Shown here piece after piece: positions 1 to 64,000 of a DNA stretch of 64,000 nt. The position numbers and the translations under genes were made by a program. Under the pieces are notes generated by a model. The model did not search any database. It was not told the origin of the DNA and was given only the letters and a program-made list of their open reading frames with translations. Position 1 is the stretch's first letter. The number at the start of each line of letters is the position of its first letter. This DNA is from Chryseobacterium arachidis (GTDB taxonomy: Bacteria > Bacteroidota > Bacteroidia > Flavobacteriales > Weeksellaceae). The stretch lies in assembly GCF_900129245.1 (NCBI RefSeq), contig NZ_FQUT01000005.1, positions 1 to 64,000 of the forward strand, in the 5' to 3' direction.

Positions 1-76
1 CCATTCCGAACACAGAAGTTAAGCCCACCAGCGCCGATGGTACTGCTAACGCGGGAGAGTAGGTCGCCGCCAGTTT
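1..76 (+). rRNA. rrf: 5S ribosomal RNA, 3' part (5' end lies before the window)
   Basis: The first bases match the conserved interior of bacterial 5S rRNA (CCGAACACAGAAGTTAAGC), followed by the late loop and helix ending near GGTCGCCGCCAG. About 75 nucleotides are visible, so roughly the first third is outside the window. This is presumably the end of an rRNA operon. It is followed at once by a hairpin terminator. Confidence 0.95.
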
Positions 77-81
77 TTATT

Positions 82-117
82 AAAAGTCTCATAGATTATT
101 CTGTGAGACTTTTTTTT
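82..117 (+). terminator. Terminator of the rRNA operon
   Basis: AAAGTCTCAT and the matching arm GTGAGACTTT form a stem with a short AT-rich loop and a run of T. It begins a few bases after the 5S rRNA 3' end. Confidence 0.85.
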
Positions 118-165
118 GTTTGAAACTCAAAGAAACCCATACTCAAAACTCAAAGAGTTAGCTTT

Positions 166-220
166 GCCTATTGCCTATTGCCTATTGCCTATTGCCTATT
201 GCCTATTCCTATTGCCTATT
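166..220. repeat. Heptanucleotide tandem repeat, unit GCCTATT
   Basis: Eight consecutive copies of GCCTATT are visible; the seventh has lost its G. A short frame reads through the array but looks accidental, because it also runs into the neighbouring palindromic element. The array is a likely site of slipped-strand length change. Confidence 0.85.
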
Positions 221-268
221 GCTAGAAGCGTTCGTGATGACAACAGATGCTAATAATTATGACTTAAA

Positions 269-350
269 CCTAGCCCCGATTGCCGCGACATCCTTTTTTG
301 CAAGGATTAGAAATGGCAAAAAAGATATAGCAGAAAGCGGGATTAGCTCC
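269..350 (-). repeat. Dispersed palindromic element, family 1, copy A
   Basis: Read on the minus strand it starts GGAGCTAATCCCGC, passes a TTTTTTGC / GCAAAAAA hairpin and ends AATCGGGGCTAGG. The same two ends bracket different hairpins at 3166-3277 and 21675-21770. Bases 351-461, up to the next gene, are AT-rich with nothing else recognised. Confidence 0.7.
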
Positions 351-461
351 TGAAAATTCATCATATTAATTTTAAAATCTTTAGAGATTATTTTTAATCA
401 TAAAAATTAAAATAGATTAAATCTTTTGAAGACGTCTCGATTTATGTTGTAACTTTATCAT

Positions 462-1583
462 ATGAAAGAGCATATTGTGAGAGGGTTCAGATTTGAAACT
501 TACAAAGCACCAGAATTATCTGTGTTTGATCGGTTGCTGGAAATTTTTACAGATTTGTTGACCCATACCTCGGGAGATTTTGATGAAGCGATCGACTGGC
601 TTCGAATGTTGGATGAAGAATACCAGCTTACAACTCCGGAATATACTATTGATGATTTTATTGAAGACCTGAAAAAAAAAGGTTATATCCGTGAAGAAGT
701 TGATCCAAATGGAAGCGGAAATGGTATGACTTTGAGTGCAAAAATGGAACAGAATATCCGTAAACAAGCACTTAAACAAATATTTGGGAACCTTGAAAAA
801 AGTGGAAATGGGAATCATAAAACCAATAAAAGTGGAACGGGAGAAGATACAACAGGAGAATTCCGTAACTATAGTTTTGGAGATCCTGTTGAAAAAATTT
901 CTATCACAGAAAGTCTTAAAAATGCCCAAATTAATAACGGAATCGGAGATTTTCATTTGACTGAGGATGATCTGATTGTAGAAGACAGTATTCACCAATC
1001 TCAGATGAGTACGGTTTTGATGATTGACATCAGCCACAGTATGATTTTATATGGTGAAGACCGGATCACTCCTGCGAAAAAAGTGGCGATGGCTCTTGCT
1101 GAGTTAATCACGACTCGTTATCCGAAAGATACTTTGGATATTATTGTTTTCGGTGATGATGCATGGCCCGTTAAAATCCAGGAATTGCCTTATCTGCAGG
1201 TGGGACCTTATCATACCAATACGGTAGCCGGACTTCAGTTGGCAATGGATATTTTACGCAGAAAAAGAAATACCAATAAGCAGATTTTCATGATTACAGA
1301 TGGAAAACCGAGTTGTGTTCGCCAGCCGGATGGTACGTATTACATGAATTCTTACGGTTTGGATGATTATGTAGTTCAGAAATGTTACAATATGGCGTCA
1401 CAAGCGAGAAGGCTACATATTCCAATTACAACTTTCATGATTGCGCAGGATCCGTATTTACAACATTTTGTGAGTGAATTTACAGAAGCCAATCAAGGCA
1501 AAGCTTTTTATACAGGATTGAACGGATTGGGTCACATGATTTTTGAAGATTATGAAACCAATCGTAAAAAAAGAATTCGTTAA
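462..1583 (+). CDS. VWA domain-containing protein, partner of MoxR-type ATPase
   Basis: A 373-residue cytoplasmic protein with a von Willebrand factor A domain in its second half. The metal-ion adhesion motif DxSxS is visible as D189-I-S-H-S193, and the later T278-D279-G280 supplies further metal ligands. The first ~180 residues are charged and have no signal peptide or membrane segment. The next gene, 60 bases downstream on the same strand, is a magnesium-chelatase/MoxR-like AAA+ ATPase. VWA-plus-MoxR pairs generally act as metal-insertion or complex-remodelling chaperones; the client cannot be told from this locus. The ATG at 462 begins the conserved protein, and no in-frame alternative is better. 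Confidence 0.88.
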   Translation: MKEHIVRGFRFETYKAPELSVFDRLLEIFTDLLTHTSGDFDEAIDWLRMLDEEYQLTTPEYTIDDFIEDLKKKGYIREEVDPNGSGNGMTLSAKMEQNIRKQALKQIFGNLEKSGNGNHKTNKSGTGEDTTGEFRNYSFGDPVEKISITESLKNAQINNGIGDFHLTEDDLIVEDSIHQSQMSTVLMIDISHSMILYGEDRITPAKKVAMALAELITTRYPKDTLDIIVFGDDAWPVKIQELPYLQVGPYHTNTVAGLQLAMDILRRKRNTNKQIFMITDGKPSCVRQPDGTYYMNSYGLDDYVVQKCYNMASQARRLHIPITTFMIAQDPYLQHFVSEFTEANQGKAFYTGLNGLGHMIFEDYETNRKKRIR

Positions 1584-1643
1584 AAAGTTACATTTTTCAT
1601 AAAAATATATTTCAAGGAGTTTATAAATCAGATTTTAAATAAA

Positions 1644-3083
1644 ATGACTGAAAAGCCAACTATCAAAACACTAGGCTCATTAAGGGCATCAGGATATACA
1701 ACAAAAAATATTAAAGACGAGTTAAGAGATAATTTAAAAACTAAAATTCGTAATAAAGAATCTGTATTTGAAGGGATTTTCGGGTATGAGAATACGGTTA
1801 TTCCTCAATTGGAGCATGCGATCCTTAGCAGACACAATATTAATTTATTAGGATTAAGAGGTCAGGCAAAAACAAGACTGGCAAGAATGATGACGTCATT
1901 GTTGGACGAATGGATTCCTTTCGTTGCAGGAAGTGAAATTAATGACGATCCATTTAACCCGATTTCCCGTTTCGCGAAAGAATTAATTGAAACAGAAGGT
2001 GAAAATACTCCAATAGAATGGCTTCACCGAGATGAAAGATTTTTCGAAAAATTAGCAACTCCGGATGTGACGGTTGCCGATTTAATAGGTGATGTAGATC
2101 CTATTAAAGCTGCCAATCTTAAACTTTCTTATGCAGACGACCGGGTAATCCATTTTGGGATGATTCCGCGTGCGAACCGTTGTATTTTCGTTATTAATGA
2201 ATTACCGGATCTTCAGGCGAGAATTCAAGTTTCTTTGTTCAATATTTTACAGGAAGGAGATGTTCAGATTCGTGGATTTAAGGTGAGAATGCCTTTGGAT
2301 ATCCAGTTTGTGTTCACTGCGAACCCTGAAGATTATACGAACAGAGGAAGCATTGTGACTCCATTGAAAGACCGTATCGGATCGCAGATTCTAACGCATT
2401 ATCCTGAAAATATTAATATTGCAAGAGAAATTACAAAGTATGAATCGAGCTTAGACAGCCGTCAGAAAAATGGAGTATATGTTCCATCGTTGGCAAAAGA
2501 TCTTTTGGAACAAATTGGTTTTGAAGCTCGTGACAGCGAATATGTAGATTCAAAAAGTGGAGTAAGTGCCCGTATGAGTATCACTGCTTTTGAAAATTTA
2601 TTGAGTACGGCAGAGCGTAGAGCTTTACTAACAGGCGACGAAGCAACTTCTGTAAGATTAAGCGATTTTGTAGGTGTTATTCCGGCAATTACAGGAAAAG
2701 TAGAATTGGTATATGAAGGTGAACAGGAGGGTGCAGAAGCGGTTGCCCAATTGTTAATTGATAATGCGATCAGAACTTTATTCACCTCTTATTTCCCAAA
2801 AGTGGAAAAGTTAGAGAAAAAGAGTGTTGACGGTCCTTTCAGTCAGATTACAGATTGGTTTTTGGAGGACGATGGTTTTTTGGAAATCACAGATGAATCT
2901 TCTGATGAAAACTATGCAAAATCTCTTAACAGAATTGATCCTCTTGATAAAATCATAGAAAAATATCAGCCAGATACACAACCGGAAGATATTTTATTCT
3001 TAAAAGAATTTATTCTTTGGGGGTTGGCAGTGAATAAAAAACTGAATAAAGAAAGATTCAGAACGGGAGTGTTCTTTTCTTAA
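1644..3083 (+). CDS. MoxR / magnesium chelatase-like AAA+ ATPase
   Basis: A 479-residue AAA+ ATPase of the MoxR/ChlI clade. Walker A is G70-LRGQAKTR78. Walker B is C180-IFVINEL, with the acidic residue preceded by Asn rather than Asp. Sensor 1 lies at F224-T-A-N227, and an arginine-rich stretch follows the late helices. The C-terminal ~130 residues are acidic and probably form the lid. It is co-directional with the VWA gene 60 bases upstream and a terminator follows it, so the two form a bicistronic operon. The pair probably remodels or loads metal into an unidentified partner. Annotation pipelines sometimes mislabel this family as a sigma-54 regulator, but I see no GAFTGA motif or DNA-binding domain. 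Confidence 0.88.
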   Translation: MTEKPTIKTLGSLRASGYTTKNIKDELRDNLKTKIRNKESVFEGIFGYENTVIPQLEHAILSRHNINLLGLRGQAKTRLARMMTSLLDEWIPFVAGSEINDDPFNPISRFAKELIETEGENTPIEWLHRDERFFEKLATPDVTVADLIGDVDPIKAANLKLSYADDRVIHFGMIPRANRCIFVINELPDLQARIQVSLFNILQEGDVQIRGFKVRMPLDIQFVFTANPEDYTNRGSIVTPLKDRIGSQILTHYPENINIAREITKYESSLDSRQKNGVYVPSLAKDLLEQIGFEARDSEYVDSKSGVSARMSITAFENLLSTAERRALLTGDEATSVRLSDFVGVIPAITGKVELVYEGEQEGAEAVAQLLIDNAIRTLFTSYFPKVEKLEKKSVDGPFSQITDWFLEDDGFLEITDESSDENYAKSLNRIDPLDKIIEKYQPDTQPEDILFLKEFILWGLAVNKKLNKERFRTGVFFS

Positions 3084-3101
3084 TTTAAAAATATTAAAAC
3101 T

Positions 3102-3138
3102 AAAAAGGCTTAGATTAAAAAATATCTGAGCCTTTTTT
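3102..3138 (+). terminator. Terminator after the VWA-MoxR operon
   Basis: AAAAAGGCTTAGA pairs with TCTGAGCCTTTTT (one G-T pair) across a 10-base AT-rich loop, followed by T residues. It lies 20 bases after the ATPase stop codon. Confidence 0.8.
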
Positions 3139-3165
3139 AATATTAAATTTATTTTTTTTAAAGTT

Positions 3166-3277
3166 TAATCCCGCTTTCTGCACTCGCTATTTTTTTGTTT
3201 TCGGGTTCGGCGCGGCAAAGCCGCGCCGAACCCGAAAACAAAAAAATGAGCTCAAACAAATGCTGCAATCGGGGCTA
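3166..3277 (+). repeat. Dispersed palindromic element, family 1, copy B, with perfect 27-bp inverted repeat
   Basis: The arms at 3190-3216 and 3220-3246 are perfect reverse complements of 27 bases with a 3-base loop. Their inner half is almost pure G+C, unlike the surrounding DNA. The flanks AATCCCGCTTTCTGC and CAATCGGGGCTA match the ends of copies A and C. Confidence 0.85.
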
Positions 3278-3350
3278 AGATGCAGTCGATATTTTGAAGA
3301 TTTGGAATATCTATTAAAGTCTATTTTTCTAAAATATCCAGAAAAGCATA

Positions 3351-3386
3351 AAAAAAGATGTGGAAAATCTATTCCACATCTTTTTT
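3351..3386 (-). terminator. Terminator of the acyl-CoA carboxylase gene
   Basis: AAAAGATGTGGAA and TTCCACATCTTTT form a perfect stem around a 6-base loop. On the minus strand it ends in T residues, 25 bases beyond the carboxylase stop codon. Confidence 0.8.
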
Positions 3387-3410
3387 ATTTTAAATATAAT
3401 AAGATAATTA

Positions 3411-5039
3411 TCAAACCTGAATAACGCCCAAATTGAATTTCTCAGTAATCGGAGAATGATTTGCTGCTTCAATACCCATAGAAATCCATTTTCTGGTATC
3501 AACAGGATTGATGATTGCATCCGTCCAAAGTCTTGCAGCAGCGTAAGTTGCCTCCGTCTGCTTCTGATATTTTCTTGTAATAGTATCTAAAATTTCCTTG
3601 TGCTCTTCCTCAGAAATTTCTTTTCCTTGTTTTTTCAAAGTGGATTCTTGGATTTGTGCCAAAACTTTCGCAGCCTGAGCTCCGCCCATTACCGCAAGAT
3701 CTGCCCATGGCCAGGCCACAATCAATCTAGGATCATAAGCTTTTCCGCACATCGCGTAATTTCCGGCACCGTAAGAATTTCCTGTGATAATCGTGAACTT
3801 CGGAACTACAGAATTAGAAACAGCATTAACCATTTTTGCACCATCTTTAATGATTCCGCCATGTTCAGATTTTGAACCTACCATGAAACCAGTCACGTCC
3901 TGTAAGAAAACCAAAGGAATTTTTCTTTGATTACAGTTTGCAATAAATCTCGTCGCCTTATCCGCAGAGTCAGAATAAATTACTCCTCCGAACTGCATTT
4001 CTCCTTTTCCGCTTTTTACCAGCTTTCTTTGGTTGGCAACAATTCCTACAGACCAGCCATCGATTCTTGCCGTGGCACAGATGATACTTTTACCGTAATC
4101 AGGTTTGTATTCTTCGAATTCTGAATTATCCACTAAACATTTGATAATTTCGTAAGTATCATATTGTTCTGCTCTGGAAGCCGGCATAATTCCGAAAATA
4201 TTTTCCGGTTTTTCTTTTGGCTGAGCACTTTCAATTCTGTCGAAACCGGCTTTGTCGGTGCTGCCTAAAGATTTCATAATATTTTTAATTCTGTTTAAAG
4301 CATCTTTATCATCTTTAGCTTTATAATCGGTAACTCCTGAGATTGAGCAGTGTGTTGTCGCTCCACCCAAAGTTTCATTATCGATACTTTCTCCTATTGC
4401 AGCTTTTACCAGATAACTTCCTGCAAGGAAAATAGAACCTGTTCCTTCTACAATCATCGCTTCATCACTCATAATTGGTAAATACGCCCCGCCAGCAACA
4501 CAACTGCCCATTACAGCGGAAATCTGAACAATTCCTGCAGAACTCATTTTGGCATTATTTCTGAAAATTCTTCCGAACATTTCTTTGTCTGGGAAGATTT
4601 CGTCCTGCATCGGTAAATAAACACCCGCAGAATCTACTAAATAGATGATGGGAAGTCTGTTTTCCATGGCAATTTCCTGCGCTCTCAGGTTCTTCTTTCC
4701 TGTGATGGGAAACCAGGCGCCGGCTTTTACAGAAGCGTCATTTGCAACAATGATACATTGTCTTCCCGAAACGTAACCCATCACCACAACAACGCCGCCA
4801 CTTGGGCAACCGCCGTGTTCTTCATACATTTCATATCCTGCAAAAGCACCGATTTCTATGGAATCTGAATCTTTATCAAGAAGATATTCAATCCTTTCTC
4901 TTGCCGTCATTTTTCCTTCGTCACGAAGCTTTTGAAGCCTCTTTTCACCACCTCCTTTTTTGATTTCCGCAAGCAAACGATTGATGTCGGATAATTTTAA
5001 TCTGTTTTGATCTTCTCTTTTGTTGAATTCAATGTCCAT
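3411..5039 (-). CDS. Acyl-CoA carboxylase carboxyltransferase (beta) subunit, methylcrotonyl-CoA carboxylase type
   Basis: A 542-residue carboxyltransferase of the biotin-dependent acyl-CoA carboxylases, with tandem crotonase-fold halves. The signatures GSCVAGGAYLP (acyl-CoA/biotin pocket), SGVTDY and GNSYGAGNYAMCGKAYDPR fit the methylcrotonyl-CoA carboxylase beta branch better than propionyl-CoA carboxylase, and the length fits both. It would transfer carboxyl from carboxybiotin to an acyl-CoA, probably in leucine or branched-chain catabolism. The biotin carboxylase/BCCP subunit is not adjacent, so the substrate call remains an inference. It is a single-gene unit on the minus strand with its own terminator. 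On that strand TATCTTTA, a near match to the Bacteroidota -7 box, lies about 25 bases before the ATG. Confidence 0.85.
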   Translation of the reverse strand: MDIEFNKREDQNRLKLSDINRLLAEIKKGGGEKRLQKLRDEGKMTARERIEYLLDKDSDSIEIGAFAGYEMYEEHGGCPSGGVVVVMGYVSGRQCIIVANDASVKAGAWFPITGKKNLRAQEIAMENRLPIIYLVDSAGVYLPMQDEIFPDKEMFGRIFRNNAKMSSAGIVQISAVMGSCVAGGAYLPIMSDEAMIVEGTGSIFLAGSYLVKAAIGESIDNETLGGATTHCSISGVTDYKAKDDKDALNRIKNIMKSLGSTDKAGFDRIESAQPKEKPENIFGIMPASRAEQYDTYEIIKCLVDNSEFEEYKPDYGKSIICATARIDGWSVGIVANQRKLVKSGKGEMQFGGVIYSDSADKATRFIANCNQRKIPLVFLQDVTGFMVGSKSEHGGIIKDGAKMVNAVSNSVVPKFTIITGNSYGAGNYAMCGKAYDPRLIVAWPWADLAVMGGAQAAKVLAQIQESTLKKQGKEISEEEHKEILDTITRKYQKQTEATYAAARLWTDAIINPVDTRKWISMGIEAANHSPITEKFNLGVIQV

Positions 5040-5191
5040 AAAAATTTCAATTTTTTCCGCTTAAAGATACTATTTTTTGTATGGAATGAAAATTGATGTA
5101 AACAATTGTTTAATAAATTGGTTTTCAGAATTTTATGAAATATTTAACAAAAAATATATTTTTTATGGTGCGTATTTTGCTAACTTTACAT

Positions 5192-5302
5192 TAGAGAAAG
5201 TGAGAGTGAAATCTTACACTTTACTCTAAGTTCCTAGTTTATTTTTTTAATAGTTTATTATTTGAAGGCCCTGAAAGTTGAACAAATTTTCAGGGTTTTT
5301 TT
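5192..5302 (+). ncRNA. Candidate small structured RNA with intrinsic terminator
   Basis: Inside a 670-base gene-free stretch, a TAACTTTA box (5181-5188, resembling the -7 consensus) precedes two hairpins. The first pairs TAGAGAAAGTG with CACTTTACTCTA (5192-5228, one bulge). The second is a strong terminator, CCCTGAAA ... TTTTCAGGG, followed by seven T (5269-5302). The expected transcript is about 110 nucleotides with no convincing reading frame. Nothing upstream on the plus strand needs this terminator, because the nearest gene runs the other way. I cannot assign it to a known RNA family. Confidence 0.45.
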
Positions 5303-5654
5303 ATTGTCGTTTTATTTTAAGATTGTAAAATAAATCATATAAAATTTTCAGTACTTACTTTATTTAAAAAAGTGATGTGACTTTGTATATTATTAAATCT
5401 CGCAAGTAAAATTTTTAAATAACCTTTGTCCTACTTTGCGTTTAAAAAACTATCGGAAGAATAAACAAAGTTTTTATTTAAATGGATTAAGTTTTAGGGT
5501 AGAAAAGGGCGCTTCGTTTATATAAGTAAAACAAATTATTTAAATTGCTGATTATTAAATATTTGATTTTTATTTAAAAAATTGAAATAATTTTTTAAAA
5601 ATAATTTGGAAAATAAAATTTTCTCAAAAAAATCATAGTTTTTATACAAAATTA
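5303..5654. other. Gene-free AT-rich stretch
   Basis: About 350 very AT-rich bases with many A and T runs. I see no gene, hairpin or repeat that stands out. A short minus-strand frame here reads mostly as Phe, Lys, Ile and Asn codons from low-complexity DNA and overlaps the start of the next gene. Confidence 0.5.
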
Positions 5655-5687
5655 TTGCAGGATTTGTAAAAGCTATTTGTATTTTTG
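5655..5687 (+). promoter_or_regulatory. Promoter of the EamA transporter gene
   Basis: TTG at 5655-5657, 22 bases, then TATTTTTG at 5680-5687 match the Flavobacteriia consensus TTG-N17-23-TAnnTTTG. The ATG follows 25 bases after the -7 box. Confidence 0.65.
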
Positions 5688-5712
5688 CACTTAAATTAAA
5701 AAGAAGCGGGAT

Positions 5713-6591
5713 ATGCATAAATTGGCTCTTTTCAGATTGCATTTGATTGTGTTTTTATGGGGATTTACGGCAATTTTGGGAAAACTTATTCATGCAAATG
5801 CAGAAATTCTTGTATTTTACAGGATGTTGTTTGCAGCGATTTGCCTTTTTGTTTTTATTAGAGTTTTTAAAAAGGATAGCATTAAGGTTTCAAAGAATAT
5901 TTTTTTCCAGCTGGCGGCAATTGGCTTCTCGATGGCGCTGCATTGGTATTGTTTCTTTCATTCCATAAAAATTTCGAATGTTTCGATTGCTTTAAGCTGT
6001 CTTTCTTTATCAACCTTATTTGCTTCGATTTTAGAGCCGATTATTTTTAAGCGAAAGATTGATGTTTCTGAAGTAGTAATGGGAATGGTGATTGTTGCCT
6101 GCATTTTATTAATATTTAAAACAGAGTTTCAATATAAAGAAGGAATTTTCTACGGAGTTCTTTGTGCGATTTTTGGGACGATATTTTCGGTTTTTAATGG
6201 AAAGATGTTTGGCAAAACGAGTTCAGGAAACATTATTTTTTATGAAATCTTCTGTGGATGGTTTATTTTGATGGTCATTTATTTATTTACAGGGCAAATT
6301 TTTTCAATGAACGAAATAAGTTACCGTGATATTGCGTTAATATGCTTGTTGGCAAGCGTTTTTACAGCTGTCCCTATGTTGGAATCGGTAAATCTGATGA
6401 AATATATTTCGCCTTTTACACTAATTTTAACAGTTAATTTAGAACCGGTTTACGGAATTATACTAGCTTTTTTTATCTTTGGGGAATCAGAACACATGAG
6501 CCCGATTTTTTACATCGCATCAGGAGTTATGATACTGGCAATCATTGCTAATGGATTAATAAAAGCTAAAAAACAGAAAACGTTAAATTAA
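5713..6591 (+). CDS. EamA-family (DMT) transporter
   Basis: A 292-residue integral membrane protein with about ten hydrophobic helices arranged as two EamA repeats (roughly 5-130 and 145-285). It begins with a short positively charged N-terminus and ends in a lysine-rich tail. The Drug/Metabolite Transporter superfamily exports or imports small metabolites; the substrate cannot be read from sequence. The next gene (PorV2-like) starts 12 bases after the stop codon, so read-through transcription is likely, although the functions look unrelated. Confidence 0.85.
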   Translation: MHKLALFRLHLIVFLWGFTAILGKLIHANAEILVFYRMLFAAICLFVFIRVFKKDSIKVSKNIFFQLAAIGFSMALHWYCFFHSIKISNVSIALSCLSLSTLFASILEPIIFKRKIDVSEVVMGMVIVACILLIFKTEFQYKEGIFYGVLCAIFGTIFSVFNGKMFGKTSSGNIIFYEIFCGWFILMVIYLFTGQIFSMNEISYRDIALICLLASVFTAVPMLESVNLMKYISPFTLILTVNLEPVYGIILAFFIFGESEHMSPIFYIASGVMILAIIANGLIKAKKQKTLN

Positions 6592-6603
6592 GCATCAATT
6601 TAT

Positions 6604-7686
6604 ATGATGAAAAAATATTTTTTACTTGTATTTTCTCTGGTTTTTGGGATATCGCAATCTCAGATTATCAGAAAGTATTCCAACGAATTCCTGAATATCG
6701 GGGCAGGAGCCAGAGGTCTTGCCATGGGAGGAGCTGTGGTTTCTAACCAAGACGATGTCTATTCTCCGATGTGGAACCCGGCAGGTTTAATGGCCATCGA
6801 AAGAGATTGGCAGGGAGCAGCGATGCACGCCGAGTATTTCGAGTCTATCGCAAAGTATGATTACCTGGCGTACGCAAAAGTTTTGGAAACAGGGGTTTTT
6901 GGGGTCTCGGTGGTGAGATTGGGGGTTGATAATATTTTAAATACAACTCAATTGATTGATACCGAAGGAAATATCGATTATGATAAAATCACAAAATTCT
7001 CTCAGTCCGATTATGCGGCGATTTTGTCTTATGCATTCAATCCTGCAGGAAACACGAAATTAGATGTTGGTATCAATGCTAAAATTGTGTACAGAAATGT
7101 AGGGAAATTTGCCAACGGATACGGTTTCGGTTTTGATATCGGAGCGATCTATAAATTAGATAACGGATATAAAATTGGGGGAATGTTGAGAGATGCAACC
7201 ACTACGGTGAACTTTTGGAGCGTTAATCAAAAAGAGTTATCCACAGTGGTAAATGGTGAAGAATTCAACCCTGCGCCGAAAGATAAGATGGAGCTTACGA
7301 TGCCAAAACTGAACGTTGGGGTCAGTAAAAATTTTGAAATCAACAGCAGTGTATATGTTTTACCGGAAGCGGGTATCAACGTTGATTTTGCTAAAACAGC
7401 GGCATTGGTTTCTACCGATTTTGCCAGTTTAACACCTTATGCCGGAGCTGAATTAGGTTATCAGAAAATGATTTTTGTGAGATTAGGGGTCAACAGATTC
7501 CAGTCGATTACGGATATCGAAGATCTTAGAAGAAAGGTTTCTTTCCAGCCAAGTGCGGGGATCGGAATCAGATACAGAGGTCTTACACTGGATTACGCGA
7601 TTACGAACTCGGGAATCGGCGGATCTAATTTCTATTCCAACTTCTTTTCTCTGAAATTGGATATGGGACAGTTTAGAAATGACTAA
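6604..7686 (+). CDS. PorV/PorV2-like type IX secretion outer-membrane protein
   Basis: A 360-residue beta-barrel protein with a signal peptide (MMKKYFLLVFSLVFGISQSQ, cleavage after about residue 20). The FadL-like start of the mature protein (IGAGARGLAMGGA, then MWNPAGL) is typical of the PorV/PorQ family. PorV shuttles folded T9SS cargo to the attachment complex at the outer membrane; the closest named subgroup is 'putative type IX sorting system protein PorV2'. It is followed 7 bases later by an unknown secreted protein and then by a large T9SS cargo gene, which suggests a dedicated local set. Start 6604 is the first of two adjacent Met codons; 6607 is equally possible. Confidence 0.8.
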   Translation: MMKKYFLLVFSLVFGISQSQIIRKYSNEFLNIGAGARGLAMGGAVVSNQDDVYSPMWNPAGLMAIERDWQGAAMHAEYFESIAKYDYLAYAKVLETGVFGVSVVRLGVDNILNTTQLIDTEGNIDYDKITKFSQSDYAAILSYAFNPAGNTKLDVGINAKIVYRNVGKFANGYGFGFDIGAIYKLDNGYKIGGMLRDATTTVNFWSVNQKELSTVVNGEEFNPAPKDKMELTMPKLNVGVSKNFEINSSVYVLPEAGINVDFAKTAALVSTDFASLTPYAGAELGYQKMIFVRLGVNRFQSITDIEDLRRKVSFQPSAGIGIRYRGLTLDYAITNSGIGGSNFYSNFFSLKLDMGQFRND

Positions 7687-7693
7687 AATTTAA

Positions 7694-8473
7694 ATGAAAA
7701 TGAAAAAACTTTCACTTGTTATATTAACAGCTTGTTCAATGTTTGCCTTCGGACAGAATATTTCCGATTACAAATATATTTCTCTTCCCGCAAAATTCGA
7801 GACCTTTAAAGAAGATTTCGGATTAGGCGAAATGCTGACAAAAACATTAAAGGGCAAAAATTATACAGTTATTCCGGCGGACAAACTGCAGTGGCCTACC
7901 GAAGCGCAAAATAATCCATGTAATGTATTATTGGCAGATATCGTAAATGACAGCGGATTTTTACGGAATAAAGTACAGGTTCAGTTTAAAGACTGTCAGA
8001 ATAAAGTGGTAAAATCCATTAAAGGAGCTTCCAGCATCAAAGAATTTAAAGAAGGTTTTCAGGATGCCCTTAAGCAGACGTATTCTTCAATTTCTCCCGC
8101 GAATCCTGTTAATCAGGCCAATACTAATAGTATTTCAAATACCAGCACTAATATCAATACCGATACGGCAGTTTCTGCAACGAAAGAAATTGATATTACT
8201 AACAGAAACTCAGGGGATAATAATGCCATCAAATTCAGTAATGGAAAACAGGAGTTGATCAGGATTCAGGTTGATAATAAACAATTTATCTTGGTAGGGC
8301 AAAACAGCTCTTCACCCTTTGCTACTTTCAGAACAACTACGAAAGAAGATGTTTTCAGAGTAAAGCTTCAAAATGGAGAATCTACTTTAGGATACTATGA
8401 AAATGGAAATATTGTCATAGAAATGCCTTTGTCGAATGGGGATTATGCTAAGGAGGTTTTTTCTAAAAGATAG
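7694..8473 (+). CDS. Secreted protein of unknown function
   Basis: A 259-residue protein not recognised as any family. It has a clear signal peptide (MKMKKLSLVILTACSMFAFGQ). The mature protein has an N-terminal domain of about 100 residues containing two Cys (NNPCN and KDCQN) that could form a disulfide. A Ser/Asn/Thr-rich linker follows (about 120-160, with repeated SNTST/NTDT), then a C-terminal part rich in beta-strand-like residues. It starts 7 bases after the PorV2-like gene, so the two are co-transcribed. An ATG six bases further on would also keep the signal peptide. A secreted or periplasmic partner in cargo handling is an inference from context only. Confidence 0.7.
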   Translation: MKMKKLSLVILTACSMFAFGQNISDYKYISLPAKFETFKEDFGLGEMLTKTLKGKNYTVIPADKLQWPTEAQNNPCNVLLADIVNDSGFLRNKVQVQFKDCQNKVVKSIKGASSIKEFKEGFQDALKQTYSSISPANPVNQANTNSISNTSTNINTDTAVSATKEIDITNRNSGDNNAIKFSNGKQELIRIQVDNKQFILVGQNSSSPFATFRTTTKEDVFRVKLQNGESTLGYYENGNIVIEMPLSNGDYAKEVFSKR

Positions 8474-8495
8474 TAAAAAAAAATATAAGAAATAT

Positions 8496-8535
8496 TTTAT
8501 CCTTAATTCAAACGAAAGAATGAGTTAAGGATAAA
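8496..8535 (+). terminator. Hairpin between the unknown secreted gene and the ELWxxDGT gene
   Basis: TTTATCCTTAATTCA pairs with TGAGTTAAGGATAAA (one G-T pair) around a 10-base loop and is followed by TTTTA. It lies 22 bases after one stop codon and 16 bases before the next ATG, so it could be a terminator, an attenuator or an mRNA end. Confidence 0.55.
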
Positions 8536-8551
8536 TTTTAAAAAAAGAACC

Positions 8552-11422
8552 ATGAAAAAGATTTATACGACATTATTAATCGTATTTTCGATGTATTCGT
8601 ATGCTCAAACATTGAATACGCAACTCAATGAAATTAATTTTGGAGAGTCTAGCTCACCTGCTAATTTGATTAAACTTAATGATCAAATCATTTTTTCCGC
8701 TGAAAGAAATATGGATGAAGGTAGAGAACTGTGGGTTTATAATTCTGCAAATCAAAGATCTACTTTGCTGAAAGATATCTGGCAGGGACACAACAGCGGA
8801 ATGTCCAATAATCCATATTTCGGTAAAATAAATAATAAAATATATTTTATTGCATCCGATAATTCATCTTATAACCAAATTTGGGTAACAGACGGAACAG
8901 TTGCGGGAACACAAAAAGTTAAAGATCTGAGTTCAAATTATGAAGCTATCGCGCAGGTGGCAGGAAATAAATTTTTTATTTTCTCCAACAAAGAACTTTC
9001 TGTTTACGATCCCTTAACCAATAATCTGACATTATTAAAGGCATTTGAATATACATCGGGAACGATGAGGCTGGAAACATTTAATAATCAATTGTTTTTA
9101 GCAGCAAACGACGGAATAAGCGGCAAAGAAATCTGGAAATCGGACGGAACTGTGGCAGGAACTACTTTATTGAAGGATATTGCAACAAATAGTGGAAGCG
9201 GAATTCCTGCTGATTTTAAAATCCTGACTCTAAATAATGGAAAGTTTTATTTCATAGGAAATACAGCAACAGGATACCAGCTTTTTGCAAGTGATGGGAC
9301 AGAAGCAGGAACAATTCCTATAAGAGCAATGCAGAATATAGGTGAATTAAACGGTGCTTCTACAGGAAATTATTTCGTATTCTCAGGATTTGATTCTACA
9401 AACGGAGGTTCTGAACCTTGGGTGTCAGACGGAACGGCTGCCGGAACTATGCTTTTAAAAGATATTCTTCCGGGAACTTCAAGTTCTATGGGAAATGGGA
9501 AATTTTTTAAGTTTAATAATAAAATTTATTTTGAAAGCAATTCGAACGGAACTCCAGGTTATGGTAACTATATCTGGGAAACCGATGGAACTACTGCCGG
9601 AACCGTTTTATTTCCTACACCTACCAACAATTTGTTATATGGAACCAGCTCAGACGGGCAGTATTTAGTTTTAACAAAACCAAATGAAGGAAATCGTTAT
9701 TGGATAGCCAATGGAAACTCTGCTCAGACATTTGAGATTACAGATATCGGAATGTCCTACAATAATAATTTCATCGATTTAAACTCAAAAATATATTTAA
9801 CAGGAAATAAGGCAAAATATGGAATTGAATTGTTTTCCTTAGATCCCATTTCACACGAATCTATAATAGCTTCTGATATTAGTCGTTATTCCAGCAGTTC
9901 ACCACATTCTTATGAATTACTAAATGATAATTTAATCTTTATTGCATCAGATAGAGAATTCAATAATCAGATTTACAAAAGAGACAAAGCAAGTCAGCAG
10001 ATATCTCGTCTTACAAATTTTGGCGGAACTTCTTTTACAGGTATGTTTACAAGTTTTAATGATACCTTCTTTAAAGTCGGAAACTTCTTCTATACCAAAA
10101 ACAGTAGCCCAAATCCGATAAGCGGAATTTATAGAACAGACGGAACTTCAGCTAATTCTGTATCGGTTTCTACGGGAAATACAAGTATTTATGACACTTC
10201 TTTTTTTGCTAATCTAAACGACAATACCTTATTATTTTCAGGATATAATAATGTAGTAGGGACAGAGCTTTGGAAGGTTGATAACAATTCTAATACGGCT
10301 GTTCTGGTAAAAGATATTTCGACAGAAAGCATGGGAAGTATGTATAATACAGACTCTAAAACGGCTGTAATTAATGGTTTTGCATACTTTGTTGCTAAAG
10401 AGAACGGAAAATTGGCAATTTGGAAATCGGACGGAACCGAAGTGAACACCACAAAAGCGATTCAGTTTAATTTCTCTGACGGAACAGACGGCGATATAAA
10501 AGTGTTGGGTAATTTCAATAATAAATTATTATTAACAACAAAAAAGGAAAATTTTTCCAGTTCTGCAAATACTGAGCTTTACGTTTCCGACGGAGATCAG
10601 GCATCTACAATGCTACTCAAATCACATAATGCATCTTTTGGATCTGCTAATCTTAACAGAGATACGGAAGTACTGAATAACAAGCTATATTACATTGTTA
10701 CAGGATATCCGGGAGGTGTTTATTCTACAGACGGAACTATCGCAGGTACGACGGAAGTTTTCTCGAGTAACTTTTTTGGGGATATTAAGTTAAAAAAATG
10801 TGGAAACCAGTTATTTTTCACCAATAACAACGGAACCCAGCTTTGGAAAACAGATGGTACAAACGCAGGCACAGTGAATTTATCTTCTAATTTAAGTAGC
10901 GTTAAAGACATGATTTGTGCAAACAACTATCTTTATTTCTTAAATGGAGATTCTCAAAAAGTATGGAGAACAAATGGTATAGCAGGAAATACTATTCCTT
11001 TGGACATTTTCATTACAAACGATGATAGTCAATTATTAACAAATGAAAATATTCTGAAACTGGCTACAGATAATGAAAAACTTTATCTTACCGTTTATAC
11101 GAAAGAGCACGGAAACGAACTTTATACAGTTACAGATCCACTTCCGCTTTATTTGGCAACAAATGATACAAAGAGTGACGAAAAAAGCTCAATAGGAAAT
11201 ATTCAGGTATATCCGAATCCTGTTGTAGATGGTTTCTCATTAAAGTTGAAAGACAACCAGAAAATAGAAGGAATCAAAATATTTGATACCTCAGGAAAAA
11301 TAGTGAGAAGCCTTGTGTATGACAATGAAAAGATAAACGTTTCAGATCTTACTTCAGGAATTTATTTCATAAAAATAAAAACTGATAAAGGAGAATACAT
11401 CAGTAAAATTATCAAGAAGTAA
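8552..11422 (+). CDS. Large secreted ELWxxDGT-repeat protein with T9SS type A sorting domain
   Basis: A 956-residue extracellular protein. The signal peptide is MKKIYTTLLIVFSMYSYAQ. The body is a series of at least ten repeats of the type (E/Q)(I/L)W-x-x-DGT-x-A-GT, for example IWVTDGTVAGT, EIWKSDGTVAGT and QLWKTDGTNAGT, probably blades of a beta-propeller. The last ~75 residues form a type A T9SS C-terminal domain: the entry motif VYPNP, then FDTSGKIV, LTSGIYFIKI and a final basic KIIKK. The tail is recognised and cleaved by the type IX system, so the protein ends up secreted or surface-anchored. Ligand or role is unknown. It sits after a PorV2-like gene. Confidence 0.9.
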   Translation: MKKIYTTLLIVFSMYSYAQTLNTQLNEINFGESSSPANLIKLNDQIIFSAERNMDEGRELWVYNSANQRSTLLKDIWQGHNSGMSNNPYFGKINNKIYFIASDNSSYNQIWVTDGTVAGTQKVKDLSSNYEAIAQVAGNKFFIFSNKELSVYDPLTNNLTLLKAFEYTSGTMRLETFNNQLFLAANDGISGKEIWKSDGTVAGTTLLKDIATNSGSGIPADFKILTLNNGKFYFIGNTATGYQLFASDGTEAGTIPIRAMQNIGELNGASTGNYFVFSGFDSTNGGSEPWVSDGTAAGTMLLKDILPGTSSSMGNGKFFKFNNKIYFESNSNGTPGYGNYIWETDGTTAGTVLFPTPTNNLLYGTSSDGQYLVLTKPNEGNRYWIANGNSAQTFEITDIGMSYNNNFIDLNSKIYLTGNKAKYGIELFSLDPISHESIIASDISRYSSSSPHSYELLNDNLIFIASDREFNNQIYKRDKASQQISRLTNFGGTSFTGMFTSFNDTFFKVGNFFYTKNSSPNPISGIYRTDGTSANSVSVSTGNTSIYDTSFFANLNDNTLLFSGYNNVVGTELWKVDNNSNTAVLVKDISTESMGSMYNTDSKTAVINGFAYFVAKENGKLAIWKSDGTEVNTTKAIQFNFSDGTDGDIKVLGNFNNKLLLTTKKENFSSSANTELYVSDGDQASTMLLKSHNASFGSANLNRDTEVLNNKLYYIVTGYPGGVYSTDGTIAGTTEVFSSNFFGDIKLKKCGNQLFFTNNNGTQLWKTDGTNAGTVNLSSNLSSVKDMICANNYLYFLNGDSQKVWRTNGIAGNTIPLDIFITNDDSQLLTNENILKLATDNEKLYLTVYTKEHGNELYTVTDPLPLYLATNDTKSDEKSSIGNIQVYPNPVVDGFSLKLKDNQKIEGIKIFDTSGKIVRSLVYDNEKINVSDLTSGIYFIKIKTDKGEYISKIIKK

Positions 11423-11425
11423 TAT

Positions 11426-11457
11426 AAAAGTCCTCAATCGTATTGGGGACTTTTTTT
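11426..11457 (+). terminator. Terminator of the ELWxxDGT gene
   Basis: AAAGTCCTCAAT pairs with ATTGGGGACTTT (one G-T pair), with a three-base loop and seven T. Bases 11458-11612 beyond it are AT-rich with nothing recognised. Confidence 0.8.
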
Positions 11458-11612
11458 GTAAATTTAAATATGAAAGTGGTTAACTTTTTACAGAAAAATA
11501 ATTTTCTAACACTAAATTATGAAAAAAAAGTTAATTTCCAAATTTTGTAAATAAATAATTTAAAAATAAATCGATTGGATTAAATAATTAACTGGTATTG
11601 TTGGTGTTTTGT

Positions 11613-13403
11613 TTAATTATTGAAAAAATCGTGAATTACCTTGGCCTTACTTTTTCCTAAAATTTCCTCTAAAGTTTCCAGATTAGATTCTTTAATCCTT
11701 TTTACCGACTTTAATTTAGATAACAGTAATTCAATCGTTTTCTCTCCGATTCCAGGAATTTCTTCCAGTTCAGATTTTATAGTCGAGTTTTTTCTTCTTG
11801 TTCTGTGATGTTTTACTCCGAAACGGTGTGCCTCGTCTCTTACTCTTTGTAAAATTTTCAAGGTTTCGGATTTTTTATCAAGATATAATGGGATTGGATC
11901 TTCGGGGAAGAAAATTTCCTCCAAACGTTTTGCAATTCCGACAATAGTTATTTTTCCGTATAGTCCTAATAATCGTAAACTTTTTACGGCAGAAGATAAT
12001 TGTCCTTTTCCACCATCAATCAGGATCAGTTGTGGTAAATCTTCACCTTCATCCAGCATCCTTTTATAGCGGCGGTAAATTACTTCTTCCATCGTTGCAA
12101 AGTCATTCGGGCCTTCTACAGTCTTCGGGTGAAATATTCTGTAATCAGCTTTGCTCGGTTTCCCGTCTTTAAAAACAACACAGGCAGAAACGGGATTCGT
12201 TCCCTGAATATTCGAATTGTCAAAACCTTCAATATGTCTTGGCTCTACGGGCATTCTCAGCAGCTTTTGCATTTCAGCCATGATTCTGTTGGTGTGTCTT
12301 TCAGGATCTACAATCTGAACCTGTTTTAATTTTTCCAGACGATATTCTTTCGCATTCTTTTCGGAAAGTTCAACAATACGTTTTTTGTCACCAACTTTAG
12401 GAACAATTAGCTTCACATTTGGGATTTCCACAGACAAATGAAAAGGAAGCAGCACTTCTTTTGAATTTGAATCAAATTTTTGTCGGATCTCTATTAAAGC
12501 CTTTTCCATAATATCTTCATCACTTTCCTCAAGAATTTTCTTAATCTCTGTAGTAAAACTCTGGATAATATTTCCGTTTCTTATTTTAAAGAAATTTACG
12601 TAAGCTGCGGTCTCGTCACTCGTCATGCCAAAGACATCCACATCGTCAATACTTGGATTTACCACCGTATTTCTCGATTGATAATCTTCAAGAGCGTCGA
12701 TTCTTTCTTTAATAATCTGGGCATTTTCAAACTGAAGATTCGTTGCATACTTCATCATCTGGTTTACCAGATAATCCTTAGCTTTCCGGAAATCCCCTTT
12801 AATAATTCCGCGGATAGCGTCGATCTTTTCATCGTAATCTTCCTTGCTTTCCAATCCTTCGCAAGGGCCTTCACAATTTTTAATATGATATTCCAGACAG
12901 ACTTTATATTTTCCTTCGTCAATTTTATTGGGAGCTAAATTTAAATTACAGGTTCTTAATTTGTAGATATGCTTAATCGTATCGAGTAAAATTTTTGCCG
13001 GCCGCACTTTTGCGTAAGGACCATAATATTCCGAACCGTCTTTAATTTTAGTTCTTGTGAGAAAAATCCTCGGAAAATCTTCATTTTTAATGCAGATCCA
13101 GGGATAGGTTTTGTCATCCTTCAGCATGACATTATAAAACGGCTGATGTTCTTTTATTAAATTATTTTCCAATAAAAGAGCGTCATATTCGCTGTTCACA
13201 ATGGTGGTTTCCAATCGTTGGATTTTTCCGACCATTATTTTTATCCTGTATCCTGAAAGGTTTTTATTAAAGTAAGAGAGAACCCTTTTCTTTAAATTTT
13301 TTGCCTTTCCTACATACAAAAGCTGATCGTTTTTATCATAATAACGATAAACGCCGGGTTCGGATGGTAATGTTTTGAGCTGTAATTCTAAAGAAGGATT
13401 CAT
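11613..13403 (-). CDS. uvrC: Excinuclease ABC subunit C
   Basis: A 596-residue UvrC, full length for the family. Order of domains: N-terminal GIY-YIG nuclease (GVYRYYDKNDQLLYVGKAKN, about 17-95), which makes the 3' incision; the four-Cys cluster region; a UVR motif (about 205-240) that binds UvrB; the RNase H-like domain (EGFDNSNIQGTNPV and LILIDGGKGQL) for the 5' incision; and a C-terminal helix-hairpin-helix (EIPGIGEKTIELLL). It acts with UvrA/UvrB in nucleotide excision repair in the cytoplasm. It is a lone minus-strand gene 80 bases downstream of an unknown secreted gene. Confidence 0.97.
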   Translation of the reverse strand: MNPSLELQLKTLPSEPGVYRYYDKNDQLLYVGKAKNLKKRVLSYFNKNLSGYRIKIMVGKIQRLETTIVNSEYDALLLENNLIKEHQPFYNVMLKDDKTYPWICIKNEDFPRIFLTRTKIKDGSEYYGPYAKVRPAKILLDTIKHIYKLRTCNLNLAPNKIDEGKYKVCLEYHIKNCEGPCEGLESKEDYDEKIDAIRGIIKGDFRKAKDYLVNQMMKYATNLQFENAQIIKERIDALEDYQSRNTVVNPSIDDVDVFGMTSDETAAYVNFFKIRNGNIIQSFTTEIKKILEESDEDIMEKALIEIRQKFDSNSKEVLLPFHLSVEIPNVKLIVPKVGDKKRIVELSEKNAKEYRLEKLKQVQIVDPERHTNRIMAEMQKLLRMPVEPRHIEGFDNSNIQGTNPVSACVVFKDGKPSKADYRIFHPKTVEGPNDFATMEEVIYRRYKRMLDEGEDLPQLILIDGGKGQLSSAVKSLRLLGLYGKITIVGIAKRLEEIFFPEDPIPLYLDKKSETLKILQRVRDEAHRFGVKHHRTRRKNSTIKSELEEIPGIGEKTIELLLSKLKSVKRIKESNLETLEEILGKSKAKVIHDFFNN

Positions 13404-13483
13404 ATAACAAAATTAAGGAATTTAAAGCCACAAAAAAAGCCGCAGAAATCCCGCAGCTTTATAAATGTATGTTAAAGTTAATT

Positions 13484-14245
13484 TTATCCGTTGCTCATTT
13501 CAGTATACTGATATACCAAAAAGCTGAAATAATCCCATTCCACAGAATTTTTAGGGAACTTTTTTACAAATTCTGCATTGTCTCCGAAAAGAAAATCATA
13601 ATTATCTTCAAAGTCATCTTTGTGAAGCCACATTACTTTATCTCCTTTTTTTACGTAATAAGATTTGATAACGCCGCCTCCTAAGCTTGGTGAGCCCATC
13701 ACAGAAAATCCTGCGGTCTCTTTTGCTCTGGGATCGTGATATACAGAGATGATATCGTCAAACTCAGGGTTGATGACCTGCATTAAGAATTCTTTGTCGT
13801 CTTTTTTATTTTTTAAAGAAACTGTCTGGTTTACAAAATGGATACGGTCTTTGGTTGTTGTATTTTTTAATTTTTTTGTCTGATAATTTCTGATGTTGCC
13901 CATGTATTTTGCCACTTTCATAAATTTCTCAGCTTCATTTGGATACAGATACATTTCATCAATATTATCGGCAACAAGTACAGTTGGTTTTTTGGTAGCA
14001 CTGTCTTTAATAGATACCTCGAAAATCTGTCCTTTTTTAGTGTCGATTTTGTTACAGAACCCTTTTACAGTTGTTCCGTCTTTTAAAACTACGGTTGAAG
14101 TTTTTTTAGGAGATGGAGTGTTGAAGCCTTCATTGAAAAGATACTGTTCCATTTTTTTGATCTCTTCTTTGGAGTATTTCACTTTCTGTGCGAAAGAAGC
14201 TGTGCTTACAAGAAACAGTGCAAGCAGCATTTTTTTAAGTTTCAT
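13484..14245 (-). CDS. Secreted protein of unknown function
   Basis: A 253-residue protein with a signal peptide (MKLKKMLLALFLVSTASFAQ). The mature protein is lysine-rich, with a strand-rich region around VVLKDGTTVKGFCNKID that resembles the short beta-domains of other Bacteroidota periplasmic proteins, and a C-terminal part containing several aromatic residues. I do not recognise the family. It lies on the minus strand upstream of uvrC but has no shared function with it. A minus-strand TACTTTTG (14273-14280) 28 bases before the ATG fits a -7 box. Confidence 0.65.
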   Translation of the reverse strand: MKLKKMLLALFLVSTASFAQKVKYSKEEIKKMEQYLFNEGFNTPSPKKTSTVVLKDGTTVKGFCNKIDTKKGQIFEVSIKDSATKKPTVLVADNIDEMYLYPNEAEKFMKVAKYMGNIRNYQTKKLKNTTTKDRIHFVNQTVSLKNKKDDKEFLMQVINPEFDDIISVYHDPRAKETAGFSVMGSPSLGGGVIKSYYVKKGDKVMWLHKDDFEDNYDFLFGDNAEFVKKFPKNSVEWDYFSFLVYQYTEMSNG

Positions 14246-14377
14246 AGGGATATTAATTTTTTATTTTCGGAGCAAAAGTAATGAATTAATTGAGTTGTTG
14301 TAAGAAAAACTTAGGACCTGAAAATTAGTTTTTCCAATTATTGTTAAATGTGTAATTTTAAGACAAATTTTTAGAGA

Positions 14378-15865
14378 ATGATATACGGTGTAGATGTTTT
14401 GAGTTTCCATGATGTTTTGGAGATCTGCAAAACTCCAAATAAAGCTAAACTTAACAAGGCTGCTAAAGAACAGATTTTAAAATCTCAAAAGAACGTAAAG
14501 GAAATTGTAGAGTCAGACAGAACAGTTTATGGAATCAATACAGGTTTCGGACCTTTGTGTGATGTGAAAATATCTGAAGAAGAAACAGCGCAGCTGCAAT
14601 ATAATTTAATTATTTCCCATGCGGTGGGGGTAGGAAAGCCAATTGATAAGGAATTTTCAAAAATCATGATGATCGCTAAAGTTCATGCCTTATCAAAAGG
14701 ATTTTCGGGAGTTTCTCTGGAAGTAATCGAAAGAATGATCTTAATGCTGGAGAAAGATATTATTCCTGTAGTTCCGGAGCAGGGTTCTGTTGGAGCTTCA
14801 GGTGATTTGGCTCCTTTGGCTCATTTGGTTTTACCGCTTTTAGGCTTAGGAAAAGTTTGGGTGGGAGATGAAATTTTTGAAACAGCCGAAATTTTAGAAA
14901 AAAATGATCTTAAAGCATTGACTTTAGGTCCGAAAGAAGGTTTAGGATTAATTAACGGAACTCAGTTCATCCTTTCTCATGCGATCAAAGGATTGGAGAA
15001 ATTCGAGTATTTACTGGATTTGGCAGATATGACTGCAGCTATGAGTCTTGAAGCCTACAGAGGTTCTGAAAGTCCTTTCAAAAAAGAGCTTCATGAAATC
15101 AGACCGTTTGAAGGAAGCAAAAAAGTGGCAGCAAGAATGCTGAAATTTTTAAAAGGCTCTGAAAATATGAAAGCTCACGAATATTGTGACAGAGTTCAGG
15201 ATCCTTATTCCATGCGATGTGTTCCGCAGGTGCACGGAGCGAGCAGAAATGCGTTTGAACACCTGAAAATGATGGCTGAAACGGAATTGAATTCTGTAAC
15301 CGATAACCCAATTGTTTTAAGTGCTGAAGAATCGATTTCCGGAGGGAATTTCCACGGACAATTGATGGCTTTACCTTTAGATTATGCAACATTAGCGGCG
15401 GCTGAATTAGGAAATATTTCAGACAGAAGAAGTTATTTATTATTGGAAGGAAAATACGGTTTACCAAGATTATTAACGGAAAGCTCAGGATTAAATTCGG
15501 GATTCATGATTCCTCAGTATACTTCTGCAGCGTTGGTTACGGAGAATAAAACATTATGTTTCCCGGCTTCTGCAGATTCCATTCCGACGAGTTTGGGTCA
15601 GGAAGATCATGTTTCTATGGGAAGTATTTCAGGAAGAAAATTCAATCAGGTTTTGGGTAACTTGGTGAATATTTTAGCGGTTGAATTAATGTTTGCTGCT
15701 CAAGGTCTGGAATTCAGAAGACCTGCAAAATGCTCAAAAATAATTGAAGAAAACTATGCCGTTCTTCGCTCAAAAGTGGCTAAGCTTGAAGACGACCGAT
15801 TGATTGGTGAAGATATGCTGGCTATTGCGGAATTGATTAATGAAAGAAAATTTGTGGTTAATTAA
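14378..15865 (+). CDS. hutH: Histidine ammonia-lyase
   Basis: A 495-residue aromatic amino-acid lyase. The Ala-Ser-Gly triplet that cyclises into the MIO prosthetic group is A140-S141-G142, in the context VGASGDLAPL. The flanking signatures YGINTGFGPL and GGNFHGQ are those of histidine ammonia-lyases, which convert L-histidine to trans-urocanate and ammonia. No hutU, hutI or hutG gene lies beside it, so the rest of the pathway, if present, is elsewhere. The gene stands alone and ends in a good terminator. A tyrosine or phenylalanine lyase is less likely given the family-wide similarity to HutH. Confidence 0.92.
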   Translation: MIYGVDVLSFHDVLEICKTPNKAKLNKAAKEQILKSQKNVKEIVESDRTVYGINTGFGPLCDVKISEEETAQLQYNLIISHAVGVGKPIDKEFSKIMMIAKVHALSKGFSGVSLEVIERMILMLEKDIIPVVPEQGSVGASGDLAPLAHLVLPLLGLGKVWVGDEIFETAEILEKNDLKALTLGPKEGLGLINGTQFILSHAIKGLEKFEYLLDLADMTAAMSLEAYRGSESPFKKELHEIRPFEGSKKVAARMLKFLKGSENMKAHEYCDRVQDPYSMRCVPQVHGASRNAFEHLKMMAETELNSVTDNPIVLSAEESISGGNFHGQLMALPLDYATLAAAELGNISDRRSYLLLEGKYGLPRLLTESSGLNSGFMIPQYTSAALVTENKTLCFPASADSIPTSLGQEDHVSMGSISGRKFNQVLGNLVNILAVELMFAAQGLEFRRPAKCSKIIEENYAVLRSKVAKLEDDRLIGEDMLAIAELINERKFVVN

Positions 15866-15886
15866 TTTTTTAACTTAAATAATATG

Positions 15887-15913
15887 AAGACTTCCAGAAT
15901 GGGAGTCTTTTTT
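15887..15913 (+). terminator. Terminator of hutH
   Basis: AAGACTTCC pairs with GGGAGTCTT (one G-T pair), followed by T residues, 21 bases after the hutH stop codon. Confidence 0.75.
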
Positions 15914-15920
15914 GTTTTGT

Positions 15921-16024
15921 CCCACAGGTTGCACAGATTTGCACAGATGAATGATCATATTTTATAATTTTTAATGAGCATTATAAAACATAAGCATATG
16001 TGTAAATCCGTACAATCTATGGGG
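15921..16024. repeat. Long imperfect inverted repeat ('CACAGAT' element)
   Basis: The left arm (15921-15967, CCCACAGGTTGCACAGATTT...) and right arm (15980-16024, ...TGTAAATCCGTACAATCTAT) are reverse complements over about 45 bases with scattered mismatches. The inner ends (TTTTATAAT / ATTATAAAA) match exactly. The left-arm motif recurs at 36750-36770. It resembles a decayed MITE-like or REP-like sequence. Confidence 0.6.
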
Positions 16025-16072
16025 AAATTAAAAAACAAAAATCATTAATTTTGTAATGCAAAGACAATTTAA

Positions 16073-16519
16073 ATGATAATAAAAAGAACAGATTCTTCCA
16101 ATACAGACTTTCGATATTTAGTGAAATTTTTAGACCAGGATCTTGCTGTTCGTGATGGAGAAGAACATGCATTTTATCACCAGTTTAATGCTATTGATCA
16201 GCTGAAAAACTGCGCGCTTTTCTATATCGGTGAAAAACCAGTTGCTTGCGGTGCATTCAAGAAATTTGATGATGACACGGTGGAAATCAAAAGAATGTTT
16301 GTTTTACCTGAATATAGAGGGAAAGGTTATGCCTCAAGAATACTGGGAGAACTTGAGATATGGGCAAGAGATGAAGATTTTACCTTCGCTGTTTTGGAAA
16401 CTGGGCTGAAACAGCCGGAAGCCATTGCTCTGTATACAAAAAATGGTTATCAGCTTATCCCTAATTATGGACAGTATGTCGGCGCAGAAAATAGTGTTTG
16501 CTATAAAAAGACTCTCTGA
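16073..16519 (+). CDS. GNAT family N-acetyltransferase
   Basis: A 148-residue GNAT acetyltransferase. The acetyl-CoA pyrophosphate-binding motif A (R/Q-x-x-G-x-G/A) is visible as Y-R-G-K-G-Y-A after the strand EIKRMFVLP. It is followed by the usual helix and the late strand FAVLETG, then ALYTKNGY (motif B). It is a cytoplasmic, single-domain protein; the acceptor amine is not predictable. It stands alone on the plus strand. A TAATTTTG box (16047-16054) 18 bases upstream of the ATG fits a Bacteroidota -7 element. Confidence 0.85.
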   Translation: MIIKRTDSSNTDFRYLVKFLDQDLAVRDGEEHAFYHQFNAIDQLKNCALFYIGEKPVACGAFKKFDDDTVEIKRMFVLPEYRGKGYASRILGELEIWARDEDFTFAVLETGLKQPEAIALYTKNGYQLIPNYGQYVGAENSVCYKKTL

Positions 16520-16635
16520 TTCATTACGTTAATTTATATTTCAGGCATAATAAAATAAGAAATATTTAAAATTCATTTTTCTGTAATTCAATGTAAAGTG
16601 ATATCTTGGTTTCACCAATCAAATATTATTTTTTT

Positions 16636-18132
16636 ATGAAGAAAAATGCTTTTTACTTACTCATGCTGTTTTTTGTTTTTACGGCGTGTAACAGAGACGA
16701 CCTTCAGAACAATCTTGCGGAAACAGAGATCACACAGAAAGATCCTTTAACGGCAAAGCAGATCAATGAAAAAATCAACGGAACGATCAAAACCAAAGGA
16801 AGATTTTCCTGGAAAGAATCTTCTGACCATTTCGTTTGGAGTGCCATCTTTCAGGGAAACCATATCGCATCAATAGGATTTGGATCATCTTTCGACAGAA
16901 ATTTAGATTCAAACAACAAAACCATCGAAGCGGAAATTTTAAAAGTAATTGAACAATATGAAGGAAAAACCGAAAGAATTCTGTTGTCTTCCGACCAATA
17001 TTTAAATCAAATCGATGTTGTGATTGAGAAGCAGGAAACGGTAATTGCCCTCAGAAAAATGAAAAATATCCGTTATCTGGAACCTGCAGATTATCATTAT
17101 TTTGAAAACGAACGAAAATACGGAACAACAGCAAAATCAAGCAGCAGCTCATCAGGCTGTGGGTTTGAATCAACAGCTTTAAATGCATCAGATTACACGA
17201 CAGTTACGCCTAATGCGAAAGCACCCTGGTCGTTCGCTAAACACGATATTATCAATGCATGGAACTACAGCACCGGAGCCGGAGTTACTATCGGAGTTAT
17301 CGACAGTGGTGTTTCTCCTGAACAGACTTTGCTGGGGAGCAGTTTCAATAATGGGTTGTCTTCCGGAAGAACAATCAGTAAAAACGGAGTATACGTAGAT
17401 TCTGTGTGGCCGTGGAGTACGGGCTATGATGGTTCTGCGGATCAATGCGGTCACGGAACAAGTATGGCTTCGGCGATGGCAGCGCCGAGAAATAACTTGG
17501 GGCAGCCAGTCGGTGTAGCTTATAATGCTAATTTAGTGACATACAGAGCGGCTTCCAATGTCGTGTTGGATGGTTATCATGAACAAAACGGAGTGAAAAT
17601 TGCCTTTACGGAATTGGGAAATAATACCAGTGTGAAAATCATTTCTATGTCGATGGGACATATTTTTTCTGTAGGAAAAATTGAAGACGGAGTGAAATAT
17701 GCGTATTCAAAAGGAAAACTGATTTTCTGTGCAGGAGGAACTTCTACAAGCTTTACAACTTTCGTAGGAGTGATTTTCCCGGCCTGGATGCCCGAAACAC
17801 AGGCGATCACCGGTGTAAAAGAAAATACCTCTAATCAGAAATGTGACGTTTGCCATTCCGGATCTGAGATTGATTTTACCTATCAGATGGAAAGAGCTTC
17901 AGGAAACAGCATTCCTGTACTCAGCTACTACAACGGACAGACAGATTACGTGGGTGGCTCCTCGGTAGCAACGGCTTCCACGGCAGGAATTGCAGCGTTG
18001 GTATGGGCAAAAAATCCTTCATGGACGAGAGATCAGGTGCTGAATAAAATGAGACAGTCTTCTATCTATTATCCAACTAAAAATGCAGATTATGGGTATG
18101 GAAATATTAATGTTTTGCAGGCTGTACAATAA
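16636..18132 (+). CDS. S8 family (subtilisin-like) serine peptidase, lipoprotein
   Basis: A 498-residue secreted subtilase. The start is the ATG at 16636, not the upstream in-frame TTG, because it opens a lipoprotein signal peptide with lipobox F-T-A-C18. A pro-region of about 150 residues precedes the catalytic domain. The triad is D223 (GVIDSG), H273 (CGHGTSMA) and S443 (GGSSVAT). Two Cys close together (KCDVCHSG) lie before the serine. There is no T9SS tail, so it is expected to remain as an anchored lipoprotein. It stands alone on the plus strand; just after it lies a short palindromic repeat that may end transcription. Confidence 0.9.
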   Translation: MKKNAFYLLMLFFVFTACNRDDLQNNLAETEITQKDPLTAKQINEKINGTIKTKGRFSWKESSDHFVWSAIFQGNHIASIGFGSSFDRNLDSNNKTIEAEILKVIEQYEGKTERILLSSDQYLNQIDVVIEKQETVIALRKMKNIRYLEPADYHYFENERKYGTTAKSSSSSSGCGFESTALNASDYTTVTPNAKAPWSFAKHDIINAWNYSTGAGVTIGVIDSGVSPEQTLLGSSFNNGLSSGRTISKNGVYVDSVWPWSTGYDGSADQCGHGTSMASAMAAPRNNLGQPVGVAYNANLVTYRAASNVVLDGYHEQNGVKIAFTELGNNTSVKIISMSMGHIFSVGKIEDGVKYAYSKGKLIFCAGGTSTSFTTFVGVIFPAWMPETQAITGVKENTSNQKCDVCHSGSEIDFTYQMERASGNSIPVLSYYNGQTDYVGGSSVATASTAGIAALVWAKNPSWTRDQVLNKMRQSSIYYPTKNADYGYGNINVLQAVQ

Positions 18133-18156
18133 AAGTTTAAACTGAAAATTAATTTT

Positions 18157-18208
18157 AACCGCAAAAGAGGCGAAGACTTCTCAAGCAATTTTTGTCCCTT
18201 TTGTGGTT
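18157..18208. repeat. Short palindromic repeat, 'AACCGCAAAAG' family, copy 1
   Basis: AACCGCAAAAGAGGCGAAGA and TTTTTGTCCCTTTTGTGGTT are imperfect reverse complements (15 of 20 by eye), followed by ATTTTTTC. The same motif flanks the larger element at 28903-29037. It may double as a terminator for the subtilase gene. Confidence 0.55.
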
Positions 18209-18235
18209 ATTTTTTCTATGCTAAATAAGTTCAAT

Positions 18236-19405
18236 TTAATCTCCCAATTGATAATCCAAAGGAAGCATATTTTCAATCCTGTTTTTAGAAAAATCCCCTT
18301 CTGTGATGAGCAAATCGGGAGTCGAAATATTTCCGTCCTTTGATACTTCAAAAGTTTCGCCGTCAGGATGAAGAAATGATGAAAGTACTACCGGGATTTT
18401 ACTTTTTATAAATTCTCTGTTCTTCAGCTCGTAATAATATTTTTTATAATTCACCTGAAGCATATCTTTAAAGCTGAAAAGTACTACTTCTCCGTTTCTT
18501 TTCACATAGTCTGAATCGGGAATCAGGGTCCTGGTAATTGCCAGTGCATAAGGTTTCTCGTTATTTTTCCGGCGGGAAATCTCACTGATATTTTCAGGAA
18601 TACTGAGAACTTTATTGGTTTTTACGGTTTCTGCAAAGTCCTGCAACATTTTTAATTCTTCTTTTGTCGGATATTTTGGATTGGGAACTTTCAAGACATG
18701 ATTCACCACAAACTGATCTTCGGAAATCTTATTGCTGTATACACTTCTGAAAAAGTGGAGCAAACTTCCGTCATAGGCATTCATGCGATTTAGCCTGATC
18801 TTGTCACTATTTTTGATTTCTTTAAAGAGGCTCGTTCCAAAAGAACTTACAATTTTAGTATTAAAATCTGCACTGAAATTCACAAGATTATATTCAATTT
18901 CGTACCCCAGGTTTTTATTTTCTATGATTAATGTTTTCGGTGCTTTTACTTTAAGTGTTTTATTCTTTTTGTCGTAAGCGAATTTTAAGGATCTTTTATT
19001 TTTAATTTTCACATTTTCAAGATCGTAACCGATAAAATTCTGAAGAAAGTAAGTGATGTAATTTCTGTAGGCTTCTTCGGTGTAAGGTATGATGGTGACT
19101 TCTTCAATATCATTGGTTTTAAGAAGGATAACCTTTAATGTCTTGTCTAAAGCTTGTGAAACCGGTGTTGCAACGGTTTCATAATTTTCTTTCTGAAAGA
19201 TAATATTTCCCAAATTTTTCGAAGGCAGATTCAGAATAAAAGTTCCGTCTTCTTTTGAGGTGGTCCCGATTTTTGTGCCGTCAATATATATACTGACATT
19301 GTCGATTTTCTGTCCGGCATCATTTACAATTCTGCCTTGGATAACCTGTGCAACTGAACAGCAAAAAGAAAACAGAAGTAAAAAAAGTAATATCGTTTTT
19401 TTCAT
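18236..19405 (-). CDS. Secreted protein with N-terminal carboxypeptidase-regulatory-like domain
   Basis: A 389-residue protein. The start is placed at the ATG at 19405, since the upstream in-frame codon is TTG and the ATG opens a clean signal peptide (MKKTILLFLLLFSFCCSVAQ). Residues ~20-95 form a CarboxypepD_reg-like beta-sandwich (VIQGRIVNDAG, GTKIGTTSKEDGTF), as found at the front of many Bacteroidota surface proteins. The remainder, about 290 residues, is lysine-rich and unrecognised, and lacks a TonB-receptor barrel. It is probably periplasmic or outer-membrane-associated. It stands alone on the minus strand, convergent with the subtilase gene. Confidence 0.75.
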   Translation of the reverse strand: MKKTILLFLLLFSFCCSVAQVIQGRIVNDAGQKIDNVSIYIDGTKIGTTSKEDGTFILNLPSKNLGNIIFQKENYETVATPVSQALDKTLKVILLKTNDIEEVTIIPYTEEAYRNYITYFLQNFIGYDLENVKIKNKRSLKFAYDKKNKTLKVKAPKTLIIENKNLGYEIEYNLVNFSADFNTKIVSSFGTSLFKEIKNSDKIRLNRMNAYDGSLLHFFRSVYSNKISEDQFVVNHVLKVPNPKYPTKEELKMLQDFAETVKTNKVLSIPENISEISRRKNNEKPYALAITRTLIPDSDYVKRNGEVVLFSFKDMLQVNYKKYYYELKNREFIKSKIPVVLSSFLHPDGETFEVSKDGNISTPDLLITEGDFSKNRIENMLPLDYQLGD

Positions 19406-19523
19406 GGTAAACAATATTACTAAATTTTTTGGTTTAAATATGTTTAATTTTCAGATGATTAAGTATTTCTACTAACTGTGAAAAATTAGTATATCTACGC
19501 TAACCCATTCGTTTTATCTGTTA

Positions 19524-19633
19524 TACATTTGCTAAGTGATCACAACAACACTAATAACCATGGAGACCAGAAACCATTAAAAACGGGGCGAAATCCGAAA
19601 AGCCACAAGAGTAGGAACCCAAAAATATTAATT
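19524..19633 (+). promoter_or_regulatory. Promoter and 5' leader of the cystatin-like gene, with a possible six-codon upstream ORF
   Basis: TACATTTG at 19524-19531 matches the -7 consensus, which places transcription start near 19538 and gives a leader of roughly 95 bases. Within it, 19560-19580 reads ATG GAG ACC AGA AAC CAT TAA (METRNH, stop). Whether the leader regulates translation is unknown. Confidence 0.4.
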
Positions 19634-19906
19634 ATGGAAACACAAGAATTAGTAGTAGGAGGCTGGACAAAATACCACACTCTTACGCCGGAAGATCAAA
19701 AAGTATTTAACGAAGCAATGCAGGGATTAGTAGGTGTAAATTACAAACCTCAAGAAGTCTCTACCCAATTGGTAAACGGAACCAATTACCGTTTCAAATG
19801 TTTAGCATCTTTGCCAGGCGGTTCTCAGGTAGTTTGGGAAGCTATTGTGGAAATTTATGCACCGATTAACGGAAATCCGCATATTGTTTCTATTCACAGA
19901 ATTTAA
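19634..19906 (+). CDS. Cystatin/stefin-like protein
   Basis: A 90-residue protein. A longer frame opens at a TTG at 19529, but that codon lies inside the promoter box, so the ATG at 19634 is chosen. The sequence resembles type 1 cystatins (stefins). It has a glycine pair near the N-terminus (VVGGW, residues 9-10), a helix, then the papain-binding hairpin motif Q-x-V-x-G as Q45-L-V-N-G49 followed by TNYRFK, and two further strands. There is no signal peptide, so it is likely cytoplasmic. Inhibition of a C1 cysteine peptidase is an inference from the motif. It stands alone and ends at a bidirectional terminator. Confidence 0.7.
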   Translation: METQELVVGGWTKYHTLTPEDQKVFNEAMQGLVGVNYKPQEVSTQLVNGTNYRFKCLASLPGGSQVVWEAIVEIYAPINGNPHIVSIHRI

Positions 19907-19923
19907 TTTCCCTTCATTCATAG

Positions 19924-19954
19924 AAATCGGAAGATGACTTTATCTTCCGGTTTT
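19924..19954. terminator. Bidirectional terminator between cystatin-like gene and ygiD
   Basis: AAATCGGAAGAT pairs with ATCTTCCGGTTT (one G-T pair) around a six-base loop. T residues follow on both strands, between two convergent genes. Confidence 0.7.
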
Positions 19955-19958
19955 ATTT

Positions 19959-20786
19959 TTATCCGATTCTCACACTCGTCATACTTAGTGAGCCACCAAT
20001 CAGTTCATCATTAAATAAGGTCAGACTTTCAGGTTTTTCTTTTAGTCCTAATGTATAAATCAGCGGTAGATAATGATCCGGTGTAGGAATAGCGTACTGC
20101 AATGAAATTCCCTGTTTCTGATAATTGATGATATGTTGGAAATCGCCGTCCAGAAGCCAGTTATTGGTTTTCTCACGGGCTTCAATCGCCCAATCCCATC
20201 CGGCTCCGACTGTATTAATGTTTCGCCAGTCGATCAGTCTTAAGTTATGAACAATATTTCCGCTTCCAATAATCAAAATCCCTTTTTCACGAAGCTTATT
20301 CAGCCTTTTAGCGAGATCAAAGTGATATTGAGGAGGTTTTGTATAATCAATACTCATTTGGATTACCGGGATATCTGCATTAGGGTACATGTGTTTAATC
20401 ACCGACCAGGCTCCATGATCCAGTCCCCAATTATGATCCTCTTCCACCAAAACTGGCGCCAATAATTCTGCCGTTTCTCTTGCCAGCTCAGGATTGCCGG
20501 GAGCAGGATACTGAACGTCAAACAAAGCCTGTGGAAAACCTCCGAAATCATGAATCGTGCGTGGCATATCCATCGCTGTCACTTTAGTTCCGTTGGTAAA
20601 CCAGTGTGCCGAAATACATAAAATCGCATTCGGTTTCGGAATTTCGGTCGCTGCTTTTCTGAAGCCCTGTACAAACTCATTTTCTTCAATGGCATTCATC
20701 GGTGAGCCGTGTCCCAAAAAAAGGACTGGCATTTTCTCAGTGTTTGCAAAGTTTTCGCTGATATTTTGTAGATCGTTGAGGTTCAT
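19959..20786 (-). CDS. ygiD: 4,5-DOPA-extradiol-dioxygenase family protein
   Basis: A 275-residue member of the LigB/DODA-type extradiol dioxygenases (E. coli YgiD, plant DODA). The metal and active-site motifs are visible: LGHGSPMNA near the N-terminus, SAHWF, TIHDFGGFP and DHGAWSVIKHMYP. The family opens the catechol ring of DOPA-like substrates using a bound divalent metal; the natural substrate in flavobacteria is not established. It is cytoplasmic, with no signal peptide. It is a minus-strand gene downstream of yceI but separated from it by a terminator, so it is probably transcribed on its own. Confidence 0.88.
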   Translation of the reverse strand: MNLNDLQNISENFANTEKMPVLFLGHGSPMNAIEENEFVQGFRKAATEIPKPNAILCISAHWFTNGTKVTAMDMPRTIHDFGGFPQALFDVQYPAPGNPELARETAELLAPVLVEEDHNWGLDHGAWSVIKHMYPNADIPVIQMSIDYTKPPQYHFDLAKRLNKLREKGILIIGSGNIVHNLRLIDWRNINTVGAGWDWAIEAREKTNNWLLDGDFQHIINYQKQGISLQYAIPTPDHYLPLIYTLGLKEKPESLTLFNDELIGGSLSMTSVRIG

Positions 20787-20805
20787 TGTATTGATTGTTA
20801 AATGA

Positions 20806-20844
20806 AAAAAGGTTCAAGGTTTTTAGAAAGCCCTGAACCTTTTT
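20806..20844 (-). terminator. Terminator of yceI
   Basis: AAAAAGGTTCA and TGAACCTTTTT form a perfect 11-base stem. On the minus strand it lies about 100 bases after the yceI stop codon and just before ygiD. Between it and yceI, 20911-20923 (GCCCTTTCAGGGC) is a further small palindrome. Confidence 0.7.
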
Positions 20845-20947
20845 ATGTTGAAATTTTTGTGGATTTTTATTTAATTCAAATAGGATTTGCATCCTATTCT
20901 TTACGAAGTCGCCCTTTCAGGGCTCTTAAAAAAAATCCCTTAATTTG

Positions 20948-21460
20948 TTACGCTTGTTTCACGAATTGTAATTCACCAGCGATTTTTACTTCTTCGCTTA
21001 CCATTACACCTCCCGCTTCAAGAGCTGCATTCCAGTTTAATCCGAAATCTTTTCTGTTGATTTTCCCTTCAAAAGAGAAACCAGCTTTGGTATTTCCCCA
21101 CGGATCTACGTTAATTCCGTTGAAATCTACATCCAAAACCACTGGTTTAGTGATTCCGTTGATGGTAAGGTTTCCTGTTACTTCGTTATTCAATGCAGAA
21201 GATTCGAAAGTAATCGTAGGGTTTGCCTCAGCATTGAAGAATTCAGCAGATCTAAGGTGGTTATCTCTGTCTGTGTTGTGTGTAGAGATAGAAGACGTCT
21301 GGATAGTGGCCGTAGTTTTTGCGTTGGCGAAGCTATCGTCTTCCGTTTCAATTTCAGCGGTAAAATCTGTAAAGTTTCCTTTAATATTAGAAATCATCAT
21401 GTGTTTTACTTTGAAAGTAAGTTCACTGTGCGCTGGGTCTAGGTTCCATTTTGTTGCCAT
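20948..21460 (-). CDS. YceI family protein
   Basis: A 170-residue lipocalin-like YceI protein, full length but without a signal peptide (MATKWNLDPAHSELTF opens directly with the family's first strand). The conserved features are W-x-x-D-x-x-H-S at the N-terminus, the central SSISTHNTDRDNHLRSAEFF segment and GVMVSEEVKI near the end. YceI proteins bind isoprenoid or amphiphilic ligands in a barrel; in this cytoplasmic form the ligand is unknown. A longer frame on the opposite strand is the codon shadow of this gene. It stands alone with its own terminator. Confidence 0.9.
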   Translation of the reverse strand: MATKWNLDPAHSELTFKVKHMMISNIKGNFTDFTAEIETEDDSFANAKTTATIQTSSISTHNTDRDNHLRSAEFFNAEANPTITFESSALNNEVTGNLTINGITKPVVLDVDFNGINVDPWGNTKAGFSFEGKINRKDFGLNWNAALEAGGVMVSEEVKIAGELQFVKQA

Positions 21461-21674
21461 TGTATTGTATTTTTTGTTGTTATTTATAGTGCAAATTTAT
21501 ATCAAGTGACAGGTACAAATCATTGACGTAGGATAAGAAATGATTTTCGCATGCATTAAACGAAAAAGTTATCAATTTCAAAAAGAAGAAATTTTAGAAC
21601 ACAGCTTATCCAAAATGTTTAACTCCCATCCTTAAACTTTCAAACTCTAAAACACTCTTACTCTCAAACCCAAT

Positions 21675-21770
21675 GAGGAGCTATTTCCCGCTATCCATTA
21701 TATCTTTTTTGTTACGGCTTCCACTTCGTTCCAGCCGCAACAAAAAAGGATGCCATTCCTATCGGGGCTA
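21675..21770 (+). repeat. Dispersed palindromic element, family 1, copy C
   Basis: It starts GAGGAGCTATTTCCCGC and ends ATCGGGGCTAG, like copies A and B. Between these, TTTTTTGTTACGGCT pairs with AGCCGCAACAAAAAA (one mismatch) across a 12-base loop. The surrounding gene-free stretch 21461-21943 holds nothing else I recognise, apart from a TATTTTTG box at 21917-21924 just before the next gene. Confidence 0.8.
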
Positions 21771-21943
21771 GGGATTAGCTAAAATCAACATAGAAATTCC
21801 TTCAACAATCAACGAAAACCATTCATAAAACCGAACATTAAGGTAAGCAATATTTCTTATCAATACCACAAAATCATTTTTAATTTAACATTTCTTAACG
21901 AGTGGTTTTTATTTCTTATTTTTGATGGATTCAATTTTATACA

Positions 21944-24085
21944 ATGAAATTATCTAAATTATCTTTAATGATGCTGGTTTTGGGAAGCAGTGCATTTGCT
22001 CAGACCCAAAAATTTACGATGGCGGAGGCCGTAAACGGAATGAGAACCAATTTAGCCGTTAAAAATATCGTTCAGTTTTCATGGTCTGCAGATGGAAAAT
22101 CTTACATTCAGGCAGTGAAAGGCGGATATTTAATTACAGATCTGAAGACTAGCAAACAAGATACGCTGGTATCTTTAACGCAGCTGAATAAAAATCTGGC
22201 GGACAACAAATTGAAAGCAGTTCCACAAATTAAATTTATCAGCAATTCTCAGGGATATTTCAATTCAAACGGAAAGATGATCTGGCTTGAAAAATCGGGA
22301 AGCGACTGGAAAACAAAAAGCTCAGTTGCCGTTGATGAAAATGCATCGAATGTAAAAGTCTTCGGAGATAACCAGACGTTTGCATTTACGGTAAAGAATA
22401 ATTTATTCATTAATAAAAACGGAAAAACAATTGCAGTAACCAACGATACCGACGAAAATATTCTGAACGGAGCTTCCAATGTTCACCGAAACGAATTTGG
22501 GATTGACACCGGAATTTTCCCTGCTCCCAACTCTGAAAGCGTTGCGTTCTACAGGATGGATCAGACCATGGTTGCAGATTATCCGATCATCGATTGGTCG
22601 GTAACTCCGGCTGTTAATGAAAATATCAAATATCCTATGGCGGGAAAAACTTCTCATCAAGTGACTTTGGGTGTTTTCAATATCAAAACTGAAAAAACGA
22701 CTTTCTTACATATTGAAGGAGAAAAAGATCAGTATTTAACGGCTGTAACGTGGAGCCCGGATTCAAAATATATTTTTGTAGGTGTTCTGAACAGAGGTCA
22801 GAACCATCTGCAGATGAATCAATATGATGCAGCGACAGGAAATTTAGTGAAAACTTTATTCGAAGAAACAGACAGCAAATATGTTGAGCCTCAGCATCCG
22901 TTAACTTTTTTCCCAAACTCAAATACGGATTTCATTTGGCAGAGCCAGAGAACAGGGTACAATCATTTGTTTCATTACAGCCTGGAAAAAGGATTGGTTT
23001 CCCAGATTACAAAGGGAGATTGGCTGGTAACGGATATTTTAGGTTTTAATGAGAAGAAAAAAGAAATTTATTTTACTTCTACAAAAGAAACTCCTTTAGA
23101 AAAACATCTGTACAGAATCAACTGGGCCAACTTTAAAATGCAAAGACTGGACAATGCTGAAGGTGTACATACCGGAATTTTAAGCAATGACGGAAGTTAC
23201 CTTTATGATGTGTACAGTAATGCGGATACACCAAGAGTTGCCAATATTATTAATACCAACACATTAAAATCAAACAATCTGCTTACGGCTGAAAATACAT
23301 TAAAAAACTATCAGAGACCTGAAATTAAAAGTGTAAATCTGAAAGCAGATGACGGAACACCTTTGTACGGAAAAATCATTCTTCCAACGAATTTTGATCC
23401 AAACAAAAAATATCCTGTAATAGTTTATTTGTATAATGGACCGCATTTACAATTAATAACAAACACGTTTCCGGCTTCAGGAAACCTGTGGTACGAATAC
23501 ATGGCGCAGAACGGATATATCATCTTCACAATGGATGGAAGAGGTTCTGCCAACCGCGGAATGAAATTTGAGCAGGCCGTTTTCAGAAATTTAGGAACAA
23601 CCGAAATGAACGACCAAATGAAAGGAGTAGAGTATTTGAAATCTCTTCCTTATGTAGATTCGGAGAAAATGGGAATTCACGGATGGAGTTTTGGAGGTTT
23701 CATGACGACCAGCTTCATGCTTAGACATCCGGAAGTATTTAAGGTAGGTGTGGCAGGTGGTCCTGTTATCGACTGGAGTATGTACGAAATTATGTATGGA
23801 GAAAGGTATATGGATACACCGCAGGAAAATCCACAAGGGTACGCAGCAGCTAATCTTCTGGATAAAGTACAGAACCTTAAAGGTAAGTTATTAATGATCC
23901 ACGGAGCTCAGGATGATGTCGTGGTTTGGCAGCATTCGATTAAATTTATCAAATCTGCGGTCGACAAAGGCATACAGATGGATTATTTTGCATATCCGGG
24001 ACATCCTCATAACGTGATCGGAAAAGACAGAGTACATCTGATGCAGAAAGTAACGGATTATTTTGATCTTTATCTGAAGAAATAG
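21944..24085 (+). CDS. S9 family (dipeptidyl peptidase IV-like) peptidase
   Basis: A 713-residue secreted prolyl oligopeptidase-family enzyme with signal peptide MKLSKLSLMMLVLGSSAFAQ. The N-terminal ~430 residues form the DPP IV beta-propeller, and the C-terminal ~250 form the alpha/beta-hydrolase domain. The nucleophile is S582 in G580-W-S-F-G-G585. D657 in HGAQDD and H689 in GHPHNV complete the likely triad. It trims dipeptides or tripeptides (often Xaa-Pro) from peptides in the periplasm, fitting a peptide-feeding lifestyle. A single-gene unit: a TATTTTTG box (21917-21924) lies 20 bases before the ATG and a terminator follows. Confidence 0.92.
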   Translation: MKLSKLSLMMLVLGSSAFAQTQKFTMAEAVNGMRTNLAVKNIVQFSWSADGKSYIQAVKGGYLITDLKTSKQDTLVSLTQLNKNLADNKLKAVPQIKFISNSQGYFNSNGKMIWLEKSGSDWKTKSSVAVDENASNVKVFGDNQTFAFTVKNNLFINKNGKTIAVTNDTDENILNGASNVHRNEFGIDTGIFPAPNSESVAFYRMDQTMVADYPIIDWSVTPAVNENIKYPMAGKTSHQVTLGVFNIKTEKTTFLHIEGEKDQYLTAVTWSPDSKYIFVGVLNRGQNHLQMNQYDAATGNLVKTLFEETDSKYVEPQHPLTFFPNSNTDFIWQSQRTGYNHLFHYSLEKGLVSQITKGDWLVTDILGFNEKKKEIYFTSTKETPLEKHLYRINWANFKMQRLDNAEGVHTGILSNDGSYLYDVYSNADTPRVANIINTNTLKSNNLLTAENTLKNYQRPEIKSVNLKADDGTPLYGKIILPTNFDPNKKYPVIVYLYNGPHLQLITNTFPASGNLWYEYMAQNGYIIFTMDGRGSANRGMKFEQAVFRNLGTTEMNDQMKGVEYLKSLPYVDSEKMGIHGWSFGGFMTTSFMLRHPEVFKVGVAGGPVIDWSMYEIMYGERYMDTPQENPQGYAAANLLDKVQNLKGKLLMIHGAQDDVVVWQHSIKFIKSAVDKGIQMDYFAYPGHPHNVIGKDRVHLMQKVTDYFDLYLKK

Positions 24086-24092
24086 AATATTT

Positions 24093-24124
24093 AAAATCCA
24101 GCCGATGAGGTTGGATTTTTTTTT
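24093..24124 (+). terminator. Terminator of the S9 peptidase gene
   Basis: AAAATCCAGCC pairs with GGTTGGATTTT (one G-T pair) around a five-base loop, followed by a long T run. Confidence 0.8.
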
Positions 24125-24222
24125 GATTAAAATTATTAGAATTAAACAACGTCCATTCTTATCAAAGATCAATGCGTCTGATTTTTAGTTGAAGTAAATT
24201 TGTATCTATAAAAATCAACAAT

Positions 24223-25242
24223 ATGGAATTAGGAATAGGAATGTTTGGCGACTTAGGTTTCGACCAAAATACCGGAAAATATAAAGATGCAGGAATCAAA
24301 ATCCGTGAAATCATTGAGCAGGTAAAACTGATGGATGAGGTAGGAATTGATGTTTTCGCAATGGGAGAACATCACCGTCCCGATTACGCGGTTTCTTCAC
24401 CGGAAATCGTTTTGGCTGCAGCGGCAAGCGTTACCAAAAACATTAAATTGGCGAGTGGGGTAACGGTTCTAAGTTCGTCTGAACCCGTAAAAGTGTATGA
24501 AGATTTTTCGACGTTGGATTTAATTTCCGATGGTCGTGCTGAAATTTTTGTCGGTAGAGGAAGTTTTATCGAATCTTTTCCTCTGTACGGTTATTCATTG
24601 AATGATTACGAACAGCTTTTTGACGAAAAATTAGAATTATTATTAAAAATAAATTCAGAAGAAAACGTTTCGTGGACTGGGCAACTGCGTGCCCCAATGC
24701 AGAATCAGACCGTTTATCCAAGAGCAAAAAACAACGGAAAACTTTCAATCTGGAGAGCAGTTGGAGGAACTCCGCAATCCGTTTTGAGTGCTGCAAAACT
24801 GGGAATGCCTTTAGTCGTTGCGATTATTGGAGGAATGCCGATTCAGTTTAAAAACTTAATTGAATTCTATAAGCAGGAATATCTTAACGCTGGTCACCCT
24901 GAATCTGAAATGCAGATTGCGATTCATTCACACACTTTTGTAAGTGATGATCCAAATGTTGTGGATGGATATTTCCATAATTATAAGTCTCAGATGGACA
25001 GAATCGGTTCTTCAAGAGGATGGGCGCCTTATACAAAAATGCAATATGAAGGCGGAAGAAGCAAAGACGGAGCATTATTTATCGGAAATGCCAATGAAGT
25101 CGCCGATAAAATTGCTTACATGAAAGAGATTTTTGGAATTACAAGATTTATCGGTCACATGGATGTTGGAGATCCTGCAAATGATGTGATGATGAAGTCT
25201 ATTGAACTGTTTGGTGAAAAAGTTGCGCCACAGGTAAGATAA
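24223..25242 (+). CDS. LLM class flavin-dependent oxidoreductase
   Basis: A 339-residue luciferase-like monooxygenase-family TIM barrel. Typical segments are visible: DVFAMGEHHRPDYAVSSPE near residue 45, LASGVTVLSSSEPVKVYEDF, and RAEIFVGRGS. The family uses reduced FMN or F420 with oxygen on diverse substrates, and the substrate here is unknown. It is cytoplasmic. A TAAATTTG box at 24195-24202, 20 bases before the ATG, is a good -7 element. The gene converges with the next one across a perfect palindromic terminator. Confidence 0.88.
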   Translation: MELGIGMFGDLGFDQNTGKYKDAGIKIREIIEQVKLMDEVGIDVFAMGEHHRPDYAVSSPEIVLAAAASVTKNIKLASGVTVLSSSEPVKVYEDFSTLDLISDGRAEIFVGRGSFIESFPLYGYSLNDYEQLFDEKLELLLKINSEENVSWTGQLRAPMQNQTVYPRAKNNGKLSIWRAVGGTPQSVLSAAKLGMPLVVAIIGGMPIQFKNLIEFYKQEYLNAGHPESEMQIAIHSHTFVSDDPNVVDGYFHNYKSQMDRIGSSRGWAPYTKMQYEGGRSKDGALFIGNANEVADKIAYMKEIFGITRFIGHMDVGDPANDVMMKSIELFGEKVAPQVR

Positions 25243-25246
25243 AACC

Positions 25247-25280
25247 AAACTCCGCTGAAAATATTTTCAGCGGAGTTTTT
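25247..25280. terminator. Bidirectional terminator
   Basis: AAACTCCGCTGAAAAT is followed directly by its reverse complement, with A and T tracts at the two ends. It serves the convergent oxidoreductase and membrane-protein genes. Confidence 0.85.
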
Positions 25281-25282
25281 AT

Positions 25283-25729
25283 TTAGATTGTCTCGAATCT
25301 AGCTTTGTACTCATTCAGAAGGTCTGCAAGTTTTTGTGCAGACATTCCGTAAGTATCAGGAAAAGCACCTGTTTTTGATTTAGTTTTGGAGTTTTCTAAA
25401 AGTTTCTGGTCGATATCAAAAACTACCATTTTATTAACGAAAATATACTTTGTTCTAAAACTACTAACTGCTTGCCAAGGAATAAAAGTGGTTCTAAAAA
25501 GGTTTTTCATTTCAATTCCTCTTTTGTCGATTTTCAGATAAGATGAATTTGGGAGCTGGTTGATAATGAATATAATCAGTCCGATTCCGAAGAAAACAAT
25601 GTTCAGCACGGCAATCAGCATATTTTTTTCTAACAATGAAATTCCTAAAGCAACAAAACCGATACTGATCAGAATAAGAATGACACTTTTAACTTTCGAA
25701 GGTTTTAAGATAAGGGGTAAATTCTGCAT
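25283..25729 (-). CDS. Small membrane protein, probable STM3941 family
   Basis: A 148-residue protein. The ATG at 25729 is chosen because the longer frame starts with TTG and adds a poorly supported extension. After a short N-terminus containing PLILKPSKVK come two adjacent membrane segments (about 15-35 and 40-62). A soluble part of about 85 residues follows that includes IDKRGIEMKNLF and IPWQAVSSF, resembling a bacterial PH-like domain. This layout matches the family called STM3941, whose role is unknown. It stands alone on the minus strand. Confidence 0.6.
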   Translation of the reverse strand: MQNLPLILKPSKVKSVILILISIGFVALGISLLEKNMLIAVLNIVFFGIGLIIFIINQLPNSSYLKIDKRGIEMKNLFRTTFIPWQAVSSFRTKYIFVNKMVVFDIDQKLLENSKTKSKTGAFPDTYGMSAQKLADLLNEYKARFETI

Positions 25730-25846
25730 GATAATTTTTAATGATTCAAATGTAAACAAAAATTGAAAATCTTTAATTTTCAACTCAAGTGTTCTAAAAT
25801 ATTACAAAGTATAAAAACTCATGTAACTGATGGATGTGTTAAAGAA

Positions 25847-28800
25847 TTAAACAATCTCAATTAAGCTTCCTCTTTCCTCATCCTTTTTAATATTCAGTGA
25901 CACCGGAATTTTCTCCTTCAGTTCCTCCACGTGCGAAATAATTCCCACAATCCGGTTTTCTTTCTGAAGATTCATCAGCGTTTCAAAGACGATATTCACC
26001 GATTCCACATCCTGAGTTCCGAAACCTTCGTCGATAAAAAAGAAATTTTTCTCCGACTGTGCATTTGTCTGTACACTTTCAGCCAAAGCCAGCGCAAGAC
26101 TTAAAGAAACCTGAAAAGCCTGTCCTCCGGAAAGCGTTTTCACACTTCGGCTTCGCCCTTCATTCAAATAATCGATAATTTCAAAATCGTTATTTTCGTT
26201 CAACTGTAAACTTAGTTGATTTCTCGTCATCCGATGAAAACGAACATTGGCATGATCACATAACTGACGAAGATAAATCGAGGAAACATACTGCACAAAA
26301 CCCGCTCCTTTAAAGAGATTGGTCATGATTTTCAGATTTTCTGCACGTTTATGAAGTAGTGCCAAATCCTTTAAAAGATTTTCTTTTTTCCTGAATTCTT
26401 TTTCAAGCCTTTCAATTTCTGTTGCGATTTTTACCACAGAATCGTTGGCGGTTTTTAAATCATTTTCAAAAGTTTTGAACTGATTTTCAATGGCTGAAAA
26501 TTCTTCATCGTTGAATGAAAAATCTTTAAGCTTATTTTCCAGTTCAAGAATACTGTTTTTTAACGTCTCAAACTGAATTCTGAATTGCTGAATCTGATTT
26601 CTTATTTCCTGAACATTGATTTCCTGAGCAAGAATTTGATAAACTTCTTCCAAAGTGCTGAATTGCTGTTCAGACAAAGCTTTTTCAATCTGATTTATAT
26701 TCTCTGAAATTTCTTTTTCCAGTTCAGAAATCCGTTTTTCCAATTGATGAACAATCGTTTTTTGTTCGGCTAATTTGGGCGAAATTTCTTTTTCTTCTTT
26801 GATGAATTGATTGTAATTCTGTTCCGTTTCAAGGTTTGATTTCGCAAGTTTCGTGTAAATTTCTTCTACCTCAACAATGGCTTTTTCTTTATAGTTAATC
26901 CACTGCAAAACCTTTAAATTGGCTTCATTGGTCTTGATTTGCTCTTCTTTTTTTGCCTCATCAAGCCTGAATTTTTCCAACGCTTTATTATAACTGTCGA
27001 GATTTTCTCTTTCCTTTTCAAGATTTTTTTGCTCTAAAGAAATCTGCTGATTCAGCTCATCGATTTGTTTTTCAATAGAAAAAGATTGCTGTCTTTTTTC
27101 TTCGAAATCATTTTGGTTTTCTGCATTAAATGTTGCCCAGTTAAAGTTTTTTAAATGTTCAGCAATTTGAGTTTGAATCTGTTTTAAACTTTCCTCTTCC
27201 GATTTCAACTGTTCCTCAAAAATCTTTTTCCGGTCAAGAATTTTTTCAATTTCTAAAGATTGTTTCTGAATATTTTCTTTTTGAATGTCAAGCTGCTCAA
27301 TCTGCTTCTGAATTTCATTTAATTCTAAATTCACATCATTAAAATGCACAATATTCGGATGCTCCAAAGCGCCACAGAGGGGGCAGGATTCTCCGTCGTG
27401 CAGCTCATTTGCAAAATGTGCCAGTTTCTGCTGAACTTCAAGATGATTTCGTTTTTCGGCAAGCGCTTTCTTCTTATTTTCTAATGCTTCAACCTGCGTT
27501 TTAAAATCATTTTTAAAAGTTTCAGGATTGATTTCAAACGGCTTTAATTCATCAAGAATTTTTTCGGTTTCAAGTTTTTTTAACTCAATTTTCCCTGATT
27601 GAATTTGTAATGTTTCCGCTAATTTTTTCTTTTCTGAAAACCAGTTTCCGACATTTAAAAGTAAATTGGAATCTAATTTTTTAGGTTTTAAAAGTTCAGC
27701 GTTTTTTGAAAGTTCTTCAATCTTGCTTTGAATTAATTTTTGGTTCGCTTCAACTTCTTTTACTTTTTCCGAACCTTTTTTTGTTCGTTCTTGTAAGGTT
27801 TTAATTTCATCCGAAAATTTCAGCATTTGAATAATAAGACTCAAATCGTTTTCCTGAATTTTAGACTGATGCAAAGCTTCATATTTCGGCTGAATGGCTG
27901 AAAGCTTACTCTTAATATTTTCAAACTGAACTTCAGTTTCCTGTAAAATTTCAGATTGAGCTTTTTTATTGCTCAGCTGTTCAGAAATTTCTTTCGCGAT
28001 TTTATTTTTCTCGGAAATTAAAGGGGTGAAAATTCGGGAAACTTTGTCATAAAGTTCTGTTTTTATCTCTAAAACATCAATCTCAGATTTTTGTTGAGCC
28101 AGTTTTTCAAAATCTGATTTTTTCTGACCTAAAAGCTCAAAATCATCTTTTAAAGTTTTCAGTTTAACATATTTTTCTTCCGTTTCTCTGAAAATTTTCT
28201 GTACTTCTTCAAACTTTTGCTGTTCCGTTTTTAAATGTTCTTTCTGAGCTGTAATCTGTTCTTCATTGACTTCTTCAAAACCTTTCAGCTGACCTTCCAA
28301 CTGATCGAGTTCTGATCTGTTTTTCGCATTTAATACCGAAACATTATTCTGCAAATCAAAACGCTGAAGATTGAAAATTTCCTTCATCATATTGGTTCGT
28401 TCTGTTGCGCCGAGTTCCAGAAATTCTTTAAACTGACCTTGAGGAATAATGATGGTTCGCTTAAAATTTGCATAACTCAAACCCACCAATTTCTCCGCAT
28501 TGGAATGTTCCAGAGGAATCCAGTTTTCATTTTTCCATTCGTAAAATGTAACGGTGGGTGTTTTTACATCTTCAAAATTCTTAGAATTTCGTCTGAATTC
28601 TCTTGTCGCACGGAATTTTTTATTTTCATAATTCAAAAAATCAAACTCGATATACGATTTGTTTGATTTCAGATTCATCATATTGTATGTGCGCTTATCT
28701 CTTGCATTCAAGCGTTCAGTTTCACCGTACAATGCAAAAGAAATGGCTTCCAGAATAGAAGATTTGCCGGAACCGACCGACCCGAAAATGCCGAAAAGAC

Positions 28801-28885
28801 CTGCTTCCGTAAGATTTTCAAAATCGATGTTTTGCCTTTCCTGATAAGAATATAGACCTTCTAAAGTCAATTGAATTGGAATCAT
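25847..28885 (-). CDS. sbcC: Exonuclease SbcC (Rad50-like ATPase)
   Basis: A 1012-residue SMC-like ATPase. The start is ATG 28885 (MIPIQLTLEG), as in other SbcC proteins, rather than the upstream GTG/TTG extension. Walker A is G35-SVGSGKSS43. Two long coiled coils flank the zinc hook C501-P-L-C504. The ABC signature is L918-SGGQ, and Walker B is F948-FFIDEGFGTQD. With SbcD it forms the MR-type complex that processes hairpins and blocked DNA ends. The sbcD gene is upstream on the same strand, 170 bases away; a nested palindromic element fills that gap, which is unusual since the pair is often contiguous. Confidence 0.95.
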   Translation of the reverse strand: MIPIQLTLEGLYSYQERQNIDFENLTEAGLFGIFGSVGSGKSSILEAISFALYGETERLNARDKRTYNMMNLKSNKSYIEFDFLNYENKKFRATREFRRNSKNFEDVKTPTVTFYEWKNENWIPLEHSNAEKLVGLSYANFKRTIIIPQGQFKEFLELGATERTNMMKEIFNLQRFDLQNNVSVLNAKNRSELDQLEGQLKGFEEVNEEQITAQKEHLKTEQQKFEEVQKIFRETEEKYVKLKTLKDDFELLGQKKSDFEKLAQQKSEIDVLEIKTELYDKVSRIFTPLISEKNKIAKEISEQLSNKKAQSEILQETEVQFENIKSKLSAIQPKYEALHQSKIQENDLSLIIQMLKFSDEIKTLQERTKKGSEKVKEVEANQKLIQSKIEELSKNAELLKPKKLDSNLLLNVGNWFSEKKKLAETLQIQSGKIELKKLETEKILDELKPFEINPETFKNDFKTQVEALENKKKALAEKRNHLEVQQKLAHFANELHDGESCPLCGALEHPNIVHFNDVNLELNEIQKQIEQLDIQKENIQKQSLEIEKILDRKKIFEEQLKSEEESLKQIQTQIAEHLKNFNWATFNAENQNDFEEKRQQSFSIEKQIDELNQQISLEQKNLEKERENLDSYNKALEKFRLDEAKKEEQIKTNEANLKVLQWINYKEKAIVEVEEIYTKLAKSNLETEQNYNQFIKEEKEISPKLAEQKTIVHQLEKRISELEKEISENINQIEKALSEQQFSTLEEVYQILAQEINVQEIRNQIQQFRIQFETLKNSILELENKLKDFSFNDEEFSAIENQFKTFENDLKTANDSVVKIATEIERLEKEFRKKENLLKDLALLHKRAENLKIMTNLFKGAGFVQYVSSIYLRQLCDHANVRFHRMTRNQLSLQLNENNDFEIIDYLNEGRSRSVKTLSGGQAFQVSLSLALALAESVQTNAQSEKNFFFIDEGFGTQDVESVNIVFETLMNLQKENRIVGIISHVEELKEKIPVSLNIKKDEERGSLIEIV

Positions 28886-28902
28886 TTTTATAAGTGTTTT
28901 TA

Positions 28903-29037
28903 TTTTACCGCAAAAGGAACAAAAGATTTTGATGCTTCTTAGATATTCAAAAGTTTGCAAAACCAAGTTTCTTACATTTTGTAAACTTTTGACTTAATTA
29001 TTTTCAAAATTTTCTTTTGTCTCTTTTGCTGTTAAAA
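28903..29037. repeat. Nested palindromic element between sbcD and sbcC
   Basis: The outer arms (28903-28932, TTTTACCGCAAAAGGAAC..., and 29004-29037, ...CTCTTTTGCTGTTAAAA) are imperfect reverse complements. Inside, TCAAAAGTTTGCAAAA (28947-28962) and TTTTGTAAACTTTTGA (28977-28992) pair with one mismatch. The outer motif is shared with the repeat at 18157-18208. It looks like an inserted MITE-like or REP-like element within the sbcDC operon. Confidence 0.65.
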
Positions 29038-29055
29038 AATCCTTTTAATTTTAAG

Positions 29056-30267
29056 TTACGAATTATTTGAAACGATTTCATTAAACAAATTAATGAGTTC
29101 TTCATTCGCTTCCTGACCGCCGTTTTTAGATTTAAAATAATCTTTAAACAAAGCCTGAATGTCCTGATTAAGATTAATTTCACTCAGATTATTTCCGTTC
29201 GTTTCCTGATTTTTTATCTTCGGAATCAGATGAACAATTCCGCTATGCGATTGATACAGCCTTTTTCTCTCATTAGCGGTTAAAAAAGTTTCACTTTCTA
29301 AAGTTAATTCGACCAATGTATTTGGATTTTCATTAAGCCATTTCACTGTATTTTCGATGGAATCAAATGTTTTTCTGACTAATTTTTTGCCGTGTTGCAA
29401 AGCAATTTTTTCAAACGAAACTTGTTGATTAGGTTCACCATTGATTATTGATACATATTTTGTTTGGCCTGCTTCACTAAAGCTGTAACAAAGCGGAGAA
29501 GATGAATAAATTACAGGTTTTTCATCCGTTCCGATATTTTGAAAACCGTGCAAATGTCCCAACGCGGTATATTGAATCTGTGTTGGAATAATATCAGAAA
29601 AAACCAAGTCTGCGTTACCTATTTTGATGGGTTTTTCGCCTTCCGGTTCTTCTAATATCGGAGCTCCTTTTTTATTTATATACAAATGCGTCATCAAAAG
29701 ATTGATTCCGTTTTCATCACAGAATTCATCGGCGTTTTTTTTCCAGTGTTCGGCTAAAACATTGTTTAATGCAGCTTCTTTATCTTCTCCAAAATATTCT
29801 TTCAGACGGATTTCATTGGCGTACGGTGTGTGAAGAATTCTTACGGGGAATGGGCGGCTTTTAAGCTCCAGTTCGATAAATCCTTCTGCAGATTTTGAAA
29901 TTTTAAAATGCTCAAGTTCAAAAGGATGAACGGTTGCTTTCGGATGGCCGATTAAAATAATTCCGCATTCTCTTGCTAAAGGATCGGGCGCATCAATCAG
30001 ACTCGGAGAATCGTGATTTCCAGAGATGGCAATGACGGGACGTTTTCCGTTTAAAGATAAACGCTTCAGGGTTTTATAAAAAAGTTCCACCGCTTCCACA
30101 CTCGGATTGAAATTATCAAACAAATCTCCGGCAATCAAAACTAAATCAACATTCTGTTCATCGGCAATATGAACGATTTCATTCATTACCAAAACCTGTT
30201 CTTCCAGTCTGGAAAAACGGTCAAGACGTTTACCTAAATGCCAGTCGGCGGTGTGTAGAATTTTCAT
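29056..30267 (-). CDS. sbcD: Exonuclease SbcD (Mre11-like nuclease)
   Basis: A 403-residue calcineurin-like phosphoesterase-fold nuclease. Metal ligands are visible in D8-W-H10, GDLFD (47-51) and GNHD (83-86), followed later by LLMTHL and ALGHLHG. The C-terminal ~100 residues form the capping and SbcC-binding part. It supplies the manganese-dependent nuclease of the SbcCD complex that trims hairpins and double-strand ends. A 53-residue lysine-rich ORF ends 4 bases upstream of the ATG, and sbcC follows downstream, so the three look like one operon. Confidence 0.95.
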   Translation of the reverse strand: MKILHTADWHLGKRLDRFSRLEEQVLVMNEIVHIADEQNVDLVLIAGDLFDNFNPSVEAVELFYKTLKRLSLNGKRPVIAISGNHDSPSLIDAPDPLARECGIILIGHPKATVHPFELEHFKISKSAEGFIELELKSRPFPVRILHTPYANEIRLKEYFGEDKEAALNNVLAEHWKKNADEFCDENGINLLMTHLYINKKGAPILEEPEGEKPIKIGNADLVFSDIIPTQIQYTALGHLHGFQNIGTDEKPVIYSSSPLCYSFSEAGQTKYVSIINGEPNQQVSFEKIALQHGKKLVRKTFDSIENTVKWLNENPNTLVELTLESETFLTANERKRLYQSHSGIVHLIPKIKNQETNGNNLSEINLNQDIQALFKDYFKSKNGGQEANEELINLFNEIVSNNS

Positions 30268-30271
30268 GTAA

Positions 30272-30433
30272 CTAATCTTCGTTTTCTTGCTTTTCGTCTG
30301 ATTTTTCTTTTCTATTTTCGCGCATTTCCTTCAGACGGTTTTTCCTTTTCAGTTCGGCTTCCTGAATTTTACGTTTTTTATTATCGATTTTCTTTTTGTG
30401 CAGTTTTCTGTTGGCATCGGTATTTCTACTCAT
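30272..30433 (-). CDS. Small highly charged protein upstream of sbcD
   Basis: A 53-residue reading frame below usual size cut-offs, from ATG at 30433 to TAG at 30272. The protein is extremely rich in Lys, Arg, Glu and Asn: the first two thirds (MSRNTDANRKLHKKK, then KKRKIQEAELKRKNR) is basic and the end (KSDEKQENED) is acidic. It has no Cys, Trp or Tyr, and is probably helical or disordered. It ends 4 bases before the sbcD ATG on the same strand, which suggests co-translation. I do not recognise it. Nucleic-acid binding is a guess from charge alone. Confidence 0.6.
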   Translation of the reverse strand: MSRNTDANRKLHKKKIDNKKRKIQEAELKRKNRLKEMRENRKEKSDEKQENED

Positions 30434-30581
30434 TTCAACTTTATTTAAGGTAAGTTTTGCTTTTCAATTGGATTAGCTAAATTAATCTATTATTTAGAGA
30501 AAGTTTTATTTCAGATAGAATTTAGATGCTTAGTTTGATTTAAATAATAAATAATTTTTGTTCGAATAGATTAAATACAAT

Positions 30582-30680
30582 GAACAGATCGCTCCTCAGG
30601 AGCTATAACTTTAAAAGACATTATTTTCTATGAACAGAAAACTCCTCCGGAGCTTAATTAATCCCATCGGGATTTACTGT
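30582..30680. repeat. Cluster of small palindromes in a gene-free stretch
   Basis: Three short perfect stems occur in a row: GCTCCTCAGGAGC (30591-30603), CTCCTCCGGAG (30642-30652) and ATCCCATCGGGAT (30661-30673). The first two are preceded by the same ATGAACAGA. This is part of the gene-free region 30434-31251; the rest of 30434-30978 is AT-rich, with no gene seen. Confidence 0.5.
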
Positions 30681-30978
30681 TAGTAGAAAGAAAAAAGCAG
30701 TCTTAGATTTAAGCTCTGGAAGAGCGACCTGTCGATTTCTGTTATTAATAATGAAGTTGTCTATCTCTGTATGCTCTTTATTTGAAAATTATAAGTTCAG
30801 ATTTAAATCAAATCAATATATCTCCAGCGTGTTTTTAAATTTAAAATAACGTGTAAAAATATTACAATTTATTATGAAATAAAATCGTACATTTTTTTCA
30901 ACCCCATTTGCAGCTTTCGAAGTTCTCCGTTTGTTAAAAACAATCTTGTTTGCGACTTCCGTATATCACATTTTATTT

Positions 30979-31140
30979 AAAACAACCCTGTCTGTAACAA
31001 AATGCAATTTAAGTTGGTTTATTTCAAGGTTGTTTGTAGCGAAATGCAGAATACTTTTGTTTAAAACAACCTTGTTTGTAATAAAATGCAGTTGTAGTTA
31101 GTTTGTTTCAGTGTTGTTTGTAACTAAATGCAATTTTACC
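30979..31140. repeat. Two tandem degenerate copies of an 84-bp unit
   Basis: The segment beginning AAAACAACCCTGTCTGTAAC at 30979 recurs as AAAACAACCTTGTTTGTAAT at 31063. Within each unit the half-motif GTTGTTTGTA..., then AATGCA, appears again about 50 bases on. Identity is clearly partial. There are no reading frames and no spacer structure as in CRISPR. Confidence 0.7.
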
Positions 31141-31145
31141 CCATC

Positions 31146-31178
31146 AAACCTAACGGGTTTCTAAAACCCGTTAGGTTT
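31146..31178. repeat. Perfect 15-bp inverted repeat
   Basis: AAACCTAACGGGTTT, three bases, then AAACCCGTTAGGTTT, an exact reverse complement. It is not followed by a T run in either direction and no gene ends nearby, so it looks like a dispersed palindrome rather than a terminator. Confidence 0.75.
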
Positions 31179-31251
31179 AGCACTGTACATTTCTTACAGG
31201 TGAATTTATAGCATTAGATGAGGTTAGAAATGAAATAATTAACTTTACAGA

Positions 31252-31503
31252 ATGGAACAGCAATCTAAAGACCCACTTCACGGAAAAAGACTTGATGCCA
31301 TTCTCGAAGAACTGGTAGAATATTATCATGGTTTTGAGGAGCTAGGAAAACAAATCAATATCAAATGTTTTACGGATAACCCGAGCATCAGTTCGTCTCT
31401 GAAATTTCTGAGAAAAACGCCTTGGGCAAGAACGAAGGTGGAGAGTCTGTATCTGTATGTTTTAAGGCAAAAGAAAAAGCAGGCTAAAAATAATGAAGAA
31501 TAG
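31252..31503 (+). CDS. VF530 family (DUF2132) DNA-binding protein
   Basis: An 83-residue protein matching the small VF530/DUF2132 family along its length. It opens with the DPLHG motif; CFTDNPSISSSLKFLRKTPWAR in the middle is the family hallmark, and it ends in a lysine-rich tail. The solved family member has a helical fold suggested to bind DNA; its biological role is not known. It stands alone on the plus strand after the long repeat-filled stretch. Bases 31504-31713 after it show no gene or structure. Confidence 0.85.
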   Translation: MEQQSKDPLHGKRLDAILEELVEYYHGFEELGKQINIKCFTDNPSISSSLKFLRKTPWARTKVESLYLYVLRQKKKQAKNNEE

Positions 31504-31713
31504 CTTTTACAAAGGCTGGATTTCACTTGTGCCAGAATATTTTCAGTAAATGATAGAGGAAGTCTTAGCTGAGTGTCAAGCTATTGCGAACGGAAATTAG
31601 TAGCCATTCAATCAAAATACTTTGTGACCATAGCGTTTAAATAAATTTTAGTTTTTTGATTTATTATGAAGTTAAATTAAACTCACTCATTCCAGCAATC
31701 ATTTCAAAAAGAC

Positions 31714-31721
31714 TATATTTG
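31714..31721 (+). promoter_or_regulatory. -7 promoter element of the SlyD-like gene
   Basis: TATATTTG matches the TAnnTTTG consensus and lies 45 bases before the ATG. I did not find a clear TTG at the expected distance. Confidence 0.5.
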
Positions 31722-31765
31722 TCGAAATAAATCGTGAAAAAATTCACGAAGAAAAGAAAAGAAAT

Positions 31766-32266
31766 ATGACAATCGACAACAATCACGTGGTAGCTGTAAA
31801 GTACATTCTTCACACTATCGAAGAAGATGGAACTAAAATTCTTGTAGAAGAGACAACAGCTGAAAATCCACTTACATTTTTATATGGCGTTGGGATGATG
31901 ATTCCTAAATTTGAGCAAAACATCCTTGGTTTGAAAGCAGGCGATACTGCAGCTTTCGTTATTCAGCCTGAAGAAGCTTACGGTGAAAAGCAGGAGGATG
32001 CGATTGCACAATTGCCAATCGATATGTTCGGAGAATCTGGAATTCCACCTGTTGGAGCTATTTTGCCTTTATCTGATAACCAGGGAAATAATTTCCAGGC
32101 TTTTGTTGTGGAAGTTACACCTGAATTTGTGGTAGCAGACTTGAACCATCCAATGGCAGGAAAAGTTTTGGATTTCCAGGTTGAGATTTTAAATACCCGT
32201 CCTGCAACTGAAGAGGAATTGTCTCACGGACATGCTCACGGAATTGATGGAAACGAAGGTCACTAA
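31766..32266 (+). CDS. FKBP-type peptidyl-prolyl cis-trans isomerase, SlyD-like
   Basis: A 166-residue SlyD-type isomerase and chaperone. The FKBP half-domains surround an inserted IF domain (about 75-125), with the motifs FLYGVGMMIPKFEQNILGLKAGD, PEEAYGE and the terminal LNHPMAGKVLDFQVEI. The C-terminus is short but keeps a His-rich stretch (SHGHAHG), as in metal-binding SlyD tails. It accelerates prolyl isomerisation and assists folding in the cytoplasm. A single gene followed by its own terminator. Confidence 0.92.
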   Translation: MTIDNNHVVAVKYILHTIEEDGTKILVEETTAENPLTFLYGVGMMIPKFEQNILGLKAGDTAAFVIQPEEAYGEKQEDAIAQLPIDMFGESGIPPVGAILPLSDNQGNNFQAFVVEVTPEFVVADLNHPMAGKVLDFQVEILNTRPATEEELSHGHAHGIDGNEGH

Positions 32267-32284
32267 GATCTTTCTAAAAGTATA

Positions 32285-32316
32285 AAATGTCCGGCAGAAA
32301 TGCTGGACATTTTTTG
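32285..32316 (+). terminator. Terminator of the SlyD-like gene
   Basis: AAATGTCCGGCA pairs with TGCTGGACATTT (one G-T pair) around GAAA, followed by T residues. Confidence 0.85.
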
Positions 32317-32349
32317 TTTACCTGTAAAATTCTTGATAAATAATTGTAT

Positions 32350-33159
32350 TTACAAATCAATTTTATGATTCAGTTCCAATGGATGATATCTTGGCTTTAT
32401 TCTCTTTAATAAATCTTTTGTTGCCTGGTTCAAATCGACTTCAGTATACTTATCGGGAGTTGTCTCCTGTAAAATATCACCTTTTTTAAGGGATGAAAAG
32501 GGATTAGTATAAAAGTTTTTTTGAATCTTTTTAAAGTCTTCCCACGAGATTAATTTTTGATATTTGGGGATATGTAAATTTTTCCATTCAAAATTTTGAA
32601 TTTGAGCTAATTCAAAATTAAAATCTTCCCGGTCATCAGATATTTTAACAATAAGTCCTGGTAATCCCTTAAAAATATAGGGGCCGTCGGAGATATTAAT
32701 ATTTGTGGTAAACCATGCGGTCCATTTTCTGCCTCCGTACATCAGGGTTGCTTTTTGACAATCATATTTGCCTATTTTTAATTTTTCAGGAGTAATATTC
32801 CAGTCGAGATTGTCTTTAATGTCAATGGCAAACGTTGCATAAACAACCGGAACAAAAATATATTTTAAAGTAGTATTTGTGTTTGTATTTTTTTCAACAT
32901 ACAGCTGCTTATTATTAAATTCTGTCTCAAAACCATTCGGATAACCTCTGACAGCCTGCAAAGAATCCGATTTTCTAAACATACCTGAGCGAAAAACAGA
33001 TTGCTGATCTTTAATATCTAAGTAAAATTTAATTTTATCCACAGATAAAGTATCCGGATAGTTTCTGTATGTTAATTCATAAATAAAACTTGAATTTTGT
33101 GCTGTGAGAAAATTCGACAGGATTAGTAATAGAAAAAATAAGTGTTTGTTGTTATTCAT
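32350..33159 (-). CDS. GLPGLI family protein
   Basis: A 269-residue secreted protein with signal peptide MNNNKHLFFLLLILSNFLTAQ. The name-giving motif G165-LPGLI170 is present, preceded by a conserved W-T-A-W-F segment and followed by KISD. The family is widespread in Bacteroidota, is exported to the periplasm or surface, and has no established function. Its ATG overlaps the 3' end of an XRE regulator gene by 8 bases (TAA inside ATGAATAA), so the two are translationally coupled. The pair diverges from the grasp-with-spasm RiPP operon, and a functional link with it is plausible but unproven. Confidence 0.9.
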   Translation of the reverse strand: MNNNKHLFFLLLILSNFLTAQNSSFIYELTYRNYPDTLSVDKIKFYLDIKDQQSVFRSGMFRKSDSLQAVRGYPNGFETEFNNKQLYVEKNTNTNTTLKYIFVPVVYATFAIDIKDNLDWNITPEKLKIGKYDCQKATLMYGGRKWTAWFTTNINISDGPYIFKGLPGLIVKISDDREDFNFELAQIQNFEWKNLHIPKYQKLISWEDFKKIQKNFYTNPFSSLKKGDILQETTPDKYTEVDLNQATKDLLKRIKPRYHPLELNHKIDL

Positions 33160-33481
33160 ATGCTCTTATTTTCTTTTTTAAAAATTCATTTTCATGCAAT
33201 AAATTTTTGATGTATTTTATTGATATATATATGTTTAAATTGTCAACTGAATTGTCAGAAGTAGTTTCTTTAAAAAGATTTATTCTAAATTCGCTTTCAT
33301 ATATGCTATCAAGGCTAACATTTAAAAATTTAGACATTTTTAGCCATTCTTCGATGGTCAATTTTACTTGTCCATTTTCTTTTCTGCAATATGCGGACAC
33401 ATCTTTACAAATGACTGATGCCATCTGTTCTTGTGTTAATCCCATACTTACTCTCATTTGTTTTAATTTTTCCTTTTTCAT
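33152..33481 (-). CDS. XRE-type helix-turn-helix regulator
   Basis: A 109-residue DNA-binding protein. Residues 5-62 form the XRE HTH (MRVSMGLTQEQMASVIC, then WLKMSKFLNVSLDSIY). The remaining ~45 residues look like a coiled coil (YIKNLLHENEFLKKKI) suited to dimerisation. It is divergent from the RiPP precursor gene across 146 bases, and its stop codon lies within the start region of the GLPGLI gene. It probably controls its own operon, the RiPP genes, or both. Like the RiPP genes it is far more AT-rich than the neighbouring housekeeping genes. Confidence 0.8.
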   Translation of the reverse strand: MKKEKLKQMRVSMGLTQEQMASVICKDVSAYCRKENGQVKLTIEEWLKMSKFLNVSLDSIYESEFRINLFKETTSDNSVDNLNIYISIKYIKNLLHENEFLKKKIRAYE

Positions 33482-33627
33482 GATGAATAAAAATAATGAA
33501 AATTATTCACTTTGAAGAGATTTTTTTAAAATGCAATAAAAATGCAAAAAGAAATTAAAGGTGATTAAAATATTTATTTCTACTTTTAGCGTGTTACTAA
33601 TAACAATAACATATAAATTCAATTATT
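33482..33627. promoter_or_regulatory. Divergent control region between XRE regulator and RiPP precursor
   Basis: On the plus strand TACTTTTA (33581-33588) resembles a -7 box. Just after it, TGTTA-N4-TAACA (33592-33605) is an inverted repeat at the expected transcription start. GAATAA ... TTATTC (33485-33508, with an inner AATAAT/ATTATT) lies against the regulator's ATG. Both are candidate operators, but the stretch is so AT-rich that chance is a real possibility. Confidence 0.4.
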
Positions 33628-33828
33628 ATGAAAAAATTAACAGGCTTAAAGAGATCTTTATCATCTTTAGAAAACAAAAAATTAAAGAATCTTAAATCAA
33701 TTGTAGGAGGGAGATATAAAATCCAATCTAACATTAGTGTTAATGGTTCGGTAGAATATGATGTATATGAATATAACGGAGGACCATATATTGGAAGAGA
33801 AACTTGGTTTAATGAAGATGTTAATTAA
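33628..33828 (+). CDS. Grasp-with-spasm RiPP precursor peptide
   Basis: A 66-residue peptide with the layout of a ribosomal natural-product precursor. Residues 1-28 are a leader (MKKLTGLKRSLSSLENKKLK..., ending I-V-G27-G28), rich in Lys and Leu and with a double-glycine end. Residues 29-66 are the presumed core. This contains S34, S37, S41 and T59 as possible ester donors and E43, D45, E48, E58, E63 and D64 as acceptors, ending RETWFNEDVN. There is no Cys, arguing against lanthipeptide or sactipeptide chemistry. An ATP-grasp ligase and a SPASM maturase follow, so macrocyclisation through side-chain ester or amide bonds (graspetide type) is the likely fate. Cleavage after GG is inferred. Confidence 0.75.
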   Translation: MKKLTGLKRSLSSLENKKLKNLKSIVGGRYKIQSNISVNGSVEYDVYEYNGGPYIGRETWFNEDVN

Positions 33829-33858
33829 ACATAGTTTACTTAATATCAAAGTTTATAC

Positions 33859-33888
33859 AAACCGGCTTCAAGATTGAAGCTGGTTTTA
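33859..33888 (+). terminator. Hairpin between RiPP precursor and maturation genes
   Basis: AAACCGGCTTC pairs with GAAGCTGGTTT (one G-T pair) around a six-base loop, followed by only a short T run. It may be a leaky terminator, or it may stabilise the mRNA end, giving more precursor than enzyme transcript. Confidence 0.65.
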
Positions 33889-33902
33889 TAATGTCTTAAT
33901 AT

Positions 33903-34808
33903 ATGATATTGATTTTTTCATCAAAAAAGGATTACACGACTAATGAAGTGATTAAATGGCTAATTTTTAAAAAGAAAAAATTTATTCGAGTTCATGATTC
34001 TGAGGTATTTGAAATTAGTGTAATTAATAGAAAGTTTTTTTTAAAAAGCGCCAGAAATTCATTTTATATCGATGATATCACTAGCGTATGGTTTAGAAGA
34101 GGTGGTTTAAAATTCAAAAGACTCAAGTATCAAATTAATTCGATTAATTTGATGATGGATGAAACACAATTTTTATTAGAGGAATATATAATAAAAACAT
34201 TAGAATCAAAAAAACATATCAATAAGCAGAGTAATAAGAGGGCTAATAAACTGCTTGTTTTGGAAAAGGCAAAAGAGGTAGGTCTTGATGTACCCGAATA
34301 TTTTATATCTACTAATACAGATGATGTAAAGCTAAATGAAACTATAACAAAATCAATAGCTGAAACCATTATTGTTGAATCTGCTTTTGAAGATTTTGAT
34401 GGAATTCTTTATACTCATGTAGTAAGTAAAAAAGAAGAAGATTCTTTTTTTCCAACATTTTTCCAACGTAAAATTGAAAAAGAATTTGAAATTAGAAGTT
34501 TTTATCTGAATGGGGAAATTTGGTCTTGTGCTATTATTTCTCAAAACGATGAGCAAACTAAAGTGGATTATAGACTGTATAATATTGAAAAGCCTAATAG
34601 AAATGTCCGTTATGTTTTACCAAGAGAAATCTGTAATAAAATCTCCTTATTAATGAAAATATTAGATTATAATTGCGGATCTATTGACATCATTAAATCT
34701 ATTGATGGGAAATTCTATTTTTTAGAAGTAAATCCTATAGGTCAATTTCTAGGCATATCCAGCCTTTGTAATTATTCATTAGAAAAAGTAATAGCAGATT
34801 ATTTATAA
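33903..34808 (+). CDS. Grasp-with-spasm system ATP-grasp peptide maturase
   Basis: A 301-residue ATP-grasp ligase of the graspetide (microviridin-like) type. The N-terminal ~110 residues form the pre-ATP-grasp part, including the W-F-R-R-G segment typical of these enzymes. The C-terminal half holds the nucleotide and Mg sites: a basic QRKIEKEFEIRSFY strand, D262 in GSID, and E275-V-N277-P-I-G. It would activate acidic side chains of the precursor with ATP and close ester or amide crosslinks. The precursor is 74 bases upstream and a 58-residue ORF starts 2 bases after its stop codon. The whole operon is extremely AT-rich. Confidence 0.85.
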   Translation: MILIFSSKKDYTTNEVIKWLIFKKKKFIRVHDSEVFEISVINRKFFLKSARNSFYIDDITSVWFRRGGLKFKRLKYQINSINLMMDETQFLLEEYIIKTLESKKHINKQSNKRANKLLVLEKAKEVGLDVPEYFISTNTDDVKLNETITKSIAETIIVESAFEDFDGILYTHVVSKKEEDSFFPTFFQRKIEKEFEIRSFYLNGEIWSCAIISQNDEQTKVDYRLYNIEKPNRNVRYVLPREICNKISLLMKILDYNCGSIDIIKSIDGKFYFLEVNPIGQFLGISSLCNYSLEKVIADYL

Positions 34809-34810
34809 CT

Positions 34811-34987
34811 ATGAAAGATATCATATTAAAAGAGAAACTTCCTCTTAATTTTAGATACATGCAAATATTTGGTTCTGATAAAACAAAAAAAATAAAGGAA
34901 GCAGTTAAGTATGTAGTTTGTAGTAAATATCAAACCGATAGTTTGGAACGAACTCCTCCATTTAAAAACTTTACTCGAATGCTATGA
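34811..34987 (+). CDS. Small unrecognised protein inside the grasp-with-spasm operon
   Basis: A 58-residue ORF (starts MKDIILKEKLPLNFRYMQIF, ends FKNFTRML) that is below common size filters. Its ATG is 2 bases after the ATP-grasp stop codon, and its TGA overlaps the ATG of the SPASM gene in the classic ATGA arrangement. Both junctions imply that it is translated and coupled to the maturases. It is basic overall, has one Cys (C37), no leader-type GG, no membrane segment and no motif I know. It could be an accessory subunit, a leader-recognition element or a degenerate second precursor; the sequence alone does not decide. Confidence 0.65.
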   Translation: MKDIILKEKLPLNFRYMQIFGSDKTKKIKEAVKYVVCSKYQTDSLERTPPFKNFTRML

Positions 34988-36066
34988 GATATTTTAATTT
35001 ATTTAGTGATATCTTAATAACAAAAGGAGCAAGCAGAATTTTAATTTCTGATTTGCAAAGAAATATTTCTGAAGTATTTCCTTTAGAATTTTTTCATGTA
35101 ATAGAGGAATTAAAAACCAAATCGATCGAGCAAATTTTATCCAGGTATGATATTGAATCAAAATTACTTTTTGAAGAGTATATTGAATTTTTCTTAGAAG
35201 AAGAATATGGTTTTATAAGTTATAATGATTGGGATAAAAATTTTGTTCCATATTCATTCAGTCACCATGAGCCTTCTAAGATAAATAATATCTTTTTAGA
35301 ATTGGATGACTTTTCTATATTTGAAAAAATTAAACAATCAATAGAAAATTTAGGTGTTCAGTATCTGAGTATATGTAGTTCCCGAAAAATTTTAATTAAA
35401 GAAATTTTAGAAATTGAATCAATTTTTGACGGTACTTCATTAGAAGGCATTGAAATCTATTGTCCTTACCATGAAGAAATTAATGATAACTCATTAAAAG
35501 CTTTAGACAAAAGTTTCAAGAGAATTTATAACTTGGTATTTTACAATTGTAATGTTAAATTTCATGATTTTAATGAAGATTCGGTGTTTAATTTTACTGA
35601 AGATAATTTAAATATAAAAAAATGCGGAATTGTTGATTTGAAATATTTTTCAACTAATATTCCAAAGATTATTGAAAGTAAAAATTATAATTCTTGTTTA
35701 TTTAAAAAAGTAGGAATTGATTCTGAAGGAAATATTAAAAATTGTCCGGCATTCGAAGAATCTTATGGTAATATTTATAAAAACTCACTTGAAGATATAG
35801 TTAAGATTCAGGGTTTTAAAAAATATTGGAATATTACTAAAAATGAGATCGAGATTTGCAAAGATTGTGAGTTTCGCTATATTTGTACGGATTGTAGAGC
35901 TTATACTGAAAAAACTCATATAAATAAAGATGGATTAGATATATCCAAACCACTAAAATGCGGATACAATCCATACACAGGAGAATGGGAAGAGTGGAGT
36001 CTTAATCCTTTAAAACAAATGGCCATCAAATATTATGATATGTATGGATTACTAAAAATCGATTAA
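34984..36066 (+). CDS. Grasp-with-spasm system SPASM domain peptide maturase
   Basis: A 360-residue protein with a C-terminal SPASM domain but no radical-SAM CxxxCxxC: the N-terminal region carries no Cys cluster at all. The SPASM cysteines are C238, C254, C292, C295, C301, C304 and C326, in the pattern C-x15-C, C-x2-C-x5-C-x2-C, C. They are suited to two auxiliary iron-sulfur clusters. This SPASM-without-radical-SAM layout beside an ATP-grasp ligase defines the grasp-with-spasm systems of Bacteroidota. The protein may bind or position the precursor, or do further chemistry; its activity is not established. Its start overlaps the 58-residue ORF by 4 bases. Confidence 0.85.
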   Translation: MRYFNLFSDILITKGASRILISDLQRNISEVFPLEFFHVIEELKTKSIEQILSRYDIESKLLFEEYIEFFLEEEYGFISYNDWDKNFVPYSFSHHEPSKINNIFLELDDFSIFEKIKQSIENLGVQYLSICSSRKILIKEILEIESIFDGTSLEGIEIYCPYHEEINDNSLKALDKSFKRIYNLVFYNCNVKFHDFNEDSVFNFTEDNLNIKKCGIVDLKYFSTNIPKIIESKNYNSCLFKKVGIDSEGNIKNCPAFEESYGNIYKNSLEDIVKIQGFKKYWNITKNEIEICKDCEFRYICTDCRAYTEKTHINKDGLDISKPLKCGYNPYTGEWEEWSLNPLKQMAIKYYDMYGLLKID

Positions 36067-36204
36067 TTTAATTCTGTTATCACTTTTGGATTCAAGGAAT
36101 TAACTATTCTTATAGTTGTTTAGAATTTTTCAATAATTAGCCACTAAAGGCTTTTTCAAGTCTTCAGCTCGTTTATATTCATTTGATATTGAAAAGTTAA
36201 TGAA

Positions 36205-36582
36205 TCAATCTAAAAACTCACCACTCACATAAAACCAACGGTTTTGAATCATTTTAAATTGCGATAATTCGTGATGAATATGTTGTTGTCCCTCTTCATC
36301 AGTATAATATGCTTTGAATTCAACTTTATTCATTGATGGTTTGTCTACAATTTCCAGTTTCGTCCATTCATTGATTTCTCCCCATTCCTGTAAATCTTTT
36401 GTATTATGAAATTGTCTTTTGCTTGGCGAAGTGGTTTCCATTAAATATTTTCCGTTCGGAATGGCAAATGCAGAAAATCTTGAGCGCATCAAAGCTTCGG
36501 CGGTGGGTGCATTTTTTTCTCCGGTATGGTAAGGTTTACAACATTCTTCGTAAGACTTTCCTGAAGAGCAAGGACAATTCAT
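36205..36582 (-). CDS. YchJ family protein (SEC-C motif)
   Basis: A 125-residue protein of the YchJ/UPF0225 family. The zinc-binding SEC-C-like start CPCSSGKSYEECC supplies C3, C5, C14 and C15, followed by the conserved ALMRSRFSAF and a C-terminal NTF2-like half ending in WFYVSGEF. The function is unknown; a metal-binding cytoplasmic role is expected from the family. It stands alone on the minus strand. G+C rises sharply again at this gene compared with the RiPP island next to it. Confidence 0.9.
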   Translation of the reverse strand: MNCPCSSGKSYEECCKPYHTGEKNAPTAEALMRSRFSAFAIPNGKYLMETTSPSKRQFHNTKDLQEWGEINEWTKLEIVDKPSMNKVEFKAYYTDEEGQQHIHHELSQFKMIQNRWFYVSGEFLD

Positions 36583-36679
36583 TTCTTTGATTTTTATTTG
36601 GATACAAATTTACGTGAATATTATTACTTTTTTGTTTTCCAAGAATTCACGAATATAATGGAAGACATAATTATATCAA

Positions 36680-36812
36680 TAGGAACAGGCTTTAGCCCGT
36701 TTATCAAATAGGAATTTCAATTTGGCTTTAGCCAAAATATATTTTTCCACAGATTTCACAAATTTTCACAGATGTTTACGTTTTAATTTTAAAAATCTGC
36801 TTAATCTGTAAA
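36680..36812. repeat. Palindromic repeat cluster ('GGCTTTAGCC' element)
   Basis: ACAGGCTTTAGCCCGT (36685-36700) and TTTGGCTTTAGCCAAA (36721-36736, a perfect stem with TTTA loop) are followed by CCACAGATTTCACAAATTTTC and a partly complementary AAATCTGCTTAATCTGT. A diverged relative with the same order of motifs lies at 59691-59760. It sits in the 300-base gap between ychJ and the M3 peptidase; nothing else is seen there. Confidence 0.6.
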
Positions 36813-36850
36813 ACAACGAGAGAAAATTGTATCATTTGTATACAAACAAA

Positions 36851-36877
36851 AAAAGCATCCAAAAATTGAATGCTTTT
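36851..36877 (-). terminator. Terminator of the M3 peptidase gene
   Basis: AAAAGCAT and ATGCTTTT form an eight-base stem with a T run on the minus strand, immediately after the peptidase stop codon. Confidence 0.65.
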
Positions 36878-36883
36878 AAAAAT

Positions 36884-39025
36884 TTATTTAATAAACCCTC
36901 TGTTTCTCAACAACGGCTTAATATCAGGATCATGTCCTGTGAAATCTCTGAATGCCTGATTCAGATCAACAGAATTTCCGACAGACAGAATGTATTTTCT
37001 GAAACGGTCTCCGTTCTCTCTTGTTAGTCCACCATTCTTTGAAATCCATTCCCAGGCATCGTTATCCAATGTTTCAGACCACAAATAAGCATAATATCCT
37101 GCAGAATAACCACCACCCCAGATGTGTGCAAAATATGGAGTATGATATCTGGGTGGAACGGTTGCCAAAGTAAATCCGTGGTTGGCTAACGATTGTTTTT
37201 CGAAATCTAAAACCGGAGTCAATTGACTTTCATTCGTCACGGTATGCCAATCCATATCTAAAGCTGCTGCAGAAACCAACTCGGTGGTCATGTAACCCTG
37301 ATTGAAAGTCGCTGCTTTTTTAATTTTATCAACCAAAGTTTGTGGAATCGGCTGTTTTGTTTCGTAATGTAAAGCGTAATTTTTCAAAACGACAGGATCT
37401 AGAGCCCAATGCTCATTAATTTGAGAAGGGAATTCCACGAAATCTCTCGGTACATTCGTTCCTGAAAGTGAAGGATATTTCTGGCTCGCAAACATTCCGT
37501 GAATCGAGTGACCAAACTCATGGAAAATAGTTGTTACATCGTCATAGCTGATCAAAGAAGGTTTTCCTGGAGCCGGTTTTTGATAATTATAGCAGTTGAC
37601 AATCACAGGTTTTGTTCCCAAAAGGTAAGACTGCTCTACGAAATTACTCATCCATGCGCCGCCGTTTTTAGAATCTCTTGTGTAGAAATCCAGGTAATAA
37701 ATAGCAATAGATTTTCCGTCGTGATCGAAAACTTCATACGTCACCACATCAGGATGATAAACCGGAAGGTCTGTTCTTTTCTTGAAAGTTAACCCATAGA
37801 ATTTTTCAGCAGCGAAGAAAACTCCTTTTTCCAAAACTGTCGTGATTTCAAAATAGGGCTTGATTTGATTTTCGTCTAAATCATATTTTGCTTTTCTTAC
37901 CTGCTCCGCATAAAAATTCCAGTCCCAAGGTTCCACTTTGAAACCACCTTTTTGCTGGTCAATCAAATCCTGAATATCTTTTGCTTCACGTCTTGCCGTT
38001 TCTACGGCTGGTGTTGCAATCTGATTCATCAGTTTTGTTGCAGCTTCAGGATTTTTTGCCATCTGATCCTGCAACTTCCATTCTGCGAAACTTTTCTTAC
38101 CCAAAATCTGAGCTTTCTTCAGTCTTAATTTGGCTAATTTTTCAATCGTTTCTCTTGTGTCATTAGCATCGCTTTTTTCAGCTCTTGTCCAAGAGGCTTT
38201 GAATAATTTTTCTCTTGTTGCTCTGTTTTTTAGATTCTGTAAAAGTGGCTGTTGCGTCGTATTTTGTAAAGCCAATAAATACTGACCTTCTTTTCCTGCA
38301 TTTTTAGCATCACTTGCAGCGGCAGCAATTTCGTCAGCCGAAAGTCCGTCTAAGTCTTTTACATCAGAGAAGAAAACTCCGCCCTGCTTTCTTGCCTCCA
38401 ATAATTTGTTGGAATATTGTGTAGAAAGTGAAGCCATTTCCTGATTGACTTGTTTTAATTTTTCTTTATCAGCCGAAGAAAGATTCGCTCCTGCAATTTC
38501 AAAGTTTTGCTTGTAAAACTGTACCAGTCTTTTGCTTTCAGAATCTAATCCGTTTTCAGAAATAGATTTAATTCTTTTATACAGATTTTCATTCAGGTAC
38601 ATTTTATCTGAATGTGCTGCGAAAATCGGAGCGTATTCTTCGTCTAAAGCCTGTAAAGTAGGGTTTGTATTAGCACTCGTTAAATTTGAAAATACAATAA
38701 CCGCTCTTTTCAGAACTTCACCACTTTTTTCCAATGCAACGATGGTATTTTCAAACGTCGGAGCCTCGGAATTGTTGGCGATTTTTATAATTTCGGCGTC
38801 ATGCTGTTTTAAACCAAATTCAAAAGCAGGTTTGAAATGTTCGTTTTTAATTTTATCAAACTCCGGAGCTTCGTACTGAAGTTTGCTTTTCTTCATGAAA
38901 GGGTTTGATGAAAGGGTGGGATCCAGCGTAGGAACTTCCTGTTGTGTATCGGTGTTTTTCATTGTAGTACAAGATTGATTAAATGCTAATGCAGAAATTA
39001 ATAATACCGATGAAATCTTCTTCAT
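36884..39025 (-). CDS. M3 family metallopeptidase (peptidyl-dipeptidase Dcp-like), lipoprotein
   Basis: A 713-residue thimet-oligopeptidase-family zinc peptidase, close in length to Dcp/OpdA. The zinc site is H502-E503-F-G-H506, within TIFHEFGHSIHGMF. The glycine/tyrosine-rich substrate loop YFAHIWGGGYSAGYYAYLW lies near the end. The N-terminus is a lipoprotein signal with lipobox F-N-Q-S-C19, so the enzyme is exported and anchored. It would cut dipeptides from short peptides, complementing the S9 and S8 peptidases elsewhere in the window. It stands alone on the minus strand with its own terminator. Confidence 0.92.
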   Translation of the reverse strand: MKKISSVLLISALAFNQSCTTMKNTDTQQEVPTLDPTLSSNPFMKKSKLQYEAPEFDKIKNEHFKPAFEFGLKQHDAEIIKIANNSEAPTFENTIVALEKSGEVLKRAVIVFSNLTSANTNPTLQALDEEYAPIFAAHSDKMYLNENLYKRIKSISENGLDSESKRLVQFYKQNFEIAGANLSSADKEKLKQVNQEMASLSTQYSNKLLEARKQGGVFFSDVKDLDGLSADEIAAAASDAKNAGKEGQYLLALQNTTQQPLLQNLKNRATREKLFKASWTRAEKSDANDTRETIEKLAKLRLKKAQILGKKSFAEWKLQDQMAKNPEAATKLMNQIATPAVETARREAKDIQDLIDQQKGGFKVEPWDWNFYAEQVRKAKYDLDENQIKPYFEITTVLEKGVFFAAEKFYGLTFKKRTDLPVYHPDVVTYEVFDHDGKSIAIYYLDFYTRDSKNGGAWMSNFVEQSYLLGTKPVIVNCYNYQKPAPGKPSLISYDDVTTIFHEFGHSIHGMFASQKYPSLSGTNVPRDFVEFPSQINEHWALDPVVLKNYALHYETKQPIPQTLVDKIKKAATFNQGYMTTELVSAAALDMDWHTVTNESQLTPVLDFEKQSLANHGFTLATVPPRYHTPYFAHIWGGGYSAGYYAYLWSETLDNDAWEWISKNGGLTRENGDRFRKYILSVGNSVDLNQAFRDFTGHDPDIKPLLRNRGFIK

Positions 39026-39360
39026 AAATTATTTATTAATAAACCATAAAGATATTAAAACTTAGCTGATAATCATGAATAAGATATTTGCACTTCTTCA
39101 CTCGATAAAAATAAGTGTTTCCCTGTAACAGTGAAACCGTATCTGACATTGGAAAATAATCTGTTTCGGCTTGTAAATTAAATATGTTAGATGGGGTGAG
39201 GCGACCAATCCAAATGAATTTAAATAGAATATAGTATTTCTGCCTAGAGAAATAATTGTAAAAGAGATTATTATGATCAGTTATGGTAAGAAAAGTAATA
39301 TTTTTTATACATTAGTTGTTATTAAAATAAATAATTAATTATAATAAAATAAAAGATAAC
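39026..39360. other. Gene-free stretch between divergent genes
   Basis: These 335 bases separate the divergent peptidase and head-GIN genes and must contain both promoters. I do not see a good TAnnTTTG match, a strong hairpin or a reading frame, only AT-rich DNA, most extreme just before the head-GIN ATG. Confidence 0.4.
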
Positions 39361-40170
39361 ATGAAATCACAAACTATTTTTATTCTTTCAGCCTTTGCTT
39401 TTTTAGCATCTTGTGAAGGAAAACATGACAACAAAAGCAAAAATAATTGGGTTGATAAAGTTGTAAATAAAGACAGCGGACCGATCAGGCAGAAAGAAGT
39501 AGCCGGAGATTTTGATAAAATTGAAGTTTCTCAGGCAATTAAAGCTGAAGTTATTAAATCGGATGTTGAAAAGGTAGTGATTTCGGCTCCCGAAAGTATT
39601 ATCGATGAGATTTTAGTGGATAACAGTGGTGGAAGTCTTCATATTCATTATAAGCAGGGAATCAGAGTGATGAATAACCATAATGTTTCGGCAAAAATTT
39701 ACACCAGAGATTTTACCAAGCTGAATGCCAATTCTGCGGCGAGCATCACAGTAAAAGATAAATTTATTCAGGATAAAACAGACATTGAAGTATCCAGCGC
39801 AGCCAGCATTACCGGAGATTTGGAAGCCAATGATATGGATATTAATGTAGGAAGCAGCAGCAGCTTCAGCGGAAAGATCTGGGCTGTAGATTTGGATATC
39901 GAAGCCTCTTCGGCGGGAAGTATTTCTGTTTCCGGGAAAGCAAAAAATGCTGATATTTCTTCATCTTCGGGCAGCAGTATTTCTGCCGATGGACTCATCG
40001 CTGATCATTTGAAAGCAGAAGCTTCAAGCGGAGCAAGCGTAGACATTGGTGCAACTTCCAGCATACAGGCTGAAGCTTCATCTGGAGGAAGTGTAAATGT
40101 AAAGAAAAGAGGAAATGTAACCTCTGTTTCAAAAGAAGAAAGCAGTGGCGGAAGTGTGAATATCGATTAA
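39361..40170 (+). CDS. Head GIN domain-containing lipoprotein (DUF2807)
   Basis: A 269-residue lipoprotein with lipobox F-L-A-S-C18. From about residue 45 it is a putative auto-transporter adhesin head-GIN (DUF2807) domain. It has short repeating beta-helix turns very rich in Ser, Ala, Gly and Asp, seen as recurring SSAAS, SSGSS and SSGGS motifs spaced ~20 residues apart. Such proteins are exported and surface- or periplasm-facing; the precise role is unknown. The stop codon directly abuts the stop codon of the convergent antiporter gene, with no base between. Confidence 0.85.
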   Translation: MKSQTIFILSAFAFLASCEGKHDNKSKNNWVDKVVNKDSGPIRQKEVAGDFDKIEVSQAIKAEVIKSDVEKVVISAPESIIDEILVDNSGGSLHIHYKQGIRVMNNHNVSAKIYTRDFTKLNANSAASITVKDKFIQDKTDIEVSSAASITGDLEANDMDINVGSSSSFSGKIWAVDLDIEASSAGSISVSGKAKNADISSSSGSSISADGLIADHLKAEASSGASVDIGATSSIQAEASSGGSVNVKKRGNVTSVSKEESSGGSVNID

Positions 40171-42054
40171 TCAATCATTATTTTCCTCATCTTCATCGTC
40201 TGCAGATGGGGAATCTTCCCAGTTTGTATGATCGAAATTCAAATTATCATAAGCCAATAATTCCTCCTCTCGCTGGAGGATTTCTTTTGTGGTAAACAGA
40301 TGAATTTCGTCATCGTCATCAGATTTAGCCAATTTTCTGATGGAAGCTTTATCAATGGCCATGAATCTCTGCCCGAGGCGTCTTGCTGCGTATTTTCGCA
40401 TTCCTGTTTCGTGAAGAACGTCGACAGCCATATCTACAGCTGTTCCCAACGTTTCACGATAAATATTATTAATTCCGTTGTTGAGGTAAGAATAGGCATC
40501 AATTCTGTTTTTAGCCCTTACAAAGATTTTTACACCGGGATAATGTTCGCGCACAACATCAGCAACAAATTTATTGTCATCAGGATCATCTAGGCATAAT
40601 ACAAGAATTTCGGCGTCTTCAATTCCGGCAGCTCTTAAAGTTGGAATTTTTGTTGCGTCACCATAATATACTTTAAAACCGTAGCTTCTTAACAATTTTA
40701 CACGATCCGAATCTCTGTCCAAAACAGTGGCCGAAATTTTATTGGCCTTAAGCAATCTTCCTACCGTACTTCCGAAATGCCCGAAACCAACGATAATAAT
40801 TTTCTTTTGCGATACATTGCTGTCAAGAATATTGTAATCATGATCGCCTTCCGGAACTTCTTTGATGAATTTGGGAGTGATGAGTTTATCATTGATAATT
40901 AAAAGGAAAGGAGTGATGCACATGGTAATTGCCGTTACCGCCATCATTTGGGCATTCAGTTCAGGGCTTAAAAGATAAAGACTTGATGCATAATTAATTA
41001 ATACAAAAGCAAATTCTCCTACCTGAGAAAGGGCAAATGCATAGAAAAGGCTTTGCGGCGTATCAATTTTAAAGAACTTTCCGATAAGGAAAAGCACAAG
41101 AAATTTTATCGCTAAAACAGCAAAAACGGTTGTGAAGATAAAAGTGGGATCCCGCTGTATCACATTAAAATTCATTGTGGAACCTACGCTTACAAAAAAT
41201 ACAGCCAAAAGTAATCCTTTGAAGGGATCGATCTGTGCCTCGAGTTCATGGCGAAATTCGCTGTTGGCTAGCATAACTCCGGCAAGAAAAGCCCCTAAGG
41301 CAGGGGAAAGACCGAGCGCTACCATTAGTTCAGAAACGCCGATCACCAAAAAAAGGGAAGAAGCGGTCAAAAGTTCTGTCATTCCTGATTTTGAGACATA
41401 TCTTAAAAAAGGAACAAAAACATATCTACCCAATAAAATTAAGATCACAACGCCTAAAATTACTGTTGCAAACTGCATCCATTCGGGAAGTGTCTGGATT
41501 AAAACCTGTATTTCGTTGTCGTGATGTCTTGCTTTATAATTGGCAATAAGCGGAAGAATCGCCAAAATAGGAATCACCGCAATATCCTGAAAAAGGAGGG
41601 TGGAAAAGGACGCTTCTCCTGCTAATGTTTTTAAATTGTTTTTTTCCTGTAAAGTCTGCAAAACAATGGCAGTGGATGAAAGAGCGAAACACATGGCAAT
41701 GGCAAACGCTTTATCGACTTTCCAGCCTGACCAGATGAAAACCAGGAACAGTAAGGAAATGGTAAGCAACATTTGCGTTAGCCCCAATCCTACTATTTTC
41801 TTTCGCATTTCCCAGAATTTCCTGGGCTCTAACTCAAGTCCGACCAAAAACAGCAACATAATGACACCAAATTCACTGGCGTGCATGATATCGTTTACAT
41901 CTTTTCCGGTTAATTTTAAAACATAAGGACCAATAATAATTCCTCCTGCAATATATCCGATTACAGAACTAAGCCCAAATTTCCTTGCCAGCGGAACCAT
42001 AATGATGGCAACGCCCAGAAAAATGAGTGTATTCATTGCTAATGTAGATTCCAT
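40171..42054 (-). CDS. CPA2 family cation:proton antiporter with RCK domain (KefB/KefC type)
   Basis: A 627-residue inner-membrane protein. Residues ~1-385 contain about 12 membrane helices of the Na+/H+ exchanger (CPA2) fold, including LEASFSTLLFQDIAVIP-type conserved segments (here GEASFSTLLFQDIAVIP). Residues ~400-520 form an RCK/TrkA-N domain with the nucleotide-binding G-F-G-H-F-G turn and a typical D-R-D acidic end. A very acidic tail closes the protein. The family exports K+ in exchange for protons under electrophile stress. The upstream gene, 3 bases away, is a KefG/KefF-like flavodoxin reductase, exactly the partner expected for such channels. Confidence 0.9.
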   Translation of the reverse strand: MESTLAMNTLIFLGVAIIMVPLARKFGLSSVIGYIAGGIIIGPYVLKLTGKDVNDIMHASEFGVIMLLFLVGLELEPRKFWEMRKKIVGLGLTQMLLTISLLFLVFIWSGWKVDKAFAIAMCFALSSTAIVLQTLQEKNNLKTLAGEASFSTLLFQDIAVIPILAILPLIANYKARHHDNEIQVLIQTLPEWMQFATVILGVVILILLGRYVFVPFLRYVSKSGMTELLTASSLFLVIGVSELMVALGLSPALGAFLAGVMLANSEFRHELEAQIDPFKGLLLAVFFVSVGSTMNFNVIQRDPTFIFTTVFAVLAIKFLVLFLIGKFFKIDTPQSLFYAFALSQVGEFAFVLINYASSLYLLSPELNAQMMAVTAITMCITPFLLIINDKLITPKFIKEVPEGDHDYNILDSNVSQKKIIIVGFGHFGSTVGRLLKANKISATVLDRDSDRVKLLRSYGFKVYYGDATKIPTLRAAGIEDAEILVLCLDDPDDNKFVADVVREHYPGVKIFVRAKNRIDAYSYLNNGINNIYRETLGTAVDMAVDVLHETGMRKYAARRLGQRFMAIDKASIRKLAKSDDDDEIHLFTTKEILQREEELLAYDNLNFDHTNWEDSPSADDEDEENND

Positions 42055-42057
42055 ATT

Positions 42058-42579
42058 TTATTGGTTCAGAAGTTCTACAAATTCTTTTTTATGTAAAACG
42101 ATTGCTTTTTTTGATAATTTATTGGCTTCGTAAACGATTTTAATGTTTTTAATATTGGCTTTAAAAACGTTTAAAGAAACGATAAGTCCGCTGATGAGCT
42201 CTTCCACAGTGTATTTATAGGTGCCTTCTTTGGAAAAAGATCTTTCTTTTCCGCCGGTCGTCACCAGAATGTAGACTTCTTTACCTTCCAAAGGATTGTA
42301 TTCGCCTTCTTTCAGCCAGTTGCGGTCGAAAACTTCATCAATCCACAATCTCAATAATGGCGGAATTCCGAACCAGATGATAGGAAACTGAAAGATAAAA
42401 CGATCATAATTTTTTAATCTTTTTCTTTCTCTGAAAGCAGCAATATGAAAGTCAGGATATTCTTCATAAAGATCACGTAAGGTGAAATGCTGGTGACGAA
42501 CATAGAAATTAATGAGCTCTACATTCGAGTTTGAGTGCTCTAAATAGGGATGCGCAAAAACTACCAACGTCTTCTTCAT
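42058..42579 (-). CDS. NAD(P)H-dependent oxidoreductase, KefG/KefF-like ancillary subunit
   Basis: A 173-residue flavodoxin-fold quinone reductase of the MdaB/KefF/KefG group. The features are an FMN-loop start (LVVFAHPYLEHSNSN), the central strand and motif FQFPIIWFGIPPLLRLWIDEVF, and ILVTTGGKE. In enterobacteria KefG and KefF are small subunits required for full activity of KefB and KefC. Here the gene ends 3 bases before the antiporter's ATG on the same strand, so the same partnership is a strong inference. It is cytoplasmic, peripheral to the membrane transporter. Confidence 0.85.
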   Translation of the reverse strand: MKKTLVVFAHPYLEHSNSNVELINFYVRHQHFTLRDLYEEYPDFHIAAFRERKRLKNYDRFIFQFPIIWFGIPPLLRLWIDEVFDRNWLKEGEYNPLEGKEVYILVTTGGKERSFSKEGTYKYTVEELISGLIVSLNVFKANIKNIKIVYEANKLSKKAIVLHKKEFVELLNQ

Positions 42580-42900
42580 AAAACCTGTTTTGAGTAAATA
42601 TAATGATTTTTTTTTGAATTAAAGGTAGGTTTTGAGTGGGTTTAGTAATTTTTTAATATTAAAAATGAAGTTTTATGTTAAAATAAATTAAAGAAAGAGA
42701 GTTTAAATTTTGTTTTCTTTAATCTGAATACCACATTTTTGTTAAATTTATTTTAAACGCAAAGCTCGCTAAGATTTTTCTAAGTTATTGAGGAAATATT
42801 TTTTGTTCGCGAAGGCGTTTCACCCAGCAAAAGACTGTATGGTTGTTATTCTGACGAAGGAAGAATTTGGTATCCAATGAATCCAAAATTAAATATATAT

Positions 42901-42978
42901 AACGTTTGTCATTCCATAAGAATCTAAGCTGTTATATTTAAAAACTATGCAGAGATTCCTAACCGAATGACAAACGTT
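42901..42978. repeat. Palindromic element with perfect 14-bp ends
   Basis: AACGTTTGTCATTC (42901-42914) and GAATGACAAACGTT (42965-42978) are exact reverse complements, with further partial pairing of GAATCT and AGATTC inside. It fills much of the gene-free gap 42580-43055. Also in that gap, AAACGCAAAGCTCGC (42755-42769) and GTTCGCGAAGGCGTTT (42803-42818) form another partial inverted repeat. Confidence 0.7.
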
Positions 42979-43055
42979 GAGGAAATTTATTCCAAATAAT
43001 TATTTTGAATTTTAGAAAGAATTTAGAAGAAAGAAAAATAAATATTCGATAAAAT

Positions 43056-43880
43056 TTACCATCCACCAGAAGCTCCACCGCCTCCGAAACTTCCGCCACC
43101 GCCAAAGCCTCCAAATCCACCACCGCCGCTGCTTCCGCCAGAGCTTCCTCCACCGAATCCACCGCCTCCGAAACTGCCCGGGAAAGGAAAAAATCCACCT
43201 GGATAATTTCTACGGCCTCTTCTGGATAGGATAACATCATCATCGTCATAATTTCCTCCACCTTTTCCTCCGCCACGGTTTCCAAAAAGAATAGCAATGA
43301 TAATAAAGATGATAAAGGCAATGACAATGATCTTTACAAGTCCTCCGCTACCACCACTACTTTCCTTGTTGTTCAAAGGTTTGAATTTCCCCTGCACTGC
43401 TTCCATTAATGCAGAAGTTCCGCGATTGATACCTTCGTACCATTCTCCCTGCTTGAAGTGTGGTGTTACGATATAATCCAGAATTTGTCCTGCGACAGAT
43501 GCTGTTAAATACTGTTCAACCGCTCGTCCCTGCTGAATCGACATGGTATGATCTTCCGTTGCGATGAGAAAGACGATTCCGTTGTCAACATTCTTTTTTC
43601 CGATGCCCCATTTTTCTCCGAACATGGTTGCAAGGAAATTGACATCTTCACCTTTGGTCGACGGAATAATGATCACTTCAATTTCCGTTGAGGTGGAATC
43701 TGCGAATGCGATCAATTTTTTATTGAGATCATCTTTTTCCTGTTGGCTTAGTAAATTGGCTTCATCAAAAACAGGATAAAGAACACTTGGTTTTGGGGGA
43801 ATCGTGTATTGTGCCGATACAAAAGTGTAAAAGCATACTAATAAAAATGAAAAAACTATTTTAAGAGAACGTAATTTCAT
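43056..43880 (-). CDS. TPM domain-containing membrane protein (YgcG-like)
   Basis: A 274-residue protein with a signal peptide (about 1-23, ending VSAQ), a TPM domain (about 35-165, including VIIIPSTKGEDV and GIVFLIATEDHTMSIQQGRAVE), a transmembrane helix (about 183-202, LVKIIVIAFIIFIIIAIL) and a glycine-rich tail with many GGGG/FGGG runs. The TPM fold (named after TLP18.3, Psb32 and MOLO-1) is linked to membrane-protein assembly or phosphatase-like roles in photosystem II repair. In non-phototrophs its function is unclear. The gene overlaps the preceding TPM gene by 20 bases and belongs to a lemA-TPM-TPM operon. Confidence 0.88.
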   Translation of the reverse strand: MKLRSLKIVFSFLLVCFYTFVSAQYTIPPKPSVLYPVFDEANLLSQQEKDDLNKKLIAFADSTSTEIEVIIIPSTKGEDVNFLATMFGEKWGIGKKNVDNGIVFLIATEDHTMSIQQGRAVEQYLTASVAGQILDYIVTPHFKQGEWYEGINRGTSALMEAVQGKFKPLNNKESSGGSGGLVKIIVIAFIIFIIIAILFGNRGGGKGGGNYDDDDVILSRRGRRNYPGGFFPFPGSFGGGGFGGGSSGGSSGGGGFGGFGGGGSFGGGGASGGW

Positions 43881-44292
43881 TAGGAAGTTCGTTGTGATTT
43901 TCTCCCGTTACGGGAAAATATTTTTTGAGTTCTAAACCTGTTTCAAGGATTCCGCTTTTTAAAGCTTTGTAATAATTTCCTTTGGCAAATTCAGATGTGA
44001 TGTAATCGTGGAGATGATCCCAATAAGACTGACTTACTTTTTCATGAATTCCGGTATCTCCGATGATCGTAAGATATTTTTGTTCAAAATTCACATGGAA
44101 AAGCACAGCATTTCTTTCAGCAGTTTTATTCATGCATAGTTCTTCGAAAACTTTAAAAGCAATTTTGGCATTGTCTTCATCGGTATTGGAGTCGATATGC
44201 ACCCGGATTTCACCGGTAGAATGTTCTTCTGCCGATTGAATAGCTTCCACGAGGGAAGCTATCTGCTGATTGGTAAGGAAAGGTGTTGCCAT
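43861..44292 (-). CDS. TPM domain-containing protein, short form
   Basis: A 143-residue protein consisting almost entirely of a TPM domain: VEAIQSAEEHSTGEIRVHI, NAVLFHVNFEQKYLTIIGD and KGNYYKALKSGI. It has no signal peptide or membrane helix, so it probably acts on the cytoplasmic side. Its ATG overlaps the lemA stop codon by one base (TAATG), and its end overlaps the next TPM gene by 20 bases. The three genes are therefore translated together. The pairing of a soluble and a membrane TPM protein with LemA is common in Bacteroidota. Confidence 0.88.
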   Translation of the reverse strand: MATPFLTNQQIASLVEAIQSAEEHSTGEIRVHIDSNTDEDNAKIAFKVFEELCMNKTAERNAVLFHVNFEQKYLTIIGDTGIHEKVSQSYWDHLHDYITSEFAKGNYYKALKSGILETGLELKKYFPVTGENHNELPNEITFS

Positions 44293-44900
44293 TATTCTGA
44301 GAATACTTCAGGTGCCTTTTCTGCTCCTGCTGCTGCTTTGAAATAAGGTTTTTCCTTAAAGTTGGTAAAATTTGCCAGAATATTATTCGGGAAAGTTTTG
44401 ATCGATGTATTGTAATCCTGAGCCGCAGCGTTGTAATAAACAGTTTCTGTTCTGATGCTGTTTTCAATTGCTGTATATTCTCTCTGGAAATTAATGTATT
44501 GCTGATCTGCCTTTAAGTTAGGATAAGACTCGACAACAGCCATCAATCTGCTTAATGCTCCTGACAATTCACCTTGTGCCGCCTGAAATTTGGCAAGATC
44601 CTGTTCTGTCATGTTCGTAGGATCAATATTGATAGAAGTTGCTTTAGAGCGGGCTTCCACAACTTTTGTTAATGTTTCCTGCTCAAATTTAGAATATGAT
44701 TTTACTGTTCTTTCCAGGTTTGGGATTAGATTGGCTCTCTTCTGATATACCGTTTCTATATTAGACCATTTTGTATTAGCATTTTGTTCTTTGGTTACGA
44801 AGTTGTTGTAGCCGCTTTTGCCCCAAAAGAAAATCACAGCAACAATAATAAGGAGAGCGATACCGATAGTTCCTGCGCTCAGACACCCTTTATTTTTCAT
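44292..44900 (-). CDS. lemA: LemA family protein
   Basis: A 202-residue membrane-anchored LemA protein. A single N-terminal membrane helix (about 8-27, IGIALLIIVAVIFFWG) is followed by helical bundle segments with the family motifs NLIPNLERTVKSY, LTKVVEARSKA, VVESYPNLKA and NNILANF. It is first gene of an operon with two TPM proteins. LemA proteins are thought to act with membrane-bound proteins of unknown function. A minus-strand TATATTTG (44933-44940), 33 bases before the ATG, is a good -7 box and is interleaved with that of folA. Confidence 0.92.
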   Translation of the reverse strand: MKNKGCLSAGTIGIALLIIVAVIFFWGKSGYNNFVTKEQNANTKWSNIETVYQKRANLIPNLERTVKSYSKFEQETLTKVVEARSKATSINIDPTNMTEQDLAKFQAAQGELSGALSRLMAVVESYPNLKADQQYINFQREYTAIENSIRTETVYYNAAAQDYNTSIKTFPNNILANFTNFKEKPYFKAAAGAEKAPEVFSE

Positions 44901-44932
44901 AGTTTAATTTTTTTAATATTTTTTGTGCTAAC

Positions 44933-44960
44933 CAAATATACAAATTATGTGCTAATTTTG
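44933..44960. promoter_or_regulatory. Divergent -7 elements of lemA and folA
   Basis: The minus strand reads TATATTTG at 44933-44940 (lemA side) and the plus strand reads TAATTTTG at 44953-44960 (folA side). The intergenic gap is only 75 bases, so the two promoters must overlap in their upstream parts. Confidence 0.5.
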
Positions 44961-44975
44961 TAAAAAATTATTTTA

Positions 44976-45470
44976 ATGACAACAATTGTGGTGGCAATGG
45001 GAGAGAAGAACGAAATTGGTTTTGAAAATCAGTTGCTTTGGCATCTTCCGAAAGATTTAAAACACTTTAAAGAGATCACTTCAGGGCATCCGGTGATTAT
45101 GGGAAGGAAAACGTATGAAAGCATAGGGAAACCGCTTCCTAACCGCACGAATATTGTTGTGTCGAGAAAAACCGACTGGTTTGAAGAAGGAATTTTAATC
45201 GTCGGAAGTATTAAAGAAGCTGTGAAATTCGCAAAAAAGATCGATGAGGAGGTCTTCATTATCGGTGGAGGAAAAATTTATGAGCAGACCATGGATGTTG
45301 TTGATAAATTGGAAGTTACTTTAGTAAAAGCTGATCTTGAAGCAGATACCTATTTTCCAAAAATTGATCTTAAAATCTGGAAAAAAGTAAACGAAGTCTG
45401 CCATGAAAATGACGAAAAAAATCAATACGACTTCTGTTTTCAAACGTTTGAAAAGGTTGATGGCAAATAG
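44976..45470 (+). CDS. folA: Dihydrofolate reductase
   Basis: A 164-residue DHFR of normal length. Visible motifs are the N-terminal VVAMGEKNEIGFENQLLWHLPKDLKHF with the W-x-L-P-x-D-L active-site run, VIMGRKTYESIGKPLPNR for the NADPH site, and FIIGGGKIYEQ. It reduces dihydrofolate to tetrahydrofolate, feeding thymidylate, purine and methionine synthesis. It stands alone on the plus strand, divergent from lemA. Thymidylate synthase, its common neighbour, is not next to it. Confidence 0.95.
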   Translation: MTTIVVAMGEKNEIGFENQLLWHLPKDLKHFKEITSGHPVIMGRKTYESIGKPLPNRTNIVVSRKTDWFEEGILIVGSIKEAVKFAKKIDEEVFIIGGGKIYEQTMDVVDKLEVTLVKADLEADTYFPKIDLKIWKKVNEVCHENDEKNQYDFCFQTFEKVDGK

Positions 45471-45590
45471 TTGTTGGTTGATAGTTTTAAAATGCTTGAG
45501 AAAAATGATAAAAGTTTTAGCCATAAACCATCAACAAACAACAAACAACTACCAACGAATTTCTTATCTTTGCACTTCTAAAATTTAATA

Positions 45591-46160
45591 ATGAATAAAT
45601 ACATAAAAATTGCAGTTGCGGCGGTTCTTATTTTTTTAGGACTTTATATGATGTTCTTTACAAGAAGTCTAGGTTGGGGAATTATAGTTTTCCTTCTGGC
45701 TGCAGCACCGATTCTGCTTTTCTTTAAAAATGAATATATTCTTTTGGCTTTCTGGCAGTTGAGAAAACAAAATATGGAAAAAGCAGGAGAGTGGCTTAAA
45801 AATATTACGGATTATAAAACTCAGCTTCATAAAACCCAATACGGATATTTCCACTATTTAATGGGATTAACACAAGCTCAGGATCATCCAACGAAAGTAG
45901 AACCTTTCATGAAAAAAGCTTTAGAATACGGTTTAAACATGAAGCATGACAGAGCAATGGCAACATTGAATCTTGCAGCAGCAGCGATTTCGAAAGGAAG
46001 AAAGCAGGAAGGGCAGAAACTTTTGGATGAAGCAAAAAGATTGGACAGCGCAGGGATGATGACCGATCAGATCAAAATGATGAAAGATCAGCTGAAAATG
46101 CCGACAATGCAAAAGCACATGCATAACCCGAACATGAGAAACAGAGGGAAATTCTTTTAA
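45591..46160 (+). CDS. Membrane protein with TPR-like C-terminal half, unknown function
   Basis: A 189-residue protein with two adjacent membrane helices at the start (about 7-24 and 28-45). A soluble part follows, with helix pairs resembling degenerate tetratricopeptide repeats (YGYFHYLMGLTQAQ, then AMATLNLAAAAISKGRKQEGQKLLDEAKRLD). The C-terminus is Met/Lys-rich (MPTMQKHMHNPNM). I do not recognise a named family. TATCTTTG at 45565-45572, 19 bases before the ATG, is a good -7 box. Confidence 0.65.
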   Translation: MNKYIKIAVAAVLIFLGLYMMFFTRSLGWGIIVFLLAAAPILLFFKNEYILLAFWQLRKQNMEKAGEWLKNITDYKTQLHKTQYGYFHYLMGLTQAQDHPTKVEPFMKKALEYGLNMKHDRAMATLNLAAAAISKGRKQEGQKLLDEAKRLDSAGMMTDQIKMMKDQLKMPTMQKHMHNPNMRNRGKFF

Positions 46161-46188
46161 TTGGGAATACTTTACTTTATAAAAAAAC

Positions 46189-46218
46189 AAAGCATCTAAT
46201 TTATTTTAGGTGCTTTTT
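46189..46218. terminator. Bidirectional terminator
   Basis: AAAGCATCT and AGGTGCTTT (one G-T pair) form a stem with A-rich and T-rich flanks. It lies between the TPR-like gene and the end of the minus-strand lipoprotein frame, and ends exactly at that frame's second stop codon. Confidence 0.65.
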
Positions 46219-46391
46219 TATTTGAATGATGGAGGAGGTGGTGGTTCTGGTGATTTAAAAAATGTATCATCAGGATAAATTTTCTTGCGGATTAAGGCAA
46301 ATCGATCCAGTTTATTAAATTTATCTTCCAACCCATCATCATAGAAAGCTTTAGATTGAGCCTTGTTCTTATAATAAAGAATCACAAGAGG
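46218..46391 (-). pseudogene. In-frame continuation of the 46392-46748 lipoprotein gene beyond a TAG codon
   Basis: Directly after the TAG at 46392-46394, the same frame stays open for 57 codons and ends with TAA at 46218. It reads as plausible coding sequence (PLVILYYKNKAQSKAFYDDG, then FALIRKKIYPDD and a PEPPPPPS end). The terminator follows the second stop, not the first. This suggests that the original protein was about 175 residues and has been cut by one nonsense change, for example CAG to TAG. Confidence 0.5.
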
Positions 46392-46748
46392 CTAATGGAT
46401 GTCAGTTTTAGGCTTGTCTTCTTTTTTTAAGTATTTAAAATAATTTTCAAAAGATAATTGACCTAAAATCTGAAAGTTATAAACCCTTTTTTGTATATCC
46501 TGTTTTCTATTTTCAAACGAATTGATCTCCGAATGAGCTTTTAAAAATACAGTATCATTTTGTTTGATAAAAGTAAAAACCTCATGTGCAGCATACATAC
46601 ATGCGGAATAATCTATATTCACTTCAACAGTATCTCCATTTTCCATTTTTTCTGAAAACCGATATAGATCTTTTTCCAAATCAAATTTACTCTCATATTT
46701 GCAGGAGAATAACAGTGAAAGAAAAAATAGAGAAATTACAACTTTCAT
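46392..46748 (-). CDS. Small lipoprotein, probably truncated by an in-frame TAG
   Basis: A 118-residue protein with a lipoprotein signal (MKVVISLFFLSLLFSC16). The mature part (KFDLEKDLYRFSEKM, VNIDYSACMYAAHEVFTFIKQND) is not a family I recognise. Its ATG is 3 bases downstream of the TRIC channel stop codon, so it is the last gene of that unit. The reading frame continues past the TAG for 57 more codons; see the entry for 46218-46391. It may still function as the short form. Confidence 0.6.
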   Translation of the reverse strand: MKVVISLFFLSLLFSCKYESKFDLEKDLYRFSEKMENGDTVEVNIDYSACMYAAHEVFTFIKQNDTVFLKAHSEINSFENRKQDIQKRVYNFQILGQLSFENYFKYLKKEDKPKTDIH

Positions 46749-46751
46749 AAA

Positions 46752-47384
46752 TTACATTTCGGAATTGGTTTCATACCCATAAAATTTAGGGATCTGCCAA
46801 TGGTATTTTACAGCTAAAGTTCTTATAGTTACAATCAATAAAATCGTGAAAACCTGAATAATAGTATAAGAAAGAGTAGTGAATTTTGTTAAGAGTAAAA
46901 ATATAGAACCTCCCACAATACAAGCGGTGGCATAGATTTCCTTCCTGAAGATCAAAGGAATTCTATTGAGCAGTATATCCCGGATGATCCCTCCGAAGCA
47001 ACCTGTTATCGTTCCCAACCCGATACATATCAGAGGATGAATATCGGCGTGAAGTCCTTTCTGGACCCCGATAATGGTAAACAACCCCAATCCAAAACTG
47101 TCAAAAATAAATAAAGTTACCCTGAAATTTTTTTCAAATGATTTAAATATCATGGTGAAAATGCTTGTCAGAATAATCAAGGCACAGGTCAAAAGATCAT
47201 GCATCCAGAAGACCGGGATATCAAGCAAAAGATCTCGCACGGTTCCTCCACCCACGGAAGTTACGAACGCGATAATCAATACACCAAACGGATCGAGACG
47301 TTTCTGCATCGCTGCAAAACTTCCCGACATCGAAAAGGAGATCGTTCCTAAGACCTCTATGGCAAAATTGAACTGTTCGTGCAT
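46752..47384 (-). CDS. Trimeric intracellular cation (TRIC) channel family protein
   Basis: A 210-residue membrane protein of the TRIC/YicG (UPF0126) family with about seven helices in two inverted repeats. Each repeat carries the signature glycine-arginine motif: GGGTVRDLLL around residues 47-56 and GGIIRDILL around 130-138. Bacterial TRICs form homotrimeric K+-conducting channels in the inner membrane. A small lipoprotein gene follows 3 bases downstream, and coaD lies 98 bases upstream. Confidence 0.92.
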   Translation of the reverse strand: MHEQFNFAIEVLGTISFSMSGSFAAMQKRLDPFGVLIIAFVTSVGGGTVRDLLLDIPVFWMHDLLTCALIILTSIFTMIFKSFEKNFRVTLFIFDSFGLGLFTIIGVQKGLHADIHPLICIGLGTITGCFGGIIRDILLNRIPLIFRKEIYATACIVGGSIFLLLTKFTTLSYTIIQVFTILLIVTIRTLAVKYHWQIPKFYGYETNSEM

Positions 47385-47482
47385 GTTTTATAAAAATAAA
47401 ATGATAATTGATGAATGATTTTCTTTTTAAGCAAAACTTCTACCATTCTCCAATTATCATTTAAAGCTTATTGAAATTTTCT

Positions 47483-47947
47483 TTATTTCTCCACTCTCAC
47501 GGAATCCGGAACTAAAAGTTCATATTCCCCGCCGTGATTAATAATTTCCCTCACAATGCTGCTGCTGATGAAAGATTTTCCGGATGAAGTTAATAAAAAT
47601 ACGGTTTCCAGTTTTTTATGAGCTAATGTCCTGTTGGTATGAGCGATGGCTTTTTCAAATTCAAAATCCGCAGGATTTCTTAAACCTCTGATGATGTACT
47701 GCGCATTTTTTTCAAAACAGTAATCCACTGTTAAGCCTTCAAAAAAATCAACTTCCACGTTAGGAAATTCAGCCACGGAGTTTTGAATGAATTCTATTCT
47801 TTTTTCTAAAGGGAACATATATTTTTTTTGAGAATTCTGTCCGATTGCGATAATCAATTTATCAAAAAGCGGGGCAGCTCGTTCTATAATATCGTAGTGT
47901 CCTAGAGTAATCGGATCAAAAGAACCCGGGAAAACAGCAATTTTCAT
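47483..47947 (-). CDS. coaD: Phosphopantetheine adenylyltransferase
   Basis: A 154-residue CoaD of usual size. The nucleotidyltransferase signature T-x-G-H is present in PGSFDPITLGHYDII, and the second conserved segment, SGKSFISSSIVREI, includes the I-S-S-S-x-V-R-E motif. It makes dephospho-CoA from phosphopantetheine and ATP, the penultimate step of CoA synthesis. It is on the minus strand 94 bases downstream of ddl; coaD-ddl-PASTA-rluD order is common in related bacteria. Confidence 0.96.
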   Translation of the reverse strand: MKIAVFPGSFDPITLGHYDIIERAAPLFDKLIIAIGQNSQKKYMFPLEKRIEFIQNSVAEFPNVEVDFFEGLTVDYCFEKNAQYIIRGLRNPADFEFEKAIAHTNRTLAHKKLETVFLLTSSGKSFISSSIVREIINHGGEYELLVPDSVRVEK

Positions 47948-48041
47948 GCGTATAAAAGTTATAAGTTATAAATTATGAATGATGAGGGAGACAAATACGG
48001 AGTTATCAACTTCCATCTTCTATCCTCCATCGTCCATTCTT

Positions 48042-49031
48042 TTAATTTTTATGTAAAGCTTTTTCAACCTCGTTTCCACAAAGGTCTTTGATAGAAATTC
48101 CGTAGATTTTTGCCTGTTGAGGAAGAATACTTGCCGGTGAGAATCCCGGATTGGTATTCATTTCCAGCATATAAGGAATTCCGTCCATTAAGATAAATTC
48201 ACTTCTCGAGAAACCGCTCATTCCAAGAGAATTATAAGCTCTTTTCGAGATTTCTTCCACACGGATTCTTGTTTCATCGTCGATTCTTGCAGGGGTAATT
48301 TCTTCAGAAGCACCTTCATATTTGGCTTCGTAATCGAAGAATTCATTTTGTGGAACGATCTCTGTAATTCCCAAAACGATGGTTTCGCCTTTATAATCGA
48401 TCACTCCCACAGAAACTTCCATGCCGTCTAAGAAACTTTCAATTAAAATTTCATCATCTTCTTTGAAAGCAATTTCCGTCGCTGCAATTAATTCAGACTT
48501 TTCTTTCACTTTTGAAATTCCTAAGGAAGATCCGGATTGGTTTGGTTTAACAAAAACCGGTAATCCTAGATTTTCTATGATTTCGTCAACATTGATTTTT
48601 TCTCCTTTTCTTAAATAGACACTTTTTGCAGAAGGAATTCCGTATTTTGAAAGTACAGCTAATGTATCTTTTTTGTTGAACGTTAAAGCACTCTGATAAA
48701 AATCACAACCTGTATATTTTTGTCCGATGGCATCCCAATACGCCTGAAGAATACCATTTTCTCCCGGCGTTCCGTGGATGATATTAAAACAAACATCGAA
48801 TTTCAGGGTTTTATTTTCTAATTCTACTGAAAAATCGCCTTTATTGATTTCGTATTTTGTATCATTTTCGCCCAAGAAATACCATTCATCTTTCAGGATC
48901 ACTACTTTATATACATCGTAAAGTTCTCTGTCTAAAGAATCGTAAATTAATTGTCCGCTTTTTAATGATACAACATATTCGTCAGAATAGCCTCCCATTA
49001 CTACGGCAACTTGTTTTTTGCTCATATTCAT
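48042..49031 (-). CDS. ddl: D-alanine--D-alanine ligase
   Basis: A 329-residue ATP-grasp ligase. Motifs in order: an N-terminal VAVVMGGYSDEYVVSL, then PVFVKPNQSGSSLGISK for ATP binding, and SGFSRSEFILMDGIPYMLEMNTNPGF, which supplies the magnesium-binding Glu and Asn. It joins two D-alanines for peptidoglycan precursors in the cytoplasm. Two Met codons at positions 1 and 3 give alternative starts (49031 or 49025). It diverges from the PASTA protein gene and is followed by coaD. Confidence 0.95.
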   Translation of the reverse strand: MNMSKKQVAVVMGGYSDEYVVSLKSGQLIYDSLDRELYDVYKVVILKDEWYFLGENDTKYEINKGDFSVELENKTLKFDVCFNIIHGTPGENGILQAYWDAIGQKYTGCDFYQSALTFNKKDTLAVLSKYGIPSAKSVYLRKGEKINVDEIIENLGLPVFVKPNQSGSSLGISKVKEKSELIAATEIAFKEDDEILIESFLDGMEVSVGVIDYKGETIVLGITEIVPQNEFFDYEAKYEGASEEITPARIDDETRIRVEEISKRAYNSLGMSGFSRSEFILMDGIPYMLEMNTNPGFSPASILPQQAKIYGISIKDLCGNEVEKALHKN

Positions 49032-49180
49032 ATAGTATCAATTAAGGCAAATTTAATCATTTTCTATAATGGATAACCGCAAAATCAGAATTTTTGAAAT
49101 CAAAAATGAAATGTGTTAAATAAAAAGCACATTCTAAAATTATTAGTTATATTTGCTGTTTAATTATAGTCATTTTAAGT

Positions 49181-50293
49181 ATGCTTAAATCACTTTTCAA
49201 TTGGAAAGTCTTACTGAACTTAGTCGTAGCCATCGGTGTTTTTGTGGGGTTGGTTTGGCTTACATTTCGTTGGTTAGAATATCATACCAATCACGGTCAG
49301 GAAATTCCCGTTCCCAATATTGTCAATAAATCTGTACAGGAAGCCATCAAAATATTAGACGATTCCGGGTTGGAATATGAAGTCGATAGTTTTAATTATG
49401 ATCCTAAATACAGACCTTTTCAAGTTTTACAGGTATATCCGGTTCCGGGTTCCCGTGTAAAAGACGGAAGAGCCATTCAGTTAAAAGTTAACCCAAGAAC
49501 CTGGGCGAGAGTGGAGGTTCCTGATGTTATCAATAAATATTCAGGTTTAGCTTTCCAGCGACTGGAACAGGTAGGATTGAAAGTGGGGGATACGATTTAC
49601 GAGCCAAGTATCCAAAAAGATGCAGTAATAAGAATCCTCTATAAAGGAAATGAGGTAAAACCTAAAACAAAACTGGCGAGATTCTCTATCGTTGATGTGG
49701 TAATCGGTTCCGGACCGATGAGGAATATTGCTATTCCTAATGTGGTAGGATTAACAGTGAAAGAAGCGAGACAGGTAATTGCTAAAAGCATGTTTGAAGT
49801 AGGTCTTGTTGATCATGAAGATGGCAGCAAGGACGAATCTGATGTGATTTATTATCAGGATCCGGCTCCGGGAGATGTCCGGGATCAGGGAATGCAGATT
49901 GACCTCTGGGCGAGTAAGAGAACGCTTGCTGAATTGAGCGCCAAAATAGAACAGCTGAATTCTACCTACAGAATGAAAGTAGATACGGCTTTACCTCCGG
50001 TCCAGTATCAGGAAATGCCGATGCATCAGGAACAGAATTACGATACGCCTCCGCCGGCACCGCCTAAAAGAGACTATCCGAAACCGGCAACAGATGCCCC
50101 TAAAACTGATGTTTCTAAAACAACAGCAACAAAACCTGCAGCTTCGGTAGCAGAAAACAATAAACCTAAAACAACTACTTCTAATTCAGGAAGTAGTTCT
50201 GGTAATAATACGGCGGCAAACAGCAGCAAGCCTGCGACAACAGCAACAAAACCTGCTGAAAAGCCAAAAGCTAAAAAAGTAGTCGTAGAATAA
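49181..50293 (+). CDS. Membrane-anchored PASTA domain protein
   Basis: A 370-residue protein. One N-terminal membrane helix (about 10-30) is followed by three PASTA domains (roughly 38-105, 108-180 and 183-255, each opening with I/V-P-[N/D]-V/I-V/I). The last ~100 residues are a low-complexity Pro/Lys/Thr/Ser tail. There is no kinase domain, unlike PASTA kinases of Gram-positives. The PASTA part is expected to face the periplasm and bind cell-wall material. Its place between ddl and a pseudouridine synthase is conserved in relatives. TATATTTG at 49148-49155 is a good -7 box, 25 bases before the ATG. Confidence 0.88.
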   Translation: MLKSLFNWKVLLNLVVAIGVFVGLVWLTFRWLEYHTNHGQEIPVPNIVNKSVQEAIKILDDSGLEYEVDSFNYDPKYRPFQVLQVYPVPGSRVKDGRAIQLKVNPRTWARVEVPDVINKYSGLAFQRLEQVGLKVGDTIYEPSIQKDAVIRILYKGNEVKPKTKLARFSIVDVVIGSGPMRNIAIPNVVGLTVKEARQVIAKSMFEVGLVDHEDGSKDESDVIYYQDPAPGDVRDQGMQIDLWASKRTLAELSAKIEQLNSTYRMKVDTALPPVQYQEMPMHQEQNYDTPPPAPPKRDYPKPATDAPKTDVSKTTATKPAASVAENNKPKTTTSNSGSSSGNNTAANSSKPATTATKPAEKPKAKKVVVE

Positions 50294-50317
50294 TAAATTA
50301 ATTATAACACAAAATAC

Positions 50318-50350
50318 AGGCTTCAACTTTCATTATGTTGAAGCCTTTTG
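50318..50350 (+). terminator. Terminator between the PASTA and RluD-type genes
   Basis: AGGCTTCAAC and GTTGAAGCCT form a perfect ten-base stem with a nine-base loop and a short T run. It lies 18 bases before the next ATG, so that gene may depend on read-through or its own promoter. Confidence 0.7.
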
Positions 50351-50367
50351 TATAAAAGATAAAAGCA

Positions 50368-51441
50368 ATGGCAGAAGATAACGAAGATTTTTTAGATGAA
50401 GAATTATTAGACCAAAACAGTATTGATAATATTGATATTGATGAGGAAAATAAAGGGCTGTACGAGCATCTTAATATCACTGTAGACAAAAGTCAGGAGC
50501 CGTTAAGAATTGATAAGTTCCTGTTGATTTTCCGACAGAATTCTTCAAGGAATAAAATTTCACAGACCTGCAGAGCCGGAAATGTTATCGTAAACGGAAT
50601 TGCGGTTAAGCAAAATTATCGTGTAAAACCGGGCGACCAGATTTCTGTATTACTGGCACATCCTCCAAGGGAAAATGTTATAATTCCTCAGAATATCCCT
50701 ATTAATATTGTGTATGAAGATGATGATCTTATTGTGGTAGACAAAGATCCGGGAATGGTGGTACATCCTGGATTCGGAAACTGGGACGGAACTTTGGTCA
50801 ACGCTTTAGCTTATCATTTTGAACAAAATGGTGCAAAATCAGACCTCGACAGGGTAGGTTTAGTGCATAGAATCGATAAAGATACTTCAGGACTTTTGGT
50901 AATTGCCAAAAATGAATATGCCTTAAGTTTCCTGGCAAAACAGTTCTTCGACAGAAAAACGAAAAGATTATATTGGGCATTCGTTTGGGGGAATGTACAG
51001 GACGATGCAGGTACAATTCGAGGTCATATAGGGCGTCACCCGAAAAACAGGATGCAAATGCATACCTATGAAGACGGAAGCCAGGGGAAACATGCCGTGA
51101 CACATTACAAAGTTCTGGAAAGATTTAAATACATGACTTGGGTAGAGTGTAAACTGGAGACAGGTAGAACGCATCAGATCAGAGCGCACTTTAAGCACAT
51201 CGGGCATACCTTATTTAATGATGAAAGATATGAAGGTCATACCCCGCTCCGTGGAGTGAATCTTCCTAAATATAAGCAGTTTATAAAAAATGTCTTTGAG
51301 ATTTTACCCAGACATGCGCTCCATGCCCACACTTTAGGATTTATACATCCGACTACAAAGAAAGAATTATATTTTGAAAGCCCAATGCCGAAAGATATGG
51401 CGGATGCTGTAAAAAAATGGAGAAATTATTTAGAAAACTAA
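50368..51441 (+). CDS. RluA/RluD-family pseudouridine synthase
   Basis: A 357-residue pseudouridine synthase. An acidic N-terminal extension of about 40 residues precedes an S4 RNA-binding domain (about 48-105, IDKFLLIFRQNSSRNKISQ). The catalytic domain follows, with H167-R-I-D170-K-D-TSGLL, where D170 is the nucleophile, and later the conserved LETGRTHQIRAHFKHIGH. S4 plus this domain matches RluD, which modifies the helix 69 region of 23S rRNA, although RluC-type specificity is not excluded. It is co-directional with the PASTA gene, but a hairpin lies between them. Confidence 0.9.
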   Translation: MAEDNEDFLDEELLDQNSIDNIDIDEENKGLYEHLNITVDKSQEPLRIDKFLLIFRQNSSRNKISQTCRAGNVIVNGIAVKQNYRVKPGDQISVLLAHPPRENVIIPQNIPINIVYEDDDLIVVDKDPGMVVHPGFGNWDGTLVNALAYHFEQNGAKSDLDRVGLVHRIDKDTSGLLVIAKNEYALSFLAKQFFDRKTKRLYWAFVWGNVQDDAGTIRGHIGRHPKNRMQMHTYEDGSQGKHAVTHYKVLERFKYMTWVECKLETGRTHQIRAHFKHIGHTLFNDERYEGHTPLRGVNLPKYKQFIKNVFEILPRHALHAHTLGFIHPTTKKELYFESPMPKDMADAVKKWRNYLEN

Positions 51442-51461
51442 AAATATATTGAGAATTTTTT

Positions 51462-51469
51462 TATATTTG
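51462..51469 (+). promoter_or_regulatory. -7 promoter element of the PorP/SprF-like gene
   Basis: TATATTTG, 23 bases before the ATG at 51493. It rules out the upstream in-frame TTG at 51475 as the start, since that codon would sit at the transcription start itself. Confidence 0.6.
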
Positions 51470-51492
51470 TTGAATTGAAATCAAGATTTGTT

Positions 51493-52443
51493 ATGAGAAA
51501 ACTATATGCTATCGTATGTTTAGCTCTTTTGTCAAATGCATACAAAGCACAAGAAACTTTACCGTACTATCAACAATATCTTTTAGATGGTGAGTTTTTG
51601 TTCAACCCGGCACAATACGGAAAAACCGACTACGTGCAGCTTAATCTTAACTATCAGCAGCAATTTTCAAAGTTCAGCGAGTCTCCAAACGTTCAGTCGG
51701 TTGGGATCAACGCGAATATCTTTGATAGAGTAGGGGCAGGTTTATCTGTATTCAGAGACAGCAACGGGCCTATTTCTGCGGGAGGTATTACAGCGGGTGC
51801 TTCATATTTTATTCCTCTTAGCAGTGAAGGAGATAGAAAAGACCAGTTCTCTTTCGGTACAAGTGTGAGTTTCTACAATATGAATTTTGATTATTCAAAA
51901 ATTAATACGCAGGATGCTTCAGATCCTTTATTACAGGGTAGTGAAAGTAACATCTTCATGGCATATGCCAACTTCGGTGCACAGGCTACTTACAGAAATA
52001 TCTTTGCAGGAGTTTCTGTTAACGATATCGCTCTTACCAACGACGAAGCTATCGTAAACGGACGTGAGCCTTCTCCGATCAAATTTTTCTTAAATTTAGG
52101 ATATGACTGGCATGTTGGAGATAACATTTATTTCACTCCATCAGCTTTAATCAACTTGAATACGAATTCTACAAGAACAATCGATTATAACTTAATGGGT
52201 ACGTTCTTTAATGATATCAATTCATTCTCTTTCGGGGTAAGCTACAGATCTGTTCAGAACAGATTCGACAGCCAGCAGTTACAGATTGCTCCGGTTGTAA
52301 AAGTAAGATTCAACAAATTCATGATTGGAGCTACTTACAACTTAGGACTATCTGATATCCAGGAGTATGGAGGAAACAGCTTCATGATCGGGTTAGGATA
52401 TAACTTCGATAACTTCATTAACCATAGAGGTTATAGATATTAA
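51493..52443 (+). CDS. PorP/SprF family type IX secretion system membrane protein
   Basis: A 316-residue outer-membrane protein. The ATG at 51493 opens the signal peptide MRKLYAIVCLALLSNAYKAQ. The mature start LPYYQQYLLDGEFLFNPAQYG is the PorP/SprF hallmark (Y-x-x-N/F-x-x-N-P-A). The rest is strand-rich with alternating hydrophobic residues and ends in an aromatic-rich strand, as expected for a beta-barrel. Such proteins anchor cell-surface machinery of the type IX secretion/gliding apparatus; paralogues are numerous and this one is not beside the core gldKLMN genes. A terminator follows. Confidence 0.88.
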   Translation: MRKLYAIVCLALLSNAYKAQETLPYYQQYLLDGEFLFNPAQYGKTDYVQLNLNYQQQFSKFSESPNVQSVGINANIFDRVGAGLSVFRDSNGPISAGGITAGASYFIPLSSEGDRKDQFSFGTSVSFYNMNFDYSKINTQDASDPLLQGSESNIFMAYANFGAQATYRNIFAGVSVNDIALTNDEAIVNGREPSPIKFFLNLGYDWHVGDNIYFTPSALINLNTNSTRTIDYNLMGTFFNDINSFSFGVSYRSVQNRFDSQQLQIAPVVKVRFNKFMIGATYNLGLSDIQEYGGNSFMIGLGYNFDNFINHRGYRY

Positions 52444-52466
52444 TTGATTTAATTTAAATAAATTTG

Positions 52467-52494
52467 AGCTCTGAATTTTTTCAGGGCTTTTTTT
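52467..52494 (+). terminator. Terminator of the PorP/SprF-like gene
   Basis: AGCTCTGA pairs with TCAGGGCT (one G-T pair) around a TTTTTT-containing loop and is followed by a T run. The ATG of hemW comes directly after the last T. Confidence 0.75.
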
Positions 52495-53619
52495 ATGATT
52501 TATATTCACATACCGTTTTGTAAGCAAAAGTGCAGCTATTGCAATTTCCACTTTTCAACATCTTTAAACTTTAAAGATGAAATGCTGGCTGCCATGAAGA
52601 AGGAAATCTTTTTGCGAAAGGATGAATTACAAAACAAAAACTTACAATCCCTTTATTTTGGTGGCGGAACTCCGTCGATTCTTTCTCCTGACGAAATAAA
52701 ATCTTTAATAGATGAGGTTTTAAAACATTTCAGTTTTGATAAGGATATTGAAATTACCTTAGAAGCGAATCCTGATGATTTAGATAAAAACTTTCTGAAA
52801 GGTTTATCAGATTCGCCAATCAATCGCTTGTCAATCGGAACTCAAAGTTTTTTTGAAGAAGATTTGAAATTAATGAATCGTGCGCACACCGCCAATGAAG
52901 CGGAAGATTCTATCAAAAGAGCGCAGGATTTTGGCTTTGAAAATTTAAGCATTGATTTAATTTACGGTTCGCCAACCTCCAATCTTGAAATCTGGAAAGA
53001 AAATCTAAACAAAACAATTGCTCTTGAAGTTCCCCATATTTCATCTTACGCATTAACAGTTGAGCCAAAAACAGCCTTAGAAAACTGGATTTCAAAAGGA
53101 AAAGTGAAAAGTCCAAGAGAAGAGGAACAGAACATAGAATTCTACTATTTATCCGACTTTTTGAAGGATAATGGTTTTGAACATTATGAAGTTTCAAATT
53201 TTGCAAAACCTGAATTTTATTCAAAACACAATTCTTCGTATTGGAAGTATAAAGAATATTTAGGAATCGGCCCATCCGCGCATTCTTACAACGGTTTTGA
53301 TGTAAGAAGCTGGAATGTTGCGAATAATCAGCAGTATATTAAAAAATTAAACTCGAATTTTTTGGCTAAAGAAGAAGAAATTCTCTCTCAAAATGATCAA
53401 TTTAACGAAATGATAATGATTGGCTTAAGAACAATCTGGGGCGTTGATCTCGAAAACTTGAAACAAAAGTTTAATAATGAAGTTCTTGATCACTTCCAAA
53501 GCGAAATTAAATCAAAACTGGAAGATCAAATTCTAATAATTGAAAATAATCATCTTAAAATCCCGGAAAAACATTGGTTTATGGCGGATGGAATTGCTTC
53601 AGATCTGTTTATTGTGTAA
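52495..53619 (+). CDS. hemW: Radical SAM family heme chaperone HemW
   Basis: A 374-residue radical SAM protein. The [4Fe-4S] motif is C9-x3-C13-x2-C16 within HIPFCKQKCSYCNF; the N-terminal MIYIHIPF is standard for HemW, supporting this start. GGGTPSIL and the TLEANPDD, RLSIGTQSF segments follow, with the HemW C-terminal domain at about 290-374. HemW binds heme and delivers it to haemoproteins; it was long misnamed coproporphyrinogen dehydrogenase. The ATG immediately follows the T run of the upstream terminator, so its own promoter or read-through must be at work. Confidence 0.92.
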   Translation: MIYIHIPFCKQKCSYCNFHFSTSLNFKDEMLAAMKKEIFLRKDELQNKNLQSLYFGGGTPSILSPDEIKSLIDEVLKHFSFDKDIEITLEANPDDLDKNFLKGLSDSPINRLSIGTQSFFEEDLKLMNRAHTANEAEDSIKRAQDFGFENLSIDLIYGSPTSNLEIWKENLNKTIALEVPHISSYALTVEPKTALENWISKGKVKSPREEEQNIEFYYLSDFLKDNGFEHYEVSNFAKPEFYSKHNSSYWKYKEYLGIGPSAHSYNGFDVRSWNVANNQQYIKKLNSNFLAKEEEILSQNDQFNEMIMIGLRTIWGVDLENLKQKFNNEVLDHFQSEIKSKLEDQILIIENNHLKIPEKHWFMADGIASDLFIV

Positions 53620-53641
53620 AACATGCATATTTGCATGTTTT
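53618..53641 (+). terminator. Hairpin at the end of hemW
   Basis: AAAACATGCA and TGCATGTTTT are perfect reverse complements with a four-base loop. The hairpin begins at the hemW stop codon and overlaps the upstream element of the murI promoter. Confidence 0.65.
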
Positions 53642-53663
53642 GTAGTAAAATTCCTTATTTTTG
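53631..53663 (+). promoter_or_regulatory. Promoter of murI
   Basis: TTG at 53631-53633, 22 bases, then TATTTTTG at 53656-53663. The murI TTG start codon lies 21 bases beyond, in keeping with a short leader. Confidence 0.6.
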
Positions 53664-53683
53664 TATAAAATTTCAACTCAATT

Positions 53684-54514
53684 TTGAAAACGAAAAAGCA
53701 AGATTATTCGCATCTTTCACCAAAACAGCCTATCGGAATTTTTGATAGCGGAGTTGGCGGATTGACGGTTGCCAAAGAAATAAAAAGACTTCTTCCCAAC
53801 GAAGATCTGATCTATTTTGGTGATACAAAACATCTTCCCTACGGTGAAAAATCAAAAGAAGCAATTATCGAATATTCTACAAAAATCACGAATTTTTTAC
53901 TGGAACAAAATTGTAAAGCAATCGTTATTGCCTGTAACACGGCAACAGCCAACGCTTTGAATGAAGTGATGCAGTCTGTTGCAGGGAAAGTTCCTGTCAT
54001 CGACGTAATCAATCCTGTGGCGGAAAAAGTTTCGTATGAAATTCACAATAACGTTGGAGTGATTGCAACAAAAGCAACTGTGAATTCAGGACTATACAAA
54101 AAAAGTATCCGTAAGCATAATAAATGGATTAAGGTAGACGAATTGGCAACGCCACTTTTGGTTCCTGCGATTGAAGAAGGCTTTAAAAATCATCCGATTA
54201 CGCATGCGATTATTTATAATTATTTGAGTAATAGTAAATTAAAAAACATCGAAACATTGATTTTAGGGTGTACTCATTATCCTTTATTAATTGATGAAAT
54301 TAAACAATATTATGGTAACCGGGTTCGCGTGATTGATTCACCGAATATTGTAGCCAATCATTTGAAGATTATTTTGGATAAATATAATCTTCTGAATGAT
54401 AATAACCCGAAACCGAATTATCATTTCTACCTTTCGGATCTTACGAAAAACTTCGAAAAAATCTCAAAGAAATTCTTCGGAAAATCAATAGATTTAGAAT
54501 TGAAAGTATTATAA
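53684..54514 (+). CDS. murI: Glutamate racemase
   Basis: A 276-residue glutamate racemase. The two catalytic cysteines are in VIACNTATA and LGCTHYPLL, and the substrate loop GIFDSGVGGLTV starts the core. It makes D-glutamate for peptidoglycan. The start is a TTG at 53684: no ATG or GTG lies between the in-frame stop at 53666 and the conserved core, and a promoter ends 20 bases upstream. The ~18-residue polar N-terminal extension is modest. It stands alone on the plus strand with a terminator after it. Confidence 0.93.
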   Translation: MKTKKQDYSHLSPKQPIGIFDSGVGGLTVAKEIKRLLPNEDLIYFGDTKHLPYGEKSKEAIIEYSTKITNFLLEQNCKAIVIACNTATANALNEVMQSVAGKVPVIDVINPVAEKVSYEIHNNVGVIATKATVNSGLYKKSIRKHNKWIKVDELATPLLVPAIEEGFKNHPITHAIIYNYLSNSKLKNIETLILGCTHYPLLIDEIKQYYGNRVRVIDSPNIVANHLKIILDKYNLLNDNNPKPNYHFYLSDLTKNFEKISKKFFGKSIDLELKVL

Positions 54515-54517
54515 TAT

Positions 54518-54543
54518 AAAAAAGACTCAAAATGAGTCTTTTT
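54518..54543. terminator. Bidirectional terminator between murI and the nitroreductase gene
   Basis: AAAAAGACTCA, three bases, then TGAGTCTTTTT: a perfect stem flanked by A and T on the two sides, between convergent genes. Confidence 0.8.
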
Positions 54544-54546
54544 GTT

Positions 54547-55149
54547 TTATACTTCCAGAATGACTTCTTTCTTTTCATGTCTTGTTTTAGGAGTAATGGT
54601 AGGCTGATTGCTGTCTTCTTCAGCTCTTACACCAATCGTAACGGCAAATAGAGTTTCATATTTTTCGTTATTCAAAATTGCATCATACTTTTCAGCTTCA
54701 ATCCCTTCCATCGGCGTAGAATCGATTCCCAGTTCTGCACAGGCTGAAAGTAAAACTCCTAATGAAAGATAAACCTGATGACCCAGCCAGGATTTTATGG
54801 CAGTATTACCTTTGGGCCTTACAAAATTTTTATAATAATTCACATTTCCCTCGGAAAGATAACCTTCAATTTTATTTTCAAAATCTTCAGGATCTTTCAT
54901 GACCTGAAATACGATTAAGCAATTGCTGTCCAAAACTTTTTCCTTATTCCAATAAGATGCTTCGGCCAAAGGTTGTTTTAATTCGGAAGAATTATTTACA
55001 AAAATAAAATTCCAGGGCTGGCTGTTGATGGAAGAAGGACTCAGTTGTAAAATATCCTTTAGCTGTTGGGTTTTTTCTTCACTTATTGTTCCTTGAGGAT
55101 TATACTTTTTTACAGTATATCTCGATTTCATTTTTTCTAAAAAGCTCAT
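54547..55149 (-). CDS. Nitroreductase family NAD(P)H-dependent oxidoreductase
   Basis: A 200-residue FMN-dependent nitroreductase (NfsB-like). The N-terminal SRYTVKKYNPQ carries the FMN-phosphate-binding R, LSPSSINSQPWNF is the family hallmark, and GVLLSACAELGIDSTPMEG follows. It likely reduces quinones, nitro compounds or other electrophiles. It diverges from an HxlR-family regulator across 81 bases; such pairs are often an electrophile-sensing regulator and its target. Its minus-strand promoter is TTG (55204-55206), 20 bases, TAGTTTTG (55176-55183). Confidence 0.9.
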   Translation of the reverse strand: MSFLEKMKSRYTVKKYNPQGTISEEKTQQLKDILQLSPSSINSQPWNFIFVNNSSELKQPLAEASYWNKEKVLDSNCLIVFQVMKDPEDFENKIEGYLSEGNVNYYKNFVRPKGNTAIKSWLGHQVYLSLGVLLSACAELGIDSTPMEGIEAEKYDAILNNEKYETLFAVTIGVRAEEDSNQPTITPKTRHEKKEVILEV

Positions 55150-55155
55150 ATTTTA

Positions 55156-55206
55156 AACTATATTTTTTATAGTTGCAAAACTAATTTAAGTTTAATATAT
55201 TTGCAA
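55156..55206. promoter_or_regulatory. Overlapping divergent promoters and candidate HxlR operator
   Basis: Plus strand: TTG 55173-55175, 20 bases, TATATTTG 55196-55203, toward the HxlR gene. Minus strand: TTG 55204-55206, 20 bases, TAGTTTTG 55176-55183, toward the nitroreductase. The two promoters lie almost on top of each other. The inverted repeat AACTATA ... TATAGTT (55156-55174) abuts the plus-strand TTG and is a candidate operator. Confidence 0.7.
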
Positions 55207-55230
55207 TAACGGTAAAAAAGGATAGTATAA

Positions 55231-55584
55231 ATGTATACCATAGACAATAAATCTTACCCATGCTGTACAAGTGTGACCATGAAATTCATTGGTGGAAAAT
55301 GGAAGGCTGTCATTTTGGTGCATCTCATAGACGGCCCGAAGCGGTATAACGAATTGAGAAAATTAATTCCCACCATTACGGAAAGAACCTTAAGTCTTCA
55401 GTTAAAACAATTGGAAGAAGATAACGTGATTAACAGGAAAGTATATACGGAAAAGCCCCCTTTGATGGTGGAATATACATTGACGGAATTTGGAAATACC
55501 TTGATTCCTGTATTAGAATTGATTACAGAATGGGGAAGGGAAGCTGATAAAATATCAAAAAAAATAATCAAGGATATGCCTTGA
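55231..55584 (+). CDS. HxlR family transcriptional regulator
   Basis: A 117-residue winged-helix regulator. After an N-terminal pair of cysteines (YPCC, C12-C13), the HxlR signature follows: FIGGKWKAVILVHL, GPKRYNELRKLIPTITERTLSLQLKQLEEDNVI, then a wing and EYTLTEFGNTLIPVL. In YodB- and HypR-type members an N-terminal Cys senses quinones or other electrophiles, and the cysteines here fit that. The natural target is the divergent nitroreductase gene. Its stop codon directly abuts that of rsmD. Confidence 0.9.
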   Translation: MYTIDNKSYPCCTSVTMKFIGGKWKAVILVHLIDGPKRYNELRKLIPTITERTLSLQLKQLEEDNVINRKVYTEKPPLMVEYTLTEFGNTLIPVLELITEWGREADKISKKIIKDMP

Positions 55585-56163
55585 TTATTCTGTTATCTCT
55601 GTATTTTCTTCTTTATTCGGTTCGAAAAAGCTGAAACTTACATTTCCGTATTTTCTGGTATCAATTAAATTCGGATGATCAAATTTCATTCGGCTCTGAT
55701 GCTCTACGACCAATATTCCGTTTTCTTTTAGGTATTTATTATTTAAAACCAAAGAGATTAGTTCGTGGTATTTTTTTTCTTCCATTTCAAAAGGCGCATC
55801 AGAAAATACAATTTCGAAAGATTTTTTGTTTCTGAATTTTTTTAACCAATCAAAAACATCACCTCGCTGAACATTTACCTGTAAGCTGAAACCTAATTCA
55901 GAGGCGGTAGAATTTAAAAATGAAGTATGTTTCGGATTCATTTCCACAGAAGTGATGTCCTGAGTTCCTCTTGAAGCAAATTCAAAGCTGATCGAGCCAA
56001 TTCCTGCAAACAGATCCAGCACAGAAACCGACTGCATATCATATGTATTCTCCAAAATACTGAAGAGAGCTTCTTTTGCAAAATCCGTCGTCGGTCTTAC
56101 GTCAAAATTTTTGGGAGCGGCTATTTTCTTGGCTTTCCATTTGCCTGAGATGATTCTGTACAT
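55585..56163 (-). CDS. rsmD: 16S rRNA (guanine(966)-N2)-methyltransferase RsmD
   Basis: A 192-residue Rossmann-fold methyltransferase. The N-terminal MYRIISGKWKAKKI and DVRPTTDFAKEALF are typical of RsmD. The SAM site is LDLFAGIGSISFEFASRG, with SVEMNP following. The catalytic motif IV, usually D/N-P-P-Y/F, reads S-D-A-P-F here, with Ala replacing the first Pro. It methylates G966 (E. coli numbering) of 16S rRNA. It is downstream of a DUF3822 gene on the same strand, an arrangement common in flavobacteria, and has no base between its stop and that of the HxlR gene. Confidence 0.9.
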   Translation of the reverse strand: MYRIISGKWKAKKIAAPKNFDVRPTTDFAKEALFSILENTYDMQSVSVLDLFAGIGSISFEFASRGTQDITSVEMNPKHTSFLNSTASELGFSLQVNVQRGDVFDWLKKFRNKKSFEIVFSDAPFEMEEKKYHELISLVLNNKYLKENGILVVEHQSRMKFDHPNLIDTRKYGNVSFSFFEPNKEENTEITE

Positions 56164-56232
56164 AGTTGGTAGGTTTTAGATTCTAGGTAAAAGGTCGCAG
56201 GTAAACTAAACCTGCCATCTGATAACTGCAAC

Positions 56233-56949
56233 CTAATTTAATATAAAATTTTTAGTAGGAATATTATCAAATACAATTCTCATATTCTTCACGAATTTCT
56301 GTAATTCTGAAATAAAGGTTTCATTTTCAGTCGTTTCTCCGTAAGCGAAAAAGCTGGTTTCATTGATTCCAAAACCGATTTTACTCAGTGTAAACATAAC
56401 GAAATAAAGGAAATCAACCTCAGAGTTGACGTCGAGATTATTGTATAAGATAATTTTTTTGTTGTCTATCGCGAAAAACTCACATTGATTATGATAAAGA
56501 TTAATGTGAATTTCCTTGTTATTTTTGTTATGGATTGAATTTAAAAACTTCTCACCCGAAAAATTAAAATGAATAGGCAATGCCAGTTCTTTAATTTTTT
56601 TGTAAAAATTCTTCGGAAAAGTATAATAAAACTGAACCTTGAACTTTTCGTTAATCGAAAGCATTAATTCTTCTTTTTCCTTATCCACAGGCGCATTGAA
56701 AGAAATTAAATCAAATCCCGTTTCGTGTTCCGAAAATCCTTCAGGCATCAGTGTAAAATGATTCAGTGCAGAAACTACATGAATTTCATCATACCTTTGT
56801 TTAATCAACACTTCATCCAATTTATCAGCAATCAGATTTTCCGGAGATTCTTCGTCTACGAAATAAGATTTTTCCTCCAAGATGCTTTTATTCTTCGCAA
56901 TCTGGTAGATTAATCCGTCTTTGGTAAAAAGTAAATTAAGTATATTCAT
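56233..56949 (-). CDS. DUF3822 family protein
   Basis: A 238-residue protein of the Bacteroidota-specific DUF3822 family. It begins with a strand pair (MNILNLLFTKDGLIYQI) and has a second similar half (INLYHNQCEFFAIDNKKIILYNNL), an arrangement reminiscent of the duplicated actin-like ATPase fold. No clear phosphate-binding motif is visible. The function is unknown. It is cytoplasmic. It lies between an Smr-domain gene (18 bases upstream) and rsmD (69 bases downstream), so it is probably in the same operon. Confidence 0.8.
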   Translation of the reverse strand: MNILNLLFTKDGLIYQIAKNKSILEEKSYFVDEESPENLIADKLDEVLIKQRYDEIHVVSALNHFTLMPEGFSEHETGFDLISFNAPVDKEKEELMLSINEKFKVQFYYTFPKNFYKKIKELALPIHFNFSGEKFLNSIHNKNNKEIHINLYHNQCEFFAIDNKKIILYNNLDVNSEVDFLYFVMFTLSKIGFGINETSFFAYGETTENETFISELQKFVKNMRIVFDNIPTKNFILN

Positions 56950-56967
56950 AATTCGATTCCTGCAAAT

Positions 56968-57462
56968 TTAGTGAAATTCTACCATTACCGCACCCGATTG
57001 ATGATGAAGTATTTCCTTATTATAAAAATCAAGATTCGTCTGGCCTTCCAGAACATCGAAAACCATTCTCTGTAAAGTTCCGTCACCGATTCCGTGAACG
57101 ATTTCCAGTCGTTTTAAATTATTTTTCCGGCAAAAAGCAATGACTTCCATCAATTTTTCTTTTTGGATAAAAAGTCGCTCAAAACTATCGTAATCGCTTG
57201 GGTTTTTAACCAGATTTTCAAAATGAAGATCTAAAACCAAATGATTTTTCTGATGTTTTTTGGAAACCGTTTTTTTTGGTTCTGCTTTTTTTACGACTTT
57301 GATGTTTTCATAAAGATCAGGATTTTTAGGAACAAGTTTTTCTTTGGGGTATTGATGGGTAAATCCGTATTCATCTTTAAAAACCACAGTATTTCCGTGC
57401 ACCGAAGTTACCACCCCGCTTAAATCTTCGTCTACCACAGAAACTTTATCTCCAATCTTCAT
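56968..57462 (-). CDS. Smr domain-containing protein
   Basis: A 164-residue protein. The N-terminal ~50 residues form a small beta domain (MKIGDKVSVVDEDLSGVV, GNTVVFKDEYGF). After a Lys-rich linker, the C-terminal ~90 residues are an Smr domain with the motifs LDLHFENL and the catalytic-loop HGIGDGTLQRMVF (H-G-x-G-x-G-x-L-like). Smr domains bind or nick nucleic acids, as in MutS2 and ribosome-rescue factors. There is no MutS ATPase part. It is first of the Smr-DUF3822-rsmD series on the minus strand. Confidence 0.88.
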   Translation of the reverse strand: MKIGDKVSVVDEDLSGVVTSVHGNTVVFKDEYGFTHQYPKEKLVPKNPDLYENIKVVKKAEPKKTVSKKHQKNHLVLDLHFENLVKNPSDYDSFERLFIQKEKLMEVIAFCRKNNLKRLEIVHGIGDGTLQRMVFDVLEGQTNLDFYNKEILHHQSGAVMVEFH

Positions 57463-57500
57463 AATTTGTCATTGCGAGGAACGAAGCAATCTTTTAATAT
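57463..57500. repeat. Short dispersed intergenic repeat
   Basis: The gap between the Smr and phosphoesterase genes contains TTTGTCATTGCGAGGAACGA followed by AGCAATCTTTT, a sequence seen repeatedly between genes of many Bacteroidota. Only one copy is in this window. Confidence 0.4.
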
Positions 57501-57525
57501 TCCTAATTCCTCAATTAATATATTC

Positions 57526-58023
57526 TTAAACTTTTGGTCCCAATTCTATTATTTCCAAATCCTTAATTTCAGTATCATCGATCACAAAACGCATCATTGT
57601 TCTCATCTTATGCCAACCCTGTTTTCCACAGGCTCCGGGATTCAGGTGAAGAAGATTATTCTTCGAATCAAACATTGCTTTCAAAATATGAGAATGCCCT
57701 GAAATAAATAACTTCGAAGCTTTTTCAGCAATTTCCTGTTTTGCCAGCGGTGTATATTTTCCGGGATAGCCACCGATATGAATCATCAAAACTTCTACAT
57801 TCTCGCAAAAAAAACGATTGACTTCAGGAAATTCAGAACGGATTTTTGCGTTGTCGATATTTCCGTAAACTCCTCTTAACGGTTTTATTTTTTCAAGTTG
57901 TTCAATCACTTCCATGCTTCCGAAATCTCCGCCATGCCAAATTTCATCGGCTTGGTTTGCATATTCTAAAATTCTATCATCAATATAAGAATGAGAATCG
58001 GAAAGGAGTAGGATTTTGGTCAT
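57526..58023 (-). CDS. Metallophosphoesterase, YfcE/MJ0936 type
   Basis: A 165-residue calcineurin-like phosphoesterase. Metal ligands are visible in SDSHS near the N-terminus, HGGDFG, YGNID, and the late ISGHSH and NPGACG. The small single-domain layout is that of YfcE, a phosphodiesterase of uncertain natural substrate. It is cytoplasmic. It follows on the minus strand behind the serine hydrolase promoter region, and lies 63 bases upstream of the Smr gene, possibly co-transcribed with it. Confidence 0.92.
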   Translation of the reverse strand: MTKILLLSDSHSYIDDRILEYANQADEIWHGGDFGSMEVIEQLEKIKPLRGVYGNIDNAKIRSEFPEVNRFFCENVEVLMIHIGGYPGKYTPLAKQEIAEKASKLFISGHSHILKAMFDSKNNLLHLNPGACGKQGWHKMRTMMRFVIDDTEIKDLEIIELGPKV

Positions 58024-58108
58024 AATTTTTTATGTTTTGCAAATTTAGGAAGATTTAGTTTTTTATCATCATCATCTAATATTTATTAAATTTGAAAAAA
58101 TTAAAAAT

Positions 58109-59653
58109 ATGAAGAAGAAGTTTTCTTTTTTCCTTTTTCTTTTAACGGTGGGCATCGCAAATGCCCAGGTTGAAGAAAAAAAACTGGACGAATTGGTTCA
58201 GAGTACTTTAAAAACTTTCGACGTTCCTGGAATGTCTGTCGGAATTATCAAAGATGGAAAAGTTATTTATTCAAAAGGGTTTGGAGTACGTTCTTTAGCA
58301 TCTAAACAGCCGATGGATGACAATACTTTGGTCGGAATTGCATCCAATTCAAAAGGTTTTACCTGTACGGCGCTGGCCATTTTAGCAGACGAAGGGAAAT
58401 TGAACTGGGATGATAAGGTTTCAAAATATATTCCTGAATTTCAAATGTATGATCCGTATGTTTCTCAAAATGTAACGATTAAAGATTTGGTGACCCACAG
58501 AGCCGGATTAGGTTTAGGACAGGGAGATCTGATGTTTTTTCCGGAAGGTGGAAATTTAACGGTGAATGATATTGTTCATAATGTAAGATATCTAAAGCCA
58601 GAAAATCCTTTCAGAACGACTTTGGATTATAATAATATCATGTTTATTGTTGCTGGAGAAGTAATTCACAGAATTTCAGGTTTGAGCTGGGCAGAATTTA
58701 TCGAACAGAGAATTATGAAACCTGTTGGGATGACTTCAAGTTTTGGAAGCTATAACAGAGCAAAAGCCATTGCCAATAAAATCGACGCTCACGCTCCGGT
58801 TGACGGAAAAGCCATTGCTGTTCCTCACGACTGGAATGAAACAGGCAATGCAGCCGGAGGAATTATGAGTAACATCAAAGATATGACCACTTGGGCGGAA
58901 TGTCTGATGAATAATTTCACGACAAAAGACGGAAAAAAATTAGTGTCAGATAAAAATGTTCAGCAGCTTTGGAATTTGCAGATTCCAAGTGGTGTGGCGG
59001 CGAAAAGTCCTTATGATACGAGTTTTTACGGATATGGATTGGGTTGGTTTTTAAGTGATGTTAAAGGTCACAAGCAAATTCAGCATACCGGCGGATTGAT
59101 CGGAACAGTGACGCAGTTTACTTTAATTCCCGATATGAAATTAGGAATTGTAGTTTTAACAAATCAGCAATCGGGAGCAGCGTTTAACACGATTACCAAT
59201 ACAGTGAAAGATTCTTATTTGGGTATTGCAGACAGAAACTGGCTGAAAACTTACGGTGACCGGATGAAAAAAATGGAAGAGGGCTTTGATAAACAAAAAA
59301 AAGATGCTTTTGCTAAATCGGAAGCTTTTAAAAAAGAGAAAAATCTTCAGCCAAAAGCGGAACAGTTTGTCGGAACTTATACTGATCAATGGTTTGGGGA
59401 TGTAGAAATTGTTCAACAAGGAAATATCTACAGAATTTCATGTAAAAATTCTCCAAGATTGAAAGGTGAATTATTGCCTTTTTCCAATAATTCTTTCATC
59501 ATCAAATGGGACGACAGAAGCTATGATGCTGATGCCTACATTATTTTTGATTACGATGAAACAGGAAAAGCTCAATCGGCAAAACTAAAACCAATTTCTG
59601 ACGTGACGGATTTCAGTTTTGATTTTGATGATCTGGATTTAAGAAAAAAGTAA
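58109..59653 (+). CDS. Serine hydrolase, class C beta-lactamase-like
   Basis: A 514-residue exported penicillin-recognising-fold hydrolase. The signal peptide ends at IANAQ (about 20). The catalytic S79-N-S-K82 (SxxK), Y174-N-N176 (YxN) and H326-T-G-G (in place of KTG) are all visible. The C-terminal ~110 residues form a lipocalin-like DUF3471 domain (FVGTYTDQWFGDVEI). Relatives act as D-amino-acid peptidases or esterases more often than true beta-lactamases, so resistance should not be assumed. TAAATTTG at 58087-58094 is a good -7 box. Confidence 0.9.
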   Translation: MKKKFSFFLFLLTVGIANAQVEEKKLDELVQSTLKTFDVPGMSVGIIKDGKVIYSKGFGVRSLASKQPMDDNTLVGIASNSKGFTCTALAILADEGKLNWDDKVSKYIPEFQMYDPYVSQNVTIKDLVTHRAGLGLGQGDLMFFPEGGNLTVNDIVHNVRYLKPENPFRTTLDYNNIMFIVAGEVIHRISGLSWAEFIEQRIMKPVGMTSSFGSYNRAKAIANKIDAHAPVDGKAIAVPHDWNETGNAAGGIMSNIKDMTTWAECLMNNFTTKDGKKLVSDKNVQQLWNLQIPSGVAAKSPYDTSFYGYGLGWFLSDVKGHKQIQHTGGLIGTVTQFTLIPDMKLGIVVLTNQQSGAAFNTITNTVKDSYLGIADRNWLKTYGDRMKKMEEGFDKQKKDAFAKSEAFKKEKNLQPKAEQFVGTYTDQWFGDVEIVQQGNIYRISCKNSPRLKGELLPFSNNSFIIKWDDRSYDADAYIIFDYDETGKAQSAKLKPISDVTDFSFDFDDLDLRKK

Positions 59654-59690
59654 TAGATTTAAGATTATTGGATATAACGATTATCAAGTG

Positions 59691-59719
59691 AGACGGGTTT
59701 AGCCCGTCTTTTCTTTTTT
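59691..59719 (+). terminator. Terminator of the serine hydrolase gene, part of a repeat
   Basis: AGACGGG and CCCGTCT pair around a short loop, followed by TTTTCTTTTTT. The downstream bases AGGTTTTAGCCAAAATCTACAG match the motif order of the repeat at 36680-36812. Confidence 0.65.
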
Positions 59720-59789
59720 GAATAAAGGAGAAGGTTTTAGCCAAAATCTACAGAATCCACAATTAACCATTAGGTTTAAAATTAACCTT

Positions 59790-60677
59790 TCATTTTATCA
59801 ATTTTAAATCTTCTTCTGCTCTCGTAACTTCAGAATTCAAATGATGTTTTTCAAAGAAATTTTTTAATTCATTCAATCGCTTTTTATTATCATAATGCAG
59901 GCTTGAATTTAATTTTTGCTGACAAAGCGAACAAGCCCTTGCAAAATGATAATCTGTTTCAGAAAGATGATTGCTGCCGTTCATCACGCAATTTGCATTC
60001 AGGCAATGACTAATTCCGAACATGTGTCCAATCTCATGAGAGCCAACTTTCAAAAGTCTTTCTAAACTCCGGTTAAAATTAGCTTTTGTTACATTTCCAT
60101 TGGAAAATCTGTACATCGAAGTGACACCAACACCGATTTTATATGATGCTAATCCGAAAATATAATTCCAGTCAGATCTTGGAAAAAGGTCTTTTTCTGT
60201 AATTCCCATTAAAACAAGGGCGTCTTTAGGTTTTCTTTTAATCAGAATACTGTCTAAAACGTAGCCTGCCAGAATTTGTTCATTTTCGTCCTTTATTCTT
60301 CTAATATCTTTCGGAAAAATAGTATTTGGTAAAGCCGGAAGAATTTTTGTTTCCAGTTGAAAGTAAATTTTGAAATAATTTCCAGCCAATTCAACCTGTT
60401 TTTTTTGTAAGATATTAAACTCTCCGATAGGTTGTAGATAAATTGTATTTTTTCCAATCTCAGGATGTATCTTTTTTGATTTTTGAAAGCCTTCGAAAGT
60501 CTGAAACTTTTCGTTTCTGTTATATCTCCACTCATGTGGCTCAGGATCGGAAAGTTTAACATCATTTGATGCAATTGCTTCAAAATAATTTTTTTCCTTT
60601 TTCTGACAGGAAAAAAGAAATATAAAGGCTAAGAAATAAAAGATTTTTGAAATGAAGTTAAATCTTCCCCGGATCAT
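59790..60677 (-). CDS. Archaemetzincin-like zinc metallopeptidase, lipoprotein
   Basis: A 295-residue protein. The ATG at 60677 is chosen because it opens a lipoprotein signal with lipobox L-F-S-C24; the longer frame would add an unsupported N-terminus. The metzincin zinc motif is H214-E-I-G-H218-M-F-G-I-S-H224, followed by C225, C230, M232 and a late C-x2-C. This fits the archaemetzincin consensus HExxHxxGxxHCx4CxM...CxxC. Most archaemetzincins are cytosolic, so a lipid-anchored form is noteworthy. The gene overlaps the end of the sixA-like gene upstream by 20 bases. Confidence 0.88.
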   Translation of the reverse strand: MIRGRFNFISKIFYFLAFIFLFSCQKKEKNYFEAIASNDVKLSDPEPHEWRYNRNEKFQTFEGFQKSKKIHPEIGKNTIYLQPIGEFNILQKKQVELAGNYFKIYFQLETKILPALPNTIFPKDIRRIKDENEQILAGYVLDSILIKRKPKDALVLMGITEKDLFPRSDWNYIFGLASYKIGVGVTSMYRFSNGNVTKANFNRSLERLLKVGSHEIGHMFGISHCLNANCVMNGSNHLSETDYHFARACSLCQQKLNSSLHYDNKKRLNELKNFFEKHHLNSEVTRAEEDLKLIK

Positions 60678-61134
60678 AAAAGAAAAGCAGTTTCTTTTTT
60701 GCTCCTTCAAATTCCGACCAGGAATTACAGTCGATTTCAAAACCGGCAACACCACAGGTGGGAAAGTGGAAAATATCTTCGGAAATAGAATTCGCAAAAT
60801 TGGAAATACCGTTGTTATGGGAAAAGAAAGCGACCGAACTTACATTGTCGTCAAGATCGTAAATTACCGATTCAAAATTACTTTCCGAGGGGTTATAAAG
60901 CTTCTCATTCGTTGTAATCGTAAGATGATAGGCCTGATTGAAAATTTTACAGGTATTCAGGGCACGAACCGCAGGGCTCGATACAAAATAATCTATCGCA
61001 ACATTATTATTTTTCATAAATCGTGACATGTGCATGGCTTCCGCTAAACCTTTGTCTGCCAATGGTCTGTCGAAGTCCTCCGTTTCTTCCGGCCAGTCAC
61101 TTTTTGCATGTCTTACGAGGATGAGTTTCTTCAT
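60658..61134 (-). CDS. SixA-like histidine phosphatase family protein
   Basis: A 158-residue phosphoglycerate-mutase-fold phosphatase. The catalytic R-H motif is L-V-R8-H9-A-K-S in the first strand, with VSSPAVRALNTC and the late FFSHNNGIS supplying the second Arg and His. The small size matches SixA, which dephosphorylates histidine phosphotransfer proteins; other small-molecule or protein substrates are possible. The archaemetzincin gene overlaps its end by 20 bases, so both are one operon. Confidence 0.9.
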   Translation of the reverse strand: MKKLILVRHAKSDWPEETEDFDRPLADKGLAEAMHMSRFMKNNNVAIDYFVSSPAVRALNTCKIFNQAYHLTITTNEKLYNPSESNFESVIYDLDDNVSSVAFFSHNNGISNFANSISEDIFHFPTCGVAGFEIDCNSWSEFEGAKKKLLFFYDPGKI

Positions 61135-61208
61135 ATTATAGCTTTTGGAAGATTAAAATTATAAAAAAAATAACGGAATAAAACATGATTTATAAAAAAA
61201 ACTGTGGA

Positions 61209-61240
61209 TTGAATAAAATCATTAAAATTTACTAAATTTG
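61209..61240 (+). promoter_or_regulatory. Promoter of ruvX-def, possibly leaderless
   Basis: TTG at 61209-61211, 21 bases, then TAAATTTG at 61233-61240. The ruvX ATG begins only 8 bases after the -7 box, so the transcript would start at or within a base or two of the start codon. Confidence 0.6.
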
Positions 61241-61247
61241 CAAACTT

Positions 61248-61664
61248 ATGGGACAGGTACTTGCAATAGACTATGGAAAGGCACGTTGTGGCATCGCAGC
61301 CACCGATGATATGCAGATTATTGCAAGCGGTCTGGATACCGTTCAGACTCCGGTTTTGGTAGAATTTCTGAAAAAATATTTTACTGAAAATAAGGTAGAC
61401 GAAGTGGTAATAGGGCTTCCCGTAGATTTGAAAGGAAATATCTCTGAGGTTGAAACAGATATTTTAAAGTTTATAGAAATTTTTGAGAAAGAATTTCCGA
61501 CTGTTAAAGTGAATCGTTTTGATGAAAGATTTACTTCCAAAATGGCTTCGTTTTTTATTTCCCAAAGCGGGAAAAGCAAAAAACAGAGACAGGAAAAAGG
61601 ATTGATAGATAAAGTAAGTGCAACGATAATATTGCAGAATTTTTTAGAACAAAGAACAAGATGA
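61248..61664 (+). CDS. ruvX: Putative Holliday junction resolvase RuvX (YqgF)
   Basis: A 138-residue RNase H-fold nuclease of the YqgF family. It has the first catalytic Asp in LAIDYGKARCGIA, VIGLPVDLKGNISEVE in the middle, and RFDERFTSKMA and the late KGLIDKVSATIIL with the final acidic residue. Family members process the 5' end of 16S rRNA, and Holliday-junction cleavage has also been proposed. The last codon overlaps the def ATG by 4 bases (ATGA), so ruvX and def are translated together. Confidence 0.93.
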   Translation: MGQVLAIDYGKARCGIAATDDMQIIASGLDTVQTPVLVEFLKKYFTENKVDEVVIGLPVDLKGNISEVETDILKFIEIFEKEFPTVKVNRFDERFTSKMASFFISQSGKSKKQRQEKGLIDKVSATIILQNFLEQRTR

Positions 61665-62233
61665 TTTTACCGATAAGAGCCTTTGGGGATCCTGTTTTGA
61701 GAAAAGTAGGTAAGGATATAGACAAAGATTATCCCGAATTACAGGAATTGATTGAGAACATGTTCGAAACAATGAATAGCGCAAACGGAATCGGGTTGGC
61801 AGCACCGCAGATTGGTCTGGATATCCGCCTGTTTGTGATAGATGTATCTCCTCTTGCTGAAGATGAAGATTATGAGGATATTAAGGATGAATTGGCAGAA
61901 TTTAGAAAAGTTTTCATTAACGCTAAAATTCTGGAAGAATCCGGAGAAGAATGGAAGTTCAACGAAGGATGTCTTTCTATTCCTGATGTAAGAGAAGATG
62001 TGAAGAGAAAGGGAACAATTCTGATTGAATATTACGACGAAAATTTTGTAAAACATACAGAAACTTTTTCCGATATTAGAGCCCGCGTAATTCAGCATGA
62101 ATATGATCATATTGAAGGCGTTTTGTTTACCGACCATTTAAGCGCTCTGAAGAAGAAGCTGGTTAAAGGAAAACTGACAAAAATTACACAGGGAGATGTA
62201 AGTATTGGGTACAAGATGAGATTTCCAAAATAG
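61661..62233 (+). CDS. def: Peptide deformylase
   Basis: A 190-residue type 1 deformylase. All three signature motifs are intact: G43-IGLAAPQ50, E102-G-C104-L-S-I-P and Q145-H146-E147-Y-D-H150, giving Cys and two His as metal ligands and the catalytic Glu. It removes the formyl group from nascent proteins. Between the first two motifs there is an acidic insertion (AEDEDYEDIKDE), frequent in Bacteroidota. Translated together with ruvX; the DUF5606 gene follows 80 bases later. Confidence 0.96.
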   Translation: MILPIRAFGDPVLRKVGKDIDKDYPELQELIENMFETMNSANGIGLAAPQIGLDIRLFVIDVSPLAEDEDYEDIKDELAEFRKVFINAKILEESGEEWKFNEGCLSIPDVREDVKRKGTILIEYYDENFVKHTETFSDIRARVIQHEYDHIEGVLFTDHLSALKKKLVKGKLTKITQGDVSIGYKMRFPK

Positions 62234-62313
62234 TTAAAAGAAGGATTAAAAAATAAAAATATTAAAGCGCAAAAAGCTCACCGCTGCTTGCAGAATTTAC
62301 AAAAAATAAAATT

Positions 62314-62877
62314 ATGCTGTTAGAAAAAATAATTTCAATTTCCGGAAAACCGGGGCTTTTCAAATTAGTTTCTCAATTAAGAAACGGATTCATTATTGAA
62401 GATGTTACAACCAAGAAAAAAGTAAGCATTGGTAATTCCAGCCAGGTTAGCTTATTGGATAATATTGCGATGTTTACGTTTGATAAAGAAGTTCCATTGT
62501 TCGAAGTTTTTGAAAATATTGCTAAGAACAACGATTACAAAGAAGCTATTCCTCATAAATCAAGCGATGCTGAGTTGAAAGAATTTATGACAGCTTCTCT
62601 TCCAAATTACGATACAGAAAGAGTATATGCTTCTGATATCAAGAAACTGGCACAATGGTATAATATTCTTCAGAAAGCAGGATATATCACTCCCGATAGC
62701 TTTGTAAAAGCTGAGCCTGAAACTATAGAAGGCGAACCGGCTGAAGTAGTGGCAGAAGAAAAACCGGCTCCAAAGAAAGCGGCTGCTCCAAAAGCGGAAA
62801 AACCTGCAACCCCTAAAGTAAAAGCGACTTCAGCTCCGAAATCGGCTCCAAAAACAACACAATCTAAAAAAGGATAA
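62314..62877 (+). CDS. DUF5606 domain-containing protein
   Basis: A 187-residue protein. Residues 1-130 are the Bacteroidota-specific DUF5606 region (LLEKIISISGKPGLFKLVSQ, RNGFIIEDV, VYASDIKKLAQWYNIL). The last ~55 residues are a low-complexity Ala/Pro/Lys tail. The start SGKPGLFKL and small beta-rich region suggest a compact RNA- or ribosome-associated fold, but no function is established. It follows ruvX-def on the same strand, a neighbourhood it commonly keeps in relatives. A terminator follows. Confidence 0.85.
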   Translation: MLLEKIISISGKPGLFKLVSQLRNGFIIEDVTTKKKVSIGNSSQVSLLDNIAMFTFDKEVPLFEVFENIAKNNDYKEAIPHKSSDAELKEFMTASLPNYDTERVYASDIKKLAQWYNILQKAGYITPDSFVKAEPETIEGEPAEVVAEEKPAPKKAAAPKAEKPATPKVKATSAPKSAPKTTQSKKG

Positions 62878-62901
62878 TTCATTCCTTTGAATGTAAATAC
62901 C

Positions 62902-62930
62902 AAACCTTGTCAGAAATGACGAGGTTTTTT
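62902..62930 (+). terminator. Terminator of the ruvX-def-DUF5606 unit
   Basis: AAACCTTGTCA pairs with TGACGAGGTTT (one G-T pair) around GAAA, followed by T residues. Confidence 0.8.
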
Positions 62931-63104
62931 GTTTTTCATGATTAAAATGATCTGGGAAATAGAGCATTAGAAAAATTAAAATTTAGTCTATTAAGAAATT
63001 CCCACTGTTCGAAGCGCAAGACAAAAGTTAAATCAAATGTTGAATTTGCACAAGTTTTGGAAATTTTAGGACTGAATTTTAATTTTTAGCATTCAGACTT
63101 CCGG

Positions 63105-63164
63105 TCTTGAAATAACATTCGCCGACTTTTACGGAGGCAATTTTTCGTTCTTTGTTTCAAGACA
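63105..63164. repeat. Inverted repeat before mazG
   Basis: GTCTTGAAA (63105-63113) and TTTCAAGAC (63156-63164) are exact reverse complements 42 bases apart. They lie in a 340-base gap that otherwise shows only the preceding terminator and the mazG promoter box. Confidence 0.45.
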
Positions 63165-63219
63165 AAAGAACATTCAAAAAGATTTACCTTAAATTTGTAT
63201 CACTTTGAATTCTCAAACT

Positions 63220-63999
63220 ATGAATACCAAACAGGAAAAACTGGAAGCTTTCGGAAGATTATTAGACATCATGGATGATTTGCGGGAAAAATGTCCGTGG
63301 GATCAGAAGCAGACCTTGGAATCGCTTCGTCATTTGACACTGGAAGAGACCTACGAACTTTCGGATGCCATCTTGCAGAACGATTTGCAGGAAATTAAGA
63401 AAGAATTGGGTGATGTTTTACTGCATTTGGTTTTTTATGCGAAAATTGGTTCAGAAAAAGAAAGCTTTGATATTGCGGATGTCATTAATTCTTTAAATGA
63501 GAAATTAATTTTCCGCCATCCTCATATTTACGGAGATACAACCGTGAAAGATGAAGAAGAAGTAAAGCAGAATTGGGAAAAATTAAAATTAAAAGAAGGA
63601 AATAAATCCATTTTGGGCGGAGTTCCGAAAAGCTTACCGAGTTTGGTAAAAGCCTACAGAATTCAGGATAAAGTAAAGGGAATCGGGTTTGAATTTCACG
63701 ATGCGGAAGATGCCTGGAAAAAAGTGGATGAGGAAATTAAGGAGTTTCATGCAGAAACAGATTTAGATAAAAAAGAGCAGGAATTGGGCGATGTATTTTT
63801 CTCATTAATCAATTATGCAAGAATCTCTGGAATTAATCCGGATTCAGCTTTGGAAAGAACCAATTTAAAATTCATTTCAAGATTTCAGAAAATGGAACAG
63901 CTTGCGACTGAAGCAGATTTAAAATTAGGTGAAATGACTTTGGAAGAAATGGATATCTTGTGGGAAAAAGCTAAGAAAGTTTTAAATGAAAATAAATAA
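63220..63999 (+). CDS. mazG: Nucleoside triphosphate pyrophosphohydrolase MazG
   Basis: A 259-residue MazG. The ATG at 63220 is chosen over an in-frame TTG 15 bases upstream because TAAATTTG (63190-63197) places the transcription start about there. Two MazG folds are present: the first contains CPWDQKQT, HLTLEETYELSDAI and KKELGDVLLHLVFYAKI; the second contains KVDEEIKEFHAE and KEQELGDVFFSLINYARI. The paired E-x-x-E and E-x-x-D clusters bind magnesium. It hydrolyses NTPs, including aberrant ones, to NMP and pyrophosphate. The gene is complete, ending one base before the window edge. Confidence 0.95.
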   Translation: MNTKQEKLEAFGRLLDIMDDLREKCPWDQKQTLESLRHLTLEETYELSDAILQNDLQEIKKELGDVLLHLVFYAKIGSEKESFDIADVINSLNEKLIFRHPHIYGDTTVKDEEEVKQNWEKLKLKEGNKSILGGVPKSLPSLVKAYRIQDKVKGIGFEFHDAEDAWKKVDEEIKEFHAETDLDKKEQELGDVFFSLINYARISGINPDSALERTNLKFISRFQKMEQLATEADLKLGEMTLEEMDILWEKAKKVLNENK

Positions 64000-64000
64000 T

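Follow-up and report, generated by a model that had tools for sequence, protein, structure and literature searches.

An operon of Chryseobacterium arachidis is best explained as a whole by RRE-guided synthesis of a graspetide with a split leader, a reading to which we assign a probability of about 0.5. The SPASM protein encoded by the operon seems to begin with a RiPP recognition element (RRE), whereas a separate small protein is proposed to act on the ATP-grasp ligase. The operon lies on the forward strand at positions 33,628 to 36,066 of the window, by which we mean the whole stretch of 64,000 nucleotides analyzed (contig NZ_FQUT01000005.1, positions 1 to 64,000).

Gene content and class of the operon

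The open reading frames of the window and the HMM matches gave the order precursor, hairpin, ATP-grasp ligase, small ORF and SPASM protein, so that all parts listed in an earlier note on this DNA, including a precursor of 66 residues, were recovered at the positions first noted. All four reading frames are intact. The ligase matched TIGR04192 at 341.5 bits (cut-off 230) and the SPASM protein matched TIGR04193 at 392.9 bits (cut-off 175), which places both within these families, and the precursor matched TIGR04139 at 41.1 bits, barely above the threshold of 40. The precursor has a GG leader and adjoins the enzyme genes, and 79 related ORFs were found in 77 of 100 loci. With all three family models above cut-off, the locus is, on profile evidence, a member of the catalogued grasp-with-spasm class (TIGR04192/TIGR04193/TIGR04139). 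The earlier note had thus named the class and its graspetide type correctly; the profile search that it proposed returned both enzymes, and neither an unrelated ATP-grasp family nor a missing SPASM match was the outcome.

The locus is placed in ATP-grasp branch 5 of Makarova 2022 (PMC8939145) and, judged by gene content alone, probably belongs to group 14 of the Mitchell-lab scheme. According to excerpts of PMC13097080, group 14 graspetides all co-occur with a SPASM-domain protein, often together with a peptidase-type transporter. The class was found in 116 of 148 Chryseobacterium genomes. The comparisons below draw on 100 SPASM proteins or loci from the genus, on 99 ligases, on a set of 80 named loci, and on a phylum sample in which loci were read on both strands.

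As presented in excerpts of PMC8939145, published loci of branch 5 resemble the present one in gene set and order, in the LPL protein, in the GG leader and in the Ser/Thr and Asp/Glu residues of the core. This copy differs from them in having no cluster-23 lipoprotein gene, no adjacent exporter and no Cys in its core. No characterised member or product of the group was found in the excerpts of the literature on the class. The earlier description of the product as largely uncharacterised agrees with this, although the loci, the small LPL protein and a conserved Ser/Thr-Asp/Glu pair had already been described (excerpts of PMC8939145).

Between precursor and ligase (33859..33886, + strand) lies a 12-bp hairpin whose T tail is weak, with 4 T in the following 8 nt. 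The stretch containing it folds at -18.8 kcal/mol with a z-score of -4.47, which was equalled by 0 of 200 shuffles. A hairpin of at least 8 bp with at least 3 G/C was found within 110 nt 3' of 64 of the 79 related precursors, as compared to 46 of 790 mononucleotide-shuffled controls, and at least 4 T occurred in the following 8 nt at 42 of the 79. The hairpin is probably an attenuator or an mRNA-stability element that gives an excess of precursor over the enzymes.

Precursor peptide and candidate ring

The precursor (33628..33828, + strand, 66 aa) consists of a leader, M1-G28, with the sequence MKKLTGLKRSLSSLENKKLKNLKSIVGG ending in SIVGG, and a core, R29-N66. The Bacteroid_pep model gave 19.9 bits, which is under its cut-off of 25. 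The core contains four Ser/Thr (S34, S37, S41, T59), six acidic residues (E43, D45, E48, E58, E63, D64) and no Cys, a composition that our recount shares with the earlier note. When the own genome was searched with TIGR04139, there were no matches and even the window precursor was missed; the search is hence uninformative on further precursors.

The alignment of related precursors suggested earlier showed a conserved pair of columns. The Glu43 column was acidic in 114 of 114 aligned precursors, a column taken from an alignment that may itself draw acids together, and positions 34-35 were Ser/Thr in 106 of 114. Based on these two columns, we predict an ester from Ser34 (33727-33729) to Glu43 (33754-33756, + strand). 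The invariant acid and the near-invariant Ser/Thr are consistent with a side-chain ester or amide of the graspetide type. The earlier note had suggested a possibly new ring pattern unlike the block of microviridin; novelty is possible, and the data favour a single conserved ester, not a microviridin-like block. Positions 49 and 57 were seen as a possible second Ser/Thr-acid pair in the alignment columns, confounded by subfamilies.

The lack of Cys, which had been called unusual, turned out to be common. The 80 rows of the genus set yielded 74 distinct cores, with two loci (L109 and L118) dropped as unparsed; 23 of these cores, the present one included, have no Cys and 51 carry Cys (one in 3, two in 43 and three in 5 cores). 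The closest relatives of the present core have two Cys. Among the wider 114 precursors, counted by the cruder cut of all residues past 28, the numbers with zero, one, two and three Cys were 26, 24, 54 and 10. Single-Cys sequences are thus frequent (24/114), and strict Cys pairing was dropped as proof of a disulfide.

ATP-grasp ligase and LPL protein

The ATP-grasp ligase (33903..34808, + strand, 301 aa) is proposed to be a macrolactone or macrolactam synthetase. A phmmer comparison with solved ATP-grasp ligases gave 5ig8 (E 1.5e-17), CdnC (7mgv, 4.3e-17), AMdnB (7m4s, 1.4e-15) and 5ig9 (5.4e-15), and the ligase is, by this sequence similarity, homologous to these graspetide ligases, which form macrolactones or lactams. 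A crude, unreliable pattern picked up an E-x-N-P-like motif in 78 of the 99 ligases, and a segment length pattern matched just 6 of 99 sequences, from which no length comparison resulted.

The small ORF (34811..34987, + strand, 58 aa) is the published LPL protein, as judged by its alignment with 40 relatives and by its shared slot. It has LPLNFRYM near its N-terminus and PFKNFTRML at its C-terminus, and M1, L10, L12, P50, K52 and R56 are invariant in the alignment. Of 99 genus loci, 66 have an exact LPL in the same slot, immediately upstream of the SPASM gene, and 33 lack it there. AlphaFold2 (AF2) predicted no fold (pLDDT 55), which speaks against LPL as a folded domain.

A PFFARFL-like motif was detected in 32 of 41 LPL proteins, as compared to 50 of 8200 shuffles, and was missing from 9; the 32 form one homologous family, not independent events, and the pattern was picked after viewing the sequences. 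Elsewhere in the system, the motif occurred in none of the 80 precursors (the window one included), nor in any of 99 ligases or 100 SPASM proteins. The microviridin/chryseoviridin systems, to which the solved ligases above belong, share the motif with the present one, but microviridins have it in the precursor leader (excerpts of PMC8939145), whereas here it is located in LPL. Thus, the leader motif of microviridin-type systems was not found in this precursor. Placement of the motif suggests that LPL may be a trans-acting activator and adaptor.

SPASM protein

The AF2 model of the SPASM protein (34984..36066, + strand) has a mean pLDDT of 82, with a block of 85-94 at residues 1-80 and values below 50 at residues 213-216. 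Residues 1-85 (34984..35238) are modelled as a PqqD-like RRE with a three-strand winged-helix fold. In VIA-align, residues 2-78 matched 6jx3_B, a leader-bound lasso-peptide B1 protein, at Z 9.8 and an rmsd of 2.0 A over 77 residues, followed by TbiB1 with leader (Z 9.2), TruD (Z 8.1) and MccB (about 6.5). The alignments extended along most of the RRE-radical-SAM-SPASM proteins TigE (1..335) and 5wgg (9..331), and Foldseek returned four matches at E <= 0.001, namely three chains of 5why/5wgg, plus SuiB. We take 6jx3, TbiB1, TruD, MccB, TigE, 5wgg/5why (presumably CteB) and SuiB to be RRE proteins. At the level of profiles, hhalign related the N-terminal region to PqqD weakly, at a probability of 10.7 (E 0.0029), hardly above that of an XRE control (5.7, E 0.0067), and no RRE or PqqD family was among the 25 listed of 32 Pfam families for 52 members. 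Based on the predicted fold, the N-terminus seems to be an RRE that would bind the leader.

Residues 95-210 (35266..35613) are modelled as a radical-SAM-like barrel that resembles BtrN, 5wgg, PqqE, SuiB and anSME in structure alignment. The loop that would hold CxxxCxxC is missing, and strand 102-107 passes almost straight into helix 111-123. The absence of CxxxCxxC from the window protein, noted earlier, was confirmed; it is no peculiarity of this locus, since 0 of 100 genus relatives have the motif. In the phylum sample, no relative above 78 bits has it, and the five proteins that do are weakly matching ordinary radical-SAM/SPASM proteins. Among the 80 named loci, only L284 shows a match, which is created by an extra Cys ahead of the SPASM cysteines. 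A GGE-type SAM-binding motif was not found in the window protein, and just 2 of 100 relatives matched G[GA][ED] in the region from residue 86 to 215.

Residues 211-360 (35614..36066) form the SPASM Fe-S domain, with a PF13186 match at 27 bits (cut-off 21.5) that was also obtained in 48 of 52 members. Eight Cys (C214, C238, C254, C292, C295, C301, C304 and C326) are invariant in the 52 aligned members. A SPASM-profile sequence search of solved structures gave two weak matches (E 0.0013 and 0.053), which were taken as unrelated.

The model shares its domain order with the RRE-radical-SAM-SPASM maturases 5wgg/5why, SuiB and TigE, but has neither CxxxCxxC nor GGE and a shorter barrel. Thus, the SPASM protein looks like a leader holder with a dead radical-SAM barrel, not a radical enzyme. 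Excerpts of PMC8939145 treat it as a radical-SAM enzyme, and the modelled anatomy of RRE, motif-less barrel and SPASM domain seems to be the new part of the story.

Neighbouring and remote genes

A divergent XRE-type HTH gene (33152..33481, - strand; HTH_3, 41.4 bits) encodes a possible regulator of the operon; a homologue is located upstream on the opposite strand in 12 of 100 loci. The cluster-23 lipoprotein gene is absent between precursor and ligase in this copy. Among the genus loci, 76 of 100 carry this gene, as do 52 of the 80 named ones, and it is thus usual, not defining. No match was obtained elsewhere in the own genome by a weak test, in which an empty answer is uninformative.

The sole C39 match in the genome adjoins VKOR and HlyD genes, away from the operon. 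Among 100 relatives, the operon is followed by a VKOR gene at a distance of up to 1 kb in 18, and a PCAT gene is located downstream in the same orientation in 23. By elimination, we infer that the C39-peptidase ABC exporter serves the operon in trans. At least two Cys were found in 14 of 14 cores next to VKOR as compared to 38 of 64 others (Fisher p 0.0033, L118 left out), an association that is only suggestive, the loci being related to one another.

Proposed mechanism and alternative explanations

In the proposed mechanism, the precursor leader (MKKLxGLK...SLENKKLKNLxSIxGG) would be held by the N-terminal RRE of a non-radical SPASM protein, the SPASM domain of which, with its predicted Fe-S clusters, would be a scaffold. 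LPL would supply in trans its PFFARFL-like segment, the counterpart of which in the microviridin leader turns on the ATP-grasp enzyme, and would so activate the ligase; its conserved C-terminus would dock on a different protein of the system, probably the SPASM protein. Once assembled, the complex would offer the core to the ligase, Glu43 would be activated by ATP and joined to the hydroxyl of Ser34 with the loss of 18 Da, and the remotely encoded exporter would cleave after Gly-Gly and export the peptide. Where relatives have Cys pairs in the core, a VKOR-thioredoxin protein may oxidise these.

A dependence of the ATP-grasp enzyme on a partner is seen in the rosaritide system MirA/MirB/MirC, where the ligase requires MirC, a protein with a weakly RRE-like N-domain (excerpts of PMC13097080). 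MirC, from a Micromonospora, is chaperone/PPIase-like, and the same excerpts mention no SPASM domain in it. More tentatively, leader function may be split three ways, with an RRE pseudo-enzyme holding the leader, an unfolded LPL activating the ligase, and the Fe-S clusters being structural or redox-sensing, in which case iron or oxygen status may control the ligase. No such split was found in the excerpts of the literature on the class, and other papers may already describe an RRE for these proteins.

The strongest alternative, which we regard as rather unlikely, is a genuine tailoring activity of the SPASM protein, which would introduce a further modification (for instance thioether, C-C or C-O bonds) by Fe-S-based chemistry that does without the canonical SAM site, as excerpts of PMC8939145 suggest for the whole branch. 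The regular association of its gene with the ligase and the presence of Cys in most genus cores would fit such a role, as would the eight invariant Cys, which would be costly for a mere scaffold; the predicted clusters may therefore have a redox or catalytic role. However, neither SAM motif nor barrel loop is in place, and the Cys-free cores retain the SPASM gene, so that thioethers cannot be its general task. Radical-SAM chemistry was rejected as the general task on these grounds. Somewhat less likely still is LPL, in place of the RRE, as leader chaperone with the SPASM protein as its effector. The LPL gene directly precedes the SPASM gene with a 4-nt overlap (ATGA), and a PqqD-like role was put forward in excerpts of PMC8939145, but a protein of 58 aa with so low a pLDDT showed no similarity in a PqqD profile comparison (probability 0.1), and the RRE fold is located in the SPASM N-terminus of the predicted model.

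We consider it improbable that the ATP-grasp enzyme joins something else, by adding an amino acid or forming a backbone amide, and that the product is not a graspetide. The lack of a characterised group member in the excerpts leaves room for this, but the nearest solved relatives are macrolactone- or lactam-forming ligases (in part after excerpts of PMC9826346) and the core has the acid and Ser/Thr columns expected of a graspetide. Decay of this operon copy, with the lipoprotein gene missing and both core Cys lost, appears very improbable. The gene is usual in the genus and gave no match in the weak genome test; however, the reading frames are intact, and the sister Pedobacter loci L213 and L218 (support 100/97) also lack the lipoprotein gene and have full-length precursors, suggesting that the shorter arrangement was probably inherited.

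If the RRE-guided reading is true, a leader holder with a dead barrel changes the view of how the class works, and an RRE pseudo-enzyme with a separate activator would explain a possible failure of expression of ligase plus precursor. If the SAM site is absent family-wide, the published radical-SAM/thioether reading points experiments to the wrong chemistry. The reading names three proteins for co-expression and makes the division between leader binding and ligase activation directly testable, in a class that occurs in most sampled genomes of the genus.

Class and distribution of the operon

The gene order and coordinates proposed in the earlier note were borne out by the reading frames and the sequence: a precursor gene (33628-33828), a hairpin (33859-33886) between this gene and that of the ATP-grasp ligase (33903-34808), a small ORF encoding the LPL protein (34811-34987) and the gene of the SPASM protein (34984-36066). 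The operon is of compact build, and the small ORF and the SPASM gene share an ATGA overlap. The hairpin is far above chance (fold z -4.47) and was observed at this gene position in 64 of 79 related precursors, as compared to 46 of 790 mononucleotide shuffles. Searches with the HMMs of the grasp-with-spasm class confirmed the suspected relationship, with scores over the cut-off for the ligase (TIGR04192, 341.5 bits, cut-off 230), the SPASM protein (TIGR04193, 392.9 bits, cut-off 175) and the precursor (TIGR04139, 41.1 bits, cut-off 40). We firmly conclude that the operon is a member of this class. The ligase is homologous to the solved ATP-grasp ligases 5ig8, 5ig9, AMdnB and CdnC, the first two of which we take to be MdnB and MdnC.

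Systems of this class occur frequently in the genus: a TIGR04193 match was found in 116 of the 148 sampled Chryseobacterium genomes (106 over the cut-off), and in just 24 of the 296 genomes of the phylum sample (10 over the cut-off). The available text of PMC8939145 describes the class as branch 5, which pairs an ATP-grasp with a SPASM protein. In this account, the GG precursors are diverse and contain a conserved Thr/Ser and Asp/Glu, the gene of a small LPL protein is located immediately 5' of the SPASM gene, and nearly all loci encode a cluster-23 protein; no characterised member is described in that text.

Comparisons within the genus were based on 100 loci from a longer list, weighted to the closest relatives of the SPASM protein, with two loci from some genomes; the ligase of one locus (L137) was not found, so that some counts refer to 99 loci. 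From the 494 relatives returned by a scan of named genomes, the best 80 were retained; they come from Chryseobacterium, Pedobacter, Sphingobacterium, Taibaiella and one MAG labelled just Sphingobacteriaceae. Among these 80, the nearest relative of the SPASM protein showed just 60% identity.

The SPASM protein clusters with two Pedobacter sequences (loci L213 and L218; support 100/97). Pedobacter belongs to another Bacteroidota family, and the three sequences are placed within a clade that is otherwise largely Chryseobacterium, which hints at horizontal transfer one way or the other. The cluster-23 lipoprotein, present in 76 of the 100 genus loci, is absent from the two Pedobacter loci and from the window. 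A lipoprotein-like protein of 290-301 aa, probably cluster 23 as outlined in the available text of PMC8939145, is encoded between precursor and ligase in loci L086, L107, L112, L142, L145 and L153, where the end of its gene abuts or overlaps the ligase start.

Genomic context and export

The ORFs of 29000-41000 include no exporter next to the operon, and the single C39-peptidase match in the genome is located within a PCAT. This gene is part of an export cassette on contig C22 (L164:4972-11027), encoding a VKOR-thioredoxin fusion, the PCAT, HlyD and two small Cys-containing double-glycine peptides of 65 and about 57 aa. The cassette looks like a separate bacteriocin-type locus, and may also serve the operon. 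With some 4 kb of flank covered, a VKOR gene of this kind follows the operon at a distance of at most 1 kb in at least 18 of 100 relatives, and a PCAT gene is encoded downstream on the same strand in at least 23 of 100, which makes sharing of the PCAT exporter plausible. A divergent XRE regulator like that of the window was observed in 12 of the 100 genus loci. In the window, the regulator gene is directly followed, with an 8 nt overlap, by a gene for a GLPGLI-family protein on the minus strand (32350-33159; TIGR01200, 142.9 bits).

The SPASM protein

The radical-SAM motif CxxxCxxC was found in none of the SPASM proteins of the 100 genus loci, nor in any phylum-sample relative scoring above 78 bits; in that sample it was present in five ordinary radical-SAM proteins with weak, local similarity. 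The one match in the 80 named loci (CIEVCKDC, L284) arises from an additional Cys that precedes the SPASM cysteines. Eight Cys are invariant across 52 members.

The AF2 model (52 input sequences, mean pLDDT 82) displayed an RRE fold in residues 2-81, with matches to the lasso-peptide B1 protein with leader (6jx3_B; Z 9.8, 2.0 A over 77 residues), TbiB1 (Z 9.2) and TruD (Z 8.1). Comparison of the N-terminal region with the PqqD profile gave no clear sequence-level answer on the RRE, there was no RRE family in the 25 of 32 Pfam families listed for SPASM members, and no report of an RRE in the TIGR04193 family was found in the literature searched, with incomplete coverage. For residues 95-335, the matches to BtrN (Z 10.6), 5wgg (10.2), PqqE (9.9) and anSME (9.3), with rmsd values between about 4.5 and 7 A, are modest, since models without a clear match typically reach a best Z of 7 to 8. 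The assignment of this large domain as radical-SAM/SPASM-like is also based on a Foldseek match to 5why (E 5.6e-7) and on the SPASM HMM. At the expected site of the cluster loop, strand 102-107 of the model passes nearly straight into helix 111-123.

The LPL protein

The exact LPL ORF occupies the same slot in 66 of 99 genus loci, with near variants in several more. An alignment of the window protein and 40 relatives revealed invariant M1, L10, L12, P50, K52 and R56; AF2 gave no fold (pLDDT 55). A pattern modelled on PFFARFL, which the available text of PMC8939145 presents as a ligase-activating element, namely P-[FLIV]-x-x-[RK]-[FYH]-[LIMV], was matched by 32 of the 41 LPL proteins (PLNFRYM in the window) as compared to 50 of 8200 shuffles, and by none of 80 precursors, 99 ligases and 100 SPASM proteins. 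A C-terminal K-motif (K-P-like), a permissive pattern counted without a shuffle control, was observed in 73 of 76 small proteins of this slot in the genus. Some of these lack LPL, hinting that LPL and some non-LPL proteins, published as unrelated, may form one family.

Precursors and the predicted ester

A search seeded with the window precursor identified 79 related ORFs in 77 of the 100 genus loci; the remaining 23 contain other precursors, or none detectable by this search. A different GG precursor type (MKKKLESLKLKKFKMQ...VKGG, core ...TYNGTYYV...), paired with a distant SPASM clade, was observed in loci L123, L124, L125, L286 and L292. Adding named-locus hits at E <= 1e-10 enlarged the set to 114 distinct sequences. 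In an alignment that has some freedom in this region, the Glu43 column is Asp or Glu in all 114, and Ser or Thr is present at positions 34-35 in 106 and within 33-36 in 113. This pattern predicts Ser34-Glu43 as the conserved ester, with Asp45 (an acid in 77 of 114) as the main alternative acceptor.

The window core is one of 23 Cys-free cores among the 74 distinct genus cores. Two Cys are present in its nearest core relatives (e.g. SYNVQSNVSVGEGCIEYDTY...VC) and in the precursors from the two sister loci of Pedobacter (DCGDGCAEWD), and thus the window core has probably lost both.

Proposed mechanism

From the anatomy of the operon we infer, with a probability of about one half, a joint mechanism in which the leader of the precursor would be held by the RRE of the SPASM protein, the ligase would be activated in trans by the LPL protein, and the SPASM protein would act other than as a radical enzyme.
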